In this document: one piece after another, positions 1 to 64,000 of the stretch
Layout of the letters: each line of letters begins with the position of its first letter
Position numbering within the stretch: position 1 is the stretch's first letter
DNA from: an uncultured Flavobacteriaceae bacterium
GTDB lineage: Bacteria > Bacteroidota > Bacteroidia > Flavobacteriales > Flavobacteriaceae
Length of the DNA: 64,000 nucleotides
NCBI GenBank assembly: GCA_937923515.1
Contig: CALDUF010000064.1
Span: 1-64,000, forward strand
Direction of reading: 5' to 3'
The notes under the pieces: model-generated
The model's database searches: none
Told to the model about the DNA's origin: nothing
Seen by the model: the letters and a program-made list of their open reading frames with translations, nothing else
Translations under genes and position numbers: made by a program

Positions 1-341
1 TAGACTATAATATTGGTGATGCTGGCGGAAAACTTTCTGGCGGCCAAAAACAGCGTTTAAGTATTGCAAGAGCGGTACTTAAAAGTCCCCCAATAATGAT
101 TTTAGACGAAGCCACTTCTGCTCTTGATACCGAAAGCGAGAGAATTGTTCAAAACGCTCTTGAAAATATGATGAAAAACAGAACATCAATTGTAATTGCA
201 CACAGGCTATCTACCATACAAAATGCCGATGAGATTGTTGTTTTAAATAAAGGCGAAATCGTAGAACAAGGTAAACATGAAGAACTTATATCTCAAAAAG
301 GTGTTTATTATAACCTTGTAGAAATGCAAAGCTTTAATTAA
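1..341 (+). CDS. ABC transporter ATP-binding protein, C-terminal part (5' truncated by window edge)
   Basis: In-frame from position 3: [42 protein letters not shown]...IAHRLSTI; intact signature, Walker B and H-loop. Confidence 0.93.
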
Positions 342-365
342 GAAAACCAAAAGTTTATAAAAAGT

Positions 366-404
366 AAAAAAGGATAGTGATTTGGGCAACTATCCTTTTT
401 TTTT
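366..404 (+). terminator. Rho-independent terminator
   Basis: aaaaaggatagt / actatccttttt stem followed by T-run, downstream of ABC gene. Confidence 0.85.
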
Positions 405-640
405 GGTTTATGTTAGACTTGGGGACGACTAACATGTATAAGTAGGTTTCTGACACAAATGTATAGCTTAAATACATACCAACCAAGAAAAAAATGTATT
501 TAATCGTATTTATTTACACTTAATCGATAATTTAAAATACAACTAATTGATTTTTAGGTGTTTGTATGTTTTGTAGAAATTTATAACAGCTTACATTAAA
601 CTTTAAGTATATTTAAGGGTCTAACATAGAAATAATATGT

Positions 641-1183
641 GTGACTGACGAAGCGCAACTAGTAAAACAATTACAATCTAAAACCAGCAAAGAACAGGCC
701 TTTAGAGCACTTTTGTCGCTCTACAAGGAACGTTTGTATTGGCACATCCGTAATATTGTAAAATCTCACGATGATGCTGATGATGTACTCCAAAACACAT
801 TTATCAAAATTTACAAAAACATTCATAATTTTAAAGGCGACAGCAAACTTTTCTCTTGGATGTATCGTATTGCAACAAACGAAGCTATTACGCTACTTAA
901 TAAAAATGCAAAACGTTTACAGATTACTAGTGAAGAACTGCAACAGTTAGCAATTAATAATTTAACCTCTGATGTTTATTTTGAAGGCGATGCCATTCAA
1001 CTAAAATTACAAAAGGCAATTGCTACACTTCCTGAAAAACAACAACTCGTATTTAATATGAAATATTTTGAGGATATAAAATACAAAGACATGTCTGTTA
1101 TTTTAGAAACTAGCGAAGGTGCGCTTAAAGCATCTTACCATATTGCAGTAAAAAAAATTGAAGCGTATTTAACTGATAATTAA
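641..1183 (+). CDS. RNA polymerase sigma factor, sigma-70/ECF family
   Basis: DDADDVLQNTFIKIYKNIHNFKGDSKLFSWMYRIATNEA (region 2) and region 4 helix-turn-helix; GTG start. Confidence 0.9.
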   Translation: MTDEAQLVKQLQSKTSKEQAFRALLSLYKERLYWHIRNIVKSHDDADDVLQNTFIKIYKNIHNFKGDSKLFSWMYRIATNEAITLLNKNAKRLQITSEELQQLAINNLTSDVYFEGDAIQLKLQKAIATLPEKQQLVFNMKYFEDIKYKDMSVILETSEGALKASYHIAVKKIEAYLTDN

Positions 1184-1225
1184 ACCTTTTAAAACTATAA
1201 CAGTCTAAAGAGTAAGAATTACAAA

Positions 1226-1732
1226 ATGAAAAATAAAAATTTAAATAACATAAATACCACGGGGTTTAACATCCCAAAAGATTATTTTGAAACTTTTGAA
1301 AATCAGCTTCTTAAAAAAATTAATGCTGAAGAAACTGTTTTGAATGTAAAATCTACAGGGTTTGAAACACCCAAAGATTATTTTAACAGTATAGAAGATG
1401 GTGTTTTTGAAAAACTCTCAGAAGAAAAAAATACCAAAGTTATTTCGCTTTTTAATAAAAAAACCATCGTTTATATAACAGGTATTGCAGCAGCAATAGT
1501 ATTATGTTTTAACCTTTCTATGTTTGATAGCACTATTGCATTTGAAGATTTAGAAGCAGCTACTGTAGAATCGTATATATTAGAAGACGATATAAATTCT
1601 TATGAAATAGCCGCTCTATTAACTGAGGAAGAATTAAACGAAAGCATTATTATTACTCATGATTTTCAAGATGAAACTATTGAAGAATACCTATTAAATA
1701 ATGCCGATATAGAAGCCCTAATCGTAGAATAA
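1226..1732 (+). CDS. Single-pass membrane protein, putative anti-sigma factor partner
   Basis: Directly follows ECF sigma gene; cytoplasmic N-terminus with two GF-x-(I/T)PKDYF repeats, one TM helix (TIVYITGIAAAIVLCFNL). Confidence 0.6.
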   Translation: MKNKNLNNINTTGFNIPKDYFETFENQLLKKINAEETVLNVKSTGFETPKDYFNSIEDGVFEKLSEEKNTKVISLFNKKTIVYITGIAAAIVLCFNLSMFDSTIAFEDLEAATVESYILEDDINSYEIAALLTEEELNESIIITHDFQDETIEEYLLNNADIEALIVE

Positions 1733-1744
1733 CACAAAAACAAT

Positions 1745-2188
1745 ATGAAAAAAATAATATGTATGGCAATCCTATTGGTTTCCATGAATGCCATAGCACA
1801 AAGAGGAGACAAAAGAGAACGCATTAAAGCGCTTAAAGTAGCTTTTATAACAGAACAGTTAGGCTTAACTACTGAAGAAGCTCAAGGGTTTTGGCCTATT
1901 TACAATACGTTTGAAGAAGAAACCAATGCCATACGATTTAAAGAAATGCGCGTTATTAGAAAAGATATAAGAGAAAATTTAGACAGTATGAATGATACTG
2001 AAGCTAATGCGCTTATTAAAAGATTTAATACTGCCGAAGACCGTATGCACAAACTACGCATGGAACTTTCTGAAAAGTTAGCACGTATTATTCCTCCAAA
2101 AAAAATAATTCAACTTAAAATAGCAGAAGACGATTTTAGGCGAAAAATGCTAAATGAATTTAAAAAACGTAAAAGAGAGCGCCACTAA
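1745..2188 (+). CDS. Exported Spy/CpxP-like (sensor of ECF-type sigma factor) protein
   Basis: Signal peptide MKKIICMAILLVSMNAIAQ; helical LTTEEAQGFWPIYNTFEEE; third gene of the sigma operon. Confidence 0.6.
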   Translation: MKKIICMAILLVSMNAIAQRGDKRERIKALKVAFITEQLGLTTEEAQGFWPIYNTFEEETNAIRFKEMRVIRKDIRENLDSMNDTEANALIKRFNTAEDRMHKLRMELSEKLARIIPPKKIIQLKIAEDDFRRKMLNEFKKRKRERH

Positions 2189-2203
2189 TGGCGTTCTTTT
2201 TTT
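2176..2203 (+). terminator. Terminator overlapping the end of the 1745-2188 CDS
   Basis: agagcgcca-ctaa-tggcgttct stem then T-run; the TAA stop lies in the loop. Confidence 0.75.
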
Positions 2204-2204
2204 A

Positions 2205-3266
2205 TCATTTAAACCTCAACTTAGAAATACGTCCTTTTCCTCCAGCGTAAGCTATCGAATCGTTTAAAAAACGAATCGTATAAAATCCTTCATCACTTAA
2301 ATGCGTCCAGGTATTGCCAGCATCGTTACTATAATCGATACCTTTAAAACCAACTGCAACTAATTTTTTACCGTTACCGTTTGGCACATATTGCACACAA
2401 CTTCTATACCCAGGGTTTTGATGTTGTGCTACCACCTTCCATGTTTTTCCGCCATCTTGTGTTCTTATTTTATTAGCTGTATTAGCATCAGGTTTTGTGT
2501 AATCGCCACCAATAGCAAATCCGTTAAGGGCATCATAAAAGGCAATAGAATAAATACCTGTAGTTGCTGCACCTTGAATAATAGGTGTATCAAAAACTTC
2601 CCAAGTATTGCCCTTATCTGGAGAATACAAAATCCTACTCACCTGTCCGCCTGTGGCTACCCAAGTATGGTTTCCAACAATAGCAATATTAGTATCACTG
2701 GCCGCAAAAGCCGCTTCTCCTTCTTTAGTTTTAGGCAATATATCGCAGGATAATTTATTCCAAGTGGCACCACCATTTCTTGTGATAATAATACTCATAC
2801 AATCATCAGTAGGATCACCTATGGCAATACCTTCTTGGTCGTTCCAAAATTCTATCGCATCATAAAACGCTTTAGGATGCGTTTCTTTATAAACCACTTC
2901 GTTATCAAAAATATCCACACCAAATAGCAGCGCAGGACTTTCAATACTCAAAACAAAGCCACCTTCACTAGTAGCGGCAATAGATCTAAAATTAGGCACC
3001 ATACTGTCGTATTTAAACTGTGTAAGCATCTCATATTCAGAAACGCCATTACGCTCACTTAATATGCCAACTTCGCCATTAGATGTTGCAAAACAACCAA
3101 AGCGTTCTCCATATGCTTCCAACGCTCGCACATTCAAAAGGGAATCTTGCACAATCGTTTCTATCTCAACCTTAGAAATTGAGTGTTGCTCTTTCAGTTT
3201 GTTATCTTTACAAGAACAAAAAACTACTAAAACAACGGTTAACACATAATATCGCATAGTATACAA
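2205..3266 (-). CDS. YCF48/BNR-type beta-propeller lipoprotein
   Basis: Lipobox VVFCSC-KDNK; repeated DGGKTWK / DKGNTWE / DAGNTWT motifs. Confidence 0.82.
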   Translation of the reverse strand: MYTMRYYVLTVVLVVFCSCKDNKLKEQHSISKVEIETIVQDSLLNVRALEAYGERFGCFATSNGEVGILSERNGVSEYEMLTQFKYDSMVPNFRSIAATSEGGFVLSIESPALLFGVDIFDNEVVYKETHPKAFYDAIEFWNDQEGIAIGDPTDDCMSIIITRNGGATWNKLSCDILPKTKEGEAAFAASDTNIAIVGNHTWVATGGQVSRILYSPDKGNTWEVFDTPIIQGAATTGIYSIAFYDALNGFAIGGDYTKPDANTANKIRTQDGGKTWKVVAQHQNPGYRSCVQYVPNGNGKKLVAVGFKGIDYSNDAGNTWTHLSDEGFYTIRFLNDSIAYAGGKGRISKLRFK

Positions 3267-3333
3267 TTTCTTTAAAAATAGAAAAGCTTAAAGAATAAAT
3301 CCGAAGCTTTTTGTATAATTTAAGCTAATCCCA

Positions 3334-3966
3334 TCAAATTTCCTGCTTTAATAACGTTATATGTCGTTTTAAACGTTCTACATCAATCTCTAAAGTACCA
3401 TTGTAAACACCTCGAATATACCCCTGTTGATCTACCAAGATAAAATTTTCAGTATGTATAAAATTGCTATCATCTTGGGTTTTAGTAAAATCTTCATCTG
3501 CAAAATACCCTGTTCTGGCAATGGCGTATAAATCGTTTTTATCACCAGTAACCAAATGCCATTTCTTGGTGTTTACATGATGTTTTTCAGCATATTGTTT
3601 TAATAATGGTACAGAATCTCGCCAAGGCATTACGGTGTGCGATAGCAACATAATATCCTTATCATTTTTATAAGTTTCTTGAATTACACCCATATTTTTA
3701 GTAAGCTTTGGGCAAATACCAGGGCAACTTGTAAAAAAGAAATCTGCTATATAAATTTTACCCTCAAACGTTTTGTTAGTAACGGTTTCTCCATCCTGAT
3801 TTGTAAATAAAAACTCAGGTATTTTGTGCTGTGGTGTATCCCATTCTGGTGTAAAATCTGCAGTATTAAAATAGGGCAAACCAGACACAGATTTGTCTTT
3901 TTTTTCATTTTTACATGAAACTAAAAATATAAGAATTAAAAAGATTAATAAACGGTTCACCCTCAT
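3334..3966 (-). CDS. SCO1/SenC family lipoprotein (ORF opens at 4026; start at 3966 preferred)
   Basis: FFFTSCPGICPKLTKNM CxxxC copper motif, downstream His in FIHTENFILVD; lipobox FLVSC after internal Met. Confidence 0.9.
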   Translation of the reverse strand: MRVNRLLIFLILIFLVSCKNEKKDKSVSGLPYFNTADFTPEWDTPQHKIPEFLFTNQDGETVTNKTFEGKIYIADFFFTSCPGICPKLTKNMGVIQETYKNDKDIMLLSHTVMPWRDSVPLLKQYAEKHHVNTKKWHLVTGDKNDLYAIARTGYFADEDFTKTQDDSNFIHTENFILVDQQGYIRGVYNGTLEIDVERLKRHITLLKQEI

Positions 3967-4006
3967 GATACTTATGGCTTTTGCAGTTTCAGTACTACTA
4001 ATTTTA

Positions 4007-4573
4007 CTAAATTTCATCTTTACCAACCGTTACTGTGTAACATTTTTTTAATCCTATTACACCGTAGCGCTCACCACCCACTACTTTATAATTTGCCTTT
4101 AGTGTACCATCGGTTTTCCACATACGCTGATGCCCTACTTCTTTTCCAGAGTTATAATTAAAGTCTCTAAATAATTGTCCAGATTTATACCATTCTTTAA
4201 CCACACCATCAAACTCACCTTTGTTATTAAAATGGTATTCAAACTTTAAATCTCCAGAAGGCCACCAAGATTTGTGAATGCCTATTTTAAAACCATTGGC
4301 ATAAAAACGCTCTAATAATAAATCGCCGTTACCATACCATTGGGTTTCCCTACCATGTTTTTTTCCAGCTACATATGTAATGGTAGCTATTAAAACTACG
4401 GTATCATTGTACGTTTCTAAAACACCAGTAAAAGGCATTTCATTATAAAATAAAACACCGTTTTGTAAAGCTAAATTTGCATCTGTAGACTCTATTACTA
4501 ATGTTTTGGTAGCAGTATTACAGCCAATTAACAGCAAGTTTATAGTGATAATATGTAACAGGTAACGCCTCAA
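4007..4573 (-). CDS. MORN-variant/YwqK-like repeat lipoprotein
   Basis: Lipobox LLLIGC; repeats G-x-x-W-Y-G-N-G-D-L, WYKSGQLFRDFNY. Confidence 0.8.
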   Translation of the reverse strand: MRRYLLHIITINLLLIGCNTATKTLVIESTDANLALQNGVLFYNEMPFTGVLETYNDTVVLIATITYVAGKKHGRETQWYGNGDLLLERFYANGFKIGIHKSWWPSGDLKFEYHFNNKGEFDGVVKEWYKSGQLFRDFNYNSGKEVGHQRMWKTDGTLKANYKVVGGERYGVIGLKKCYTVTVGKDEI

Positions 4574-5341
4574 TTACCGCGAAATATTTCCTGGTGTACC
4601 AAAAAACCCGTTTCCATTTAAATAAGGGTCTTCATTAGTAATATGATAATGATAAATACCATCAGGAAAATCGGCAGTTGCACCTACGTGTCCATGATAC
4701 ATATCTAAATCATCGTTGGTAATAATGTTACCGTTTTCCATAGGGCCATATACAGGAAATCCATCGGCTAAAAGCCCTAAAAAAGCATCTTCGCCAAACT
4801 GCTCCGTAAGGTATGTTGGTTCAATATGATAATGGTATTGGTCTCTGCCCGTTGGATGCCCTAAATACTGGTCGAACGAATTAATTTCATTAGTTAAAGG
4901 CGAACCGCCTGCAGCATACTGGTTAAAAAACACCACACCATTTCTAGATATTCCTATGGGTCCCATAGGCGTAGCTTCCTTATTTGTAGCTTCTTCAGGA
5001 TTTAAACTTATAGTAAATACTATATTTTGTGCAGCTATTTCGTTTGGGTTTTGGCGCCAATCACTATTCGTACCGTTATAGGCTTCATATAGCGGATTAT
5101 CAACTGGCCAATACGGACTTTTATGATTCGGTAAATCGGCAGTAGTAAATGTCACAGTGGTGCCATTCACAGCGTATGATAAGCCCGTGCCATCAAACTT
5201 AGATAATATGTTAGAAATATCGTAAGCAACAGCATTCGGCATGTCGTCATCTGTGACGCTTGTATCCTCATTAGTAGAACACGCCAGTATAATTAAAAAT
5301 GGTAATAGTGCATATCGTACCGAAAATTTAGGTGGTCTCAT
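4574..5341 (-). CDS. YHYH domain lipoprotein
   Basis: Lipobox IILAC; DQYHYHIEPTYL and GIYHYHITNEDPYLNG motifs. Confidence 0.88.
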   Translation of the reverse strand: MRPPKFSVRYALLPFLIILACSTNEDTSVTDDDMPNAVAYDISNILSKFDGTGLSYAVNGTTVTFTTADLPNHKSPYWPVDNPLYEAYNGTNSDWRQNPNEIAAQNIVFTISLNPEEATNKEATPMGPIGISRNGVVFFNQYAAGGSPLTNEINSFDQYLGHPTGRDQYHYHIEPTYLTEQFGEDAFLGLLADGFPVYGPMENGNIITNDDLDMYHGHVGATADFPDGIYHYHITNEDPYLNGNGFFGTPGNISR

Positions 5342-5359
5342 AGTCTTAGGGTTTTAAAA

Positions 5360-6673
5360 TTACTGTTTTATGTTTATAAGTGCGGCTTCAATATTTTGTT
5401 TTGCCGTAGCAGCAGCATTAGATAAAGGCAATTGGTTTGCATTTAACAAATTGGTAGTCTCTAAAGGATCATCCAACACATTATAAAACGCCTCATTACC
5501 ATTAGAAAACGAAATGTATTTGTACGTTGCATCTCGTATGGCAAAATCTGTGCTATTGGCATCGTCTCCAATTTCAGAATACACAAAATCTCTAACACTT
5601 ACATTTGCATTTGTAAACATGGGTGCAAAATTTTTACTATCGTGTATCTCTGTAATGTTAGCACCGGCCATTCCTGCAACAGTAGCAAATAAATCGGTTG
5701 TACCCAATAGCGCATCTTCTTCGGCACCCATACGCGTTACATTTTTACCAGAAACAACCATAGGCACATTTATACCACCTTGGTAAAGACTGTTTTTAGC
5801 ACGTCGGCTTCTATACGTCTGTACCACTTGGTTTGGCGTACCATTATCACCCACAAAAATAATAACTGTATTATCTCTTTCTTCCTGTGGCATTGCATCT
5901 AGTAATCTACCAATTTCAGTATCCATAGCCTCAATCATCGCTAAATAATACGGTAGCGGGTTTGCAGCAATACTCGCTTCATCACTGGCCAAAGGCCCTT
6001 GGCTATGTAAGGCGTTGGGTGGTAAATGAAACGGCGTATGTGGCGCATTATAAGCAAGCCATAAAAACCACGGCGTATCTTGGTTTTCTATCCAATCAAT
6101 AGCTAAATCTGTAAATTTAGTAGTAGTATATGTTGTACTATTAGTAGTTTGCCTGTTGGCAACCAAATCCCAACTAAAATACGAAGGCACACCCCCACCT
6201 AACACACCCGCATATTCATTAACACCAATACTATTCGGGTGGTTCACATCTCGGTTAGACAAATGCCACTTACCAATAACGGCATGACTGTATCCCGAAT
6301 TTATAACATCTAAATAACCATGTATAGACTGCTCGCTCGTGGGCAGCGTTTGCCCAACATTAGTAACACCAGTTCTAAAACCATATTTGCCAGTAATAAT
6401 ACCAGCTCTGGTAGGCGAACACAAAGGCGAAGACCATACATTGGTAAATTTCACGCCATTTGCCATCAACCCGTCTAGAGTAGGCATACTAGGCTTTGTA
6501 CCTGCAATGCTGTAACCAGGTGTAGCATCAAGCCCCATGTCATCCGCAATAATCAATAAAATGTTGGGTTTGCTCGTCTGGTTCACATCGTCGTCATCAA
6601 CAATAACAGTATCGGTATCACAACCTAAAACCACAATAAACAAGCACAATAATTGTAAATAATATAATTTCAT
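5360..6673 (-). CDS. Sulfatase (alkaline phosphatase superfamily) lipoprotein
   Basis: Lipobox VVLGC; NILLIIADDMG, formylglycine motif CSPTR, GKWHLS, FVGDNG. Confidence 0.93.
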   Translation of the reverse strand: MKLYYLQLLCLFIVVLGCDTDTVIVDDDDVNQTSKPNILLIIADDMGLDATPGYSIAGTKPSMPTLDGLMANGVKFTNVWSSPLCSPTRAGIITGKYGFRTGVTNVGQTLPTSEQSIHGYLDVINSGYSHAVIGKWHLSNRDVNHPNSIGVNEYAGVLGGGVPSYFSWDLVANRQTTNSTTYTTTKFTDLAIDWIENQDTPWFLWLAYNAPHTPFHLPPNALHSQGPLASDEASIAANPLPYYLAMIEAMDTEIGRLLDAMPQEERDNTVIIFVGDNGTPNQVVQTYRSRRAKNSLYQGGINVPMVVSGKNVTRMGAEEDALLGTTDLFATVAGMAGANITEIHDSKNFAPMFTNANVSVRDFVYSEIGDDANSTDFAIRDATYKYISFSNGNEAFYNVLDDPLETTNLLNANQLPLSNAAATAKQNIEAALINIKQ

Positions 6674-6752
6674 AAAGTAGGTAGTTTGGTGTTAGACCTT
6701 CAAAATATTTAAAGGTTTAATCAAAATCAATTAAATTTAAAATATTCTTTTT

Positions 6753-6907
6753 GGCGTTCCCCTATCGGGTCAGGCTTTCCGCTATATCTTTTGCTTTTAG
6801 TTATACATGTAAATACAATAGTCTATTTTTAACTATTAGCATCCTTTAAAGTTTTGGTAAACATAGATTGTAAGCAAAAGGATGCCGCTGCAATCCTTAA
6901 CGCGCCT
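6753..6907. repeat. Putative dispersed flavobacterial intergenic repeat (imperfect inverted repeat)
   Basis: ggcgttcccctatcgggtcaggctttccgctatatcttttgctt ... aagcaaaaggatgccgctgcaatccttaacgcgcc; 9-bp perfect inner arms cttttgctt/aagcaaaag (6788-6796, 6872-6880). Confidence 0.6.
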
Positions 6908-7025
6908 ACCCGCTAAAGCACGCTACAAAACCAAAAGTAAAACCCACCAACAAACTATTACAAACAAACGTAAAAACCACAACAGTCTAAACCCATAAAA
7001 CATGCGTATGTAAACAATTAAAACG

Positions 7026-7033
7026 TACCTTTG
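7026..7033 (+). promoter_or_regulatory. Bacteroidetes -7 box TACCTTTG
   Basis: Matches TANNTTTG; 80 bp upstream of RNA methyltransferase gene. Confidence 0.4.
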
Positions 7034-7113
7034 CAGCCTTAATATTTAATCTGTTCAGTATTTAATATACCGTAAAAATTACGATTTAATTCCTGAACAC
7101 TCAGTACAAAAAA

Positions 7114-8331
7114 ATGCGTTTACATAGAAACCTTTGCTTCGCCGTAATAGACGGATTAACACAAATCTTCAACGAAGAAAAATACGCCGATAAAGTAATT
7201 CAGCAACTTTTAAAGCGCGATAAACGTTGGGGCTCGCGCGATAGAGGTTTCGTAGCCGAAACCACATACGACATTGTACGTTGGAAACGCCTATACGCCG
7301 AAATTGCCGAAGTAAAAGCACCCTTTGATCGTGATAACCTATGGCGCATGTTTGCCGTTTGGGCCACCTTAAAAGGTATTAAATTACCCGATTGGAAATA
7401 CTTTGAAAGCACACCAACGCGAAAAATAAAAGGCCGTTTTGATGAGCTTTCAAAAGTTAGAAAACTAAGAGAATCTATACCAGATTGGATAGATGCCGTG
7501 GGTTTAGAAGAGTTGGGCGAAGCCAAATGGAGCAAAGAAATTGCAATGCAAAATCAGCAAGCCGATGTTATTTTAAGAGTAAATAACTTAAAAATTACAA
7601 AGGATAAGCTGCAGAGCATCCTGTTTGACCAAAACAATATTGAAACCGAATTTATAAAAGGCTATCCATCAGCCTTAAAACTTACAGAACGTGCCAACGT
7701 ATTTGTAACCGATGCTTTTAAAAAAGGCTATTTTGAGGTACAAGATGCCTCATCGCAACTTGTTGCAGAATTTTTAGATGTAAAACCTGGAATGAAAACC
7801 GTAGATGCCTGCGCAGGTGCGGGAGGTAAAACATTACACATTGCATCTTTAATGGACAATAAAGGGCAAATTATAGCCATGGATATTTACGAAAGCAAGC
7901 TAAAAAAACTAAAAGTAAGAGCAAAACGTAATGGTGTACATAATGTAGATCTAAAAGTAATAGACTCTACAAAACCCATAAAAAAACTACATAATAAAGC
8001 CGACCGTGTTTTAATAGATGCACCATGTTCTGGACTAGGCGTGTTGCGCAGAAACCCTGATGCTAAGTGGAAACTAGAACCTGAATTTTTAGATAGAATT
8101 AGAGGTGTACAGCAAGATGTTTTACAACAATACTCTAAAATGGTAAAACCAGAAGGAAAATTAGTTTACGCCACCTGTTCTGTATTACCATCTGAAAACC
8201 AACACCAAGTTTCGGCATTTTTAAAATCAGAAGCTGGAGCAAATTTTGAGCTTATAAAAGACAAAAAAGTGTTAGCGCATGTACATGGTTTCGACGGATT
8301 TTACATGGCATTATTAGAGCGAAAAAAATAA
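7114..8331 (+). CDS. RsmB/NOP family class I SAM-dependent RNA methyltransferase
   Basis: VDACAGAGGKTLHIA, DAPCSGLGVLRRNPD, YATCSVLPSEN motifs. Confidence 0.9.
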   Translation: MRLHRNLCFAVIDGLTQIFNEEKYADKVIQQLLKRDKRWGSRDRGFVAETTYDIVRWKRLYAEIAEVKAPFDRDNLWRMFAVWATLKGIKLPDWKYFESTPTRKIKGRFDELSKVRKLRESIPDWIDAVGLEELGEAKWSKEIAMQNQQADVILRVNNLKITKDKLQSILFDQNNIETEFIKGYPSALKLTERANVFVTDAFKKGYFEVQDASSQLVAEFLDVKPGMKTVDACAGAGGKTLHIASLMDNKGQIIAMDIYESKLKKLKVRAKRNGVHNVDLKVIDSTKPIKKLHNKADRVLIDAPCSGLGVLRRNPDAKWKLEPEFLDRIRGVQQDVLQQYSKMVKPEGKLVYATCSVLPSENQHQVSAFLKSEAGANFELIKDKKVLAHVHGFDGFYMALLERKK

Positions 8332-8348
8332 AACTAAAGTTAGCGTAT

Positions 8349-8843
8349 TTAATGCTTTGGTTTTAAAATAGTGTAAGGGTCTAAATGCCCTCTTTTTAAA
8401 TTATCACACATAATTAAACTCTTATCAATTCTAGTTTGGCTATTTTTAAATCTAGAAATTGCGTAAATAATACTGCGTTTTTTTCCTGCCGTTAAATTTT
8501 TAAATACAGTAAAAGCTTCAACATCACTTTTAAAAACAGCATCTAATTCTTCTGGTACGTCCACACCATATTTAGAATTATCTTCAAAAAGCTGTACTTT
8601 AAAATAATCATTTTGTAATACACCAAGCTGTTTTTGCAAGCGCTTGCCAAACATAATGCGGAAATCATCGGTGTTTTTATCCTTCACAAAAGCAGCATAA
8701 AAATGCATTGCCTTTTTATTGTACGAGGCTTTTACCAACAAGCGCTTTACTTGCTTATCAATAAATGGCTGCATTACGTGTTCGGGAATATAAATATGGT
8801 ATTGGTCTAGTAATCCAACTTCAAAAACACTGCTCTTTATCAT
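8349..8843 (-). CDS. YdeI/OmpD-associated (DUF1905-type) family protein
   Basis: YHIYIPEHVMQPFIDKQVKRLLVK ... DVPEELDAVFKSD ... FKNLTAGKKRSIIYAISRFKNSQTR. Confidence 0.7.
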   Translation of the reverse strand: MIKSSVFEVGLLDQYHIYIPEHVMQPFIDKQVKRLLVKASYNKKAMHFYAAFVKDKNTDDFRIMFGKRLQKQLGVLQNDYFKVQLFEDNSKYGVDVPEELDAVFKSDVEAFTVFKNLTAGKKRSIIYAISRFKNSQTRIDKSLIMCDNLKRGHLDPYTILKPKH

Positions 8844-8907
8844 GTATCAATTGTGGTTTGCGTTACACTACTTTAAAAAACTAATAGTTCTAAAACTTAA
8901 GCCTTAA

Positions 8908-10569
8908 CTATAGTTGCTTAGAATAGATATAAAAATCGGCATCCACTTCAAAAAACTTAATTTTAGAATCAGTCTTCAACGTTTGCCATTCTATATTTGG
9001 AAACAGCCATTGCGCCTTTTCATTCAATGTCACTTGAACTGGCATATCAAAACCTTCAACAATATGAGTGTATCTGTATTTAAGCGTCTTGTTTTCTAAC
9101 GTATACTCCAAAGTTGGAATTTTTGTACTTCTTAAATATTGATTAAAAAATGCGGTTAAATCCTTTTCTAACGTATCGCTCATATAGGTTTCAACCTGTT
9201 GTGTAGTCACCGTTTGGTGGTAAAATTCCGTATTCAAACCGCGTAACAGTTGTCGCCATTTTTCATCATTATCTACCCATTGGCGTAACGTATGCAGCAT
9301 GTTAGCACCCTTATAATATTTATCTGTACCCTCACTGGCAGTATTTACACCATAAGTACTTATAATTGGTGTTTTGTTAGCAATAAGCGCTCTAGTTCCA
9401 ATTACATATTCGGCCGAAGCTTGTTTTCCAAAGTGATAGTCTAAATACAAGTTTTCAGAATATGCTGTAAAGCTTTCATGAATCCACATATCGGCAACAT
9501 CCTTATTTGTAATATTATTAGCAAACCACTCATGCCCAGACTCATGCACTAAAATAAAATCAAATTTTAAACCCCAACCGGTATCAGATAAATCTCTACC
9601 TAAATACCCATTCATAAATTTATTACCATAGGTTACTGAGCTTTGGTGTTCCATTCCCAAATATGGCGTTTCTACTAATTTAAAACTATCGGCATAAAAT
9701 GGATATTGCCCAAACCAATGCTCAAAAGCAGCCATCATCATTGGTGCTTGCTTAAACTGTGCTTTGGCTTTTTCTAGGTTGTAACTTAGCACATAATAAT
9801 CCATGTCTAAGTTGCCAGCCATTCCATCATACACTTCTGAAAAGTTTACATAATCGCCTATATTAATGTTCACACCATAATTATTTATTGGGTTTTTAAC
9901 TACCCAATGGTAGGTCTTGGTATCACCAATACGCTCTACAAGTCGTAACCTTCCGTTTGATACATTTATCAATTTATTGGGCACATTTACACTTATTTTC
10001 ATACTATCTACCTCATCATACATGTGGTCTTTACAAGGCCACCAAACACTTGCGCCCAAACCTTGACATGATGATGCGATAAAATGCTTACCATTTTTAT
10101 CTCGCTTCCAAGAAATACCGCCATCCCAAGGCGCTCTAATGGCCTCTTTTGGATGTCCTTCATAATACACATCAATAGTTTCAATTTCACCAACATCTTG
10201 TTGTTTTTTTAAATGAATGAAATGCGCATTACCATCATGGTCAACCTTTAATTCTTCTCCATTGTGAATCACTTTTAAAAGTGTCATAGGCGATTGTAAA
10301 TCAATCTGCATTATAGAATCAGATTGCAATACTTTATATTGAATTCTATTTTTTCCTGAAATGAATTTATTTTCAGGTTCAACTTTAATGTCTAAATGAT
10401 AATACGTTAAATCCCACCAAGCGCGCTCTGGAGTTATACTACCACGAAGGGTGTCTTGCCTTGTAAAATTATTTTTTCCATCTAAAATACCTTGAGCATG
10501 ACTAAAAAAAGATAAAAACAATAGTAGCCCTGATAGATATAATTTTAGAATATTCATTTTATAAAACAT
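8908..10569 (-). CDS. M1 family metallopeptidase, exported
   Basis: LGMEHQSSVTYGN (GxMEN-like), HESGHEWFANNITNKDVADMWIHESFTAY zinc motif (HExxH-x18-E). Confidence 0.93.
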   Translation of the reverse strand: MFYKMNILKLYLSGLLLFLSFFSHAQGILDGKNNFTRQDTLRGSITPERAWWDLTYYHLDIKVEPENKFISGKNRIQYKVLQSDSIMQIDLQSPMTLLKVIHNGEELKVDHDGNAHFIHLKKQQDVGEIETIDVYYEGHPKEAIRAPWDGGISWKRDKNGKHFIASSCQGLGASVWWPCKDHMYDEVDSMKISVNVPNKLINVSNGRLRLVERIGDTKTYHWVVKNPINNYGVNINIGDYVNFSEVYDGMAGNLDMDYYVLSYNLEKAKAQFKQAPMMMAAFEHWFGQYPFYADSFKLVETPYLGMEHQSSVTYGNKFMNGYLGRDLSDTGWGLKFDFILVHESGHEWFANNITNKDVADMWIHESFTAYSENLYLDYHFGKQASAEYVIGTRALIANKTPIISTYGVNTASEGTDKYYKGANMLHTLRQWVDNDEKWRQLLRGLNTEFYHQTVTTQQVETYMSDTLEKDLTAFFNQYLRSTKIPTLEYTLENKTLKYRYTHIVEGFDMPVQVTLNEKAQWLFPNIEWQTLKTDSKIKFFEVDADFYIYSKQL

Positions 10570-11901
10570 TTAACGCATTACTTTATTAGGAAACACCACA
10601 GGACTTTCAAAGCCATTTTCTCCAATGGCAGCAATTCCGAAGAAATAATTATCAATAACAATACCATCTAAAGTAAACTCTGTAACGTTACCAACGTATC
10701 GGCTATGATCCCAAGTAGGCGACGTGGTATCGCGCCAGTAAATTTTATAGCCTGTAGCTCCGTCTACTTTGTCCCATTTAAATTTAGCAGAAGCTTCAAC
10801 CACACCACCAATAGCAACCTCTTTTGGTGTTGGTGGCGCCCATGCTAAACTAGCTAAATTTATGGCGTTTACAGCTGTAAGCTTTTTAGCGTAGCCAAAA
10901 TTTACGTGTGCTATAACATCGCCATATTCTATGCCGTTTTCTTCTCTAATATCTTGGTGTTGCTGTGTGTAATTTTCATGTGCCTCCATAATACGAATTC
11001 CAGGAAATCCTAAATCATTAAATGGGCGATGGTGACCGCCACGTCCAAATCTATCTAACCTGTACACCATCATAGGATTCATTTCTGGCATATAGGTTTT
11101 AGTTGTTTTATGAATGTAACGCGCTAGTTGCCTTGAAATACCGTCTACTTCACCACCGTAAAAACGTCTTAGTTTTCTTTGGCGGTCTGTTTCATTAGCA
11201 GGTACAGGTTCTGAAAAAATTCTAAACGTACGGTTATCTATCACGCCATCAACACCTGTAATGTTGCCTATCATATCATTATTTAGAACACCAATAATAT
11301 CCCAAGCATTATCTTTTGCATATTTTGCTAATCCTGCCCCACCAAACAAGCCTTGTTCTTCACCTGATAATCCCACGTAAACAATGCTATTTTCAAATTT
11401 GTATTTTGAAAGTACTCTGGCCGCTTCAATAGTACCAGCCATTCCTGATGCATTATCGTTTGCTCCTGGAGCATCAGTTGTAAAATCCATGGTATCACTT
11501 GCTCTAGAATCTATATCACCACTCATAATTACATAACGGTTTGGGTATTTAGTGCCTTTTTGAACAGCTACAACATTTACCACCCAAGCATCATGAGGCA
11601 CACGATTGTTACCCTTTTTAGTCACAAAATCCTTTTGATAAAAAACGTCAATACAGTTATTACATGCTTTTGAAATTAATTCAAATTCTTTTTTTATCCA
11701 TCGTCGTGCAGCGCCTATGCCTCGGGTTTCAGAAATGGTGTCACTAAAGGTATTTCTTGTACCAAAATCTACCAGAGTTTGAATATCATTCTGAATGCGT
11801 TTTGCAGAAACGTTTTCTACAATATCGTAAATATCCGTTTGAGTTTGACTAAAGCTTAGACTAAAACATAACAATAAAGCGATGTACAGAAATTTTTTCA
11901 T
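10570..11901 (-). CDS. M28 family metallopeptidase with C-terminal Fn3-like domain, exported
   Basis: VIMSGDIDSRA, GANDNASGMAGTIEAARVL, GLSGEEQGLFGGAGLAKYA; C-terminal KFKWDKVDGATGYKIYWRDT. Confidence 0.92.
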   Translation of the reverse strand: MKKFLYIALLLCFSLSFSQTQTDIYDIVENVSAKRIQNDIQTLVDFGTRNTFSDTISETRGIGAARRWIKKEFELISKACNNCIDVFYQKDFVTKKGNNRVPHDAWVVNVVAVQKGTKYPNRYVIMSGDIDSRASDTMDFTTDAPGANDNASGMAGTIEAARVLSKYKFENSIVYVGLSGEEQGLFGGAGLAKYAKDNAWDIIGVLNNDMIGNITGVDGVIDNRTFRIFSEPVPANETDRQRKLRRFYGGEVDGISRQLARYIHKTTKTYMPEMNPMMVYRLDRFGRGGHHRPFNDLGFPGIRIMEAHENYTQQHQDIREENGIEYGDVIAHVNFGYAKKLTAVNAINLASLAWAPPTPKEVAIGGVVEASAKFKWDKVDGATGYKIYWRDTTSPTWDHSRYVGNVTEFTLDGIVIDNYFFGIAAIGENGFESPVVFPNKVMR

Positions 11902-11926
11902 ATCATTTATTTTTAACTAAAGTAAT

Positions 11927-11960
11927 AAAAAAACGCCTCAAAACTGAATTTGAGACGCCT
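11927..11960 (-). terminator. Terminator of beta-oxidation operon
   Basis: Minus strand aggcgtctcaaa-ttcag-ttttgaggcgttttttt. Confidence 0.7.
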
Positions 11961-12002
11961 TTAACATTTGAATTAGTCACACGAAATTTTTAGCATTTTA
12001 AA

Positions 12003-13814
12003 CTAAAAACTATATTTATTTTTCTTTATTACGTCATCAGCAATTATATTTCTCAATTCTATAATATTCGGCATGTTTACATATTTTATATAACGCTTTA
12101 AACCTACCAACATCATTTTTTGTTCGTCACCTTCAGAGAATGAAATAATGGAGTGTTTTCCAGCAGTTTCTATAACATCAATAGCGTGGAATAAATTTAA
12201 TTTAGCCATGGCTATTTGCTCTTTTACGTTGTCTTCTCCTTCTTTCTTTGCCATTTTTTCAGCACGAAGAATAGCAGATTCAGCTAAATATACCTGAATT
12301 AAAATATCAGAAGCTGCAAGCATTAATTGCTGTTGTTGCTCAATTTTTTCACCATACTTTTGAAGCGCAGCACCAGCTACCATTAAAAACAACTTCTTAA
12401 GATTTTTGATGATGTTTTTTTCTTCTGAAAACAACTCAGAATAATCAGGAACATCAAAAGATGGAATTCCCATTAATTCTTCCTTTACAGCCATTGCAGG
12501 TTCTAAAACATTTACATGACCTTTCATCGCTTTTTTAATGAGCATACCAATACTTAACATTCTATTAATTTCGTTGGTACCTTCGTAAATTCTTGAGATA
12601 CGCGCATCTCTCCAAGCAGATTCAATTGGTGTTTCTTCTGAAAAGCCCATACCTCCAAAAATTTGGATGCCTTCGTCGGTACAATTTTGCACAAATTCTG
12701 ATACTGCAACTTTTAGAATAGAACATTCAATTGCATACTCCTCTACACCTTTTAATTCAGCCTCTTGGTGGGTATCTTTACCGTTATTTTTTCTAAGTTC
12801 AATACGGTCTTCAATATTTTTTGCTGCACGATATGTTGCTGCTTCTCCTACCCAACAATTGGTTGCCATTTCAGCAATTTTTTGACGAATAGCACCAAAG
12901 CTAGATATAGGCGTTTTAAACTGAACACGCTCATTGGCATATTTTACAGATTCTGTAATGGTACGTCTTTGCGCATCTAAACACGCTGCTGCTAGCTTTA
13001 TTCTACCAACATTTAATGCATTCATCGCTATTTTAAAACCGTTACCTCTTGTAGACAACATATTTTCTACTGGCACTACGGTTTCGTTAAAAAATACTTG
13101 ACGTGTTGAGGACGCACGAATACCTAATTTATGCTCTTCTTCACCCATTGTAATACCGTTAGGGTTTGCTGCATCGTATTCTACAATAAACCCTGTAATG
13201 TTTTTATCGTCTTCTATACGTGCAAAAACAATCATTACACTACAAAAACCTGCGTTTGAAATCCACATTTTCTGTCCTGTAATTTTATAAGTTTTCCCAT
13301 CATCTGACAATACCGCTTTTGTGCGACCAGAATTCGCATCACTACCAGCTGTAGGTTCAGTTAAGCAATACGCACCAAACCATTCGCCAGAAGCTAACTT
13401 AGGTACATATTTTTGTTTCTGGGCTTCATTACCATATAATGTAATTGGCATCGTACCAATACCTGTGTGTGCACCAAAAGCAGTACTAAAAGAGCCTGTA
13501 GCTCCAGAAATATAATCGCATACCAAACACGTATCTACAAAGCCCATGCCCATACCTCCATATTCGTCTGGTACAGCAACACTTAAAAATCCAAGTTCTC
13601 CTGCTTGACGCATACACGACTCTGTTAATGCGTAATCTTTTTGTTCAAATTGTGCTTTTTTAGACCAAATTTCTCTGTCTACAAATTCAGTAACAGCCTC
13701 TTTCATCATCAGCTGATCTTCATTGAAATCTTCTGGAGTAAATATATCTTCGCAATCTGTATCTCTTACTAGAAATTGGCCACCGCGTAATATATCTTTT
13801 TCTATTGTTTCCAT
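12003..13814 (-). CDS. fadE: Acyl-CoA dehydrogenase (FadE-like, ~600 aa)
   Basis: YCLTEPTAGSDANSG, KMWISNAGFCSVMIVFA, IFGGMGFSEETPIESAWRDARISRIYEGTNEINR. Confidence 0.92.
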   Translation of the reverse strand: METIEKDILRGGQFLVRDTDCEDIFTPEDFNEDQLMMKEAVTEFVDREIWSKKAQFEQKDYALTESCMRQAGELGFLSVAVPDEYGGMGMGFVDTCLVCDYISGATGSFSTAFGAHTGIGTMPITLYGNEAQKQKYVPKLASGEWFGAYCLTEPTAGSDANSGRTKAVLSDDGKTYKITGQKMWISNAGFCSVMIVFARIEDDKNITGFIVEYDAANPNGITMGEEEHKLGIRASSTRQVFFNETVVPVENMLSTRGNGFKIAMNALNVGRIKLAAACLDAQRRTITESVKYANERVQFKTPISSFGAIRQKIAEMATNCWVGEAATYRAAKNIEDRIELRKNNGKDTHQEAELKGVEEYAIECSILKVAVSEFVQNCTDEGIQIFGGMGFSEETPIESAWRDARISRIYEGTNEINRMLSIGMLIKKAMKGHVNVLEPAMAVKEELMGIPSFDVPDYSELFSEEKNIIKNLKKLFLMVAGAALQKYGEKIEQQQQLMLAASDILIQVYLAESAILRAEKMAKKEGEDNVKEQIAMAKLNLFHAIDVIETAGKHSIISFSEGDEQKMMLVGLKRYIKYVNMPNIIELRNIIADDVIKKNKYSF

Positions 13815-13837
13815 TTGTTTATCTTTTAATGTCTTTG

Positions 13838-15028
13838 TTAGTTTAAAAATTCAAAAATACCACATGCGCCTTGTCCGGTTCCAACACACATAGTAACTGC
13901 ACCGTATTTGCCTTTCATATCTCGCTTACGCATTTCATCAAACAACTGCACTGAAAGTTTTGCACCTGTACAACCCAGTGGATGCCCTAAAGCGATAGCG
14001 CCTCCATTTACATTTACAATATCAGAGTTTAGCCCTAATTCTCTTATAACTGCTAAAGATTGGGATGCGAAAGCTTCATTCAACTCAATCAAATCTAAGT
14101 CACTTTGTTTTAATCCAGCTTGTTTCAATGCTTTAGGAATGGCTTTTACAGGACCAATGCCCATAATTCTAGGCTCTACTCCTGCAGCAGCATAATTAAC
14201 GAGTCTTGCAATAGGTTCTAAATTTAATTCCTTCACCATGGCTTCGCTCATTACCATAACAAATGCAGCACCATCACTCATTTGCGACGAGTTACCAGCA
14301 GTTACACTACCACCTTGAGCAAATACAGGTCGTAGTTTTGCTAAGGCTTGTAAATTTGTACCTTTTCTAGGACCTTCATCTTTAGTAACTGTATAAGATT
14401 TTGTGGCCTTTTTACCATTCTCATCCACATATGTTTGTGCTACAGCAATAGGTACAATTTGATCTTGAAATCTATTTTCAGCTTGGGCTTTTAACGCTTT
14501 CATATGAGAGTTGTAAGCAAACGCATCTTGGTCTTCTCTGGACACTTTAAATTCGTTGGCAACAGCTTCTGCAGTATTTCCCATACCCCAGTAATAGTCT
14601 TCTCTACCAGACTTTGCCAAATCGTAGTTGAGATCTGTTTTATACCCTGTCATTGGTACAGCACTCATACTTTCTGCACCACCCGCTATAATACAATCTG
14701 CCATACCTGCTTGTATTTTTGCAGTAGCAATTCCAATAGTTTCAATACCAGAAGAGCAAAAACGGTTAACAGTAACTCCAGGTACATCAACAATATCTAA
14801 TCCCATTAAAGAAATTAAACGTGCCATATTTAAACCTTGAGCACCCTCTGGCATTGCATTACCAACAATTACATCGTCTATGCGTTTTTTATCTAGCTGC
14901 GGCAACGTTTTCATCATGTGCTGAATGGTTTCGGCAGCTAACTCATCAGTTCTTTTAAATCTAAACACGCCTTTTGGAGCTTTACCAACTGCGGTTCTAT
15001 ATGCTTTAACTATATATGCTTGTTTCAT
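13838..15028 (-). CDS. fadA: Acetyl-CoA C-acyltransferase (thiolase)
   Basis: [12 protein letters not shown] catalytic Cys, [33 protein letters not shown]. Confidence 0.94.
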
Positions 15029-15159
15029 AATATGCCCCCTTTAACTCTCCATAAAGAAGAGAAACTTACTCGGGGTATTTTTAATTAGTCTTTATTATAC
15101 CTAAACATTTTAAATGTTTGATTTTCCTGCCCTTTAAGGCCGTTAAAAAAGTCTTTACT

Positions 15160-17568
15160 TTAATTACGTAATGGTTTACCCGTTTTTAGCATATGCTGAA
15201 TACGTTCTAATGTTTTACGTTCAGTACACAAACTTAAAAATGCTTCTCGCTCTAAATCCAGTAAGTATTGCTCTGTTACTAAGGTTGGCTCAGATAAATC
15301 ACCGCCTGCCATAACATAAGCTAACTTATTGGCTATTTTATGATCGTGTTCACTTATGTAGTTACTGGCTTGCATAGCATCCGTGCCTACTAAAAACATC
15401 CCTAAGGCTTGTTTGCCTAGAACCTTAACGTCTTTACGTTTTACAGGTTGTGTGTAACCAGCATCTGCCATAAGTTTTGCATGTGCTTTAGCGGTTGCAA
15501 TTTGTCTGTCTCTATTCACTACTACGGTATCTTTTCCCTTTTGAAGGATGCCTAAATCGAACGCTTCATAAGCAGATGTAGATACTTTTGCCATTCCGAT
15601 AGTTAAGAAATACTCTTGTAAAACGTTTAATTCTACATCGCCTTTTCTAAACGTATCTGAAGCTCTAAGTGCCATTTCTTTAGAACCAGCACCACCTGGA
15701 ATTACGCCGACACCAAATTCAACTAAACCAATATAGGTTTCGGCGGCAGCCACAACCTTATCTGCATGCATTGATAATTCGCAGGCACCACCTAACGACA
15801 TACCGTGAGGTGCAGAAACCGTTGGAATTGAAGAGTATCGCATGCGCATCATGGTATCTTGAAAATACTTGATAGCACCATTTAACTCCTCATATTCTTG
15901 CTCTACGGCCATCATAAAAATCATACCGATATTGGCACCAACTGAGAAATTTGCGCCTTGATTTCCAATAACCAACCCATCAAAATCTTTTTCAGCAATA
16001 TCAACAGCTTTGTTTAATCCTGTTAAAACATCGCCTCCAATGGTATTCATTTTAGATTGAAATTCACAATTTAAAATACCATCACCTAAATCTTCAATAA
16101 CAACACCTGAGTTTTTAAAAACTTCGTTTGATGTTCTAATATTATCTAAAATGATAAATGCATCTTGTCCAGGAATTTTTGTTTGTGTTTTTGCTGGAAT
16201 ATCATAATAATATGTCGCACCATTTTTAACTGAATAAAATGATGTACTGCCAGAAGTCAACATTTCTGAAACCCAAGATGCAGCCTCTAAACCTTCGGCT
16301 TTAATTAACTCTAAGCCTTTTTCTACACCAATGGCGTCCCAAATTTGGAAAGGCCCATGTTCCCAACCAAAACCAGCTTTCATTGCATCATCTATCTTGT
16401 ATAATTCATCTGAAACTTCTGGTATTCTATAAGTAACGTAAGCAAATAATTGCGCAAACGATTTTCTGTAAAATGCTCCAGCTTTATCTTTTCCAGAAAT
16501 TAAAACCTTAAATCTGTCTACAACTTTATCGATTGATTTTGTAAGTTCTAACGTCGCAAATTTTGCGCTTTTTTTAGCTCTGTATTCTAAGGTATTTAAA
16601 TCTAAAGATTGTATTTCGCTTTTACCGCCTTCACCTTTCACTTTTTTGTAAAACCCTTGCCCTGTTTTACTACCCAACCATTTATTATCAACCATAGTTG
16701 ATATAAAATCGGGGAGTTTAAATAATTCTAAACGTTCATCGTCTTTACAATTTTGGGCAATACCATTTGCTACATGCACTAAAGTATCTAAACCTACTAC
16801 ATCTACAGTTCTAAATGTTGCAGATTTTGGTCTTCCAATAACAGGACCAGTTAATTTATCTACCTCTTCTACGGTTAAATCCATTTCTTTAACCGTATGA
16901 AATAAACTCATAATGCTAAAAATGCCAATGCGGTTTCCAATAAAAGCAGGAGTGTCTTTTGCTACAACCGAAGTTTTACCTAAATACTGTTCGCCATAGC
17001 CATTTAAAAATTCTAAAACCGAAGCGTCAGTTTTTGGACCAGGAATAATTTCAAAAAGCTTTAAATATCTTGGTGGATTAAAAAAATGAGTGCCACAAAA
17101 ATGTTTTTGGAAATCTTCGCTTCTACCTTCACTCATAAATTGGATAGGAATCCCAGAAGTGTTACTAGTAATTAATGTTCCAGGAGTTCTATGTTTTTCT
17201 AAGGTTTCAAACACCTGTTTTTTAATATCTAAGCGCTCTACAACTACTTCAATAATCCAATCAACGTCTTTTACTTTTGCGATATCATCTTCTAAATTTC
17301 CTGTAGAAATTCTATTTGCAAATTTTTGATGATAAATAGGTGAAGGTTTAGATTTTAAAGATGCCTTAAGCGCATCATTTACCAAACGATTTCTAACTAC
17401 TTTATCTTCTAAAGTGAGGCCCTTGGCTTTTTCTATATCAGTTAATTCTCTTGGAACAATATCCAATAATAAGACTTCAACTCCTATATTAGCAAAATGG
17501 CAAGCTATACCGCTTCCCATGATACCAGAACCAATTACGGCTACTTTCTTTATAATGCGTTTACTCAT
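15160..17568 (-). CDS. fadN: 3-hydroxyacyl-CoA dehydrogenase / enoyl-CoA hydratase fusion (FadN-type domain order)
   Basis: N-terminal VAVIGSGIMGSGIACHFANIG Rossmann, then C-terminal crotonase GANFSVGANI...GGACELSMHADKVVAAAETYIGLVE. Confidence 0.92.
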   Translation of the reverse strand: MSKRIIKKVAVIGSGIMGSGIACHFANIGVEVLLLDIVPRELTDIEKAKGLTLEDKVVRNRLVNDALKASLKSKPSPIYHQKFANRISTGNLEDDIAKVKDVDWIIEVVVERLDIKKQVFETLEKHRTPGTLITSNTSGIPIQFMSEGRSEDFQKHFCGTHFFNPPRYLKLFEIIPGPKTDASVLEFLNGYGEQYLGKTSVVAKDTPAFIGNRIGIFSIMSLFHTVKEMDLTVEEVDKLTGPVIGRPKSATFRTVDVVGLDTLVHVANGIAQNCKDDERLELFKLPDFISTMVDNKWLGSKTGQGFYKKVKGEGGKSEIQSLDLNTLEYRAKKSAKFATLELTKSIDKVVDRFKVLISGKDKAGAFYRKSFAQLFAYVTYRIPEVSDELYKIDDAMKAGFGWEHGPFQIWDAIGVEKGLELIKAEGLEAASWVSEMLTSGSTSFYSVKNGATYYYDIPAKTQTKIPGQDAFIILDNIRTSNEVFKNSGVVIEDLGDGILNCEFQSKMNTIGGDVLTGLNKAVDIAEKDFDGLVIGNQGANFSVGANIGMIFMMAVEQEYEELNGAIKYFQDTMMRMRYSSIPTVSAPHGMSLGGACELSMHADKVVAAAETYIGLVEFGVGVIPGGAGSKEMALRASDTFRKGDVELNVLQEYFLTIGMAKVSTSAYEAFDLGILQKGKDTVVVNRDRQIATAKAHAKLMADAGYTQPVKRKDVKVLGKQALGMFLVGTDAMQASNYISEHDHKIANKLAYVMAGGDLSEPTLVTEQYLLDLEREAFLSLCTERKTLERIQHMLKTGKPLRN

Positions 17569-17584
17569 TCTTATTTAGGTAGTT

Positions 17585-18025
17585 TTATTTGTTGTTATAT
17601 ATTTTTTTATTGCATACCATGTCGTTGATGGTTTCAGCAACTTCATAGAAATGATTCATTTTTTCTTCTGGAATGTGTTTTCTAATAGTCTCATTAAATG
17701 TTAACACTTTTTCTTTAGAAAGCTCTCGTTTTTCTTTACCAAAGTCTGTTAAATAAATAAGAACACCTCTACCATCTTTAGGGTTGGGATGGCGTTCAAT
17801 TAATCCTCGGTTTTCCATTGTTTTTAGAATACGTGATAAACTAGTTGCTTCCATACCCATTTTTGGCCCAAGTGCTGTAGATGGCGTGCCGTTTTCTGGA
17901 TCTATACTTAAGAGAGTAAACCCCGTAGCCATAGTAGTCTCGAATTTTGAAGCTTCTTCGTTATACATTTTATTTACTGTTAACCAAGTAGTTCGTAACA
18001 CGTAATCTATAGTTTTGTCTTTCAT
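17585..18025 (-). CDS. MarR family transcriptional regulator
   Basis: MGMEATSLSRILKTMENRGLIERHPNPKDGRGVLIYLTDFGKE winged HTH. Confidence 0.92.
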   Translation of the reverse strand: MKDKTIDYVLRTTWLTVNKMYNEEASKFETTMATGFTLLSIDPENGTPSTALGPKMGMEATSLSRILKTMENRGLIERHPNPKDGRGVLIYLTDFGKEKRELSKEKVLTFNETIRKHIPEEKMNHFYEVAETINDMVCNKKIYNNK

Positions 18026-18044
18026 TCTTGAGCATTAGAATTAT

Positions 18045-18052
18045 CAAATATA
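18045..18052 (-). promoter_or_regulatory. -7 box TATATTTG upstream of MarR operon
   Basis: caaatata on + strand, 20 bp upstream of MarR start. Confidence 0.5.
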
Positions 18053-18059
18053 ATAAAAT

Positions 18060-18081
18060 TTTATTATGCATGCATAATAAA
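18060..18081. promoter_or_regulatory. 22-bp perfect palindrome, candidate MarR operator
   Basis: TTTATTATGCA|TGCATAATAAA immediately upstream of the -7 box. Confidence 0.7.
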
Positions 18082-18107
18082 TTGAAAATTGTTTAAAGAC
18101 ATTACAT

Positions 18108-18142
18108 AAAAAAATCACCCTTTAAAAAAGAGTGATTTTTTG
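18108..18142 (-). terminator. Terminator (probably bidirectional)
   Basis: aaaaatcaccc...gagtgattttt stem between MarR gene and 18161 CDS. Confidence 0.6.
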
Positions 18143-18160
18143 TGTTTTTATACTATTTTG

Positions 18161-18553
18161 CTAATCTAATTTACCGTTAATTACCCCTATAACTGCACCT
18201 ATTATCATAGTCATTACAATAGAAATTGCAACATCTATCGCGAATAGTTTATAAGAAAAAGTGGTATCCATGGCTAATCTAAAAAAATTGCTAAATAGCC
18301 CTATAAATATTCCTATGATAATTCCAGCTTTAGCTCCTGTAGCTGCAGTAGTTATTTGTGCCCACTTTGTAAAAATATAAGCAACAAACAAACTAAAGCT
18401 TAAACAGCCCAAAAATATAAATAACATTGTATTTGCACTTTCTTCAGGTTGAGGAAATGTATCTTTAAAAATGATGCCATAGAAAAGCCATCCTAAAAGA
18501 AAATCTACAATACTTGCAACAATTCCAGAAATTAAGAAATTTTTTGTTTTCAT
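18161..18553 (-). CDS. Small multi-pass membrane protein (unknown function)
   Basis: About four hydrophobic helices; conserved-looking FLISGIVASIVDFLLGWLFYG. Confidence 0.65.
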   Translation of the reverse strand: MKTKNFLISGIVASIVDFLLGWLFYGIIFKDTFPQPEESANTMLFIFLGCLSFSLFVAYIFTKWAQITTAATGAKAGIIIGIFIGLFSNFFRLAMDTTFSYKLFAIDVAISIVMTMIIGAVIGVINGKLD

Positions 18554-18668
18554 TTTTTTAGTTTTAATTGGTTGTAATTAAATATACTAAAAAAATTATA
18601 ACTCGCTAAATTACATTAAGTTAACTGTATATAGATTGCAATAATTGTGATTTGGATATGACGTATTA

Positions 18669-20444
18669 TTAAGGACGATAAATTCTTTCTACTAATACTG
18701 TATACATGTTTTTTATCACATCACGTTTCATTTTCATTGTAGGCGTAAGGTGCCCATCATCAATAGACCAAATTTGAGGTGTAATTTCAAATTTTTTAAT
18801 TTGTTCCCATTTTCCAAATTTTTTATTGCACGTATCTACTTCTTTTTGAATGCGTTGTTGCACTATTTCAGAGCTTGCCATAGCATCCATAGTATTCTCA
18901 ATATTATGCTTTTTGCGCTCTATCCATTCATATAGAAAATCGAAATTTGGCTGAATTAATGCTGCTGGCATTTTTTCGCCTTCACCTATAACCATTACTT
19001 GCTCAATAAAGCGAGATTGTTTTAGTTGATTTTCTAGTAAGGTTGGAATAATATATTTACCGCCAGAGGTTTTAAACATTTCTTTTTTACGACCTGTGAT
19101 TTTTAAAAACCCATCTGCATCAATTTCGCCCTTATCACCTGTGTGAAAGTAATCTCCCGTCATCACACTTGCAGTTTTTTCAGGATCTTTAAAATACCCC
19201 AACATTACGTTAGGCCCTTTTATTAGCAATTCTCCATCTTCTGCAATTTTAACCTCAACATTGGCAATAGGTATACCAACAGTACCCACCTTATACATAT
19301 TATTTGCATATTTGCCAACAGATACAACAGGTGATGTTTCTGTTAACCCATAACCTTCCATAACTTGCATTTTAGCAGCTCCAAAAATTCGAGCTAACCT
19401 AGGCTGTAATGCAGCACTACCTGAAACCATAGTGCCTAAATTACCTCCTAATGCGGCGCGCCATTTACTAAAAATAAGCGCATTGGCAATTTTAAGTTTA
19501 AATTCATACCAAGCACCATTTTTACCATAAGGTTCCCATTGCTCGCCCAAACCAACTGCCCAGAAAAAAAGTGCCTTTTTTAAACCAGATAGATCTTGCG
19601 CTTTATCCATAATTTTGTCATATACCTTTTCTAAAAGGCGAGGCACTACGCTCATCATATCAGGATTAATTTCCTTGGCATTGTCCCCAATTTTATCAAG
19701 GCCCTCGGCATAATAAATTGAAGTACCAGCATATTGGTAAACGTAAATAAGTACGCGCTCAAAAATGTGACATATTGGTAAAAAACTTAAAATTCTTGTT
19801 TCTCCATCTTCTTTGAGTGGAACTCTAGGCGAACTATCTAACACATTGCTTGTAATATTCCAATGCGACAGCATAACGCCCTTTGGTTTTCCGGTGGTTC
19901 CTGATGTATAAATAATAGTAGCTAGGTCGTTCGGCTCAACTGCTTCTTTTCTTGCTTCTACTGCTTCTTGGTTACTAGTGTCTTTACCTAGCTCAAATAA
20001 CTCTGAGTAGTGCTTATACCCTTCAATATGATCAAAAGTATAAATCTCTTTTATATTGGTGTGTTGTTTTATTTTGTTTACTTTTTCTAGTACTTCTACA
20101 TCTGATACAAAACAGTAAATTGATTCGCTATGATTGATGACATATTCATAATCTTCAGCACAAATGGTAGGATAAATTGGAATATTTTGAGCGCCAACTT
20201 GCAATATACCAATGTCTACAATATTCCATTCCGTTCTATTATTGGTTGAAATTACAGCAATTTTGTCATTCTTTTTAACGCCTAATTTTAATAACGCTCT
20301 ACTTACGGCATTAGCCTTATCAAGATATTCTTGCGTAGAGGTTTTAACCCATTTACCATTGTACTTTGTTACCAAAGCAGCATCGTTAGGTTTATGTTTT
20401 AATTGGTAATATGGAAAGTCAAAAAGTCTTGTAATCTCTTTCAT
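18669..20444 (-). CDS. Long-chain acyl-CoA synthetase (AMP-dependent)
   Basis: IIYTSGTTGKPKGVMLSH, EGYGLTETSPV, GDYFHTGDKGEIDADGFLKITGRKKEMFKTSGGKYI. Confidence 0.94.
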   Translation of the reverse strand: MKEITRLFDFPYYQLKHKPNDAALVTKYNGKWVKTSTQEYLDKANAVSRALLKLGVKKNDKIAVISTNNRTEWNIVDIGILQVGAQNIPIYPTICAEDYEYVINHSESIYCFVSDVEVLEKVNKIKQHTNIKEIYTFDHIEGYKHYSELFELGKDTSNQEAVEARKEAVEPNDLATIIYTSGTTGKPKGVMLSHWNITSNVLDSSPRVPLKEDGETRILSFLPICHIFERVLIYVYQYAGTSIYYAEGLDKIGDNAKEINPDMMSVVPRLLEKVYDKIMDKAQDLSGLKKALFFWAVGLGEQWEPYGKNGAWYEFKLKIANALIFSKWRAALGGNLGTMVSGSAALQPRLARIFGAAKMQVMEGYGLTETSPVVSVGKYANNMYKVGTVGIPIANVEVKIAEDGELLIKGPNVMLGYFKDPEKTASVMTGDYFHTGDKGEIDADGFLKITGRKKEMFKTSGGKYIIPTLLENQLKQSRFIEQVMVIGEGEKMPAALIQPNFDFLYEWIERKKHNIENTMDAMASSEIVQQRIQKEVDTCNKKFGKWEQIKKFEITPQIWSIDDGHLTPTMKMKRDVIKNMYTVLVERIYRP

Positions 20445-20510
20445 AGGGAAATCTTTTATAAGCAGTATTGCAAAGTATGAAAATAAATAAGATTTTCAAA
20501 TAAGTCATAA

Positions 20511-20548
20511 AAAAAGGCGTTTATTATTACAAACACCTAGTTTTTTTT
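20511..20548 (-). terminator. Putative terminator for hybrid kinase gene
   Basis: Minus strand aggtgttt-gtaataat-aaacgcct-ttttttt with one G:U pair. Confidence 0.45.
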
Positions 20549-20699
20549 AACAATTCAATAATATGCAGCTACTTATAGGTTTAAAGTATATAAGTAATCT
20601 TAAGCTACATATTTGATAAAAATAAATTAGATATAATTGTTTTAGACTAATAGATTGCTGCAAAAAAATATTAAAACACTAATATTTAGAATATTAAGT

Positions 20700-22997
20700 T
20701 TAGCCTAATTTTTTTAATTTCTTACGCTTGTCTTTAAATAAGTTTTCCAATATGGTTTGTTTAAATAAATCGATATCATATGGTTTTACAATAATATCGT
20801 TCATGCCAGATTCAAAAATTTGATACTTTTGCTCCTCAATTTCCACAGCAGTAAGAGCAATTATAGGAATATCGTCATTAAAAGTTCTAATCTCTTTTGA
20901 TGCTTCAATTCCACTTTTTACTGGCATATTAATATCCATAAGAATAATGTCGTACGTGTTTGCTTTAGCCATAGCAACAGCCTCTTCTCCATTCTCAGCT
21001 ATATCGCAATCTACATCTGATATTTTTAGTATTTTCTTAGTAACTATTTGGTTAATGCGGTTATCTTCAACAACAAGAATATGCTTATTGGCTAATTGAG
21101 ATGTATCCTTGATACTTGATGATACATCTTCCTCTTGTTTTGAAGCGACGGTGAGTTTTAAATCAAACTTAAAAGTACTCCCCGCCCCTAGTGTACTTTC
21201 TAGAGTTATTGTACTTCCAGCTTGGTTTAATAATTTTTTAACTATGGGAAGCCCTAATCCTGTACCTTGATATATTTTGTTTGAAGAATTGATTTGGGTA
21301 AATTCATCAAAAATTCCTTCTAATTTACTTTTTTCAATTCCTGGACCATTATCCTTAACAACCACTTCTATATGTGCATTCTCATCATTAAGGCTTTTTA
21401 ATTTTATTATAATTTCGATATTTCCATTCTCAGTAAATTTACAAGCATTACCAATTAAATTCATTAGTATTTGCGAGAGCATTACCGAATTTCCCTTTAG
21501 GTATTTAGGAACATCATCATCAACCAAAATTTCAATGCGATTTTTATGTTGCATTCTTATATATTCAAACGAAAATACAATGGTATCTACAAGGTCTCTT
21601 AAGTTAAAAATTTCTTCTTCTTTTGTAAAACTTTTATTGTCGATTTTATTCATTTGAAGTAAATCGTTTATCAAAGCAAGTAAATAGTTAGCCGAGAATT
21701 TGAGCGATTTTAAATCCTTTTCATGTTTTTTAAGCTCTACATTTTCCATTAAAATACTGCTTAGACCAATAACACCATAAAGAGGTGTTCTTAATTCATG
21801 ACTTACTGTAGCAAAAAATCTGGATTTTGAATTAGCAAGTTGTTCACTCTCCTCTTTTGCAATTAAGTATTGCTTATTTTTTACTTGTAAATCATTAATT
21901 AGTTTTTGTCTTTTCTTATAAGCAGAATAAATAAGAAATAATATTATAGTAAGAAAAAAACCAAATAATACGGCACTTGTAAAAAGTAAATCTTTACGTT
22001 CAGCTCTTTGGGTTAATAATTCTTTTTCGAGTTCTTTAGCTTTAATTTGATCTTTATAACGTTCTACATTTAGTTTTGCTGAAACTGCATCAGTTATATT
22101 TTTTGCTTCGTCCTTAAGCTTATCTTTCTCATAAATTGCTAACTTTTTATTTATCTCATAAATGCCCTTGTAATCTTTTTTCATTTCAAGCGCTTCTTTA
22201 TAACCTTGATAACCCTCTATAAGAGCGTTAATAAAATCTGTACTTTTACATATAGCTATGGTTTGCTTAAAATACCTAATAGCTTCATCTGGTTGTTTTA
22301 ATAATAAATGTAAACGCCCTTTATTGTGTAAATGGCTAGCTCTGTGATGAGGTTTATCTCCTATTAATTTTAAATACTTTCCAGTTTGTAGTATCTCATT
22401 TTTACTAAGTTCAGGTTGTTTTGATTCGTTATAAAGCCTAGATAAATTATGATGCATTATAAACAAACGCATGGTATCCTTAAGTTTTTCCGCAATTTTT
22501 ATACATTCTTGATATTTCTCTATAGTTTTATATTTATAACCAGAAGTGTAATAATATGTGTTTGCTAAATTTCCTGTAGATTGTAATATAGCTACGCTAT
22601 CGTTATTTACATGTGCCTCTTCTAAAGCATTCAAGAATATTTTTTTAGCAGCAGCGGTATCTTTTACTCTAAGCATGGTGTTGCCTACAAGACCTCTGGT
22701 ATCACCTAGATATTTGCTATTACCACTCTTTTTTGCAAGATAAATGCCTTTATCTGCATAAATTAAAATTTGAACATATTTCGATTTGTAATGTTCTTTC
22801 GTCATCCAATCGATCATAGCTTCTACATGAGCTGAAATTTCTGCTTGCGTAGAATCCTTTGATATTTCGGGCAAAATATCTTCAGCAGCTTTACTCTTAT
22901 TATCGTTTGAATCTAGGTTGGAATCTTGGTTTTGACTATTTAGAGATATCCAACTAAAGCAAACCAAAAGAAGTAATACTTTGTATAAATATTTCAT
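20700..22997 (-). CDS. TPR-containing hybrid sensor histidine kinase / response regulator (start 22997 preferred over 23024)
   Basis: Signal peptide, TPRs, TM, FFATVSHELRTPLYGVIGLSS (HisKA), HATPase motifs, REC domain ILVVEDNRINQ...DIILMDINMP. Confidence 0.92.
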   Translation of the reverse strand: MKYLYKVLLLLVCFSWISLNSQNQDSNLDSNDNKSKAAEDILPEISKDSTQAEISAHVEAMIDWMTKEHYKSKYVQILIYADKGIYLAKKSGNSKYLGDTRGLVGNTMLRVKDTAAAKKIFLNALEEAHVNNDSVAILQSTGNLANTYYYTSGYKYKTIEKYQECIKIAEKLKDTMRLFIMHHNLSRLYNESKQPELSKNEILQTGKYLKLIGDKPHHRASHLHNKGRLHLLLKQPDEAIRYFKQTIAICKSTDFINALIEGYQGYKEALEMKKDYKGIYEINKKLAIYEKDKLKDEAKNITDAVSAKLNVERYKDQIKAKELEKELLTQRAERKDLLFTSAVLFGFFLTIILFLIYSAYKKRQKLINDLQVKNKQYLIAKEESEQLANSKSRFFATVSHELRTPLYGVIGLSSILMENVELKKHEKDLKSLKFSANYLLALINDLLQMNKIDNKSFTKEEEIFNLRDLVDTIVFSFEYIRMQHKNRIEILVDDDVPKYLKGNSVMLSQILMNLIGNACKFTENGNIEIIIKLKSLNDENAHIEVVVKDNGPGIEKSKLEGIFDEFTQINSSNKIYQGTGLGLPIVKKLLNQAGSTITLESTLGAGSTFKFDLKLTVASKQEEDVSSSIKDTSQLANKHILVVEDNRINQIVTKKILKISDVDCDIAENGEEAVAMAKANTYDIILMDINMPVKSGIEASKEIRTFNDDIPIIALTAVEIEEQKYQIFESGMNDIIVKPYDIDLFKQTILENLFKDKRKKLKKLG

Positions 22998-23021
22998 ACT
23001 AACTTGGTAAATATGGGATAT

Positions 23022-23029
23022 CAAATATA
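23022..23029 (-). promoter_or_regulatory. -7 box TATATTTG for hybrid kinase gene
   Basis: caaatata on + strand; overlaps the TTG start proposed by the ORF track. Confidence 0.45.
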
Positions 23030-23174
23030 CATATTTATTTACAAAAACTACTCTTTATCGATAATTATGCAAATTTTAACTATATTTATACCTGTTTTTT
23101 TAAGATAGCTACTGGTGTGGTAGTTATTTACTAATGATAAAACAGTGTAGTTTTTCAGACTATTCCTTATTTAT

Positions 23175-26100
23175 CTATTGCTTCTCAATCCACAATCGCG
23201 CATTAACAAAAGCTTCTAACCAAGGCGACACTTCATCATTTCTACCATCAGGATAATTAGCCCAATTCCATTGAAATGTAGAGCGCTCAATATGAGGCAT
23301 TGTTACCAAGTGTCTTCCAGTTTTATCGCTCATCATAGCCGTGTTAAAATCAGAACCGTTTGGATTGTGTGGATAGCCTTCATAACCATATTTAGCAACA
23401 ATATGATATTTGTCTTCGCTGTAAGGTAAGCTAAATTTCCCTTCACCATGTGAAATCCAAACACCTAGTGTAGTACCAGCAAGCGTTGATAGCATTACCG
23501 AATTATTCTCTTGTATTTTTACCGAAGTAAAGGCACTTTCATGTTTATGAGAATTGTTATGTTGCATTTTTCCATGAACGTCATGGTCTGGATTGATGAG
23601 ATCTAATTCCATCCAAAGTTGACATCCATTACAAATACCAACCGATAACGTATCTTTTCTAGCAAAAAAGTTATCTATAACTGCTTTTGCTTTTTCGTTG
23701 TATTTAATGGCACCAGCCCAACCTTTTGCAGAGCCTAAAACATCAGAATTAGAAAATCCACCAACGGCGCCTAAAAACTGAATGTCTTCTAGTGTTTCAC
23801 GACCTGAAATTAAATCTGTCATGTGTACATCCTTCACATCAAAACCTGCTAAATACATGGCATTTGCCATTTCTCGTTCAGAATTAGATCCTTTTTCACG
23901 AAGTATAGCAGCTTTAGGACGCTTATTACCATCTAAGGCAGGTAATTTTCCTGTGAAATGTTTAGGAAATACATATTGCAGCGGTTGTTTTTTGTAGTTC
24001 TCAAAACGAGCTTCGGCTAAATTATTAGCCGTTTGCTTCTTATCTAACAAGTACGATGTTTTGTACCATACATCTCGCAATTTAGCTACATCAAAAGTAA
24101 ATGTATCGTCTCCGTTTTTGATATTTAAACGTCCTGAACCATTTACTGCTCCTATTTTAACGAAGTCAATATTATTTTCTAATAGTATATTTTCTACAGC
24201 AGCATCTGCCTGAAAAACTAAACCAGCATTTTCGGCAAATAACACCTTTATAGAATCTTCTTCATTTAGCTTAGAAATATCTAAGTCCGCACCCAAACCA
24301 ACATCAGCAAAACACAACTCTAAAAGTGTGGTTATTAAGCCACCAGAGGCTACATCATGCCCTGCAATAATTTGATTACCAACAATTAAAGATTGCATTG
24401 TGTTAAATACAGTTTTTACGTAACCTGCATCTATTACATTTGGCGCATCGTTTCCAATGGTATTTAATACTTGATTGAAAGAACTTCCGCCCAATTTAAA
24501 ATCATCTTTAGAAATATTAATATAATATACAGCGTTATCGTTTTGTTTAAAAACAGGCTCTACAACTTTAGTAATATCATTACAATGTGCACCAGCAGAA
24601 ATAATTACCGTTCCAGGAGAAATTACATCGCCATCAGGGTATTTTTGTTTCATAGAAAGCGAATCTTTTCCTGTTGGTACGTTAATTCCTAAATCTATTG
24701 AAAATTTAGAAATAGCCTCTACAGCTTCATACAAACGTGCATCTTCACCCTCATTTTTACATGGCCACATCCAGTTTGCCGATAAGGACACCGCTTGCAA
24801 ACCATCTTTTAATGGTGCCCAAACTAAGTTGGTTAATGCTTCTGTAATTGAGTTTCTACTACCCGCAACTGGGTTAATTAATCCAGAAATAGGTGAATGC
24901 CCAATAGAAGTCGCTACACCTTCTTTTCCTTTAAAATCTAGAGCCATAACACCAACATTATTTAGCGGTATTTGCAAAGGCCCAACACATTGCTGTTTTG
25001 CCACTTTACCACCCACACAACGGTCTACTTTATTTGTTAGCCAGTCTTTACAGGCCACAGCCTCAAGTTGCAATACTTGCTCTAAATAAATTTGTAGATT
25101 TTTGGTTTTATATCTTGGGTTTTTATAATTTCTGGTTATCGTTTTATCTGTCATAACGGTTTTAGGAGAACTCCCAAACATATCTTCCATTGCCAAATCC
25201 ATAGGCGTATTGCCTTTGGTTTTAGATTTAAATGTAAACCGGTCGTCTCCAGTAACATCGCCAACGGTGTATATTGGCGAACGCTCACGATCTGCAATTT
25301 TATTTAAAGTTTCAATATGTTTTTCGGCAATCACTAATCCCATACGTTCTTGAGATTCGTTACCAATTATTTCTTTATCAGAAAGTGTTGGATCGCCAAC
25401 AGGTAGGGCATCTAAATCTATTTTACCTCCTGTATCTTCTACTAATTCAGATAAACAATTTAAATGTCCTCCAGCACCATGATCGTGTATGGATACAATA
25501 AAATTATCATCACTTTCTACCATACCACGTACCGCATTTGCAGCTCGTTTTTGCATTTCTGGATTAGAGCGTTGTACCGCATTTAATTCGATACCCGAAG
25601 CAAATGCTCCTGTATCTGCCGATGATACTGCTGCGCCTCCCATACCAATTCGGTAATTTTCGCCTCCTAAAATCACTATTTTATCACCTGTTTTTGGTGT
25701 GTCTTTTAAAGCCTGATTTGCTTTACCATAGCCTATACCTCCAGCTTGCATAATTACTTTATCATACCCCAATCTTCTGGCTTTAGCATCACTTGAAGAT
25801 GAATTTTCATTATGTTCAAACGTTAATACAGATCCTGCAATTAGTGGTTGCCCAAATTTATTTCCAAAATCTGATGCACCGTTTGATGCTTTTATTAAAA
25901 TATCCATGGGTGTTTGGTACAACCATTTTCTGGCTTCAAACTTTTCTTCCCAAGGCCTGTTTTCTTCCAAACGAGAATACGAGGTCATGTAAACTGCTGT
26001 TCCCGCCAAAGGTAAAGAGCCTTTTCCTCCTGCAAGTCTGTCTCTTATTTCGCCGCCAGCACCGGTTGCAGCACCGTTAAACGGCTCTACAGTTGTGGGG

Positions 26101-26852
26101 AAGTTATGTGTTTCTGCTTTTAGAGAAATTACAGAATCAAAATCTTGTGTAGTATAAAAATCAGGAACATCAGCGCGTTTGGGTGCAAACTGTTCTACTT
26201 TTGGCCCCTTAATAAACGCTACATTATCTTTATAAGCCGAAACAATCGTATTAGGATGTTCCTTAGATGTTTCTTTAATTAATTTGAATAACGATGTTGG
26301 TTTTTCCTCACCATCGATAACAAAGGTGCCGTTAAAAATTTTGTGCCTACAGTGTTCAGAATTTACTTGTGAAAATCCAAATACTTCAGAGTCTGTTAAT
26401 GGCCTTCCTATTTTTTGTGACACGCCATTTAAGTATGCTACTTCTTCATCGCTTAACGATAAACCTTCTTGCTGGTTGTAGGCTGCAATATTATCAATAT
26501 TTAATATGGGTTCTGGTGTGATATCAATGGTAAACGATGTTTGATTTAATCCTTTAAATTTCTCTGAAATCATGGGATCAAAATCCGTAAAATCTTCGGT
26601 TACAGCTTCAAATTCTTCAATTCTAATAATATTTGGAATACCCATATTTTGGGTAATTTCTACTGCATTTGTACTCCAAGGCGTAATCATAGCTGCACGA
26701 GGGCCAACAAAAAAAGCATCTAATGATGCTTGCTCAATTTTTGGCTGATTGGCGAAAAGCCACGTTAATTTCGAAATACTTTCGGTAGATAATTCTTTTG
26801 TTGTTTGAACAGCAAATACTTTACTGGTTACGTTTCCAAAGAAATGAATCAT
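23175..26852 (-). CDS. purL: Phosphoribosylformylglycinamidine synthase
   Basis: FGFSQVNSEHCRHKIFNG, KAETHNFPTTVEPFNGAATGAGGEIRD, C-terminal glutaminase GICNGCQLWMEL. Confidence 0.97.
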   Translation of the reverse strand: MIHFFGNVTSKVFAVQTTKELSTESISKLTWLFANQPKIEQASLDAFFVGPRAAMITPWSTNAVEITQNMGIPNIIRIEEFEAVTEDFTDFDPMISEKFKGLNQTSFTIDITPEPILNIDNIAAYNQQEGLSLSDEEVAYLNGVSQKIGRPLTDSEVFGFSQVNSEHCRHKIFNGTFVIDGEEKPTSLFKLIKETSKEHPNTIVSAYKDNVAFIKGPKVEQFAPKRADVPDFYTTQDFDSVISLKAETHNFPTTVEPFNGAATGAGGEIRDRLAGGKGSLPLAGTAVYMTSYSRLEENRPWEEKFEARKWLYQTPMDILIKASNGASDFGNKFGQPLIAGSVLTFEHNENSSSSDAKARRLGYDKVIMQAGGIGYGKANQALKDTPKTGDKIVILGGENYRIGMGGAAVSSADTGAFASGIELNAVQRSNPEMQKRAANAVRGMVESDDNFIVSIHDHGAGGHLNCLSELVEDTGGKIDLDALPVGDPTLSDKEIIGNESQERMGLVIAEKHIETLNKIADRERSPIYTVGDVTGDDRFTFKSKTKGNTPMDLAMEDMFGSSPKTVMTDKTITRNYKNPRYKTKNLQIYLEQVLQLEAVACKDWLTNKVDRCVGGKVAKQQCVGPLQIPLNNVGVMALDFKGKEGVATSIGHSPISGLINPVAGSRNSITEALTNLVWAPLKDGLQAVSLSANWMWPCKNEGEDARLYEAVEAISKFSIDLGINVPTGKDSLSMKQKYPDGDVISPGTVIISAGAHCNDITKVVEPVFKQNDNAVYYINISKDDFKLGGSSFNQVLNTIGNDAPNVIDAGYVKTVFNTMQSLIVGNQIIAGHDVASGGLITTLLELCFADVGLGADLDISKLNEEDSIKVLFAENAGLVFQADAAVENILLENNIDFVKIGAVNGSGRLNIKNGDDTFTFDVAKLRDVWYKTSYLLDKKQTANNLAEARFENYKKQPLQYVFPKHFTGKLPALDGNKRPKAAILREKGSNSEREMANAMYLAGFDVKDVHMTDLISGRETLEDIQFLGAVGGFSNSDVLGSAKGWAGAIKYNEKAKAVIDNFFARKDTLSVGICNGCQLWMELDLINPDHDVHGKMQHNNSHKHESAFTSVKIQENNSVMLSTLAGTTLGVWISHGEGKFSLPYSEDKYHIVAKYGYEGYPHNPNGSDFNTAMMSDKTGRHLVTMPHIERSTFQWNWANYPDGRNDEVSPWLEAFVNARLWIEKQ

Positions 26853-27046
26853 TAGGTCTTAGTTTGTAAGTGTTTAAAGAAAGTGCAAAAATACACTTTT
26901 TTCACGATTCAATGATGTCTTTTTTATGAAACCAGAAGCTGTTATTAACAGGATTTTCAACAGTTAAAAGGACCAACGTGTTTATGTTTATTTAGAGAAA
27001 ACAATCCTTAGCTAATTAATCGCACCGTACTCAAGCAGCAGCAACA

Positions 27047-27931
27047 TTACGGATTAACAAAAGCCTCTATTTCCTCTGGCGTTATCTTAGGATTAGCACC
27101 GTTACTTTGAGCCACTAACGCACCAACGCCACAGGCATAGTCTACTGCCTTTTGCGGATGCGTATTATCAAGTAATAAACCTACCAAAGTGGCTAGAAAT
27201 GAATCTCCTGCTCCTACTGTATCCTTTACTTTTATTTGATATCCGCTGTTATAATATAGCTTACCATCAATAAGCAACACCGCACCATGTTCCCCTTTCG
27301 TTACACAAATTTTATCGGTTTTAGTTTGTTTTGCTATGAATAAAAGATTTTGTTCTAAAGCATTATATTTTGAATTGAAATACCCCGCAATTTCGTAAAG
27401 TTCGTCGTCATTAAATTTAATAAAATCTGATGCACGCATCATTTCAATAAGTTTTTCTTTTGAATAATGTGGCGGACGAAGATTTACGTCAAAAATTTTA
27501 AATGGCGCTATATCTATAAGCGCATTTAAAGTGGCTCTAGACACCTCATCTCTTGTTATTAAACTGCCATAAATAAACGCATCTGAATGTTTTACGGCAT
27601 GTTCTAAACTATCGGTTAATTCTATTTTATCCCAAGCGCGAGGGTGCATAATTTTATACGTGGCAGCACCCTTAGTGTTTAATGTTACTTCTACTTCTCC
27701 AGTAGTATAGTCTTTTTTATTTTGAACAAAAGACGTAGATAGCCCATTTTCTTCCAAATAATTCAGCAGTAATGCCCCGTTATCATCATCTCCTATTGCG
27801 CTTACCATGTTAACCTGATGGCTTAAAGCCGCTAAACGTAATGCGACATTTAAAGGTGCGCCGCCAATTTTTTTGTCACCATTAGGGAAAATATCCCAAA
27901 GCACTTCACCAAAACATACAATTTTTAACAT
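27047..27931 (-). CDS. PfkB-family carbohydrate kinase (fructokinase-like)
   Basis: GGAPLNVALRLAALSH, FDVNLRPPHYS, VKDTVGAGDSFLATLVG. Confidence 0.9.
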   Translation of the reverse strand: MLKIVCFGEVLWDIFPNGDKKIGGAPLNVALRLAALSHQVNMVSAIGDDDNGALLLNYLEENGLSTSFVQNKKDYTTGEVEVTLNTKGAATYKIMHPRAWDKIELTDSLEHAVKHSDAFIYGSLITRDEVSRATLNALIDIAPFKIFDVNLRPPHYSKEKLIEMMRASDFIKFNDDELYEIAGYFNSKYNALEQNLLFIAKQTKTDKICVTKGEHGAVLLIDGKLYYNSGYQIKVKDTVGAGDSFLATLVGLLLDNTHPQKAVDYACGVGALVAQSNGANPKITPEEIEAFVNP

Positions 27932-27946
27932 CTATGTAGTGTATTT

Positions 27947-29221
27947 TTAGTAAATATTAGACTCCATAGTACGTTGGCTTATTGAGTTATTAAACACTTG
28001 AAGCATACGCTTTGCGATACCTGTCCAACCAAAATTTCGGCGTGCAAAACGAGCACCTTCTACAGATAATTCGTTTCTTAAATTAGGATACAAAAGTGGC
28101 ATTGCCATCATAGCACCAAATTCTAAAGGCCTATGAGGATCTGCGAACAAGGCTTGATTTCCAAAATCAATTAAATCGTTTAATCCACCATGTACTGTTA
28201 CCACACTTGGTGTTCCACAAGCCATGGCTTCAATTGCAACCATTCCAAAAGGTTCGTAACGCGAGGGCATTGCAAAAATATTGGCAGAACGGTATACGTT
28301 GGCCAAATCATCATCTTCAATGTAATTTTTCCATTTTATTTTGTCGTTGATACCAAGCTCGTTCGCCAGTTTTTTTAATTTTGTAATACCCTGTTTATCT
28401 TGCGCAGAATCGCCACCAACGGCTGCTACTAAACGGGCTTCTGGCACCAATTCAAATAAGGTTGGTAATGATTTTATTAAAAGATCATATCCTTTATTAT
28501 GCGCCATTCGCCCCAAGGCTAAAACATCAGTAGGGTCTATATCGTACTTGGTTCTTATTTTATCATTTTCTTTTGATGGCACTGGAAAAAATCTATTTTC
28601 ATCAATACCAGGTGGAATCATAGAACAATTTCTAGGTAGCACATCGTATTGCTGTGTTAATAAATCTACTTGAGGTATTGTTGTAGCAATAACATGATTA
28701 CACATTTGAAAAACAAAATACTCCTTACGTATCCTTTCCTTAAAACGGTAGGTTTGCTCCATTTCCTTCTCATCCATATCACTTCCCATGGTATGCTGTT
28801 TCCACCAACCTAAAGAATGTGGCGTATGCACGTGCGAAACACCCAATTCTTCTGCAATTTTTTGTCCTGCCCAGCCTGCATCCCAATAGTGAGAATATAC
28901 GATATCGTATTTCTTACCTTCTTTTTTTATTGCTGCCAAGGTATTGGTTACAAACTTTTTAAGATGATCGTGCATGTCTTCCTTTCGTATAAACTCTTTA
29001 CCTCCGAAAGGTATACGCCATACATTAAAATTATCATTTACATGATCGTATTCAGGTTGATCTTCAAATTGCCGCGTTAACAGGTCAACGCTTTTACCTA
29101 ACCTACTAAAACGATCTGCAAGTTCCAATACATACACTACTTGCCCTCCTGTATCTGGTTTTCCTAATTCTGCATTTGCTGCTACATATCCGTGTAGAGA
29201 GATCATTAAAATAGACTTCAT
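27947..29221 (-). CDS. GT4 glycosyltransferase, sucrose-phosphate synthase/mannosylfructose-phosphate synthase-like
   Basis: SLHGYVAANAELGKPDTGGQVVYVLELA, HTPHSLGWWK, MPSRYEPFGMVAIEAMACGTPSVVTVHGG. Confidence 0.88.
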   Translation of the reverse strand: MKSILMISLHGYVAANAELGKPDTGGQVVYVLELADRFSRLGKSVDLLTRQFEDQPEYDHVNDNFNVWRIPFGGKEFIRKEDMHDHLKKFVTNTLAAIKKEGKKYDIVYSHYWDAGWAGQKIAEELGVSHVHTPHSLGWWKQHTMGSDMDEKEMEQTYRFKERIRKEYFVFQMCNHVIATTIPQVDLLTQQYDVLPRNCSMIPPGIDENRFFPVPSKENDKIRTKYDIDPTDVLALGRMAHNKGYDLLIKSLPTLFELVPEARLVAAVGGDSAQDKQGITKLKKLANELGINDKIKWKNYIEDDDLANVYRSANIFAMPSRYEPFGMVAIEAMACGTPSVVTVHGGLNDLIDFGNQALFADPHRPLEFGAMMAMPLLYPNLRNELSVEGARFARRNFGWTGIAKRMLQVFNNSISQRTMESNIY

Positions 29222-29243
29222 ATAATTGTAATTTTAGTTATTA

Positions 29244-31325
29244 TTAAATAATTTTCAAATCGTGACATGCTGAAATATATTGTGCAGCAGACCATGCTTG
29301 GTAGGCTTTACCCATGGGTTTCCCAGTGGTTCCATGCGCCCATTCATTAAATTCCCATGCGTCATTAATACCTTCTTTGTTTATTAAGGCTAGTTTATAT
29401 AACTCAGCAATGGCTATATCTTTTAATCCTAGTTTGTTAACAAATTTTACCCAAAACCCTCCTACAAATGGCCAAATACCACCGTTGTGATAATGATTTG
29501 GAAGATTTAATAAGTTTACTGTATAATAAGGTCTCCAATCTGGGTCTCCTGGGCTTACAACTGGATACACGTTTGCTACAGGAAAAGGATCGTTAACCCC
29601 TACACCCAACATAAATTTAAAAGTTTGATGCGCTTTTTCAGAATCTATCGTACCGTGTAAAAAGGCTAAAATATTGCCTAATGTATCACAACGCCAACTA
29701 AAGTCGAAAGGGGTGGTTTGCGCAATAAGATAAGAGGTATCTCCTAAGGTGAATTGTTTTTCTGCAAAGGATACCGATTGAAATAATTTTTGTTGGGTTG
29801 ACGGCCAAAAGTTTTGCAAAATTTCTTTTTTAATCACTTGAGACCAACGAATATACTCACCAGCTTGCTCGTGATCTCCCAACATTTCCAAAAGCCTACC
29901 AAAACAAACATTAGATCGGTACCACAAAATTTCGTCATAAAGTATGTTGTAGCTCCTACCAAATAAGTCTGTCCAATCTCCAGCTTCAGGAATTTCTAAA
30001 AGCGCATCATTATTACTATCGTGGGCTCCTAACCAGCGCATGGTTTCCTTTATATCTGATATATACTTGCGTAAAAACTCTATGTCTTTAGTTACATTTA
30101 CATATTCATAAAAGGCTATTACAACCCAAATACCACTATCTATGGAACAAATACCGCCAACGCCCGAATAATCTGGAACATTATCTTTTATTCTAACGTT
30201 TGATGGAATTTGTCCGTTTCTGGAAATATGCTCAAATAATGTTACTAAAGTTTGTCTTGCACATTTGTGAATTTCTTTATCTTGTTTAATTAAAGGTAAG
30301 GCGCCTATTACAGTAATAGCACCATCTCTGGCCCATACGCTATAATAATTTTCGTCTGTACCGTGGGCAACATTATCTTTAATAGAACATGCAGAAAAGC
30401 CAAGTGGTGTAATATTTTTTTTAAGTGCTTCAATTGCTTTTGCGTAGCCTTCTTTTATTAGAGCCATCTTTTCGTCTTCATCCTCTTCGGCAATATGGTC
30501 TAGTTCCTGCTTAATGAAAAAATCCTTTGTATGGTCGTTATTAGCACTTACTTCGGCCTCTTTTGGCAACACTTCATAATATATCAACCCTTCTATTACA
30601 CCATCGCCCTTTTCATTTTCAGTATGGTATACTTGTTTATGTTTTGTGTATTGGTACAGCTCTTCGTGTGCATTTGCTACAACAATACCTTTTATGTGTT
30701 TTATATCGAACATTGCAGAATCGTTACCGCTATCTCCTGCGACTAAAACAGCTTCGGGTTTAATACTTAATTTCTTGAGAAGCCACTGTAAAGCATTAGC
30801 CTTATTTGCGAATTTGGGTAGAATATCTAAAAACTTATTTCCTGAATAAACTACATTAATATGCATATTAGCATCAGTAAAATCTTGCTCTACGCTTGCT
30901 ACCAACTCTGGCGTAGCGTCATGAAAAAAATAGCTTCTTTTATATGCATGCTGAAATTTTGAAGGTTGTTCACTAATAGGATGGTTTATATTTTGAATTA
31001 CGTTTTCAACTTGTTCTAAATCCCATCCATCATCAAGTACATCATTAAATTCCTTAATGACGTTTTTTTCATTATAATTATAAATATGAGTACCAACTCC
31101 CGAAATTATAAAATCGGGTTCTGGAAGAATTTTTTTGTCAATTAAATTAAGAACATCGTCAATTAGGCGTCCTGTATTATAAGTAAGTAAAACATCATTT
31201 GGTTTATAATTTTCCCAAACTGTTTTAAAATTACTTTTATAGGTATGAAAATCTATTAATGTATTATCAATATCGAAAGAAAGAAGTTTTATATCTGGGT
31301 AATTTTTGTCTTCTGTTTGACTCAT
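29244..31325 (-). CDS. Bifunctional: sucrose-phosphatase-like HAD domain fused to 6-hairpin glycosidase (GH100 / amylo-glucosidase-like)
   Basis: N-term LLSFDIDNTLID, LLTYNTGR, PDFIISGVGTHIY, VLVAGDSGNDSAMF; C-term ICSIDSGIWVVIAFYEY, EAGDWTDLFGR, YHNGGIWPFVGGFW. Confidence 0.85.
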   Translation of the reverse strand: MSQTEDKNYPDIKLLSFDIDNTLIDFHTYKSNFKTVWENYKPNDVLLTYNTGRLIDDVLNLIDKKILPEPDFIISGVGTHIYNYNEKNVIKEFNDVLDDGWDLEQVENVIQNINHPISEQPSKFQHAYKRSYFFHDATPELVASVEQDFTDANMHINVVYSGNKFLDILPKFANKANALQWLLKKLSIKPEAVLVAGDSGNDSAMFDIKHIKGIVVANAHEELYQYTKHKQVYHTENEKGDGVIEGLIYYEVLPKEAEVSANNDHTKDFFIKQELDHIAEEDEDEKMALIKEGYAKAIEALKKNITPLGFSACSIKDNVAHGTDENYYSVWARDGAITVIGALPLIKQDKEIHKCARQTLVTLFEHISRNGQIPSNVRIKDNVPDYSGVGGICSIDSGIWVVIAFYEYVNVTKDIEFLRKYISDIKETMRWLGAHDSNNDALLEIPEAGDWTDLFGRSYNILYDEILWYRSNVCFGRLLEMLGDHEQAGEYIRWSQVIKKEILQNFWPSTQQKLFQSVSFAEKQFTLGDTSYLIAQTTPFDFSWRCDTLGNILAFLHGTIDSEKAHQTFKFMLGVGVNDPFPVANVYPVVSPGDPDWRPYYTVNLLNLPNHYHNGGIWPFVGGFWVKFVNKLGLKDIAIAELYKLALINKEGINDAWEFNEWAHGTTGKPMGKAYQAWSAAQYISACHDLKII

Positions 31326-31522
31326 AAAAAGTTATAAAATTTAAATTTTTAACGGTTTTTGGATAAAATACAGCTAAAAACGACTAAAAACAAGCTAAAA
31401 CTGGCAAACTTTAGAAGATTTTGCAATGTTATAATTTAGAGTTAGCTCACTAAGAATGTGCAAACTTTAGCCATACAATTTTAACGATTATACAAAATTG
31501 AAATTAACTCATATAAATAAAA

Positions 31523-31556
31523 AAAGTGCCAGTTTGAATTTTCAAACTGGCACTTT
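31523..31556 (-). terminator. Strong terminator hairpin downstream of AAA+ gene
   Basis: Perfect 16-bp arms aaagtgccagtttgaa-tt-ttcaaactggcacttt. Confidence 0.85.
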
Positions 31557-31582
31557 ACGCACAAAATTATACAGTGTTATTA

Positions 31583-33049
31583 TTAAATACCGCTTATAAA
31601 ACTACCATAGGGATCTTTAAATTGTATCCCTTCTGAAAAACGATGCTTACTTAGTTGCTTGTATTCTGCAAGCGCCCAAAGCACAAACTCTTTAACAAAA
31701 TAACTGTCTTCTTTTTGAAGTTTTGGTTGGTATTCTCCCAACAAATCATCAAGCGGTGAAACAGCATCTAGCATGTTTTTATACTCTTTATCTCTTAAAT
31801 CATCTAAGAGCTCAAAACCATCTTTTTGATTAAAAAACCAAGAAATTATGTCATCATAAGGTGTTTCTGCATCTTGTTTTTTAAGCTTTTCAATTTTAGG
31901 AAAAAACTCATCAAACAATGTTTTAACAGCTTCTCCTATTAAATTGTAAGCTACTACCGCAGCACCTTCTTGCTCGCCTTCGTAAACCAGTTCTACTTTA
32001 CCAGTAATGGCTGGAATTATACCAATAAAATCTGTTAAGCGCAATGCTGTTGAAGCATCGCCTGAAACTAAAGCGCGCCTTTCGGCAGTACTCAATAAAT
32101 TTTCGAATGCAGTGATACTTAATCGGGCACTAACGCCTGATTTCGCATCGATATATTCGCTTTCTCGTGCTTCAAAAACAATTTGCTCTAAAAGATCTTT
32201 TGCCAAATCTGGCACGTATACATGTTCTTTTTGTCCTTCAAGCAAGTTAGCTTCTTGCTCAGTTATTAAACGTGCTGTTTCAATATCTTCTGGATAGTGC
32301 GTTAAAATTTGCGAGCCAATTCTATCCTTTAAAGGCGTAACAATACTACCTCTATTAGTGTAATCTTCTGGGTTTGCCGTAAATAGAAATTGTATATCTA
32401 ATGGTAAGCGCACTTTAAATCCTCTAATTTGAATATCTCCTTCTTGTAAAATATTAAATAATGCCACCTGAATTCTAGCTTGTAAATCGGGCAACTCATT
32501 GATTACAAAAATACAACGGTTTGCTCTTGGTATCATGCCGTAGTGAATTACACGATCATCAGCATAACTTAGCTTCAAATTTGCTGCTTTTATAGGATCT
32601 ACATCTCCAATAATATCTGCAACAGTTACATCTGGCGTTGCTAATTTTTCAGCAAAACGGGCACTTCTGTGCAACCAAGCTATTGGTGTATCATCACCTT
32701 TTTCATTTATCAGTTCTGTAGCAAACCTTGATATTGGGTTTAAAGGATCATCATTAACATCAGAACCTTCAACAACGGGAATATATTCGTCTAATAAGTT
32801 CAACATTAATCGTGCTAAACGTGTTTTTGCTTGTCCGCGTAGCCCAAGTAAATTTATATTATGTCGTGATAAAATAGCACGTTCTAACTCTGGAATCACA
32901 GTGTTTTCATAACCATGAACACCTTGAAAGGTAGTCTCCTTATTTTTTATCTTTTGAATAAGGTTATCCCTTAATTCATCTTTAATAGATTTGGTTTGAT
33001 ATCCTGCGGCTTTTAATGCGCCTAATGTTTTTATCTGTTCTATTTTCAT
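31583..33049 (-). CDS. MoxR/magnesium-chelatase-subunit-I-like AAA+ ATPase
   Basis: NINLLGLRGQAKTRLARL Walker A, CIFVINELPDL Walker B region, VALFNILQEGDIQIRGFKVRLPLDIQFLFTANPED. Confidence 0.88.
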   Translation of the reverse strand: MKIEQIKTLGALKAAGYQTKSIKDELRDNLIQKIKNKETTFQGVHGYENTVIPELERAILSRHNINLLGLRGQAKTRLARLMLNLLDEYIPVVEGSDVNDDPLNPISRFATELINEKGDDTPIAWLHRSARFAEKLATPDVTVADIIGDVDPIKAANLKLSYADDRVIHYGMIPRANRCIFVINELPDLQARIQVALFNILQEGDIQIRGFKVRLPLDIQFLFTANPEDYTNRGSIVTPLKDRIGSQILTHYPEDIETARLITEQEANLLEGQKEHVYVPDLAKDLLEQIVFEARESEYIDAKSGVSARLSITAFENLLSTAERRALVSGDASTALRLTDFIGIIPAITGKVELVYEGEQEGAAVVAYNLIGEAVKTLFDEFFPKIEKLKKQDAETPYDDIISWFFNQKDGFELLDDLRDKEYKNMLDAVSPLDDLLGEYQPKLQKEDSYFVKEFVLWALAEYKQLSKHRFSEGIQFKDPYGSFISGI

Positions 33050-33146
33050 GTAATTAATTAGATTTTTACTATTGGCATATACCGCTAGTATTTACTAAAA
33101 ATTTTCTTTTTTTATTATTTAAAGCGAAAGGCCTATAGCCGACTTA

Positions 33147-34277
33147 TTACCCTCTAATTCTCTTTTTTCTATTGGTTTCGTAATCTTCAAAAATCATTTC
33201 ACCTAAACCTTTAAGGCCTGTGTAAAAGGCTTTTCCTTGGTTGGCATATGTAAACTCTCGTACAAACTGCATTAAATAGCTATCTTTTGCAATCATAAAA
33301 GTAGTTATTGGTATATGCAACCGTCTGGCTTGTTGCGCCATCATATAACACTTATTTATAATATGCGTATCTAGCCCGTTGCTGTTTTTATAATATTGCC
33401 CATCGGGTAACCGTAAACAACTGGGTTTACCATCGGTTATCATAAAAATTTGCTTGTTGGTATTTCGTTTTCGCCTTAGTAAATCCATAGCCAACTCTAA
33501 TCCTGCTACGGTATTGGTGTGGTATGGCCCCACTTTTAAATACGGCAAGTCTTTAATTTCAATTCGCCACGCATCATTACCAAAAACAATAATATCAAGA
33601 GTGTCTTTAGGATATCTAGTGGTAATTAATTCAGCAAGTGCCATAGCTACACGTTTGGCTGGGGTGATACGATCTTCACCATACAATATCATACTGTGAC
33701 TAATATCTATCATTAGCACTGTACTCATTTGAGATTTATGTAGTGTTTCTTCAACTACCAAATCGTCTTCAGAAAGTGTAAAATCTGAAATACCATGATT
33801 TATCTGCGCATTTTTTAAACTTTCAGTCATCGAAACTTTATCTAAAGCATCCCCAAATTGATACCCTCTAAAATCGCCAGTATGTTCATCGCCAATACCT
33901 GGGCTTTTGCTTTTGTGATTGCCTTGACCACTGCGTTTAATCTTTCCAAAAATTTGATCTAAAGCTTGCTGCCTAATAGCACGTTCTGTTTTTGCTGTAA
34001 TAGCTAATGATGTGCCATCGCCATCGGGATCTATTTCTTCACGCAAATAGCCTTTCTTTTTTAAATCTTCAATAAAATCATCTATGGTATACTCTGGCGT
34101 TGTGAGTTTATATTCTTTATCTAACTCGCGCAACCAGCTAATGGCTTCGTCAAAATCGCCAGAAGTGTGTGTTATTAATTCTTTAAAAACCTCAAAAAGT
34201 GTATCAAAAGGCGATTTATAAGGTGCTTCATAAGTTTTAAATACAAAGCCTTTTCTAAAATTTTTGTTCTCTTTCAT
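33147..34277 (-). CDS. VWA domain protein (paired with AAA+ ATPase)
   Basis: STVLMIDISHSMILYGEDR MIDAS DxSxS, IFMITDGKPSCLR. Confidence 0.9.
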   Translation of the reverse strand: MKENKNFRKGFVFKTYEAPYKSPFDTLFEVFKELITHTSGDFDEAISWLRELDKEYKLTTPEYTIDDFIEDLKKKGYLREEIDPDGDGTSLAITAKTERAIRQQALDQIFGKIKRSGQGNHKSKSPGIGDEHTGDFRGYQFGDALDKVSMTESLKNAQINHGISDFTLSEDDLVVEETLHKSQMSTVLMIDISHSMILYGEDRITPAKRVAMALAELITTRYPKDTLDIIVFGNDAWRIEIKDLPYLKVGPYHTNTVAGLELAMDLLRRKRNTNKQIFMITDGKPSCLRLPDGQYYKNSNGLDTHIINKCYMMAQQARRLHIPITTFMIAKDSYLMQFVREFTYANQGKAFYTGLKGLGEMIFEDYETNRKKRIRG

Positions 34278-34431
34278 TGCAGTATAAAAATACTGCTTTT
34301 CTAGATTTCAAACGCTAATATTAACATCGATTTAAGCTAACAGCCTAAATAAAAGTTAACAACCGATTGATACTTCGTACATGCAATTTATTTTAACAAG
34401 CTGTAAAACAACTTGATAACATTGACATCAC

Positions 34432-34460
34432 GGTATCCATAAAATATATTTATGGATACC
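34432..34460. promoter_or_regulatory. 29-bp palindrome (12-bp perfect arms), candidate TetR operator
   Basis: ggtatccataaa-atata-tttatggatacc in the divergent 34277/34534 intergenic region. Confidence 0.7.
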
Positions 34461-34507
34461 ATATATAAAAACAATAGTATGGTGTTCAAAATTAATAGTA
34501 ATGCTAT

Positions 34508-34515
34508 TATATTTG
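34508..34515 (+). promoter_or_regulatory. -7 box TATATTTG upstream of TetR operon
   Basis: Matches TANNTTTG; 18 bp before ATG 34534. Confidence 0.5.
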
Positions 34516-34533
34516 CGTTCAAATTAATCAATC

Positions 34534-35205
34534 ATGGATTCATTACTTTCAAATTTAAAGATAGCTGTACCAGAAAAAATTTACGTTAAAGACCCCGAAT
34601 CTTCAGATTTAGGAAAGCGAATTGTACAGCACAGTATCATCTTAATTGACAATATGGGCTTTGATAGTTTTACTTTTAAAAAACTAGGACATAAAATAGG
34701 CTCTAACGAAAGTTCTATATATCGTTATTTTGAAAGTAAACATAAACTACTATTGTATTTATCTTCATGGTATTGGGCTTGGATAGAATACCAGCTGGTT
34801 ATTGAAACCCACAATCTAAACCCTTTAGACAAACTACAAAAAGCTATTGAAGTTGTATCTAGGACTACTAAGGAAGACTCTAATTTTTCGCATATTAATG
34901 AGGTAGTACTCAATCGAATTATTGTAAATGAAAATTCAAAATCATTTTTAACAAAAGAAGTAGATCAAGAAAACAAACAAGGCTATTTTGTAATTTACAA
35001 GCGTATTGTGCATAGACTGCGTGATATGATAATAGCATCAAACCCAAATTATAAATATCCGTCTAGTTTAGCCAGTACAATTATAGAAGGGAGTTTACAC
35101 CAGCATTTTTTAAAACAACATTTCACATCTATTACAGATTGTGATTCTGACATTACACCTACTCAATTTTACAAAAACTTAGCGCTAAACACATTACAAT
35201 CTTAA
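34534..35205 (+). CDS. TetR/AcrR family transcriptional regulator
   Basis: N-terminal HTH GFDSFTFKKLGHKIGSNESSIYRYFESKHKLLLYL. Confidence 0.88.
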   Translation: MDSLLSNLKIAVPEKIYVKDPESSDLGKRIVQHSIILIDNMGFDSFTFKKLGHKIGSNESSIYRYFESKHKLLLYLSSWYWAWIEYQLVIETHNLNPLDKLQKAIEVVSRTTKEDSNFSHINEVVLNRIIVNENSKSFLTKEVDQENKQGYFVIYKRIVHRLRDMIIASNPNYKYPSSLASTIIEGSLHQHFLKQHFTSITDCDSDITPTQFYKNLALNTLQS

Positions 35206-35207
35206 TT

Positions 35208-36875
35208 ATGGAACAACCAAATATGACACCCTGGCAACGCTTAATAGGCTTGTTTCAATTAGAAAAAAGAGACATTCTTCAAATATTTTACTATGCCATT
35301 TTTGCAGGTATTGTTGCACTTTCTTTACCCTTAGGTATACAAGCTATCATAAATTTAATTCAAGGTGCACAAATATCTACATCGTGGATAGTTTTAGTAG
35401 TTATAGTTACACTAGGTGTTGCATTTTCTGGAGCGCTACAATTGATGCAACTACGTATTATTGAAACTATACAGCAACGTATTTTTACAAGGTCGTCTTT
35501 TGAATTAGCATACCGGTTTCCTAAAATAAAAATGGCTGAATTGCGTAACTATTATCCACCGGAATTAGCGAATCGTTTTTTTGATACGTTAACAATTCAA
35601 AAGAGTTTATCTAAAATTTTAATAGATGTACCAACAGCGGTGCTACAAATTGTATTTGCTCTAATACTACTATCGTTCTACCACCCGTTTTTTATCATTT
35701 TTGGATTACTTCTTTTGCTTTTAATATTTGTGGTTTTCAAGTTTACTGCAAAAAAAGGTTTAGAAACCAGTTTGTACGAATCTAAAAATAAATATAAGGT
35801 AGCGCACTGGATTCAAGAAATTGCACGCTCTGTAATTAGCTTTAAACTTTCAGGAAGTACTAGTCTTGGTATCAATAAAAACGATGAATTAGTAAGCGGG
35901 TATTTAAAAGCAAGAGAAAGCCACTTTAGAATTTTGATGATTCAATTTATACAAATGATAAGTTTCAAAGTTATAGTAACCGCAAGCTTATTATTAATTG
36001 GTGGTGCTTTAGTTTTAAATCAAGAAATGAATATTGGACAATTTGTGGCTGCAGAAATCATTATTTTATTAGTAATTGCTTCAGTTGAAAAATTAATACT
36101 TGGTTTAGAATCGTTTTATGACACTTTAACATCATTAGAAAAAATTGGACAAATAGTTGATAAAGATCTAGAAAGTCAATCTGGAGAAACGCCACAATTC
36201 AGTAAAGGGATTTCTATTGAGTTGGAAAATGTATCTTACGGTGTTGAAAATAGAGAAAAACACATTTTAAAAGATATTTCACTCAAAATAAATTCTAAGA
36301 GTAGAATTTTAATAACTGGTGAGAGTGGTTCAGGAAAATCTACTTTACTACGCTTAATTTCTGGAGTAATTGAGGCTACCTCTGGTCATGTTTATGTAAA
36401 TGATATGTCTATAAATAGTTTGCATTTAAACTTTTACCGATCGCAGTTAGGGTTATCCCTGTCGGACGAAAACCCTTTTGAAGGCTCCATTAGAGACAAC
36501 CTTACCTTTAGCAACCCTAATATTACAGATGATAATATTTATGAAGTTCTTGACATTGTAGGTTTAAAGCATTTTATAAAAGAACAACCCGAAGGTTTAA
36601 ATACACTACTAGACCCAGATGGTAGGCAAATGTCTTACACCTTATCTAAAAAAATTGTTTTGGCACGTGCCATTTTAAAAGCACCAAAGATACTTATTCT
36701 TGAAGATGCTCTAGACCGTTTTAATAGACTAGAAACAAAAGCCATTGTAGACTATTTATCGCATCCTGATAGGCCGTGGGCGCTTGTAGTAGTTAGCTTT
36801 AGCTCGGTTTGGAAAGATAAATGCAGTGAAATTATAACCTTAGAAAAGGGTAAAATTAAATCAAAAAGTAACTAA
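35208..36875 (+). CDS. ABC exporter (TMD-NBD fusion) with degenerate nucleotide-binding domain
   Basis: Six-helix TMD; Walker A GESGSGKST intact; signature MSYTL, ILILEDAL, VVSFSS are non-consensus. Confidence 0.85.
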   Translation: MEQPNMTPWQRLIGLFQLEKRDILQIFYYAIFAGIVALSLPLGIQAIINLIQGAQISTSWIVLVVIVTLGVAFSGALQLMQLRIIETIQQRIFTRSSFELAYRFPKIKMAELRNYYPPELANRFFDTLTIQKSLSKILIDVPTAVLQIVFALILLSFYHPFFIIFGLLLLLLIFVVFKFTAKKGLETSLYESKNKYKVAHWIQEIARSVISFKLSGSTSLGINKNDELVSGYLKARESHFRILMIQFIQMISFKVIVTASLLLIGGALVLNQEMNIGQFVAAEIIILLVIASVEKLILGLESFYDTLTSLEKIGQIVDKDLESQSGETPQFSKGISIELENVSYGVENREKHILKDISLKINSKSRILITGESGSGKSTLLRLISGVIEATSGHVYVNDMSINSLHLNFYRSQLGLSLSDENPFEGSIRDNLTFSNPNITDDNIYEVLDIVGLKHFIKEQPEGLNTLLDPDGRQMSYTLSKKIVLARAILKAPKILILEDALDRFNRLETKAIVDYLSHPDRPWALVVVSFSSVWKDKCSEIITLEKGKIKSKSN

Positions 36876-36878
36876 GCT

Positions 36879-38231
36879 ATGCTCAATATAACCCACAATA
36901 AATTGAATAAAACAATAGACTTAGCAAAATTTAAGTCTGGAGAAAAAATCATGAATTTAAAGTATTACAAATACTTTAACCGATTTTTATTAGCTGCGGC
37001 AATTATCCTTTTAATTGTACTGTTCTTACCATGGACGCAAAATATCACTGGTCAAGGTCTAGTTACCACATTAAAGCCAGATCAACGGCCGCAAACCATT
37101 CAATCTCAAATACCAGGTCGTATAGAACAATGGTTTGTACAAGAAGGCGATTACGTAGTAAAAGGAGATACTATTTTAAGAATTTCTGAAGTAAAAAGTG
37201 AGTATTTTGATGATAGATTAGTGGAGAGAACTAACAATCAAATTAAAGCAAAATCATCTTCAGTTGTTGCTTACGAGGGTAAAGTAAGTGCTTTGAACAG
37301 ACAAATTTCAGCTTTAAGAAATGAGCAAAATTTAAAAATTGAACAAACCAGAAACAAACTATTACAATCAAAATTAAAAGTAAAAAGTGATAGCATAGAC
37401 TTAGAAGCTGCAAAAACCAATTTAAAGATTGCCGAAACCCAGTTTAATCGAATTCAAACCCTGCAGCTTGAAGGTCTAAAAGCGGTTAAGGATGTTGAGG
37501 AAAAACGCTTAAAACTTCAAGAAACACAAGCCAAATACATTTCACAAGAAAATAAACTTTTAGCTAGTAAAAACGATGTCATAAATGCCAAACTAGAATT
37601 GGCAAGAACCAATGCTGCTTTTGCTGATAAAATATCTAAAGCGCAAAGCGATATGTTTACAGCACAATCAAGCGGGTATGATACCCAAGCACAAGTATTA
37701 AAACTAGAAAATGCATCAACAAATTACCTACGTCGTAGCAATTTACTTTACGTAACTGCACCGCAAAATGGCTATATTAATAAGGTGTTAAAGGGTGGTA
37801 TTGGTGTAACTTTTAAGGAAGGATCTGAATTGGTTGGCATTATGCCAGCGCAAATAGATTTGGCAGTAGAAACTTTTGTGAGACCAATAGATTTACCGCT
37901 TTTGCATATAGGCGAAAAAGTACGTGTACAGTTTGATGGATGGCCCGCTATAGTTTTTAGCGGATGGCCCAATGTATCCTACGGTACGTATGGCGCTAAG
38001 GTAGTTGCGATTGAACGCTTTATTAGCGAAAACGGCAAATACCGCGTATTACTAGCACCAGACGAAACAGACCATAATTGGCCCGAGGCTATACGTGCGG
38101 GTTCTGGAGCAAGAACCATTGCACTATTAGAAGATGTACCAATTTGGTTTGAATTATGGCGACAAATTAACAGTTTCCCACCTAACTATTACCAACCTGA
38201 AGGCGGAAAATCAAGCTCTAAAAAAGGTTAA
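36879..38231 (+). CDS. HlyD-family membrane fusion/periplasmic adaptor protein
   Basis: Single TM, biotinyl-lipoyl-like PGRIEQWFVQEGDYVVKGDTILRI, coiled coil, VTAPQNGYINKVL. Confidence 0.9.
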   Translation: MLNITHNKLNKTIDLAKFKSGEKIMNLKYYKYFNRFLLAAAIILLIVLFLPWTQNITGQGLVTTLKPDQRPQTIQSQIPGRIEQWFVQEGDYVVKGDTILRISEVKSEYFDDRLVERTNNQIKAKSSSVVAYEGKVSALNRQISALRNEQNLKIEQTRNKLLQSKLKVKSDSIDLEAAKTNLKIAETQFNRIQTLQLEGLKAVKDVEEKRLKLQETQAKYISQENKLLASKNDVINAKLELARTNAAFADKISKAQSDMFTAQSSGYDTQAQVLKLENASTNYLRRSNLLYVTAPQNGYINKVLKGGIGVTFKEGSELVGIMPAQIDLAVETFVRPIDLPLLHIGEKVRVQFDGWPAIVFSGWPNVSYGTYGAKVVAIERFISENGKYRVLLAPDETDHNWPEAIRAGSGARTIALLEDVPIWFELWRQINSFPPNYYQPEGGKSSSKKG

Positions 38232-38233
38232 AA

Positions 38234-39628
38234 ATGAGAATCACTATACTATATATTTTACTCAGCTTTAGCAGTCTATTATCAGCACAAGATTCTACAT
38301 CGGTAATTTCTTTATCTGAGTATTTAGGCTACGTCAAGTCGTTTCATCCTATTGTAAAGCAAGCTAACTTGGTAATTAACGAAAGTGAAGCAAAACTATT
38401 GAAGGCAAGAGGTGCTTTTGATCCTAAACTTGAAGTAGATTACGACAGGAAAAAGTTTAAAAATATTGAATATTTTGACAAGCTAAATGCTACATTTAAA
38501 ATACCAACTTGGTTTGGTATAGAGTTTAAAGGCAATTTAGAAGAAAATACTGGAGAATTTCTTAACCCTGAAGCTGATGTTCCCTTAGATGGCCTATATA
38601 GCGCAGGCGTTTCTATACCTGTTGCCCGAGGTTTATTAACCAATAAACGTATGGCTATGTTAAGGCAATCGCGTTTGTATGTAAAACAAGCACAAGTAGA
38701 TAGGCAATTGCTAGTAAATAATATTTTATACGATGCTACTGTAACCTATTTTAATTGGTTGAGACGGTATAACGAAAAACGTGTTTACGAAGATTTTTTA
38801 GACAATGCAGAAATTAGATTTAATGGTATTAAAAAAAGCTATGAAGTAGGTGATAAACCAGCTATAGACACTCTAGAAGCTAGAATAGCTTTAAATAATA
38901 GGCGTTTAAACTTAGAAAAATCTAGAATTAAATTTATTAAATCCTCTCTCGAATTATCTAATTTTTTATGGTTGAATAACAATACGCCTGTAGAACTTGA
39001 AGACAATGTTATTCCTGATACCAATACCTTTTTAAGTGTTGATGAAACTCTAAATACATCAGGTTTAGATGTTGAAAGCTTTGATATTGAAAGTCATCCA
39101 AAACTACAATCGTTAGATTATAAAATTAGAAGCCTAAATATTGAAAAACGGTTGAAAGCAAATTTCTTACTTCCACAAATTGATTTACAATATAATTTTC
39201 TATCTGAAACACCAGAAATTGCACGTTCGTTTAGTACTTCTGCATATAAAAGTGGGGTTAACGTCTATTTTCCGTTATTTTTAAGAAAAGAACGTGGCGA
39301 TTTAAGGTTAGCAAAACTAAAATTGCAAGACACGCGCTTTGAAGTGCAAGACACAAGAGTTGGCTTAAGAAATAAAATTGATGCCATTAGTCAAGAATTA
39401 GATTCGTACATTACCCAAACTGATTTTACTGAAATTATAGTAAATGACTATGCCACAATGCTATCGGCTGAAGAGCGTAAATTTTTCTTGGGAGAAAGCT
39501 CATTATTTTTAGTGAACTCAAGAGAATCTAAACTTATTGATGCAAAACTAAAAGCTATTGAAATTGAAAATAGTTTTTTAAATACTAAAGCCAATTTATT
39601 TAACGTACTAGCTATTGAAAGCGAATAG
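38234..39628 (+). CDS. TolC-family outer membrane efflux protein
   Basis: Signal peptide; coiled-coil repeats (LLKARGAFDPKLEVDYDRK; NRRLNLEKSRIKFIKSSLELSNFLW). Confidence 0.88.
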   Translation: MRITILYILLSFSSLLSAQDSTSVISLSEYLGYVKSFHPIVKQANLVINESEAKLLKARGAFDPKLEVDYDRKKFKNIEYFDKLNATFKIPTWFGIEFKGNLEENTGEFLNPEADVPLDGLYSAGVSIPVARGLLTNKRMAMLRQSRLYVKQAQVDRQLLVNNILYDATVTYFNWLRRYNEKRVYEDFLDNAEIRFNGIKKSYEVGDKPAIDTLEARIALNNRRLNLEKSRIKFIKSSLELSNFLWLNNNTPVELEDNVIPDTNTFLSVDETLNTSGLDVESFDIESHPKLQSLDYKIRSLNIEKRLKANFLLPQIDLQYNFLSETPEIARSFSTSAYKSGVNVYFPLFLRKERGDLRLAKLKLQDTRFEVQDTRVGLRNKIDAISQELDSYITQTDFTEIIVNDYATMLSAEERKFFLGESSLFLVNSRESKLIDAKLKAIEIENSFLNTKANLFNVLAIESE

Positions 39629-39878
39629 AAAAGCGTATTGTATTGTGCATTAGCACTAAACAGCCTGTTTATCTTAATAATATTTGCTTATCAATTAAAA
39701 ACACTAGGCATACGCATCGCAAATACTGCACTATTACTAGCATATTTTAATTGCTATAGCACATGCTATTATTAAAAAAAAAGCAAAACTTCATAAAATA
39801 TAGTTTTATGACATCGTGGTTTCTTGCATTTTGTTTAATTAAGTCTTAACTTCGACTAGACTAAAATTTTTAAGAATT

Positions 39879-40445
39879 ATGAAAAAAATTACAATTTTAT
39901 TATTAGCAATAACGGTGTCTCTTACAGCCTGTAAAAAGAAAAAAGAAGATGTAAACGTTGAAGAAACACCAGTAGCTACCGAAGTTGTTAAAACTAAAAA
40001 AGTTAAAATGGCTCTTAATTCCAAAAGTAATACTAACACTAACGGCAACGTCGTATTTAAAGAGGAAGATGGTAGTGTAACTATGACGGCAATTATAAGC
40101 GGTTTAGAACCTGGCGAGCATGCCATACACATTCACACAACGGCCGATTGCTCTTCTGCAGACGGAAAATCTGCTGGTGGACATTGGAATCCTACAGGAA
40201 AACCTCATGGAAAATGGGGTAATGATACTGGTTACCATAAAGGTGATATTGGTAATTTTATTGCTGATGAAAATGGTAATGGCACCATTTCTAAAACTAC
40301 TGACGAATGGTGTATTGGATGCGGTGATACCACTAAAGACGTTTTAGGAAAAGCTATTATTGTACACGCTGGTGCAGATGATTTTACATCACAACCTTCT
40401 GGTGCTGCTGGGGCTAGAGTAAGTTGTGCGGGTATTATTCAATAA
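39879..40445 (+). CDS. Cu/Zn superoxide dismutase family lipoprotein
   Basis: GEHAIHIHTTADCSSADGKSAGGHWNPTGKPHG, HKGDIGNF, IIVHAGADDF, GARVSCAGIIQ. Confidence 0.93.
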   Translation: MKKITILLLAITVSLTACKKKKEDVNVEETPVATEVVKTKKVKMALNSKSNTNTNGNVVFKEEDGSVTMTAIISGLEPGEHAIHIHTTADCSSADGKSAGGHWNPTGKPHGKWGNDTGYHKGDIGNFIADENGNGTISKTTDEWCIGCGDTTKDVLGKAIIVHAGADDFTSQPSGAAGARVSCAGIIQ

Positions 40446-40468
40446 TATTTTCTACAAAATTAAAATTT

Positions 40469-40500
40469 AAAAAGCTCTATAACTTATAGAGCTTTTTTTG
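40469..40500 (+). terminator. Terminator of SOD gene
   Basis: aaaagctctata-act-tatagagctttttttg. Confidence 0.85.
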
Positions 40501-40581
40501 TATACACATATTTGGTTTGACAAACTACTAAACTTAAAAATCAAGTATGTTATAATACTAAGGAGAGGAATTCTAATTCAA

Positions 40582-42768
40582 TTACCTAATAAAAAGCAAC
40601 TCTCTATATTTTGTAAGTGGCCAAAGTTCATCATCTACTAGAAGTTCTAACTTATCACAAAAGTAGCGTATATCACTTAAAAAAGGCTTCACCTTATCGC
40701 AATACGCTTCGGCTTTTTTGGTAATATCCTCTAATTGATTTGCATTTTTACGTGCATCTATCATCTTTGTTACATTACTGTTTATTCCATCAACATGTCC
40801 AGAAATAGCTTTGATAAGGTTAAGTTGTTCTTTTGCCAAAGTGGTGTACTCTTTTTGGTAAATTTCTTTTAGTCCTTTTACATTTTCTATAAGTATGTTT
40901 TGGTATTTAACGGCTGTTGGTACAATATGGTTTCTAGCAATATCACCCAACACACGGCTTTCTATTTGTATATGATTAATATAAGCCTCTATAGCTACTT
41001 CATAACGTGCTTCAGATTCTATTTTACTCATTACATTCATTTCTTCAAACAAACTAATAGTGCTTTTATGCAATCGCACTTTTAAAGCTTCTGGTGTTGT
41101 TTTATTGTTGCTTAAACCTCTTTTTTTTGCTTCTTTTTCCCAAGCTTCACCATAACCATTACCCTCAAACAAAATATCTTTAGAAGCCTTTATATATTCG
41201 CGCAATACATTAAAAACAGCTTCATCTTTTTTAAAGTTTTTTTCATCTACAAGTATATCTACTTCTTTTTTAAATTCTTTTAATTGTTTAGCAACAATAG
41301 TATTTAAAACCGTCATTGGGTTACCACAATTTTCCATGGAACCTACAGCTCTAAACTCAAATTTATTCCCTGTAAATGCAAAAGGTGATGTTCTATTTCT
41401 ATCTGTATTATCTAAGAGCACATCAGGAATTTTACCAACCACGTTAAGTTTTAAATCGGTTTTTTCTTTAGGAGACAACTTCCCTTTTGTAACGCCTTCT
41501 AGCTCTTGTAAAACTTTTGTAAGCTGCTCACCAATAAACACCGAAATAATTGCTGGTGGCGCTTCGTTTGCACCCAGCCTATGATCGTTACTAGCAGAAG
41601 CAATTGAGGCTCTTAACAACTCCTCATTTTCATAAACCGCCATAATGGTATTTATAAAAAAGGTTAAAAACTGCAGATTGCTCATTGGCGTTTTTCCAGG
41701 TTTTAACAAATTTACTCCAGTATCGGTGGATAAAGACCAGTTGTTATGCTTACCAGATCCATTAATATTAGCAAATGGTTTTTCGTGAAGTAAAACTTTA
41801 AAATTATGACGAGAAGCTACGCGCCCCATAACATCCATAAGTAAAGAATTATGGTCTACAGCTAAATTAGCTTCTTCGTAAATTGGTGCTATTTCAAATT
41901 GGTTTGGCGCTACTTCATTATGTCGCGTTTTAGCAGGTATACCCAACAGCATGCATTGGTTCTCTAAATCGCGCATAAAATTTAAAGCCCTATTAGGAAT
42001 AGACCCAAAATAATGATCGTCTAACTGCTGCCCCTTGGCAGAAGAATGTCCTAACAAAGTTCTACCAGTTAAAGTGATGTCTGGTCTACAAGCCACAAGG
42101 TTTTTATCTACCAAAAAGTACTCTTGCTCCCACCCCATAGAAGAGGTTACTTTTTTCACATTTTTGTCAAAATATTTACAAATATCAGTCGCAGCATCGT
42201 CAATCGCATGTAATGCCCTAAGTAGCGGTGTTTTAAAATCTAAAGCTTCTCCTGTATATGCCACAAAAATAGTAGGAATACACAATGTAGTTTCATAAAT
42301 AAACGCAGGTGATGTAGGGTCCCAAGCAGTATAGCCTCTGGCCTCAAAGGTATTGCGAATACCACCACTAGGAAAACTAGAGGCATCAGGTTCTTGCTGT
42401 ACAAGTTGTGTACCACCAAACTTCTCAATAGCACTCCCATTATCTAATGTTTCAAAAAAAGCATCGTGTTTTTCAGCAGTAACACCTGTTAAAGGTTGAA
42501 ACCAGTGCGTATAATGCGTAACACCTTTAGATAAGGCCCAATCTTTCATTGAAGAGGCTACTTGGTCGGCAACAGTTCTATTAATTTTTTTACCATCTTC
42601 AATAGCACTTATCACACTCGTAAACGCATCATTGGTTAAGTATTGACGCATGGTAGTGGCATTAAATACATTAGCCCCAAATAACTCTGACCGCTTGGTG
42701 TCTTCAACAAAAGTATTTGGTTTATAACTTATGGATTCTTTAAGCGCATGAAATCGTAAAATTGCCAT
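40582..42768 (-). CDS. glnN: Glutamine synthetase type III
   Basis: ~728 aa; RNTFEARGYTAWDPTSPAFI, GWEQEYFLVD, KTRHNEVAPNQFEIAPIYE, GSGKHNNWSLST. Confidence 0.95.
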   Translation of the reverse strand: MAILRFHALKESISYKPNTFVEDTKRSELFGANVFNATTMRQYLTNDAFTSVISAIEDGKKINRTVADQVASSMKDWALSKGVTHYTHWFQPLTGVTAEKHDAFFETLDNGSAIEKFGGTQLVQQEPDASSFPSGGIRNTFEARGYTAWDPTSPAFIYETTLCIPTIFVAYTGEALDFKTPLLRALHAIDDAATDICKYFDKNVKKVTSSMGWEQEYFLVDKNLVACRPDITLTGRTLLGHSSAKGQQLDDHYFGSIPNRALNFMRDLENQCMLLGIPAKTRHNEVAPNQFEIAPIYEEANLAVDHNSLLMDVMGRVASRHNFKVLLHEKPFANINGSGKHNNWSLSTDTGVNLLKPGKTPMSNLQFLTFFINTIMAVYENEELLRASIASASNDHRLGANEAPPAIISVFIGEQLTKVLQELEGVTKGKLSPKEKTDLKLNVVGKIPDVLLDNTDRNRTSPFAFTGNKFEFRAVGSMENCGNPMTVLNTIVAKQLKEFKKEVDILVDEKNFKKDEAVFNVLREYIKASKDILFEGNGYGEAWEKEAKKRGLSNNKTTPEALKVRLHKSTISLFEEMNVMSKIESEARYEVAIEAYINHIQIESRVLGDIARNHIVPTAVKYQNILIENVKGLKEIYQKEYTTLAKEQLNLIKAISGHVDGINSNVTKMIDARKNANQLEDITKKAEAYCDKVKPFLSDIRYFCDKLELLVDDELWPLTKYRELLFIR

Positions 42769-42990
42769 TATGTAGCCTATTTTAATTGGTTATTTTAAAG
42801 TACAAAAATAATCGATAAGAATAAACATTAAAGCATACATCTTAATTTTTTACGTTATCAATATTTCAATATTTATATAAATTACTATACTTTTTTTAAT
42901 ATAACCCTTAAAAAAATGGGGTATAAATAAAAATAGTACTAGCATTTATGAAAACCACCTTTAAAAACTTAAAGTATCTTCATAAAAATA

Positions 42991-42998
42991 TATATTTG
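42991..42998 (+). promoter_or_regulatory. -7 box TATATTTG upstream of GSII gene
   Basis: Matches TANNTTTG; 39 bp before ATG 43038. Confidence 0.5.
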
Positions 42999-43037
42999 TG
43001 TCGATTACAATAAGATATTCAATATAAAATATTAATT

Positions 43038-44051
43038 ATGGCAAAAATTAAATTAGAGTACATTTGGCTTGATGGTTACGAGCCAACTGCTAACCTAAGA
43101 AGCAAAACAAAAGTAGAAGAGCACGAAAATTTCAAAGGAACTTTGGATGAAATAGGAATGTGGTCTTTTGATGGTTCTTCAACAAGACAAGCTGAAGGTG
43201 GATCTTCTGACTGTTTATTAAAACCTGTAGCTATCTATCCAGATCCTGCAAGAAGAGACGGTTATTTAGTAATGACAGAAGTTTTAAATGCTGATGGTAC
43301 ACCACATGTATCTAATGGAAGAGCTACTATTGATGATGATGATAATGATTTCTGGTTTGGATTTGAACAAGAATATTTTCTTTGGGATCCAGAAACAAAC
43401 TTGCCATTAGGTTTCCCAAGAGATCAAACACCTCAAGGGCAGTTTTACTGTTCTGTTGGTGGAAAAAATGCATTTGGAAGAGAGATTGTTGAAAAACATG
43501 CTGACCAATGTATCGATGCTGGATTAAACTTTGAAGGTATTAATGCAGAAGTTGCAGCTGGACAATGGGAATTCCAATTGTTTGCAAAAGGTGCAAAATT
43601 AGCTGGTGATGAAATTTGGATCGCTAGATATTTATTAGAAAGAATAACTGAAGATTACGGTTTATGCATCAACTGGCATCCTAAACCTCTAGGTGCAACA
43701 GACTGGAATGGTTCTGGTATGCACGCAAACTTCTCTAACGAAGTATTAAGAACGTGTGGTTCTAAAGAAACATACGAAACTATATGTGAAGCTTTCCGCC
43801 CTGTAGTAAAAGAGCATATTGCTGTTTACGGTGCTGATAACGATCAACGTTTAACTGGAGATCACGAAACTGCTGCAATCACAGATTTCTCTTATGGAAT
43901 TTCTGATCGTGGTGCATCAATTCGTATTCCAATTATCACTGTAGAAAAAGGTTGGAAAGGCTGGTTAGAAGACAGAAGACCTGCTTCAAACGGAGATCCA
44001 TACAAAATTGCTGGACGTATTATTAAAACTGTTAAATCTGCAAAGATTTAA
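43038..44051 (+). CDS. glnA: Glutamine synthetase, type II (eukaryote-like, 337 aa)
   Basis: EYIWLDGYEPTANLRSKTK, WSFDGSSTRQAEGGSSDCLLKPVA, FGFEQEYFL, WHPKPLGATDWNGSGMHANFS. Confidence 0.94.
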   Translation: MAKIKLEYIWLDGYEPTANLRSKTKVEEHENFKGTLDEIGMWSFDGSSTRQAEGGSSDCLLKPVAIYPDPARRDGYLVMTEVLNADGTPHVSNGRATIDDDDNDFWFGFEQEYFLWDPETNLPLGFPRDQTPQGQFYCSVGGKNAFGREIVEKHADQCIDAGLNFEGINAEVAAGQWEFQLFAKGAKLAGDEIWIARYLLERITEDYGLCINWHPKPLGATDWNGSGMHANFSNEVLRTCGSKETYETICEAFRPVVKEHIAVYGADNDQRLTGDHETAAITDFSYGISDRGASIRIPIITVEKGWKGWLEDRRPASNGDPYKIAGRIIKTVKSAKI

Positions 44052-44075
44052 ATTATTAATAAACTAGTTAAATCT

Positions 44076-44112
44076 AAAAAAACGCTTCAAATTTAAGTTT
44101 GGAGCGTTTTTT
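44076..44112 (+). terminator. Terminator of GSII gene
   Basis: aaacgcttcaaatttaagtttggagcgttttttg, one G:U in the stem. Confidence 0.8.
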
Positions 44113-44430
44113 GCTTTTATAGTGTTACCAAGCTTATAGAGTGGTTAGGCTTTTATTAATGTATTTTATTTTAAACTATAGAATTTAAACATGAATGTTT
44201 TGCTATATCTGATATCAAAATAACTGCTAACCTGTTTCAAGCCATCAAAGTAAATTAATAGTAAATTAAAATTGTAAAAAAATAACACAATAAGCTTCGC
44301 AAAAAGGATACACTGAGTTTGCTGAGGCTCTTAAAGCAAAATCCGTAACGCCTAAACAAACTAGAACATTAAAAAACATGTAAGCAAACCATTATCATAA
44401 GTTTAACAATATAAACTTCATTTTAATCGT

Positions 44431-44438
44431 TATTTTTG
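44431..44438 (+). promoter_or_regulatory. -7 box TATTTTTG upstream of OstA-like gene
   Basis: Matches TANNTTTG; overlaps the ORF-track start 44436. Confidence 0.45.
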
Positions 44439-44456
44439 CCACAAACTATTTTTAAT

Positions 44457-46247
44457 TTGAAAGCATTAATTTCAACATATCTTCTTTTAGTATTTGCGCT
44501 TCTTAATACCCTTTGCGCAGCTTCACAGCAACGTATAGAAATCAAATATTCTGGTTTCTTAAACAAAGATGAACAAAAACACCCTGGCGCTCAAATTTTA
44601 ACTCGTGACGACTCAGAGCAAGTACATATTTTTCATAGCGGCACAGATATGTGGTGCGACAAGGCCTATTACTACGGTAAAACTAATTTTATAGAAGCCT
44701 ACGGCAACGTTAAAATGATACAAGGTGATACTATAAATATGACTTCTAAATATGTGGAGTATAACGGCAAAACACAACTTGCATTTGCTAGCGGCGATGT
44801 TATTTTAAAAGACCCTAGCTCCACAATTACGACAGATACTCTATATTTTGATAGAGAACGCCAGCAGGCATTTTACAAAAACAACGGCACCGTTGTAAAA
44901 GATTCATCAGGCACCATTACAAGTAAAATTGGCCGCTATTACATGCAACAAAAAAAGTATCAATTTGTTGAAGATGTTGTTCTTACCAACCCCGATGCTA
45001 TTATAGAAACCAATTATTTTGATTTTTATTCTGATACTGGTTACGCGTACCTTTTTGGGCCATCAACCATTACTACAGAAGAGAGTGTAACCTATTGCGA
45101 AAAAGGATACTACGATACCAAAACCAAAATTGGTTATGCCATGAAAAATGCCAAAATTGATTATGATGGCAAAGAAATAGTTGGAGACAGTTTGTATTTC
45201 GATCAAAATAGAAACTTCTCATCGGCTACAAATAATATTAAAATTACAGACACACTAAATAACAGTATTGTAAAAGGCCATTATGCTGAAGTTTTTAAGG
45301 CACAAGATTCTATATTCATCACAAAGCGCGCCTACGCAATTACAGTGCAAGAGCAAGATTCTTTATACATTCATGGAGATACCCTAATGGTAACAGGTAC
45401 TCCAGAAAAGCGCATTACCAGAGTGTTTAGAAACGTAAAACTTTTTAAATCAGATTTAAGTGGAAAAGCAGATTCTATTCACGTAAATCATGCAAGTGGT
45501 TTAACGCAACTTATAAACATAAATTCGGCAGGTGCAAACGCTGCGTTCTCTACAGCAAGAAAACCTATATTATGGAATTTAGGCAACCAAATGACTGGAG
45601 ACACCATCCATTTACAGTCTGATACCGAAAAAGACAAATTAGATTCGCTCATCGTGTTTAATCATGCTTTTTTAATTAGCAAAGACACTTTAGGTGGTGG
45701 TTACAACCAAATTAATGGTAAAAAATTAGTAGGTTTATTTAATGAGGACAACCAACTATACCATGTGGATATCATTAAAAACGCGCAGTCTATATATTAT
45801 ATGAGAAATGATGAAGGCGAATTGGTTGGTATTGATAAATCAAAATCTGGTTTAATAAATATCCTGTTGAATGAAAACGCTATTGATGAAGTTCGAAAAA
45901 TAAATCAGATAGATGGTAAGGTGTATCCAGAAACCGATTTCCCAAAAAACGAACGTATTTTAAAAGGTTTTGACTGGCGCGAAGAAGAACGACCAAATAG
46001 CGTTGAAGATTTGTTTAAAGATGATCCGCCTTTAGAATTACCAATAATTAAAGGTCTAGACGATTACATTCCGCAAGAAGACTTTTTTGATGAAAAGGTG
46101 GTTAAAACTGATGTAAAACCAATAAAAAAAGTTTTAAAACCCATTAAAAACAAAAAGCAAGTCAAAAACTTAAATAACCTAAAAAAAGTACCCAAACCGC
46201 TAGAAGCATCTGCTAAAATTCAAAAACCTATTCCTAAAAAAAATTAG
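44457..46247 (+). CDS. OstA-like/LptA-type protein (ORF opens at 44436; TTG 44457 preferred)
   Basis: Signal peptide from MKALISTYLLLVFALLNTLCAASQQ; OstA-type repeats (DKAYYYGKTNFIEAYGNVKMIQGDTINMTSKYVEYNGKTQLAFASGDV). Confidence 0.85.
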   Translation: MKALISTYLLLVFALLNTLCAASQQRIEIKYSGFLNKDEQKHPGAQILTRDDSEQVHIFHSGTDMWCDKAYYYGKTNFIEAYGNVKMIQGDTINMTSKYVEYNGKTQLAFASGDVILKDPSSTITTDTLYFDRERQQAFYKNNGTVVKDSSGTITSKIGRYYMQQKKYQFVEDVVLTNPDAIIETNYFDFYSDTGYAYLFGPSTITTEESVTYCEKGYYDTKTKIGYAMKNAKIDYDGKEIVGDSLYFDQNRNFSSATNNIKITDTLNNSIVKGHYAEVFKAQDSIFITKRAYAITVQEQDSLYIHGDTLMVTGTPEKRITRVFRNVKLFKSDLSGKADSIHVNHASGLTQLININSAGANAAFSTARKPILWNLGNQMTGDTIHLQSDTEKDKLDSLIVFNHAFLISKDTLGGGYNQINGKKLVGLFNEDNQLYHVDIIKNAQSIYYMRNDEGELVGIDKSKSGLINILLNENAIDEVRKINQIDGKVYPETDFPKNERILKGFDWREEERPNSVEDLFKDDPPLELPIIKGLDDYIPQEDFFDEKVVKTDVKPIKKVLKPIKNKKQVKNLNNLKKVPKPLEASAKIQKPIPKKN

Positions 46248-46259
46248 GAATGTTATTAA

Positions 46260-47453
46260 ATGAAAGAGGACTTCTTTAAACACCAAGCCCAAACTACACC
46301 ATATCCACTGGCTATGGAAATTTCTCATGCTAATGGCTGTTATATATATGACACCAATCAAAAAGCGTATCTAGATTTTGTGGCTGGTGTCTCTGCATGT
46401 CCCTTAGGGCATAATCATCCTCTTGTAAATAAGGCCATACAAACCCAACTGCACAAGTATTTGCATGTTATGGTTTATGGGGAATATATCCAAAAACCAG
46501 CAGTAGAGCTTACCAAATTATTAGCACAACACTTACCCAAAACTTTAGAAAAAACGTATTTAACCAATTCTGGCACAGAAGCTATAGAAGGCGCACTTAA
46601 ATTGGCTAGACGCGCTACAGGTAGAAGCGAAATAATTTCTGCTAAACATGCTTACCACGGCAATACCATGGGTGCATTAAGCATTATGGGCTTTGAAGAA
46701 CGTAAACAAGCGTTTAGACCTTTAATACCAGATGTTAAATATATTACATTTAATAACACTGCCCATTTAGAGCATATTACCATTAAAACAGCCTGTGTTA
46801 TTTTAGAAACTATACAAGGTGGTGCTGGATTTATAGAACCTAAAAACAACTATTTGCAACAAGTTAGAAAGAAGTGTAATGAAACAGGAACACTTTTAAT
46901 TCTAGATGAAATTCAACCAGGAATAGGAAGAACGGGAAAACTTTTTGGTTTTGAACACTATAACTGTATTCCAGATATTTTGGTTACGGGCAAAGGGCTT
47001 GGTGGTGGTTTACCTATTGGTGCCTTTACAGCATCAAGACTACTTATGGATATGCTTACAGAAAATCCAAAATTAGGCCATATTACCACATTTGGAGGTC
47101 ATCCACTCATTGCGGCATCTGCACTTGCCACACTTAAGGAAATCACAGAAAGCAACTTAATTGCTGAAACCTTAATTAAAGAAAAGTTATTTAGAAAACT
47201 ACTAAAACATCAACTTGTAGAAGAAATTAGAGGCAAAGGATTAATGCTTGCTCTAATACTGCCATCGGCTGAAATTGCCAATACCCTAGTATTAGAAAGT
47301 CAGGATAAAGGACTCATATTATTTTGGCTATTATTTGAACCAAAAGCGGTGAGAATAACACCACCACTTACCATTTCAACAGAAGAAATTAAAAAAGGCT
47401 GTACTATTATTTGCGAAATACTAAATAAAATTGCTGATTCGTCAACATATTAA
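46260..47453 (+). CDS. Class III PLP-dependent aminotransferase
   Basis: YLTNSGTEAIEGALKLARRATGR, LILDEIQPGIGRTGKLFGFEHY, LVTGKGLGGGLPIGAF. Confidence 0.93.
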   Translation: MKEDFFKHQAQTTPYPLAMEISHANGCYIYDTNQKAYLDFVAGVSACPLGHNHPLVNKAIQTQLHKYLHVMVYGEYIQKPAVELTKLLAQHLPKTLEKTYLTNSGTEAIEGALKLARRATGRSEIISAKHAYHGNTMGALSIMGFEERKQAFRPLIPDVKYITFNNTAHLEHITIKTACVILETIQGGAGFIEPKNNYLQQVRKKCNETGTLLILDEIQPGIGRTGKLFGFEHYNCIPDILVTGKGLGGGLPIGAFTASRLLMDMLTENPKLGHITTFGGHPLIAASALATLKEITESNLIAETLIKEKLFRKLLKHQLVEEIRGKGLMLALILPSAEIANTLVLESQDKGLILFWLLFEPKAVRITPPLTISTEEIKKGCTIICEILNKIADSSTY

Positions 47454-47603
47454 CTATCTGATTTTTAATAACTAGCAATATAAATATGCTAATTTAACAG
47501 CTGTATGTTCATTACTTTGTTAAAAACATTTGATACATAATTCTTAAAACCTCAATGATAACGCTATTTTTATCTAAGTTGAACAATACACTCAAACGTA
47601 TTT

Positions 47604-48989
47604 ATGGAGTTCAGTCAAAGCGACAACAACAATTTACCTCTTACTAAGTTTGAACTGATGTTAAAAACAAATCATGTTTTGTTTTTTGATTCAGAAGAGT
47701 TTGAAAACATCATTCATCATTACCTCAATCAAGGAAAAGTAGCTTTAGCAAAAAAAGCTATAAAACTTGGTTTAGAGCAACACCCTACTTCTACTAATTT
47801 AAAACTATTTAAAGTTGAAGTGTTTATTTTTGAGAATAATCTTGATGAAGCTGATAAACTTTTAAACAAATTGTATCAACTAGAGCCTCACAATGAAGAG
47901 ATTTTTATTCAAAAAGCCAACATACTTTCTAAACAAGATAACCATGCAAAAGCTATTGAAGTTTTAAAGCGTGCGCTTAGTTTGACTGAAGATTTAGTAG
48001 ACATCTACTCCCTTATAGGTATGGAATATTTATTTCTAGATGCCTTTGAAGATGCCAAAATATACTTTATGAAATGTGTTGAGCAAGACATAGACGACTA
48101 CTCTGCATTATATAATGTTATATATTGTTTTGAATACCTTGAGCAACATCAAGATGCTATTGAGTATTTAAATATGTTTTTGGATAAAAACCCGTATTGT
48201 GAAGTGGCATGGCACCAATTAGGAAAACAATACGTTGCACAAAAAAAATATAAAAAAGCATTAGCAGCTTTTGATTTTGCTATCATTGCAGACGATACAT
48301 TTGTTGGCGCTTATTTAGAGCGTGGCAAAGTTTTAGAAAAGCAAGGAGAATATTTAGAAGCTATTGAAAGCTATTCTACGAGTTTAAAATTAGATGATCC
48401 TACATCTTTTGCCCTGTTAAGAATGGGATGTTGCTACGAAAAATTAAAACAACTTGATTTAGCGCTGCAATACTATTACAAAACTGTTCATGAAGATCCT
48501 TTATTAGATAAAGGCTGGATAGCAATTACTAAATTTTACACAAAGCAAAAAGACTATAAAAAAGCATTATACTATATTAATAAAGCGATTAATATAGATG
48601 GTGACAATGTAAACTATTGGAAACTTTATGCGCAAATAAATCACAGACTCGATTTTTTTGAAGAAGCCGAACAAGGCTACAAAAGAACCTTAGAACTTGG
48701 TAATTTTGAGATAGATACTTGGATAGCAAGAGGCGACTTATTATTAAAATTAGGAGAACCAGAAGCTGCTATTTTTAATTTTGAGCAAGCACTAGAGTTT
48801 TATCCAGAAAACGCCGAAATAGAATACCGTTTAGGAGGTTTGTTTCTTTTAATTTTAGAAATTGAAAAAGGGTTATTTCATTTAAAAAACGCCCTAAAAA
48901 GTAATAGTGAATACAGCTTTATTATAGATGAATTATTCCCTAAACTGCTAGACAATATTAAGGTAAAAACCCTACTAAATTCTCAGTAG
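47604..48989 (+). CDS. Tetratricopeptide repeat protein
   Basis: More than ten TPR units (e.g. AYLERGKVLEKQGEYLEAIESYSTSLKLDDP). Confidence 0.9.
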   Translation: MEFSQSDNNNLPLTKFELMLKTNHVLFFDSEEFENIIHHYLNQGKVALAKKAIKLGLEQHPTSTNLKLFKVEVFIFENNLDEADKLLNKLYQLEPHNEEIFIQKANILSKQDNHAKAIEVLKRALSLTEDLVDIYSLIGMEYLFLDAFEDAKIYFMKCVEQDIDDYSALYNVIYCFEYLEQHQDAIEYLNMFLDKNPYCEVAWHQLGKQYVAQKKYKKALAAFDFAIIADDTFVGAYLERGKVLEKQGEYLEAIESYSTSLKLDDPTSFALLRMGCCYEKLKQLDLALQYYYKTVHEDPLLDKGWIAITKFYTKQKDYKKALYYINKAINIDGDNVNYWKLYAQINHRLDFFEEAEQGYKRTLELGNFEIDTWIARGDLLLKLGEPEAAIFNFEQALEFYPENAEIEYRLGGLFLLILEIEKGLFHLKNALKSNSEYSFIIDELFPKLLDNIKVKTLLNSQ

Positions 48990-49035
48990 TAAATTACCTT
49001 AAATTATATACCTTTGATTTTTAAAAAATCAGGGT

Positions 49036-49956
49036 ATGCAACGACGATTTACAGATTATTTAATTATTTCTTTTAAAGGTTTAGCCATGGGAGCTGCAGA
49101 CGTTGTACCTGGAGTTTCTGGTGGCACTATTGCTTTTATTTCTGGTATATATGAGGAATTAATCGATGCGCTAAACAATATCAATTTTTCGCTTTTTAAG
49201 GTTCTTAAAAAAGAAGGTTTTAAAGCTGCATGGGCACAATTAAACGGTAATTTTTTATTAGCGCTATTTACTGGAATTGGTATAAGTGTACTCAGTTTAG
49301 CAAAAGCACTAAAATGGATTTTAGAATACCATCCCATTTTAATTTGGTCGTTCTTTTTTGGGTTAGTACTGGCAAGTATACTCTTTGTTGGTAAACAAAT
49401 TAAAACGTGGAATATCCCTGTAGTTTTAGGCCTTATTATTGGTGCAGTAGTTGCGTATTATATTACAACAATTCCTTCAATCGATGCGTCAGATTCTAGT
49501 TGGTTTTTGTTTCTATCGGGAGCTTTGGCTATTTGTGCAATGATTCTTCCTGGTATATCTGGCTCATTTATATTAGTCCTTTTAGGTTCATATAAAGTAA
49601 TATTAGAAGCTATAAGTGGTTTCAATATAAAAACAATTATAACAGTGGGTTTGGGTGCCATTATTGGTTTGCTTTCTTTTTCAAGATTATTAAAATGGTT
49701 GTTTAAAAATTACCACAATCTCACACTAGCAATTCTTACTGGTTTTATAATTGGTTCGCTCAATAAAATATGGCCTTGGAAAAACGTACTATCGTATCGC
49801 ACTAATTCTCATGGTGTAAAAGTACCGTTTCTAGAAGAAAGTATTTCGCCTTTAAATTTTGAAGGAGACAACCAACTTATTTATGCTCTAGGATTAATGA
49901 TTTTAGGGTTTTTAACTATTTTTATACTGGAAAAACTAGGGAACAAAAAACAATAA
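49036..49956 (+). CDS. DUF368 family membrane protein (copy 1)
   Basis: KGLAMGAADVVPGVSGGTIAFISGIYEELI. Confidence 0.93.
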   Translation: MQRRFTDYLIISFKGLAMGAADVVPGVSGGTIAFISGIYEELIDALNNINFSLFKVLKKEGFKAAWAQLNGNFLLALFTGIGISVLSLAKALKWILEYHPILIWSFFFGLVLASILFVGKQIKTWNIPVVLGLIIGAVVAYYITTIPSIDASDSSWFLFLSGALAICAMILPGISGSFILVLLGSYKVILEAISGFNIKTIITVGLGAIIGLLSFSRLLKWLFKNYHNLTLAILTGFIIGSLNKIWPWKNVLSYRTNSHGVKVPFLEESISPLNFEGDNQLIYALGLMILGFLTIFILEKLGNKKQ

Positions 49957-50972
49957 TGGAAAACACCAAAACTTTTAGTGGTAAACTTTTTCTAGTACTT
50001 AAAGGTCTTGGTATGGGTGCTGCAAATAAAGTACCTGGTGTTTCTGGCGGTGTAGTTGCGTTTGTAGCTGGTTTTTATGAAGAATTTATTTACTCACTTA
50101 AAAGAGTAAATGGAAAAGCATTTAAATTGCTACTAACAGGAAGATTTAAAAGTTTTTTTAATTATGTAAACGGTCAGTTTTTAAGCCTTCTTTTTCTAGG
50201 AATGTTAGTGAGCTATTTTAGTGTTTCAAAAATTTTAGATTACCTCATTTTACATTACCAGCTATATGTTTGGAGTGTGTTTTTTGGGATGATTGTTGGC
50301 TCTATTTATTACATCAATAAAGATTTTAGCGATTGGAATAATAAAACAATACTATCACTAGCACTGGGCATTTTACTTGGTGTAGGCATAAGTTTTTTAA
50401 ATCCTGCTAGAGAAAATGATAATTTAATTTTTGTTTTCTTTTGTGGTATTATTAGTGTTTCAGGCATGACGCTTCCTGGGTTTTCAGGATCTTTTATACT
50501 AATATTACTGGGTAATTATGTGCTGCTTTTAGTAGACTCAGTAAACGCTTTATACGATTCTATATCTGATATACTTGGTGGGGATTTTGATTTTATTTAT
50601 GATGAAAACCGCATAAAAATGCTAAAAGTTTTAGCTGTATTCACATTAGGATCTCTTACGGGTCTCGTAACGTTTTCCCATCTACTAAGTTATATTTTAA
50701 AGCACTATAAAAGCATTACAACAGCATCCATTATTGGTTTTATAGTAGGATCTTTAGGTGTAGTATGGCCTTGGAAAAAAACCATCTATAAACATTTAGA
50801 TAATGGCCAATTAATGCGAGATTCCGCAGGTGAAAAAATTATAGAAAATTACAAGCGTTATATTCCAGAATTATCAACAGAAACTTATTACGCTGTTGGT
50901 TTTATTGTTCTAGGATTAGCCATAGTAATTGGTTTAGAAATTTACGGTCAAACACGAAAAAAGCATGTATAA
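49956..50972 (+). CDS. DUF368 family membrane protein (copy 2)
   Basis: KGLGMGAANKVPGVSGGVVAFVAGFYEEFI; start overlaps the previous stop (TAATG). Confidence 0.93.
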   Translation: MENTKTFSGKLFLVLKGLGMGAANKVPGVSGGVVAFVAGFYEEFIYSLKRVNGKAFKLLLTGRFKSFFNYVNGQFLSLLFLGMLVSYFSVSKILDYLILHYQLYVWSVFFGMIVGSIYYINKDFSDWNNKTILSLALGILLGVGISFLNPARENDNLIFVFFCGIISVSGMTLPGFSGSFILILLGNYVLLLVDSVNALYDSISDILGGDFDFIYDENRIKMLKVLAVFTLGSLTGLVTFSHLLSYILKHYKSITTASIIGFIVGSLGVVWPWKKTIYKHLDNGQLMRDSAGEKIIENYKRYIPELSTETYYAVGFIVLGLAIVIGLEIYGQTRKKHV

Positions 50973-51708
50973 ACTAGGGTTATTAGGAAAAAACATTTCA
51001 TACTCATTTTCAAAAAATTATTTCAAAGAAAAATTTAAGAACGAAAACATTACAGATGTAAGTTATGAAAATTTTGATATAGATACCATATTAAAATTTC
51101 CAGAAATTATAAAACATACTAAAGGTTTAAAAGGGCTAAATGTTACGATACCTTATAAAGAAGATGTGATACCGTATTTAGATAAACTTAATAAAAAGGC
51201 TAAAGCAATTGGTGCGGTAAACACAATAAAACGCACAAAAAAAGGAAAACTAGTGGGCTATAATACAGATTGTTATGGCTTTATTAATGCAATAAAACCA
51301 TCACTAAAAAAACACCACAAAAATGCGCTAATACTTGGTACAGGTGGCGCAAGTAAAGCTGTAATCTATACACTAAAAAACAAAGGAATTACATGCCATT
51401 ATGTATCCAGAACAGCTTCAAAAAAAGTAAAATACACGTATGATGATTTAAATGAAACTATCATATCAAATTATCAAATTATAGTAAACTGCACACCTTT
51501 AGGCACATTTCCAAACATAGATGATTGCCCAAAAATACCTTACGAAGGTATCACAAAACAGCACATTCTTTTCGATTTAATATATAATCCTGAAGAAACA
51601 AAATTTCTAAGATTGGGAAGACAAAAAGGCGCTAAAACCATCAACGGATTGCATATGCTAAAATTACAGGCTGAAAAAGCTTGGTCTATTTGGAATTTAC
51701 TGAAATAA
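50965..51708 (+). CDS. aroE: Shikimate dehydrogenase
   Basis: GLLGKNISYSFSKNYF, GLNVTIPYKEDVIPYLD, NTDCYGF, LILGTGGASKAVIYTL. Confidence 0.93.
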   Translation: MYKLGLLGKNISYSFSKNYFKEKFKNENITDVSYENFDIDTILKFPEIIKHTKGLKGLNVTIPYKEDVIPYLDKLNKKAKAIGAVNTIKRTKKGKLVGYNTDCYGFINAIKPSLKKHHKNALILGTGGASKAVIYTLKNKGITCHYVSRTASKKVKYTYDDLNETIISNYQIIVNCTPLGTFPNIDDCPKIPYEGITKQHILFDLIYNPEETKFLRLGRQKGAKTINGLHMLKLQAEKAWSIWNLLK

Positions 51709-51802
51709 CCCCTTTTCAGATTAAAACAGTATTCCTTTTTTGTAAATACTCTAGTTGTTAGTATCTTTAAAGAAAACTATACTAATCCTAAACATTTTTA
51801 TA

Positions 51803-53764
51803 ATGTCTGAGCTAGATAACCTGCAAAATGCAGATGGAAAAAAAGAAAACATAGAGGCATCTAAAATCAAAACCGATGCTGCAGCAGATAACACTACTGA
51901 AAATAATACTGATGCTGATATACCAGAGAGCGTAGATACCCAAGAAGCATCAAAAGAATTGTCTGAAGATGATGCTATTAATGAAATTGAAGCATCTAAT
52001 GCCGAAGATGCAGAAGATGAAGGCAATAAAGAACGCCATACTATAGCTTTCAAAGAATACGAAAAAATGTCTTTAGAGGCACTTTCCATTGAGCTTGAAA
52101 AGCTTTTGAAAAGCGAAAAAGTACAAGCAATAAAGAGTCATGTTGATGCCATTAAAAACGAATTCAACACAAAATACAATGCACTTTTAGACGAAAAGAA
52201 AGCTGATTTTATCAATGATGGTGGAAACGAAATAGATTTTTACTACACAAGTCCTGTGCAAAAACGCTTTAAAACCGCGTATAGAGATTACAGAAACAAA
52301 CTTAGTGAGCATTATAAAAATATTGAGCAAAACCTAAAACTAAATCTTCAAAAAAAACTTGATATTATTGAAGAATTAAAAGGTTTAATTAATGTTGAAG
52401 AAAATATAAATACCACCTACAAGCACTTTAAAGACTTACAGGAACAGTGGCGAAATACGGGCCCAATTCCAAGAGACAAATACAATAATGCTTGGAATAG
52501 TTATCATCATCATGTAGAAATATTTTATGATTTTTTACACCTAAACAGGGACTTGCGCGACTTAGATTTTAAACATAATCTTGAGAAAAAACTTAAAATT
52601 ATTGAACGCGCCGAAGAACTTTCTAAAGATGATGATACAATGCGCGCCTTTAGAGAATTACAAGAGTTGCATAAAATGTGGAAGGAAGAGCTAGGGCCTG
52701 TAGGTAAAGAACACCGCGAGGTAATCTGGGAACGTTTTAAAGCGGCCACAAAAGTAATTAATGAGAAAAAGCAACTTTACTACAAGGAAATAGATAAAGT
52801 ATACGAAAAGAATCTTGAAAAAAAACAAGAGATAATTTTAGCCATAGAAAACATTGCCCAAGACACTACAAACTCTCACGGAGGATGGCAAAGAAAAATT
52901 AAAGACATAGAAACGCTAAGAGAAGCGTTTTTTAATGCTGGAAAAGTGCCTATAAAGGTAAATGAAGCTACTTGGGCAAAATTTAAAGATGCAGTAAGAA
53001 ACTTTAATAGAAAAAAGAATGCGTTCTATAAAGATTTAAAGAAAGAGCAATATCAAAACCTTCTAAAGAAAAAAGAATTAGTTAAAATTGCTGAAGACAA
53101 TAAGGACAGTGAAGATTTTGAAGTTACTACGCCTTTAATGAAAAAAATTCAAGGGGATTGGAAAAAAATTGGTCATGTGCCTAGAAAAGATAGTGACAAA
53201 ATTTGGAAACAGTTTAAAGCGGCCTGTAATGCTTATTTTGATAGAATTCATTCTAAAAGAAATGAAGCTAGCGCAGCCTTTATAGAGGCTTTTAATAAAA
53301 AGGAAGCTCTTCTTGAAACTTTAAAAAATTTGGAGCTTACCAATGATAAAGACAAAGATTTAGCTACAATCAAAGAACACGTAAACACATGGAAATCCAT
53401 TGGAAAAGTACCTAATGAAAAACGTTTTATTGAAGGTAAGTTTAATAAAGCTGTAGACGCATTATTTTCTAAACTTAAAATTGATAAGAACGAAGCTGAA
53501 ATGATAAAGTTTGAGACAAAACTTGAAACATTACACAATACCGATGACAACAATAGAAGTTTAGACAATGAACGTTCTTTTATTCGTAAAAAAATTGATG
53601 AAGTAAAAGGCCAAATCAATCAACTAGAAAATAATTTACAATTTTTTACTAATGTTGATGACGATAATCCTTTAGTTAAGGAAGTGAACTCTAATATTGC
53701 AAAACATAAAAAAGAGTTGGAACTTTGGAAAGATAAACTAAAACAGATAAAGAAACTATATTAA
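51803..53764 (+). CDS. DUF349 repeat protein (ORF opens at 51755; ATG 51803 preferred)
   Basis: Repeats of LQEQWRNTGPIPRDKYNNAWNSY / IQGDWKKIGHVPRKDSDKIWKQFKAACNAYF type. Confidence 0.9.
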   Translation: MSELDNLQNADGKKENIEASKIKTDAAADNTTENNTDADIPESVDTQEASKELSEDDAINEIEASNAEDAEDEGNKERHTIAFKEYEKMSLEALSIELEKLLKSEKVQAIKSHVDAIKNEFNTKYNALLDEKKADFINDGGNEIDFYYTSPVQKRFKTAYRDYRNKLSEHYKNIEQNLKLNLQKKLDIIEELKGLINVEENINTTYKHFKDLQEQWRNTGPIPRDKYNNAWNSYHHHVEIFYDFLHLNRDLRDLDFKHNLEKKLKIIERAEELSKDDDTMRAFRELQELHKMWKEELGPVGKEHREVIWERFKAATKVINEKKQLYYKEIDKVYEKNLEKKQEIILAIENIAQDTTNSHGGWQRKIKDIETLREAFFNAGKVPIKVNEATWAKFKDAVRNFNRKKNAFYKDLKKEQYQNLLKKKELVKIAEDNKDSEDFEVTTPLMKKIQGDWKKIGHVPRKDSDKIWKQFKAACNAYFDRIHSKRNEASAAFIEAFNKKEALLETLKNLELTNDKDKDLATIKEHVNTWKSIGKVPNEKRFIEGKFNKAVDALFSKLKIDKNEAEMIKFETKLETLHNTDDNNRSLDNERSFIRKKIDEVKGQINQLENNLQFFTNVDDDNPLVKEVNSNIAKHKKELELWKDKLKQIKKLY

Positions 53765-53782
53765 CATACCTTGCAGCAAAAC

Positions 53783-53816
53783 AAAAGCATCATAATATAA
53801 TTGTGATGCTTTTTTA
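53783..53816. terminator. Bidirectional terminator
   Basis: aaaagcatca...tgatgctttttt between converging genes. Confidence 0.75.
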
Positions 53817-53876
53817 ATTAACTATAAATCCTTACTGCTTTAACTTTATTATAAAGCACTTCTGCTTCTAAAATAC

Positions 53877-54548
53877 CTAAGCAGAATCTTTATGAATTCT
53901 TATTTCTTTTCTCGTAAATTCTATAATATTTTCCTCTTTTAATTCGTTTAGCAAAATGTTTAATGTAGGTCTTGATGTACCAATTAATGAAGCAATGTCC
54001 TTTTGAGTATATGGGTGATGGATTACCTTATCACCAGTTTTCTCGCAATCATAACCATATTCTGTACACAGTTCATTCAAAAATTCTTTGAGTCTTGTTT
54101 TGGTATCTTTAAACAAAAGTAATTGTAAACGCCTTTCTAATTTCTTTAGCTTATACCCTATAAATTTATATACTTTAAAACTAAATGTTTGGTTGTCGCG
54201 CATTAAATCATGCATGGTTTCAATTCCAATAGGACAAATACTTGTTGCATTGTCTATAGACATCGCAAATTCGTCTCGTTTAGACTCTCCAAATATTGCA
54301 GTTTCTCCAAATAATTCGCCACGTGTTAGTATTGCTTTTACAACTTCATCGCCATCTTCATTATAATACCCCAACTTTACTTTACCTTTCTCAATAAGAT
54401 AAACCTTATTTGCAGAATCTTCTTCAAAATAAATATAGTCTCTCTTCTTATAAGCATCAAAATTATGTTGAATTTTATAAGCTTTAAACTTATGAGGGCA
54501 TAAAATTTTGAAAAGGTTTGTATCTTCAAAAAACCAAATAGACTTCAT
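53877..54548 (-). CDS. Crp/Fnr family transcriptional regulator
   Basis: cNMP-binding fold (KGKVKLGYYNEDGDEVVKAILTRGELFGE), HTH YTQKDIASLIGTSRPTLNILLNEL. Confidence 0.93.
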   Translation of the reverse strand: MKSIWFFEDTNLFKILCPHKFKAYKIQHNFDAYKKRDYIYFEEDSANKVYLIEKGKVKLGYYNEDGDEVVKAILTRGELFGETAIFGESKRDEFAMSIDNATSICPIGIETMHDLMRDNQTFSFKVYKFIGYKLKKLERRLQLLLFKDTKTRLKEFLNELCTEYGYDCEKTGDKVIHHPYTQKDIASLIGTSRPTLNILLNELKEENIIEFTRKEIRIHKDSA

Positions 54549-54608
54549 AGTTTACGTATTAATTAATAAACTGTCGCAAACTTTTTGAACACCTTACAGA
54601 CATAAACA

Positions 54609-54637
54609 AAAAAACCTCCAAATTATGGAGGTTTTTA
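54609..54637 (-). terminator. Terminator downstream of DUF5606 gene
   Basis: aaaaacctcca-aatta-tggaggttttt. Confidence 0.8.
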
Positions 54638-54640
54638 ACT

Positions 54641-55060
54641 TTATTCTTCTTCATCACTTGATGTATCATCATCAAGCAAACTTAACATATCGTGTTTTTG
54701 TAGTAAATTATACCATTGTATTATCTTTTTAATATCACTTGCATATACCCTATCTTCATCATAATCTGGTAACACATCAAAAAAGTATTCTTCTAGCTTG
54801 TCTTTACTATCTTTTGGTTTTACACTGCAAACTTTACTTGCTTCCTTATCGCGTATTTTACCTAATACTTTATAAAGTGGCACTTCTTCGGTTAAAGTAT
54901 AGATTGCAATTTCACTTAAAACGCTTACGTTATTTTGTAAGCTTATTGATAAACGCTTACCGTCTATTAAAGACTCTGCGACAAAGCCACCCCGTGTTTG
55001 AGTTACTAATTTATAAAGTCCTGGCTTTCCAGAAATGGATAAAACTTTTTCTAAGCCCAT
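54641..55060 (-). CDS. DUF5606-like conserved protein
   Basis: LEKVLSISGKPGLYKLVTQTRGGFVAESLIDGKRLSIS; third gene of the ruvX-def operon. Confidence 0.7.
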   Translation of the reverse strand: MGLEKVLSISGKPGLYKLVTQTRGGFVAESLIDGKRLSISLQNNVSVLSEIAIYTLTEEVPLYKVLGKIRDKEASKVCSVKPKDSKDKLEEYFFDVLPDYDEDRVYASDIKKIIQWYNLLQKHDMLSLLDDDTSSDEEE

Positions 55061-55118
55061 ATATAATTTTGTTTTTAGAGAGGCGCAAATATCATATTTT
55101 TAAGATGCAACACAAAAA

Positions 55119-55709
55119 TTATCGCTTCTTTTTTTGATTTGGAAAACGCATTCTGTAATCCACATTAATTTTTCCTTTTGAAACATTAGAGAGTTTTCCT
55201 TTTATCAACCGTTTTTTAAAACTACTTAGCTTATCAGTAAATAAAACACCTTCTATATGGTCATATTCATGTTGTATCACTCTAGCTATTAATCCATCAA
55301 ATACCTCGGTATGCTTTTTAAAATTCTCATCAAAATACTCCACCTTAACCTTTGGTTGTCTAAACACATCTTCTCTTACATCTGGTATGCTTAAACAGCC
55401 TTCGTTAAATGCCCATTCATCGCCTTCTTCCTCCAATATTTTAGCATTAATAAATACGCGCTTAAAGTCTTTTAGCGCATTTCGTTCTGCTTCAGTAAAA
55501 TCCTCATCTTCTGCAAACGGAGAAGTATCTACCAAAAATAATCTAATAGGCAAACCAATTTGAGGTGCTGCAAGCCCTACGCCCATTGCATTGTACATGG
55601 TCTCAAACATGTTTTCCAGTAAATCATCTAGTTTAGGGTAGTCTTTAGTTATATTAGCACCCTTCTTTTTTAAAACGGGGTCTCCATAAGCTACAATTGG
55701 TAAAATCAT
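55119..55709 (-). CDS. def: Peptide deformylase
   Basis: GVGLAAPQIGLP, EGCLSIPDVREDV, VIQHEYDHIEGVLF. Confidence 0.97.
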   Translation of the reverse strand: MILPIVAYGDPVLKKKGANITKDYPKLDDLLENMFETMYNAMGVGLAAPQIGLPIRLFLVDTSPFAEDEDFTEAERNALKDFKRVFINAKILEEEGDEWAFNEGCLSIPDVREDVFRQPKVKVEYFDENFKKHTEVFDGLIARVIQHEYDHIEGVLFTDKLSSFKKRLIKGKLSNVSKGKINVDYRMRFPNQKKKR

Positions 55710-55773
55710 TAGTTTAAAATTGTTTTTTGCAAAAATACAATTCTTGTATGGTAAATTAATTAATTGAGAAAAA

Positions 55774-56184
55774 CTATTTTGAATATAAGTAGCTTTGTAG
55801 TATTAATGTGGCACTTATTTCATCAACTAAAGATTTGTTTTTTCGTTTTTGTTTTTTAATACCACTATCTATCATGGTTTGAAATGCCATTTTTGAAGTA
55901 AAACGTTCGTCTACTCTAGTTACAGGAATGTTGGGAAATGTTTGCGATAGTTTTTTTAAAAATGGCGCAATTAAAACTTCACTCTCTGATGGCAAATTAT
56001 TCATTTGTTTTGGCTCTCCTACAATAAAAAGCTCTACTTTTTCCTTTGAAATATAGGTTTTTAAAAAAGATACTAATTCTTTTGTAGCAACGGTGGTTAA
56101 TCCAGAAGCGATAATCTGTAACTCATCTGTTACAGCTATACCTGTTCTTACTTTACCATAATCTATTGCTAAAATTCGTGCCAT
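55774..56184 (-). CDS. ruvX: Holliday junction resolvase RuvX/YqgF
   Basis: RILAIDYGKVRTGIAVTDE, RVDERFTSKMA. Confidence 0.93.
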   Translation of the reverse strand: MARILAIDYGKVRTGIAVTDELQIIASGLTTVATKELVSFLKTYISKEKVELFIVGEPKQMNNLPSESEVLIAPFLKKLSQTFPNIPVTRVDERFTSKMAFQTMIDSGIKKQKRKNKSLVDEISATLILQSYLYSK

Positions 56185-56218
56185 TACTAATTTTTTTCAA
56201 AAGTAATTCTTTAAAATA

Positions 56219-56250
56219 AAAAAAGACCGTCTTTACAGACAGTCTTTATT
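56219..56250 (-). terminator. Terminator of small exported protein gene
   Basis: Minus strand aaagactgtct-gtaa-agacggtcttt-ttt. Confidence 0.8.
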
Positions 56251-56270
56251 AAATATAAATTTATGTATTA

Positions 56271-56534
56271 TTATGATACTTTTCTTTTGTTTAATTTAGG
56301 AAACAATAATTTAATGTTTTCTACTTTACGTTCTCTGTTTAAGTAAATTCTAATATCACTATTACTTCTTGCAATAGTCTCTTTAATTTTTACAGTATCT
56401 ATTATTACTGTAGCTTCTTTAATTTCAGATACAGTAACATTAGTTTCTACGTTATCAGTTTTAACCTCATTCTGAGCACCTATAGCTGAGAAAGAAAGTA
56501 ACAAGATAAATAAGATGTAAAAATTTGTTTTCAT
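56271..56534 (-). CDS. Small exported protein of unknown function (87 aa)
   Basis: Signal peptide MKTNFYILFILLLSFSAIGAQ; own terminator and upstream repeat array. Confidence 0.65.
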   Translation of the reverse strand: MKTNFYILFILLLSFSAIGAQNEVKTDNVETNVTVSEIKEATVIIDTVKIKETIARSNSDIRIYLNRERKVENIKLLFPKLNKRKVS

Positions 56535-56613
56535 GATTTGGGTTGTTTCATTTATTTCAACACTCCAAAGATATATTCTCTAGGAGGCTCATCTGCAATA
56601 AATTAGTTGTACA

Positions 56614-56720
56614 CCATTGAATTTTCGATTATTAGAAGATTGGTGCATTTTTGGCGATAAATAGTGCAAACGCAATTTTTGACGATGAATAACACAAAAG
56701 ATGCATTTCATCCCTAAATA
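56614..56720. repeat. Degenerate direct repeats with ~28-29 bp spacing, candidate regulator-binding array
   Basis: Minus strand TATTCATCGTCAAAAATTGC, TATTTATCGCCAAAAATGC, TAATAATCGAAAATTCA; CGAT cores at 56626, 56655, 56683. Confidence 0.55.
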
Positions 56721-56833
56721 TTATTTTTTCACAGTAAAAAACACCTATAAATTCAAAAGAAAACCTGGTTTTTGGGTTTAATTTTTAAAGATATTTAAGG
56801 ACGAAATACAATACTATTTTAGGGATTAGATAG

Positions 56834-56841
56834 TATATTTG
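56834..56841 (+). promoter_or_regulatory. -7 box TATATTTG upstream of dapD
   Basis: Matches TANNTTTG; 19 bp before ATG 56861. Confidence 0.5.
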
Positions 56842-56860
56842 CCCCAAAATATTTATACCA

Positions 56861-57676
56861 ATGACAGAATTACAACAAACTATAGAAAAAGCCTGGGACA
56901 ACAGAGAGCTATTAAAAGAAAGTAAAACAACAGATGCCATAAGACATGTAGTTGATCTTTTAGATAAGGGAGAATTACGTGTAGCTGAACCTATTTCTAA
57001 TGGTTGGCAAGTTAACGAATGGGTTAAAAAAGCCGTAGTACTTTATTTCCCTATTCAAAAAATGGAAACTTTAGAAGCGGGTATTTTTGAATATCACGAT
57101 AAAATTCCATTAAAACGTAATTTTGCTGAACGCGGTATTCGTGTTGTACCAAATGCAGTAGCTAGACATGGTGCTTATATTTCTCCTGGTACTATTTTAA
57201 TGCCAAGTTATGTAAACATTGGTGCTTATGTAGATGAAGGTACTATGGTAGATACTTGGGCAACTGTTGGTAGTTGTGCGCAAATAGGTAAAAATGTACA
57301 TTTATCTGGTGGTGTTGGTATAGGTGGCGTTTTAGAGCCTTTACAAGCTGCGCCTGTTATTATTGAAGATAATGCATTTATAGGTTCTAGATGTATAGTT
57401 GTTGAAGGTGTAAAAGTTGAGACTGAAGCTGTTTTAGGTGCCGGTGTTGTACTAACTATGAGTACAAAAATTATAGATGTAACTGGCGATGAGCCAAAAG
57501 AATATAAAGGCATAGTGCCTGCAAGGTCTGTAGTAATACCAGGAAGTTATGCTAAAGAATTTCCATCTGGTAGTTACAACGTGCCTTGTGCTTTAATTAT
57601 TGGTAAGCGTAAAGAAAGTACCAATAAAAAAACATCTTTAAACGATGCTTTAAGAGAGCACAGTGTTGCGGTTTAA
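56861..57676 (+). CDS. dapD: 2,3,4,5-tetrahydropyridine-2,6-dicarboxylate N-succinyltransferase
   Basis: Left-handed beta-helix hexapeptides; GAYVDEGTMVDTWATVGSCAQIGKNVHLSGGVGIGGVLEPLQAAPVIIEDNAFIGSR. Confidence 0.96.
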   Translation: MTELQQTIEKAWDNRELLKESKTTDAIRHVVDLLDKGELRVAEPISNGWQVNEWVKKAVVLYFPIQKMETLEAGIFEYHDKIPLKRNFAERGIRVVPNAVARHGAYISPGTILMPSYVNIGAYVDEGTMVDTWATVGSCAQIGKNVHLSGGVGIGGVLEPLQAAPVIIEDNAFIGSRCIVVEGVKVETEAVLGAGVVLTMSTKIIDVTGDEPKEYKGIVPARSVVIPGSYAKEFPSGSYNVPCALIIGKRKESTNKKTSLNDALREHSVAV

Positions 57677-57714
57677 ACTAAAACCATATATTTGAGAAAA
57701 GTAAAGTAATACTC

Positions 57715-58722
57715 TTGAAAACTGAAGCGCATTCTAAAACAGATAAAACACGTATTGACATATCTGTTATTATCGTAAATTACAAGAGTTGGAATCATCT
57801 TAAAGCGTGCCTTGATAGTTTAAAAGGAATACCTAAAGCTGCTTTTACTTTTGAAGTTATTGTAGTAGATAACGCCTCGAATGATCATCAATTAGAAAAA
57901 TTTATAACATTATTTCCTGAGTTCAATTTTATTTTAAACTCAGGGAACAATGGTTTTTCTCACGCTAATAATGTTGGCGCAAAACAGGCTAAGGGCGATT
58001 TCTTTTTATTTCTAAATCCTGATACTATTGTTAATGCACATGCACTTTCTACAATGCTTAAATTAGCAATAAATAATAAAAATTATGGCATAATATCTTG
58101 TTCTAAACTAAATAACGATGGTAAACCTGAAAATGAAATCAGGCTGTTTCCAAAACCGTTAACATTGTTTGGTACACTAAGGGTATTTTACAATTTAAAA
58201 AATAAACACAAAATAGCGAAGCAATTTAATGCAACTAAAGACATTATTTTTCCAGATTGGGTTTCTGGTTCTATCATGTTTATGAGTAAACAATGGTTTA
58301 CCACTGTAAACGGTTGGGATGAAGATTATTGGCTGTATTTAGAGGATGTAGATTTATGTAAAAAAGTAGCAAATGCTGGCGGTAAAGTGGCACTTACTAG
58401 AACTACAAAAATTATTCATAACCATGGTGGTGCTTCTAGGGCTAATATTAAAACCGCTGCATTAACAAAGGCAGAAGTTATCATTTCTAAACACGTATTT
58501 ATAAATAAACACTTTAAAAAATTTAGTAAAATACTAGCACAATTTACAATACTCTCATTTGGCTTAATCACCAAGTTTTTATTTGCCATTATTGGCGTAT
58601 TGTTCTTTTTTATTCCAAAGCTATATGTACACACCTTGTTGTTTATCAATTTAATAAAATATTATTTTAATAGTCTTATCAAAGGTACTTGGGTGAGTAA
58701 AAGAGCTCCAAATTATTTATAG
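57715..58722 (+). CDS. GT2 family glycosyltransferase
   Basis: ISVIIVNYKSWNHLKACLDSL, VVDNASNDHQ, FLFLNPDTIV, WLYLEDVDLCKK. Confidence 0.92.
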   Translation: MKTEAHSKTDKTRIDISVIIVNYKSWNHLKACLDSLKGIPKAAFTFEVIVVDNASNDHQLEKFITLFPEFNFILNSGNNGFSHANNVGAKQAKGDFFLFLNPDTIVNAHALSTMLKLAINNKNYGIISCSKLNNDGKPENEIRLFPKPLTLFGTLRVFYNLKNKHKIAKQFNATKDIIFPDWVSGSIMFMSKQWFTTVNGWDEDYWLYLEDVDLCKKVANAGGKVALTRTTKIIHNHGGASRANIKTAALTKAEVIISKHVFINKHFKKFSKILAQFTILSFGLITKFLFAIIGVLFFFIPKLYVHTLLFINLIKYYFNSLIKGTWVSKRAPNYL

Positions 58723-58741
58723 AAATACTTATTTATTCTGA

Positions 58742-59794
58742 ATGAAAATTTTAGTGATACAGCAGAAAATGATTGGAGATGTTTTAACTTCTACTATTCT
58801 TTTTGAAGCTTTGAAAGAAAAATATCCTGAAGCAGAACTTCATTATCTAATAAATTCGCACACATTGAGTGTGGTGGAAAACAACCCTTTTATAGACGAT
58901 TATATTGTATTTACGCCAGAGATTGAAAAACAATATTTAAAATTTTGGGGTTTAATAAAATCTATAAGGTCTAATAAATATGATGTTGTAATAGATGCCT
59001 ATTCAAAATTATCAAGTAATATTTTAAGTGGGTTTTCAAAAGCAAAAACAAAAATATCTTACCGAAAAAAGTACCGCTCTTTTATTTACGATTATAATAT
59101 TGTTAGAAAAACACACACCAAATTAGCAAAAGGTATTGAAATTGATAATAGATTAAAACTGCTTGAACCGTTAGGAATTTCAACAAAAAGCATTAAACCA
59201 AAAATTTATTTAACCAATAAAGAACTAGAAAACAGCAAATTATATTTAGAAAATAATGGTATTAATACAAATGCTAAACTATTTATGATTAGTGTTTTGG
59301 GTAGTAGCAATAGTAAAACATACCCGTTACCGTACATGGCACAACTAATTGATGCAATTGTTGAAGCAACTAAAGGGCAACTACTATTTAATTATATACC
59401 ATCGCAAGTAGCACAAGCAAAGGCGGTTTTTAATCTATGTAAACCTAAAACACAACAACACATACGTTTTGATGTGTTTGGTAAAAACCTAAGAGAATTT
59501 TTAGCGATAACTAAATATTGTACTGCTTTAATTGGTAACGAGGGTGGTGCTACTAATATGGCAAAAGCACTAGATGTACCAACGTTTTCAATTTTTGCAC
59601 CATGGATTGATAAAGAGGGTTGGAATATGTTTGAAGACAACACACACGTATCTGTGCATTTAATTGATACAAAACCTGAATTATTTACAGGAAAACGTTT
59701 AAAGGAAACAAAAGGTGATGCGCAGCCTAATTATGAAGCGTTTTTACCAGAATACATTTTGCCAAAGCTAAGCAAATACTTAAACCAATTTTAA
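58742..59794 (+). CDS. GT9 family (heptosyltransferase-like) glycosyltransferase
   Basis: KILVIQQKMIGDVLTSTILFEALKEKYP; ALIGNEGGATNMAKALDVPTFSIFAPW. Confidence 0.88.
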   Translation: MKILVIQQKMIGDVLTSTILFEALKEKYPEAELHYLINSHTLSVVENNPFIDDYIVFTPEIEKQYLKFWGLIKSIRSNKYDVVIDAYSKLSSNILSGFSKAKTKISYRKKYRSFIYDYNIVRKTHTKLAKGIEIDNRLKLLEPLGISTKSIKPKIYLTNKELENSKLYLENNGINTNAKLFMISVLGSSNSKTYPLPYMAQLIDAIVEATKGQLLFNYIPSQVAQAKAVFNLCKPKTQQHIRFDVFGKNLREFLAITKYCTALIGNEGGATNMAKALDVPTFSIFAPWIDKEGWNMFEDNTHVSVHLIDTKPELFTGKRLKETKGDAQPNYEAFLPEYILPKLSKYLNQF

Positions 59795-60616
59795 TCAAAG
59801 TTTTTTTATACCAAATGGGGTTTGCTTTACTTTTTGCTGCTTTGTTATCGCTCTAATTTTTTTATTCTTTTCTATCATCTCAGGTTTTACATAATCTCTT
59901 TCATGGTATAAATGTAAACAAATGGCACTATACCGTATTTGCTTAAATTTAATACCTAAATTTACTAAGCGCTCCCCTATTTCTCTGTCTTCGCCTCCGT
60001 ATTCCATACGTTCGTCAAAACCATTAACTTCAATAATATTTGCTTTCCAGCCAGAAACATTCATACCATCAAACGTAGCTTTGGTAGTTGTAAACGTATT
60101 TAAAAAATACTCTTTAAATCCTCTTGACGTTAACTTATTACTTTTAAATGTTTTCTTTAAACCGTGATGTTTTAACCAATCTATTTTAAAACAATCTTGG
60201 GTTTCTATATCTGTTTTTGTAATTAATTTACTAATGGTTAAAGGCAGTTTAAAATAGCCACCAGATAAGCAATAACCTACTTCTCTTTTATTAATATGAC
60301 TTTGCAAAAAATCATTTCTAGCAATACAATCGCCATCAGTAAATACCAAATAAGCGCCTACACTGGCCAATGTGGCTTTGTTTAAAATGGTAGTTTTTCT
60401 AAAACCTTTATCGGCATGCCAAATATGTTTTATAGGAAAATTGACCAATTTAGACATGTTGTCAATCATTATTTTAGTCGTTTCAGTAGAACCATCATCG
60501 GCTATTACAACTTCAAAATTCTTGTAGGTTTGATAATTGTAACTCCACAACACGTTTTCCAACCATTTAGGCTGATTGTAAGTACTTATGATAACTGAAA
60601 CATCTATAGCTTGCAT
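59795..60616 (-). CDS. GT2 family glycosyltransferase (chondroitin-polymerase-like C-terminus)
   Basis: DVSVIISTYNQPKWLENVLWS, VVIADDGSTE, FTDGDCIARNDFL, NGFDERMEYGGEDREIGERL. Confidence 0.9.
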   Translation of the reverse strand: MQAIDVSVIISTYNQPKWLENVLWSYNYQTYKNFEVVIADDGSTETTKIMIDNMSKLVNFPIKHIWHADKGFRKTTILNKATLASVGAYLVFTDGDCIARNDFLQSHINKREVGYCLSGGYFKLPLTISKLITKTDIETQDCFKIDWLKHHGLKKTFKSNKLTSRGFKEYFLNTFTTTKATFDGMNVSGWKANIIEVNGFDERMEYGGEDREIGERLVNLGIKFKQIRYSAICLHLYHERDYVKPEMIEKNKKIRAITKQQKVKQTPFGIKKL

Positions 60617-60661
60617 TGTGTCAAAAATAGCTATTTTTACACAATAAAATCAACGTTTTTT

Positions 60662-61432
60662 TTGAATCAAAAGCAAACTAAAATATCTGCGCTACTTATT
60701 ACCTACAATGAGGAAAAACACATTGTTAGCGCTATAAAAAATATTGAATTTGCCGATGAAATTATTGTGGTTGATGGTAAAAGTACTGATGCTACAGTAC
60801 AACTTTTAGAGCAATTTCCAAAGGTTAAGGTAATATCTAGAGCTTTTAAAAATTTTGCAGACCAACGCAATTTTGCAATAAACCAAGCCGCGCACCAGTG
60901 GATTTTATTTATTGATGCCGATGAGCGTATTCCCAAACCTTTAAAACACGAACTTTTAGAGGCTATAAATATTAAAAATGATGTGGTGGCGTATTTATTT
61001 AAACGGCGCTTCTTCTTTAATAAAAAAGTAATTAAATACAGTGGTTTACAATCTGACACCACATATAGGCTTTTTAAAAAAGAGAGCGCAAAATACGATA
61101 CATCTAAACTAGTACATGAGCAACTTATTGTAAATGGAAAAAGTCGTGTTTTAAACAACTACATGTTGCATTATTGTTATACTAGTAATACAGACTATAA
61201 ACGTAAAATGGAACATTATGCAACCTTAAAAGCTGAAGAATTGCATACTAACGGAAAACAAGCAACCCTAGCACATTTTATATTTAGGCCTGTTTACAAA
61301 TTTATTACCAATTATATATTTAGATTGGGGTTTCTTGATGGAAAAGAGGGTTTTAGCATTTGCTATTTAAGCGCTTATGGGGTTTGGTACCGTTATAAGA
61401 TGCTTAAAATGTTAAACAAAACTAAAGCTTAA
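60662..61432 (+). CDS. GT2 family glycosyltransferase, WaaE/KdtX-like (ORF opens at 60611; TTG 60662 preferred)
   Basis: ISALLITYNEEKHIVSAIKNIEFADEIIVVDGKSTD, WILFIDADERIP, YSGLQSDTTYRLFKKE. Confidence 0.88.
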   Translation: MNQKQTKISALLITYNEEKHIVSAIKNIEFADEIIVVDGKSTDATVQLLEQFPKVKVISRAFKNFADQRNFAINQAAHQWILFIDADERIPKPLKHELLEAINIKNDVVAYLFKRRFFFNKKVIKYSGLQSDTTYRLFKKESAKYDTSKLVHEQLIVNGKSRVLNNYMLHYCYTSNTDYKRKMEHYATLKAEELHTNGKQATLAHFIFRPVYKFITNYIFRLGFLDGKEGFSICYLSAYGVWYRYKMLKMLNKTKA

Positions 61433-61458
61433 TATTACAAGTGTTAATAATAAAATTT

Positions 61459-62259
61459 TTATTGAATTGGTGATTTAGAAACGCTTTTCTTATATTTTTT
61501 CTTCCAGAAGAAAACTTGTTTTTTAAGTCTTATCTTTTTATAATATTGCTCTTGAAATGCTACAGTAAATTGCCACATTAAATTAAATACCTCGTCATAA
61601 CTTTTATTGGCGCATTTCGCATATTCATCACTCATAACTGCAACCATACTTTTATGAGTTGTTAAACGTGCAAAGTTTTTAATTCTAGTTTCAAAATCTA
61701 AAGTTCTAAATTCCATTCTATTCAAATCAACCAAATAAAATTCATAGTCTTTTTCTGTTTGTTTTATAAGCGTATTTCCTGGAGAATGGTCTAAAAAGTG
61801 AATACCCAATTCGTGTAGTTTAAACGTAAATCTTGTAAAAGCTCTTAAAATAACTTCATGATTTGGGTAATTTAAATCTGTTGTTAGCTCTCTATACGTT
61901 ATATCACACATTTGATGCTCGCTAATATAATAGCTATTTTTAAACAGCAGTGGCGTGGTAAACTCATAATATGCAATAGGCTGTGGTGTACCTATTCCCT
62001 TTTTTATCAACATATTGGCATATTCAAAAGAACGCTGTGCTTTACTTTTTCTTAAAAACTTATATGCAATTTGGTTTATTATGTTAGGTACTTTAAAAGA
62101 CTTAATATTAACAGTAATAGCGCTAAGTTTAAATAGTTTTATAGCATTTCTATCTTGATTGCCAAAGTCTTCGCCTTCAGTTTCAAAATTTTTGATAAAA
62201 GCACTTAATGTCTCTTCTTGATTTTTATAGTTAGGATGGACAACTAAAGTTGTTTTCAT
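61459..62259 (-). CDS. LPS core (Kdo/InaA-type) kinase family protein
   Basis: GIHFLDHSPGNTLI (catalytic Asp...Asn) and FYLVDLNRMEF (DFG-like). Confidence 0.78.
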   Translation of the reverse strand: MKTTLVVHPNYKNQEETLSAFIKNFETEGEDFGNQDRNAIKLFKLSAITVNIKSFKVPNIINQIAYKFLRKSKAQRSFEYANMLIKKGIGTPQPIAYYEFTTPLLFKNSYYISEHQMCDITYRELTTDLNYPNHEVILRAFTRFTFKLHELGIHFLDHSPGNTLIKQTEKDYEFYLVDLNRMEFRTLDFETRIKNFARLTTHKSMVAVMSDEYAKCANKSYDEVFNLMWQFTVAFQEQYYKKIRLKKQVFFWKKKYKKSVSKSPIQ

Positions 62260-62289
62260 GAAACGTATTTACGCAGTTTACTTGTGCTG

Positions 62290-62297
62290 CAAATATA
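62290..62297 (-). promoter_or_regulatory. -7 box TATATTTG upstream of kinase gene
   Basis: caaatata on + strand; 31 bp upstream of start. Confidence 0.45.
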
Positions 62298-62614
62298 TTT
62301 AAATAAAATTGAGTTAAACTATGCTACTTAAATTAGGATAATCTAAGATATGTTTGTGAAGCCTTAAAGACATAAAATAGTAATTAATACGTGTAATGAA
62401 TAATGTGATTCTAAAAGTTTTTTTCTTATTCAGTTAGTAGTTCAAATTTAGCTTAAAATACTTAGCAATTATATAGTGTTTGCTCTAATTCATATATCTC
62501 ACAATTCAAGAACTAAGACCCTTCAAAATAAAGTTTAAGAAAAATTAATTGCAACGCGTCATGTTCAATTACAACTAATCATTCCGTAAAAAAACAAATT
62601 ATCAATATTAACTC

Positions 62615-62622
62615 TATATTTG
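62615..62622 (+). promoter_or_regulatory. -7 box TATATTTG upstream of GT4 gene
   Basis: Matches TANNTTTG; 14 bp before GTG 62637. Confidence 0.45.
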
Positions 62623-62636
62623 TTTAAAAATTTATA

Positions 62637-63692
62637 GTGTCCAAAAAGGTTGTTTATATTCTTCATAAAAATGGTTCTAACAGCCATTATACCGCACTAA
62701 AACACTTACTTTCAGAGCAAAACACAACTTTAAAATATAGAGAATTTTCAATTATTAGCACTTTTTTTAAGGCTCTTCTAAAGGGTAACGGTCGTGTCAT
62801 TAAAAAGCAAATTGTTAATTTTTTGTTTTTGCTAAATCTATTCATGTCAAAACATAAAAGAGTAGTTTTAGGTATAGCACCTTTTGATAAAAAATTAGTG
62901 CTTCTAACTCAAGTTTTAAAAAATCATACTATTTATTATCATACATCATGGACTTGCTGGGATGGAAGTTTTCATCCAAAACAAGACAACAATTCACCTA
63001 AAGTAAGACGAGCTTGGAAAAACTTTTTAGAAAATATGGTTAAGCATACTTTTTGTGTAACTATAAAAAGTAAAAGTGAAATTTTAAAACATTACAATGT
63101 AAAAAAAGCAAATATACATGTGGTTAATCACGCTGCAGACCCCGCTTTTTTTCAACCTGCAAAAATCTCAGAAAAAAAACCGTTAAGCTTTATTTATTAT
63201 GGAAGACTCGTACCAGAAAAGGGTATAGAGGAATTACTTGATTTTTTTGCTGATCAACAAAATGCAATATTAACTATTATTGGCAATGGTAAATTAATAG
63301 ATACAGTAAAGCTTTTTTCAGATAAATTTAAAAATATAACGCATTTACAAGCCACAGAAAACAAAGAAGAACTTATTCATAAAGTAGCATCGCACCAATA
63401 CTTGGTTTTAAACTCAAAAAAAAGCCCAAAATGGGAAGAACTTTTTGGATTGACAATTATAGAAAGTATGGCTTTGGGCACAATACCTATTGCAACTAAC
63501 CATACAGGACCGAAAGAAATATTAACTCCTGATTTGGGATATTTATGTGAGGAACATAACTTAATTGACAAAATTGCGGAGTTAATTGAAATAGATGCTT
63601 TTGATGAAAACATGTCTAAAAATTGTAAAAAAATTGCAACCAATTACAAAGTAGACAACATTAGTGAAAAATGGAATGCCATATTATACTAA
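62637..63692 (+). CDS. GT4 family glycosyltransferase
   Basis: FIYYGRLVPEKGIEELLDFF, LFGLTIIESMALGTIPIATNHTGPKEIL. Confidence 0.9.
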   Translation: MSKKVVYILHKNGSNSHYTALKHLLSEQNTTLKYREFSIISTFFKALLKGNGRVIKKQIVNFLFLLNLFMSKHKRVVLGIAPFDKKLVLLTQVLKNHTIYYHTSWTCWDGSFHPKQDNNSPKVRRAWKNFLENMVKHTFCVTIKSKSEILKHYNVKKANIHVVNHAADPAFFQPAKISEKKPLSFIYYGRLVPEKGIEELLDFFADQQNAILTIIGNGKLIDTVKLFSDKFKNITHLQATENKEELIHKVASHQYLVLNSKKSPKWEELFGLTIIESMALGTIPIATNHTGPKEILTPDLGYLCEEHNLIDKIAELIEIDAFDENMSKNCKKIATNYKVDNISEKWNAILY

Positions 63693-63696
63693 AAAA

Positions 63697-64000
63697 ATGA
63701 TAGACGTAAGTTGTATTATTATTAATTACAATACTTCAAAATATACTTTTGAAGCGGTAGCATCAATATTAAAAACACACGTAAACACAATTTCATTCGA
63801 AATTATTGTTGTTGATAATGCATCTCACAACGAGGATTATTTACAACTAAAAACTTCTATTGAGGCATTAAAGGCTGATAATGTATGCTTGGTAAGAAGT
63901 AATATAAACACGGGGTTTGGAACTGGAAATATGACGGGCGTAAAACATGCATCGCCTTGTAAATATTTTGCTTTTATAAATAATGACACGTTACAGGTGA
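63697..64000 (+). CDS. GT2 family glycosyltransferase, N-terminal part (truncated by window end)
   Basis: Own translation: MIDVSCIIINYNTSKYTFEAVASILKTHVNTISFEIIVVDNASHNEDY...FAFINNDTLQV. Confidence 0.85.
   Translation, partial: MIDVSCIIINYNTSKYTFEAVASILKTHVNTISFEIIVVDNASHNEDYLQLKTSIEALKADNVCLVRSNINTGFGTGNMTGVKHASPCKYFAFINNDTLQV

Follow-up and report, generated by a model that had tools for sequence, protein, structure and literature searches.

Photosynthetic organisms provide the best-known cases of sucrose synthesis. In the cyanobacterium Synechococcus PCC 7002, where sucrose is an osmolyte, the sucrose genes are arranged in the operon spsA-sppA-frkA-amsA (PMC11046441; PMC4390843), and bidomainal sucrose-phosphate synthases (SPS), in which a GT4 domain is joined to a phosphohydrolase, have been described from cyanobacteria (PMC4390843). 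Gene sets that both make and break sucrose are already known from cyanobacteria and from Acidithiobacillus, where plasmid p6 of Acidithiobacillus sp. AMEEHan (locus L108) carries a cluster of fructokinase (FruK), GH100 and SPS/SPP genes. Bidomainal SPS is also found in other Bacteroidota (L091-L098), mostly beside FruK and sometimes beside sucrose synthase.

Here we describe a trio of genes in the window (the whole stretch of 64,000 nucleotides analysed, from an uncultured Flavobacteriaceae bacterium), the first of which encodes a HAD phosphatase and a six-hairpin glycosidase on a single chain. In the reading that we favour, and regard as reasonably probable, the three genes form a module that both makes and breaks sucrose (alpha-D-glucosyl-fructofuranoside) in the cytosol. 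The GT4 enzyme would join nucleotide-activated glucose to fructose-6-phosphate (F6P), and the HAD half of the fusion would strip the phosphate to release the free disaccharide. Once the sugar is surplus to need, the glycosidase half, on that same polypeptide, would split it into glucose and fructose, and the PfkB kinase would convert fructose back to F6P. Both halves of the fusion are presumably active, and the sugar may act as an osmolyte or short-term reserve. The original prediction had cautioned that the exact disaccharide was inferred, and this caution stands.

A conserved gene trio headed by a fusion

The trio occupies positions 27047-31325 on the minus strand, and a check of the open reading frames found gaps of only 22 and 15 bp between the genes, in agreement with the tight packing proposed earlier. 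The fusion gene (29244-31325) encodes a protein of 693 aa with no apparent signal peptide. It is followed by a GT4 gene of the SPS type (27947-29221; 424 aa), assigned from its Pfam GT4 domains and SPS residues, and by the gene for a PfkB kinase, a probable fructokinase (27047-27931; 294 aa), assigned from Pfam, phmmer and context. Behind the upstream MoxR-type gene there is a terminator-like hairpin on the minus strand (31523-31556), a consensus match consisting of a 15-pair stem and then a T run, which suggests that the module has a promoter of its own within 31326-31520. A promoter scan of the module returned no more sites than were found in shuffles, and no promoter is therefore claimed.

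The fusion is open over its full length in 33 named Flavobacteriaceae loci, at 78-91% identity, and also in a genome of another Bacteroidota family (G508, 57% identity); the GT4 gene directly follows it in all 34. A frameshift between two separate genes, a chimera or an assembly artefact is ruled out as its source, because the same fusion is present in 34 genomes. When genomes of the same family were surveyed, 23 out of 300 carried the fusion (the window's own included), one of the 23 with an in-frame stop. The suggestion that a fused hydrolase is unusual in a flavobacterium was only half right, as one part of the family carries it commonly. Far from being a peculiarity of one genome, the fusion is conserved in a group of marine Flavobacteriaceae, and its carriers include such common marine flavobacteria as Polaribacter, Winogradskyella and Algibacter, among others. 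A search of the open-access literature found no paper on the fusion or on flavobacterial sucrose synthesis. If the sucrose-type module holds, these bacteria would have an internal pool of sugar as a further element of their physiology.

The two halves of the fusion protein

The N-terminal half (residues 12-252; 30570-31292, minus strand) is a HAD-IIB domain of the sucrose-phosphatase type, as the original prediction had proposed. Pfam S6PP matches residues 13-251 with 214 bits (3e-63; cut-off 20.3), and the HAD motifs FDIDNTLID (17-25), TYNTGR (48-53) and GDSGND (197-202) are all present. The motif I-IV residues (DxD, T, K, DxxxD) are strongly conserved, with D18, D20, K175, D198 and D202 kept in 34/34 aligned fusions and T51 in 33/34, the remaining one having Ser. 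The Synechocystis sucrose-phosphatase 1s2o is both the phmmer hit of the domain (3e-23) and the top Foldseek match of this half. The score against the equivalog TIGR01485 of NCBIfam (162.3 bits) lies below the cut-off of 183.65. At another locus (L099) an S6PP-type HAD is fused to a trehalose-phosphate-synthase family domain, so that the HAD family by itself is no proof of a sucrose-6-phosphate substrate. A variable linker (residues 253-289; 30459-30569, minus strand) separates the two halves; mean pairwise identity among the 34 fusions is 59% in the linker, 73% in the HAD domain and 90% in the glycosidase.

The C-terminal half (residues 290-693; 29247-30458, minus strand) is a GH100/GDE_C-related glycosidase for which Foldseek matches to 5z74, 5goq and 6ttj support an (alpha/alpha)6 barrel. 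It contains the motifs IDSGIW (395-400), AGDWTD (448-453) and YHNGGIWP (612-619). Neither presumed catalytic acid is missing: D453 (29967-29969, minus strand) and E661 (29343-29345, minus strand) align with D188 and E414 of InvA, and show no variation among 12 divergent relatives or in an alignment of 35 rows. In Pfam, GDE_C (residues 326-683, 58.7 bits) scores slightly above GH100 (residues 529-686, 51.7 bits), which would fit an alpha-glucan enzyme of the amylo-alpha-1,6-glucosidase kind, or a transglycosidase, with a role in glycogen rather than disaccharide metabolism. This is very improbable, given that GH100 invertases rank first among six-hairpin enzymes in the fold search, that the domain is fused to an SPP domain and strictly linked to GT4, and that a relative of it is fused to PfkB (L085). 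The best non-HAD fold matches are the GH100 invertases InvB (solved with sucrose) and InvA and the Arabidopsis neutral invertase. The domain is nevertheless only a distant relative of GH100 and not a canonical member, since the 51.7 bits on PF12899 come from a best stretch that covers only the C-terminal 158 residues, compared with 624.8 bits for a true GH100; of the GH100/amylo-glucosidase-like label given earlier, the six-hairpin fold, motifs and acids stand and canonical GH100 membership does not. The nearest relatives outside the fusions are from Deinococcus and Anaerolineae (33-36%), none of them in sucrose clusters, a point against the sucrose reading, and in the tree the domain is closer to these, with modest support, than to the Bacteroidota set, in which standalone relatives sit in clusters with MFS and PfkB (and LacI-like) genes. 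No relatives were found in viral contigs. The domain marks an uncharacterised relative of GH100, for which sucrose is the obvious first substrate.

The GT4 protein, the kinase and the nature of the sugar

The F6P-site and glucosyl-donor residues of TeSPS (PMC7264703) were used for comparison with the GT4 protein, which keeps Q51, H158, R178, R249, E331, P332 and E339, including the E-x7-E motif and the donor histidine. Of the remaining positions, A48 is replaced by T and R105 by K, as in other SPS, and R253 by N. The AlphaFold2 model of the protein (pLDDT 57) was too poor and was left out of the fold search. A sucrose-synthase-type enzyme, which has Q at R178, is ruled out by the retained arginine. 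The best NCBIfam score is to MshA, at 229.5 bits vs 203.6 for SPS (TIGR02472, whose cut-off of 576 is not reached); an MshA-type enzyme, which would have M at Q51 and S at P332, was rejected despite this score because the acceptor-site residues are of the SPS type. The conserved F6P-binding residues argue for an SPS-like enzyme with a hexose acceptor, as first proposed.

MshA-type GT4s act on phosphorylated inositol and have the same phosphate-binding Lys/Arg, and together with the NCBIfam score this raises the question of a non-fructoside glucoside, such as one built on a phosphorylated polyol or acid, which the GT4 would form on another phosphorylated acceptor, the HAD domain dephosphorylate and the glycosidase hydrolyse, with PfkB acting on the released moiety or being a bystander. 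FruK is not adjacent to the fusion in 12/33 loci and is absent from two fusion genomes, which points the same way. We consider such a product quite unlikely: Q51 and P332 are SPS-type and not MshA-type, the PDTGGQVVYVLEL and RIPFGG blocks of the GT4 agree with those of sucrose synthase and HoSPS, SPP is the best HAD match by both sequence and fold, and FruK is present in 22/24 fusion genomes. The kinase itself has a PfkB domain (Pfam, 147 bits) with the GAGDSF motif, and its closest solved structure by far is the 'Fructokinase' 2qhp (phmmer, 3e-47; next 6e-16). It falls below the equivalog PRK09434 (93 of 450 bits), and shares 52% identity with the PfkB encoded beside SPS-SPP fusions in a different genus of this family. 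The fructokinase-like assignment made originally is borne out to this extent, and the enzyme is probably a fructokinase.

The GT4 tree places the protein, with support of 100/100, in a deep clade that it shares with the proteins from Paracoccus and G508 and that lies apart from the SPS reference groups. A Paracoccus plasmid encodes the same GT4 (58%) and, as a separate protein, an S6PP HAD, next to a GH32-family-like protein (a weak match, 24.6 bits vs a cut-off of 22.1), implying that an unrelated family of beta-fructosidase type fills the same slot. This neighbourhood, like the PfkB clusters of the standalone glycosidase relatives and the Acidithiobacillus cluster, speaks for the sucrose reading. 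The deep clade, the missed SPS equivalog cut-off, and the kinase and GH32-like context, which require fructose but make no demand for glucose, leave room for mannosylfructose or another sucrose analogue, made by the GT4 from GDP-mannose (or another donor) and F6P, dephosphorylated by a matching HAD phosphatase and cleaved as a fructoside by the glycosidase. The Agrobacterium mannosylfructose enzymes are drawn from the same two families, GT4 and HAD, as the proteins described here. Most glycosidase families of six-hairpin shape act on glucosides, and the glycosidase half is nearest in fold to GH100 enzymes that bind glucose and cleave sucrose, so that we hold such a product to be unlikely and sucrose to be the better candidate.

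With synthesis and hydrolysis of sucrose on a single polypeptide, a futile cycle threatens unless the two are regulated. The opposed activities are presumably regulated so as to avoid this. A more speculative possibility, to which we give only a modest chance, is that the fusion works as a homeostat, bifunctional and antagonistic, that combines the last synthetic and first degradative activity on an osmolyte, with ions, salt or a ligand switching the halves and so setting the sugar level, a logic comparable to that of Rel/SpoT or PFK-2/FBPase-2. The fused enzymes offer a defined system for asking how osmolyte synthesis and breakdown stay apart.

Comparison with known systems

The Agrobacterium mannosylfructose-phosphate synthase and phosphatase, likened here by family, share with the module a GT4 and an S6PP-family HAD that yield first a phosphorylated and then a free fructoside; we know of no fused hydrolase in that pathway. 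The GH100 alkaline/neutral invertases (Anabaena InvA/InvB, plant CINV) have the (alpha/alpha)6 fold, both acids and the YHNGGxWP block of the glycosidase domain, which differs from them in its identity of 17-19% in the fold alignment and its 52 vs 625 bits on PF12899. Bidomainal SPS is built from the same two catalytic domain families; its HAD domain is C-terminal to GT4, whereas here GT4 stands alone and the HAD domain is N-terminal to a glycosidase. The Acidithiobacillus p6 cluster likewise unites fructokinase, a six-hairpin invertase and SPS- and SPP-type domains, but its HAD is fused to GT4 and its GH100 is canonical (625 bits) and standalone. The cyanobacterial spsA-sppA-frkA-amsA operon, like the trio described here, clusters genes for synthesis, dephosphorylation, cleavage and fructokinase; there, however, an amylosucrase (GH13) does the cleaving, on a chain distinct from that of the phosphatase. 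The fusion, widespread in marine flavobacteria, is, to judge from the open literature, a new arrangement within a known kind of gene set.

Gene layout and domain structure of the fusion protein

The module comprises three closely spaced genes on the minus strand, as was originally predicted: the open reading frame of the 693-aa fusion (29244–31325) is followed by those of a 424-aa GT4 (27947–29221) and a 294-aa PfkB kinase (27047–27931). The three genes probably have their own promoter, because a strong terminator-like hairpin (31523–31556) closes the preceding MoxR-type gene upstream; in a consensus scan, promoter-like sites were no commoner than in shuffled controls. The upstream MoxR-type AAA and VWA genes (31583–34277, minus strand) are kept beside the module in 28 of 33 named Flavobacteriaceae loci with a full-length fusion, which probably reflects inherited synteny and not function. 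Read by eye, the fusion N-terminus has no evident signal peptide, and the protein would therefore be cytosolic.

Pfam searches matched residues 13–251 to S6PP (sucrose-6F-phosphate phosphohydrolase; 214 bits). In an AlphaFold2 model built from 35 sequences, which is of moderate confidence (pLDDT 70, pTM 0.61) with poor glycosidase loops, the first half best matches the Synechocystis sucrose-phosphatase 1s2o in the PDB. HAD residues D18, D20, K175, D198 and D202 are present in all 34 fusions and T51 in 33, the remaining one having Ser, and the predicted sucrose-phosphatase-type HAD is thus borne out. The glycosidase half matches GDE_C (58.7 bits) and GH100 (51.7 bits) at about residues 326–686 (Pfam), and its model matches the GH100 invertases 5z74 (InvB with sucrose), 5goq (InvA with glucose) and 6ttj (Arabidopsis neutral invertase). 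D453 (in GDWTD) aligns to D188 of InvA and E661 (in FNEW) to E414, the catalytic acids of InvA. Both are unchanged across 12 divergent relatives and throughout the 35-row alignment, so that neither acid is missing from this half. The corresponding Asp and Glu have been named in a study of pepper (PMC5796173). The expected GH100/amylo-glucosidase-like character therefore stands as regards domain matches, fold and acids, but the domain is very distant from canonical GH100 (52 versus 625 bits). The GDE_C match would be compatible with action on an alpha-glucan, which is very improbable given the match to invertases.

Glycosyltransferase and proposed sucrose cycle

Residues that hold fructose, phosphate and the glucosyl donor in the sucrose-phosphate synthase (SPS) of T. 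elongatus (TeSPS; PMC7264703) were mapped onto the GT4 via alignment, using a chain-versus-paper numbering offset of 3 that is our own assignment and is consistent with A48, Q51, R105, H158 and R178. The GT4 retains Q51, H158, R178, R249, E331, P332 and E339 (TeSPS numbering), while A48 is replaced by T and R105 by K, both as in other SPS, and R253 by N; in MshA, Q51 and P332 are substituted, and in sucrose synthase R178. An acceptor other than fructose-6-phosphate (F6P) is unlikely, and the largely retained F6P and donor residues argue for the SPS-like, hexose-accepting enzyme first proposed. In the GT4 tree, this protein forms its own clade (100/100) with those of G508, a genome from another Bacteroidota family, and a Paracoccus plasmid; the clade lies on the TeSPS and MshA side, separate from the SPS–sucrose-phosphatase (SPP) fusions of other Bacteroidota. 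Among 390 Bacteroidota genomes, only the window's own and G508 passed 1e-45 in the GT4 search.

In the proposed pathway, the GT4 would form sucrose-6-phosphate from NDP-glucose and F6P and the HAD half would convert it to sucrose (build), after which the glycosidase half would yield glucose and fructose and the PfkB kinase would return fructose to F6P (recycle). Run together, these four steps would be a futile cycle, and therefore one or both fusion halves must be controlled. The product is probably sucrose.

Spread and conservation

The full-length fusion occurs in 33 named Flavobacteriaceae loci, among them those of Algibacter, Hyunsoonleella, Jejuia, Polaribacter, Winogradskyella, Seonamhaeicola, Gaetbulibacter, Flaviramulus, Confluentibacter, Aestuariivivens and Yeosuana, and in 23 of 300 same-family genomes (the window's own included); a genome from another family, G508, carries it too (57% identity). 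It is thus real and widespread, and not a frameshift in a single genome. The GT4 directly follows it in 34/34 loci (the 33 and G508), and the probable fructokinase (FruK) is encoded within the retrieved downstream sequence at 21 of the 33; of 24 fusion genomes, 22 have a FruK at some position.

Constraint is unequal along the one chain (29244–31325 and loci L050–L082): mean pairwise identity is 90% for the glycosidase half, 73% for the HAD half and 59% for the linker. Mean identity to the window is 91% (glycosidase), 88% (GT4), 75% (HAD) and 62% (FruK). These figures give no sign of decay in either half, and constraint is tightest on the glycosidase. In one of the 23 same-family genomes, G071 (L122:5551–8934), the glycosidase half is interrupted by an in-frame stop and no FruK relative reaches 1e-25; its module is perhaps decaying, or the sequence may be in error.

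Related clusters and precedents

Paracoccus sp. TOH plasmid p1 (L104:5677–9269) carries, in order, a GH32-like protein annotated as hypothetical, a separate S6PP HAD and a GT4 sharing 58% identity with that of the window; the module thus seems to exist in another version, in which the hydrolase differs. Support for GH32 is weak, at 24.6 bits where the cut-off is 22.1, and only marginal against solved structures; if the assignment is right, an unrelated beta-fructosidase-type enzyme occupies the six-hairpin enzyme's slot, which points to a fructofuranoside. Mannosylfructose or another fructoside would also suit this context and is a minority possibility, sucrose being preferred.

A point against sucrose is that, by tree, the closest outside relatives of the glycosidase are from Deinococcus and Anaerolineae, in other sugar-catabolic clusters; its specificity is therefore deduced from context and fold and not from closely related enzymes of known function. 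On Deinococcus plasmids (L106:7983–12865, L109:7992–12940), GH100-annotated relatives are clustered with genes for class II aldolase, four-carbon acid sugar kinase and sugar kinase, which suggests a substrate other than sucrose. Standalone relatives in Bacteroidota adjoin PfkB and an MFS transporter (Pfam-confirmed in L086, otherwise read by eye), some also a LacI-like regulator. At L085:7028–9187 (minus strand) a relative forms one protein with a PfkB kinase, and the adjoining gene resembles, by eye, that of a sodium-solute symporter; at L100:5911–9777, in a flavobacterium without a listed fusion, a divergent relative lies between two glycosyltransferase genes. A 752-aa protein (L099:5802–8060, minus strand) joins an N-terminal S6PP-type HAD to a GT20 (trehalose-phosphate-synthase family) domain, so this HAD family is also used beyond sucrose.

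SPS–SPP fusions occur with FruK in other Bacteroidota, some also with sucrose synthase, and Acidithiobacillus clusters MFS, FruK, GH100 and SPS–SPP. Sucrose make-and-break clusters are known, as in spsA-sppA-frkA-amsA of Synechococcus PCC 7002 (PMC11046441, PMC4390843), as are modular GT4–phosphohydrolase fusions (PMC4390843). No phosphatase–hydrolase fusion was found in the open literature searched, nor was a model specific for one among the NCBIfam matches. The make-and-break cluster is known; the phosphatase joined to the hydrolase is a new, real and widespread arrangement.
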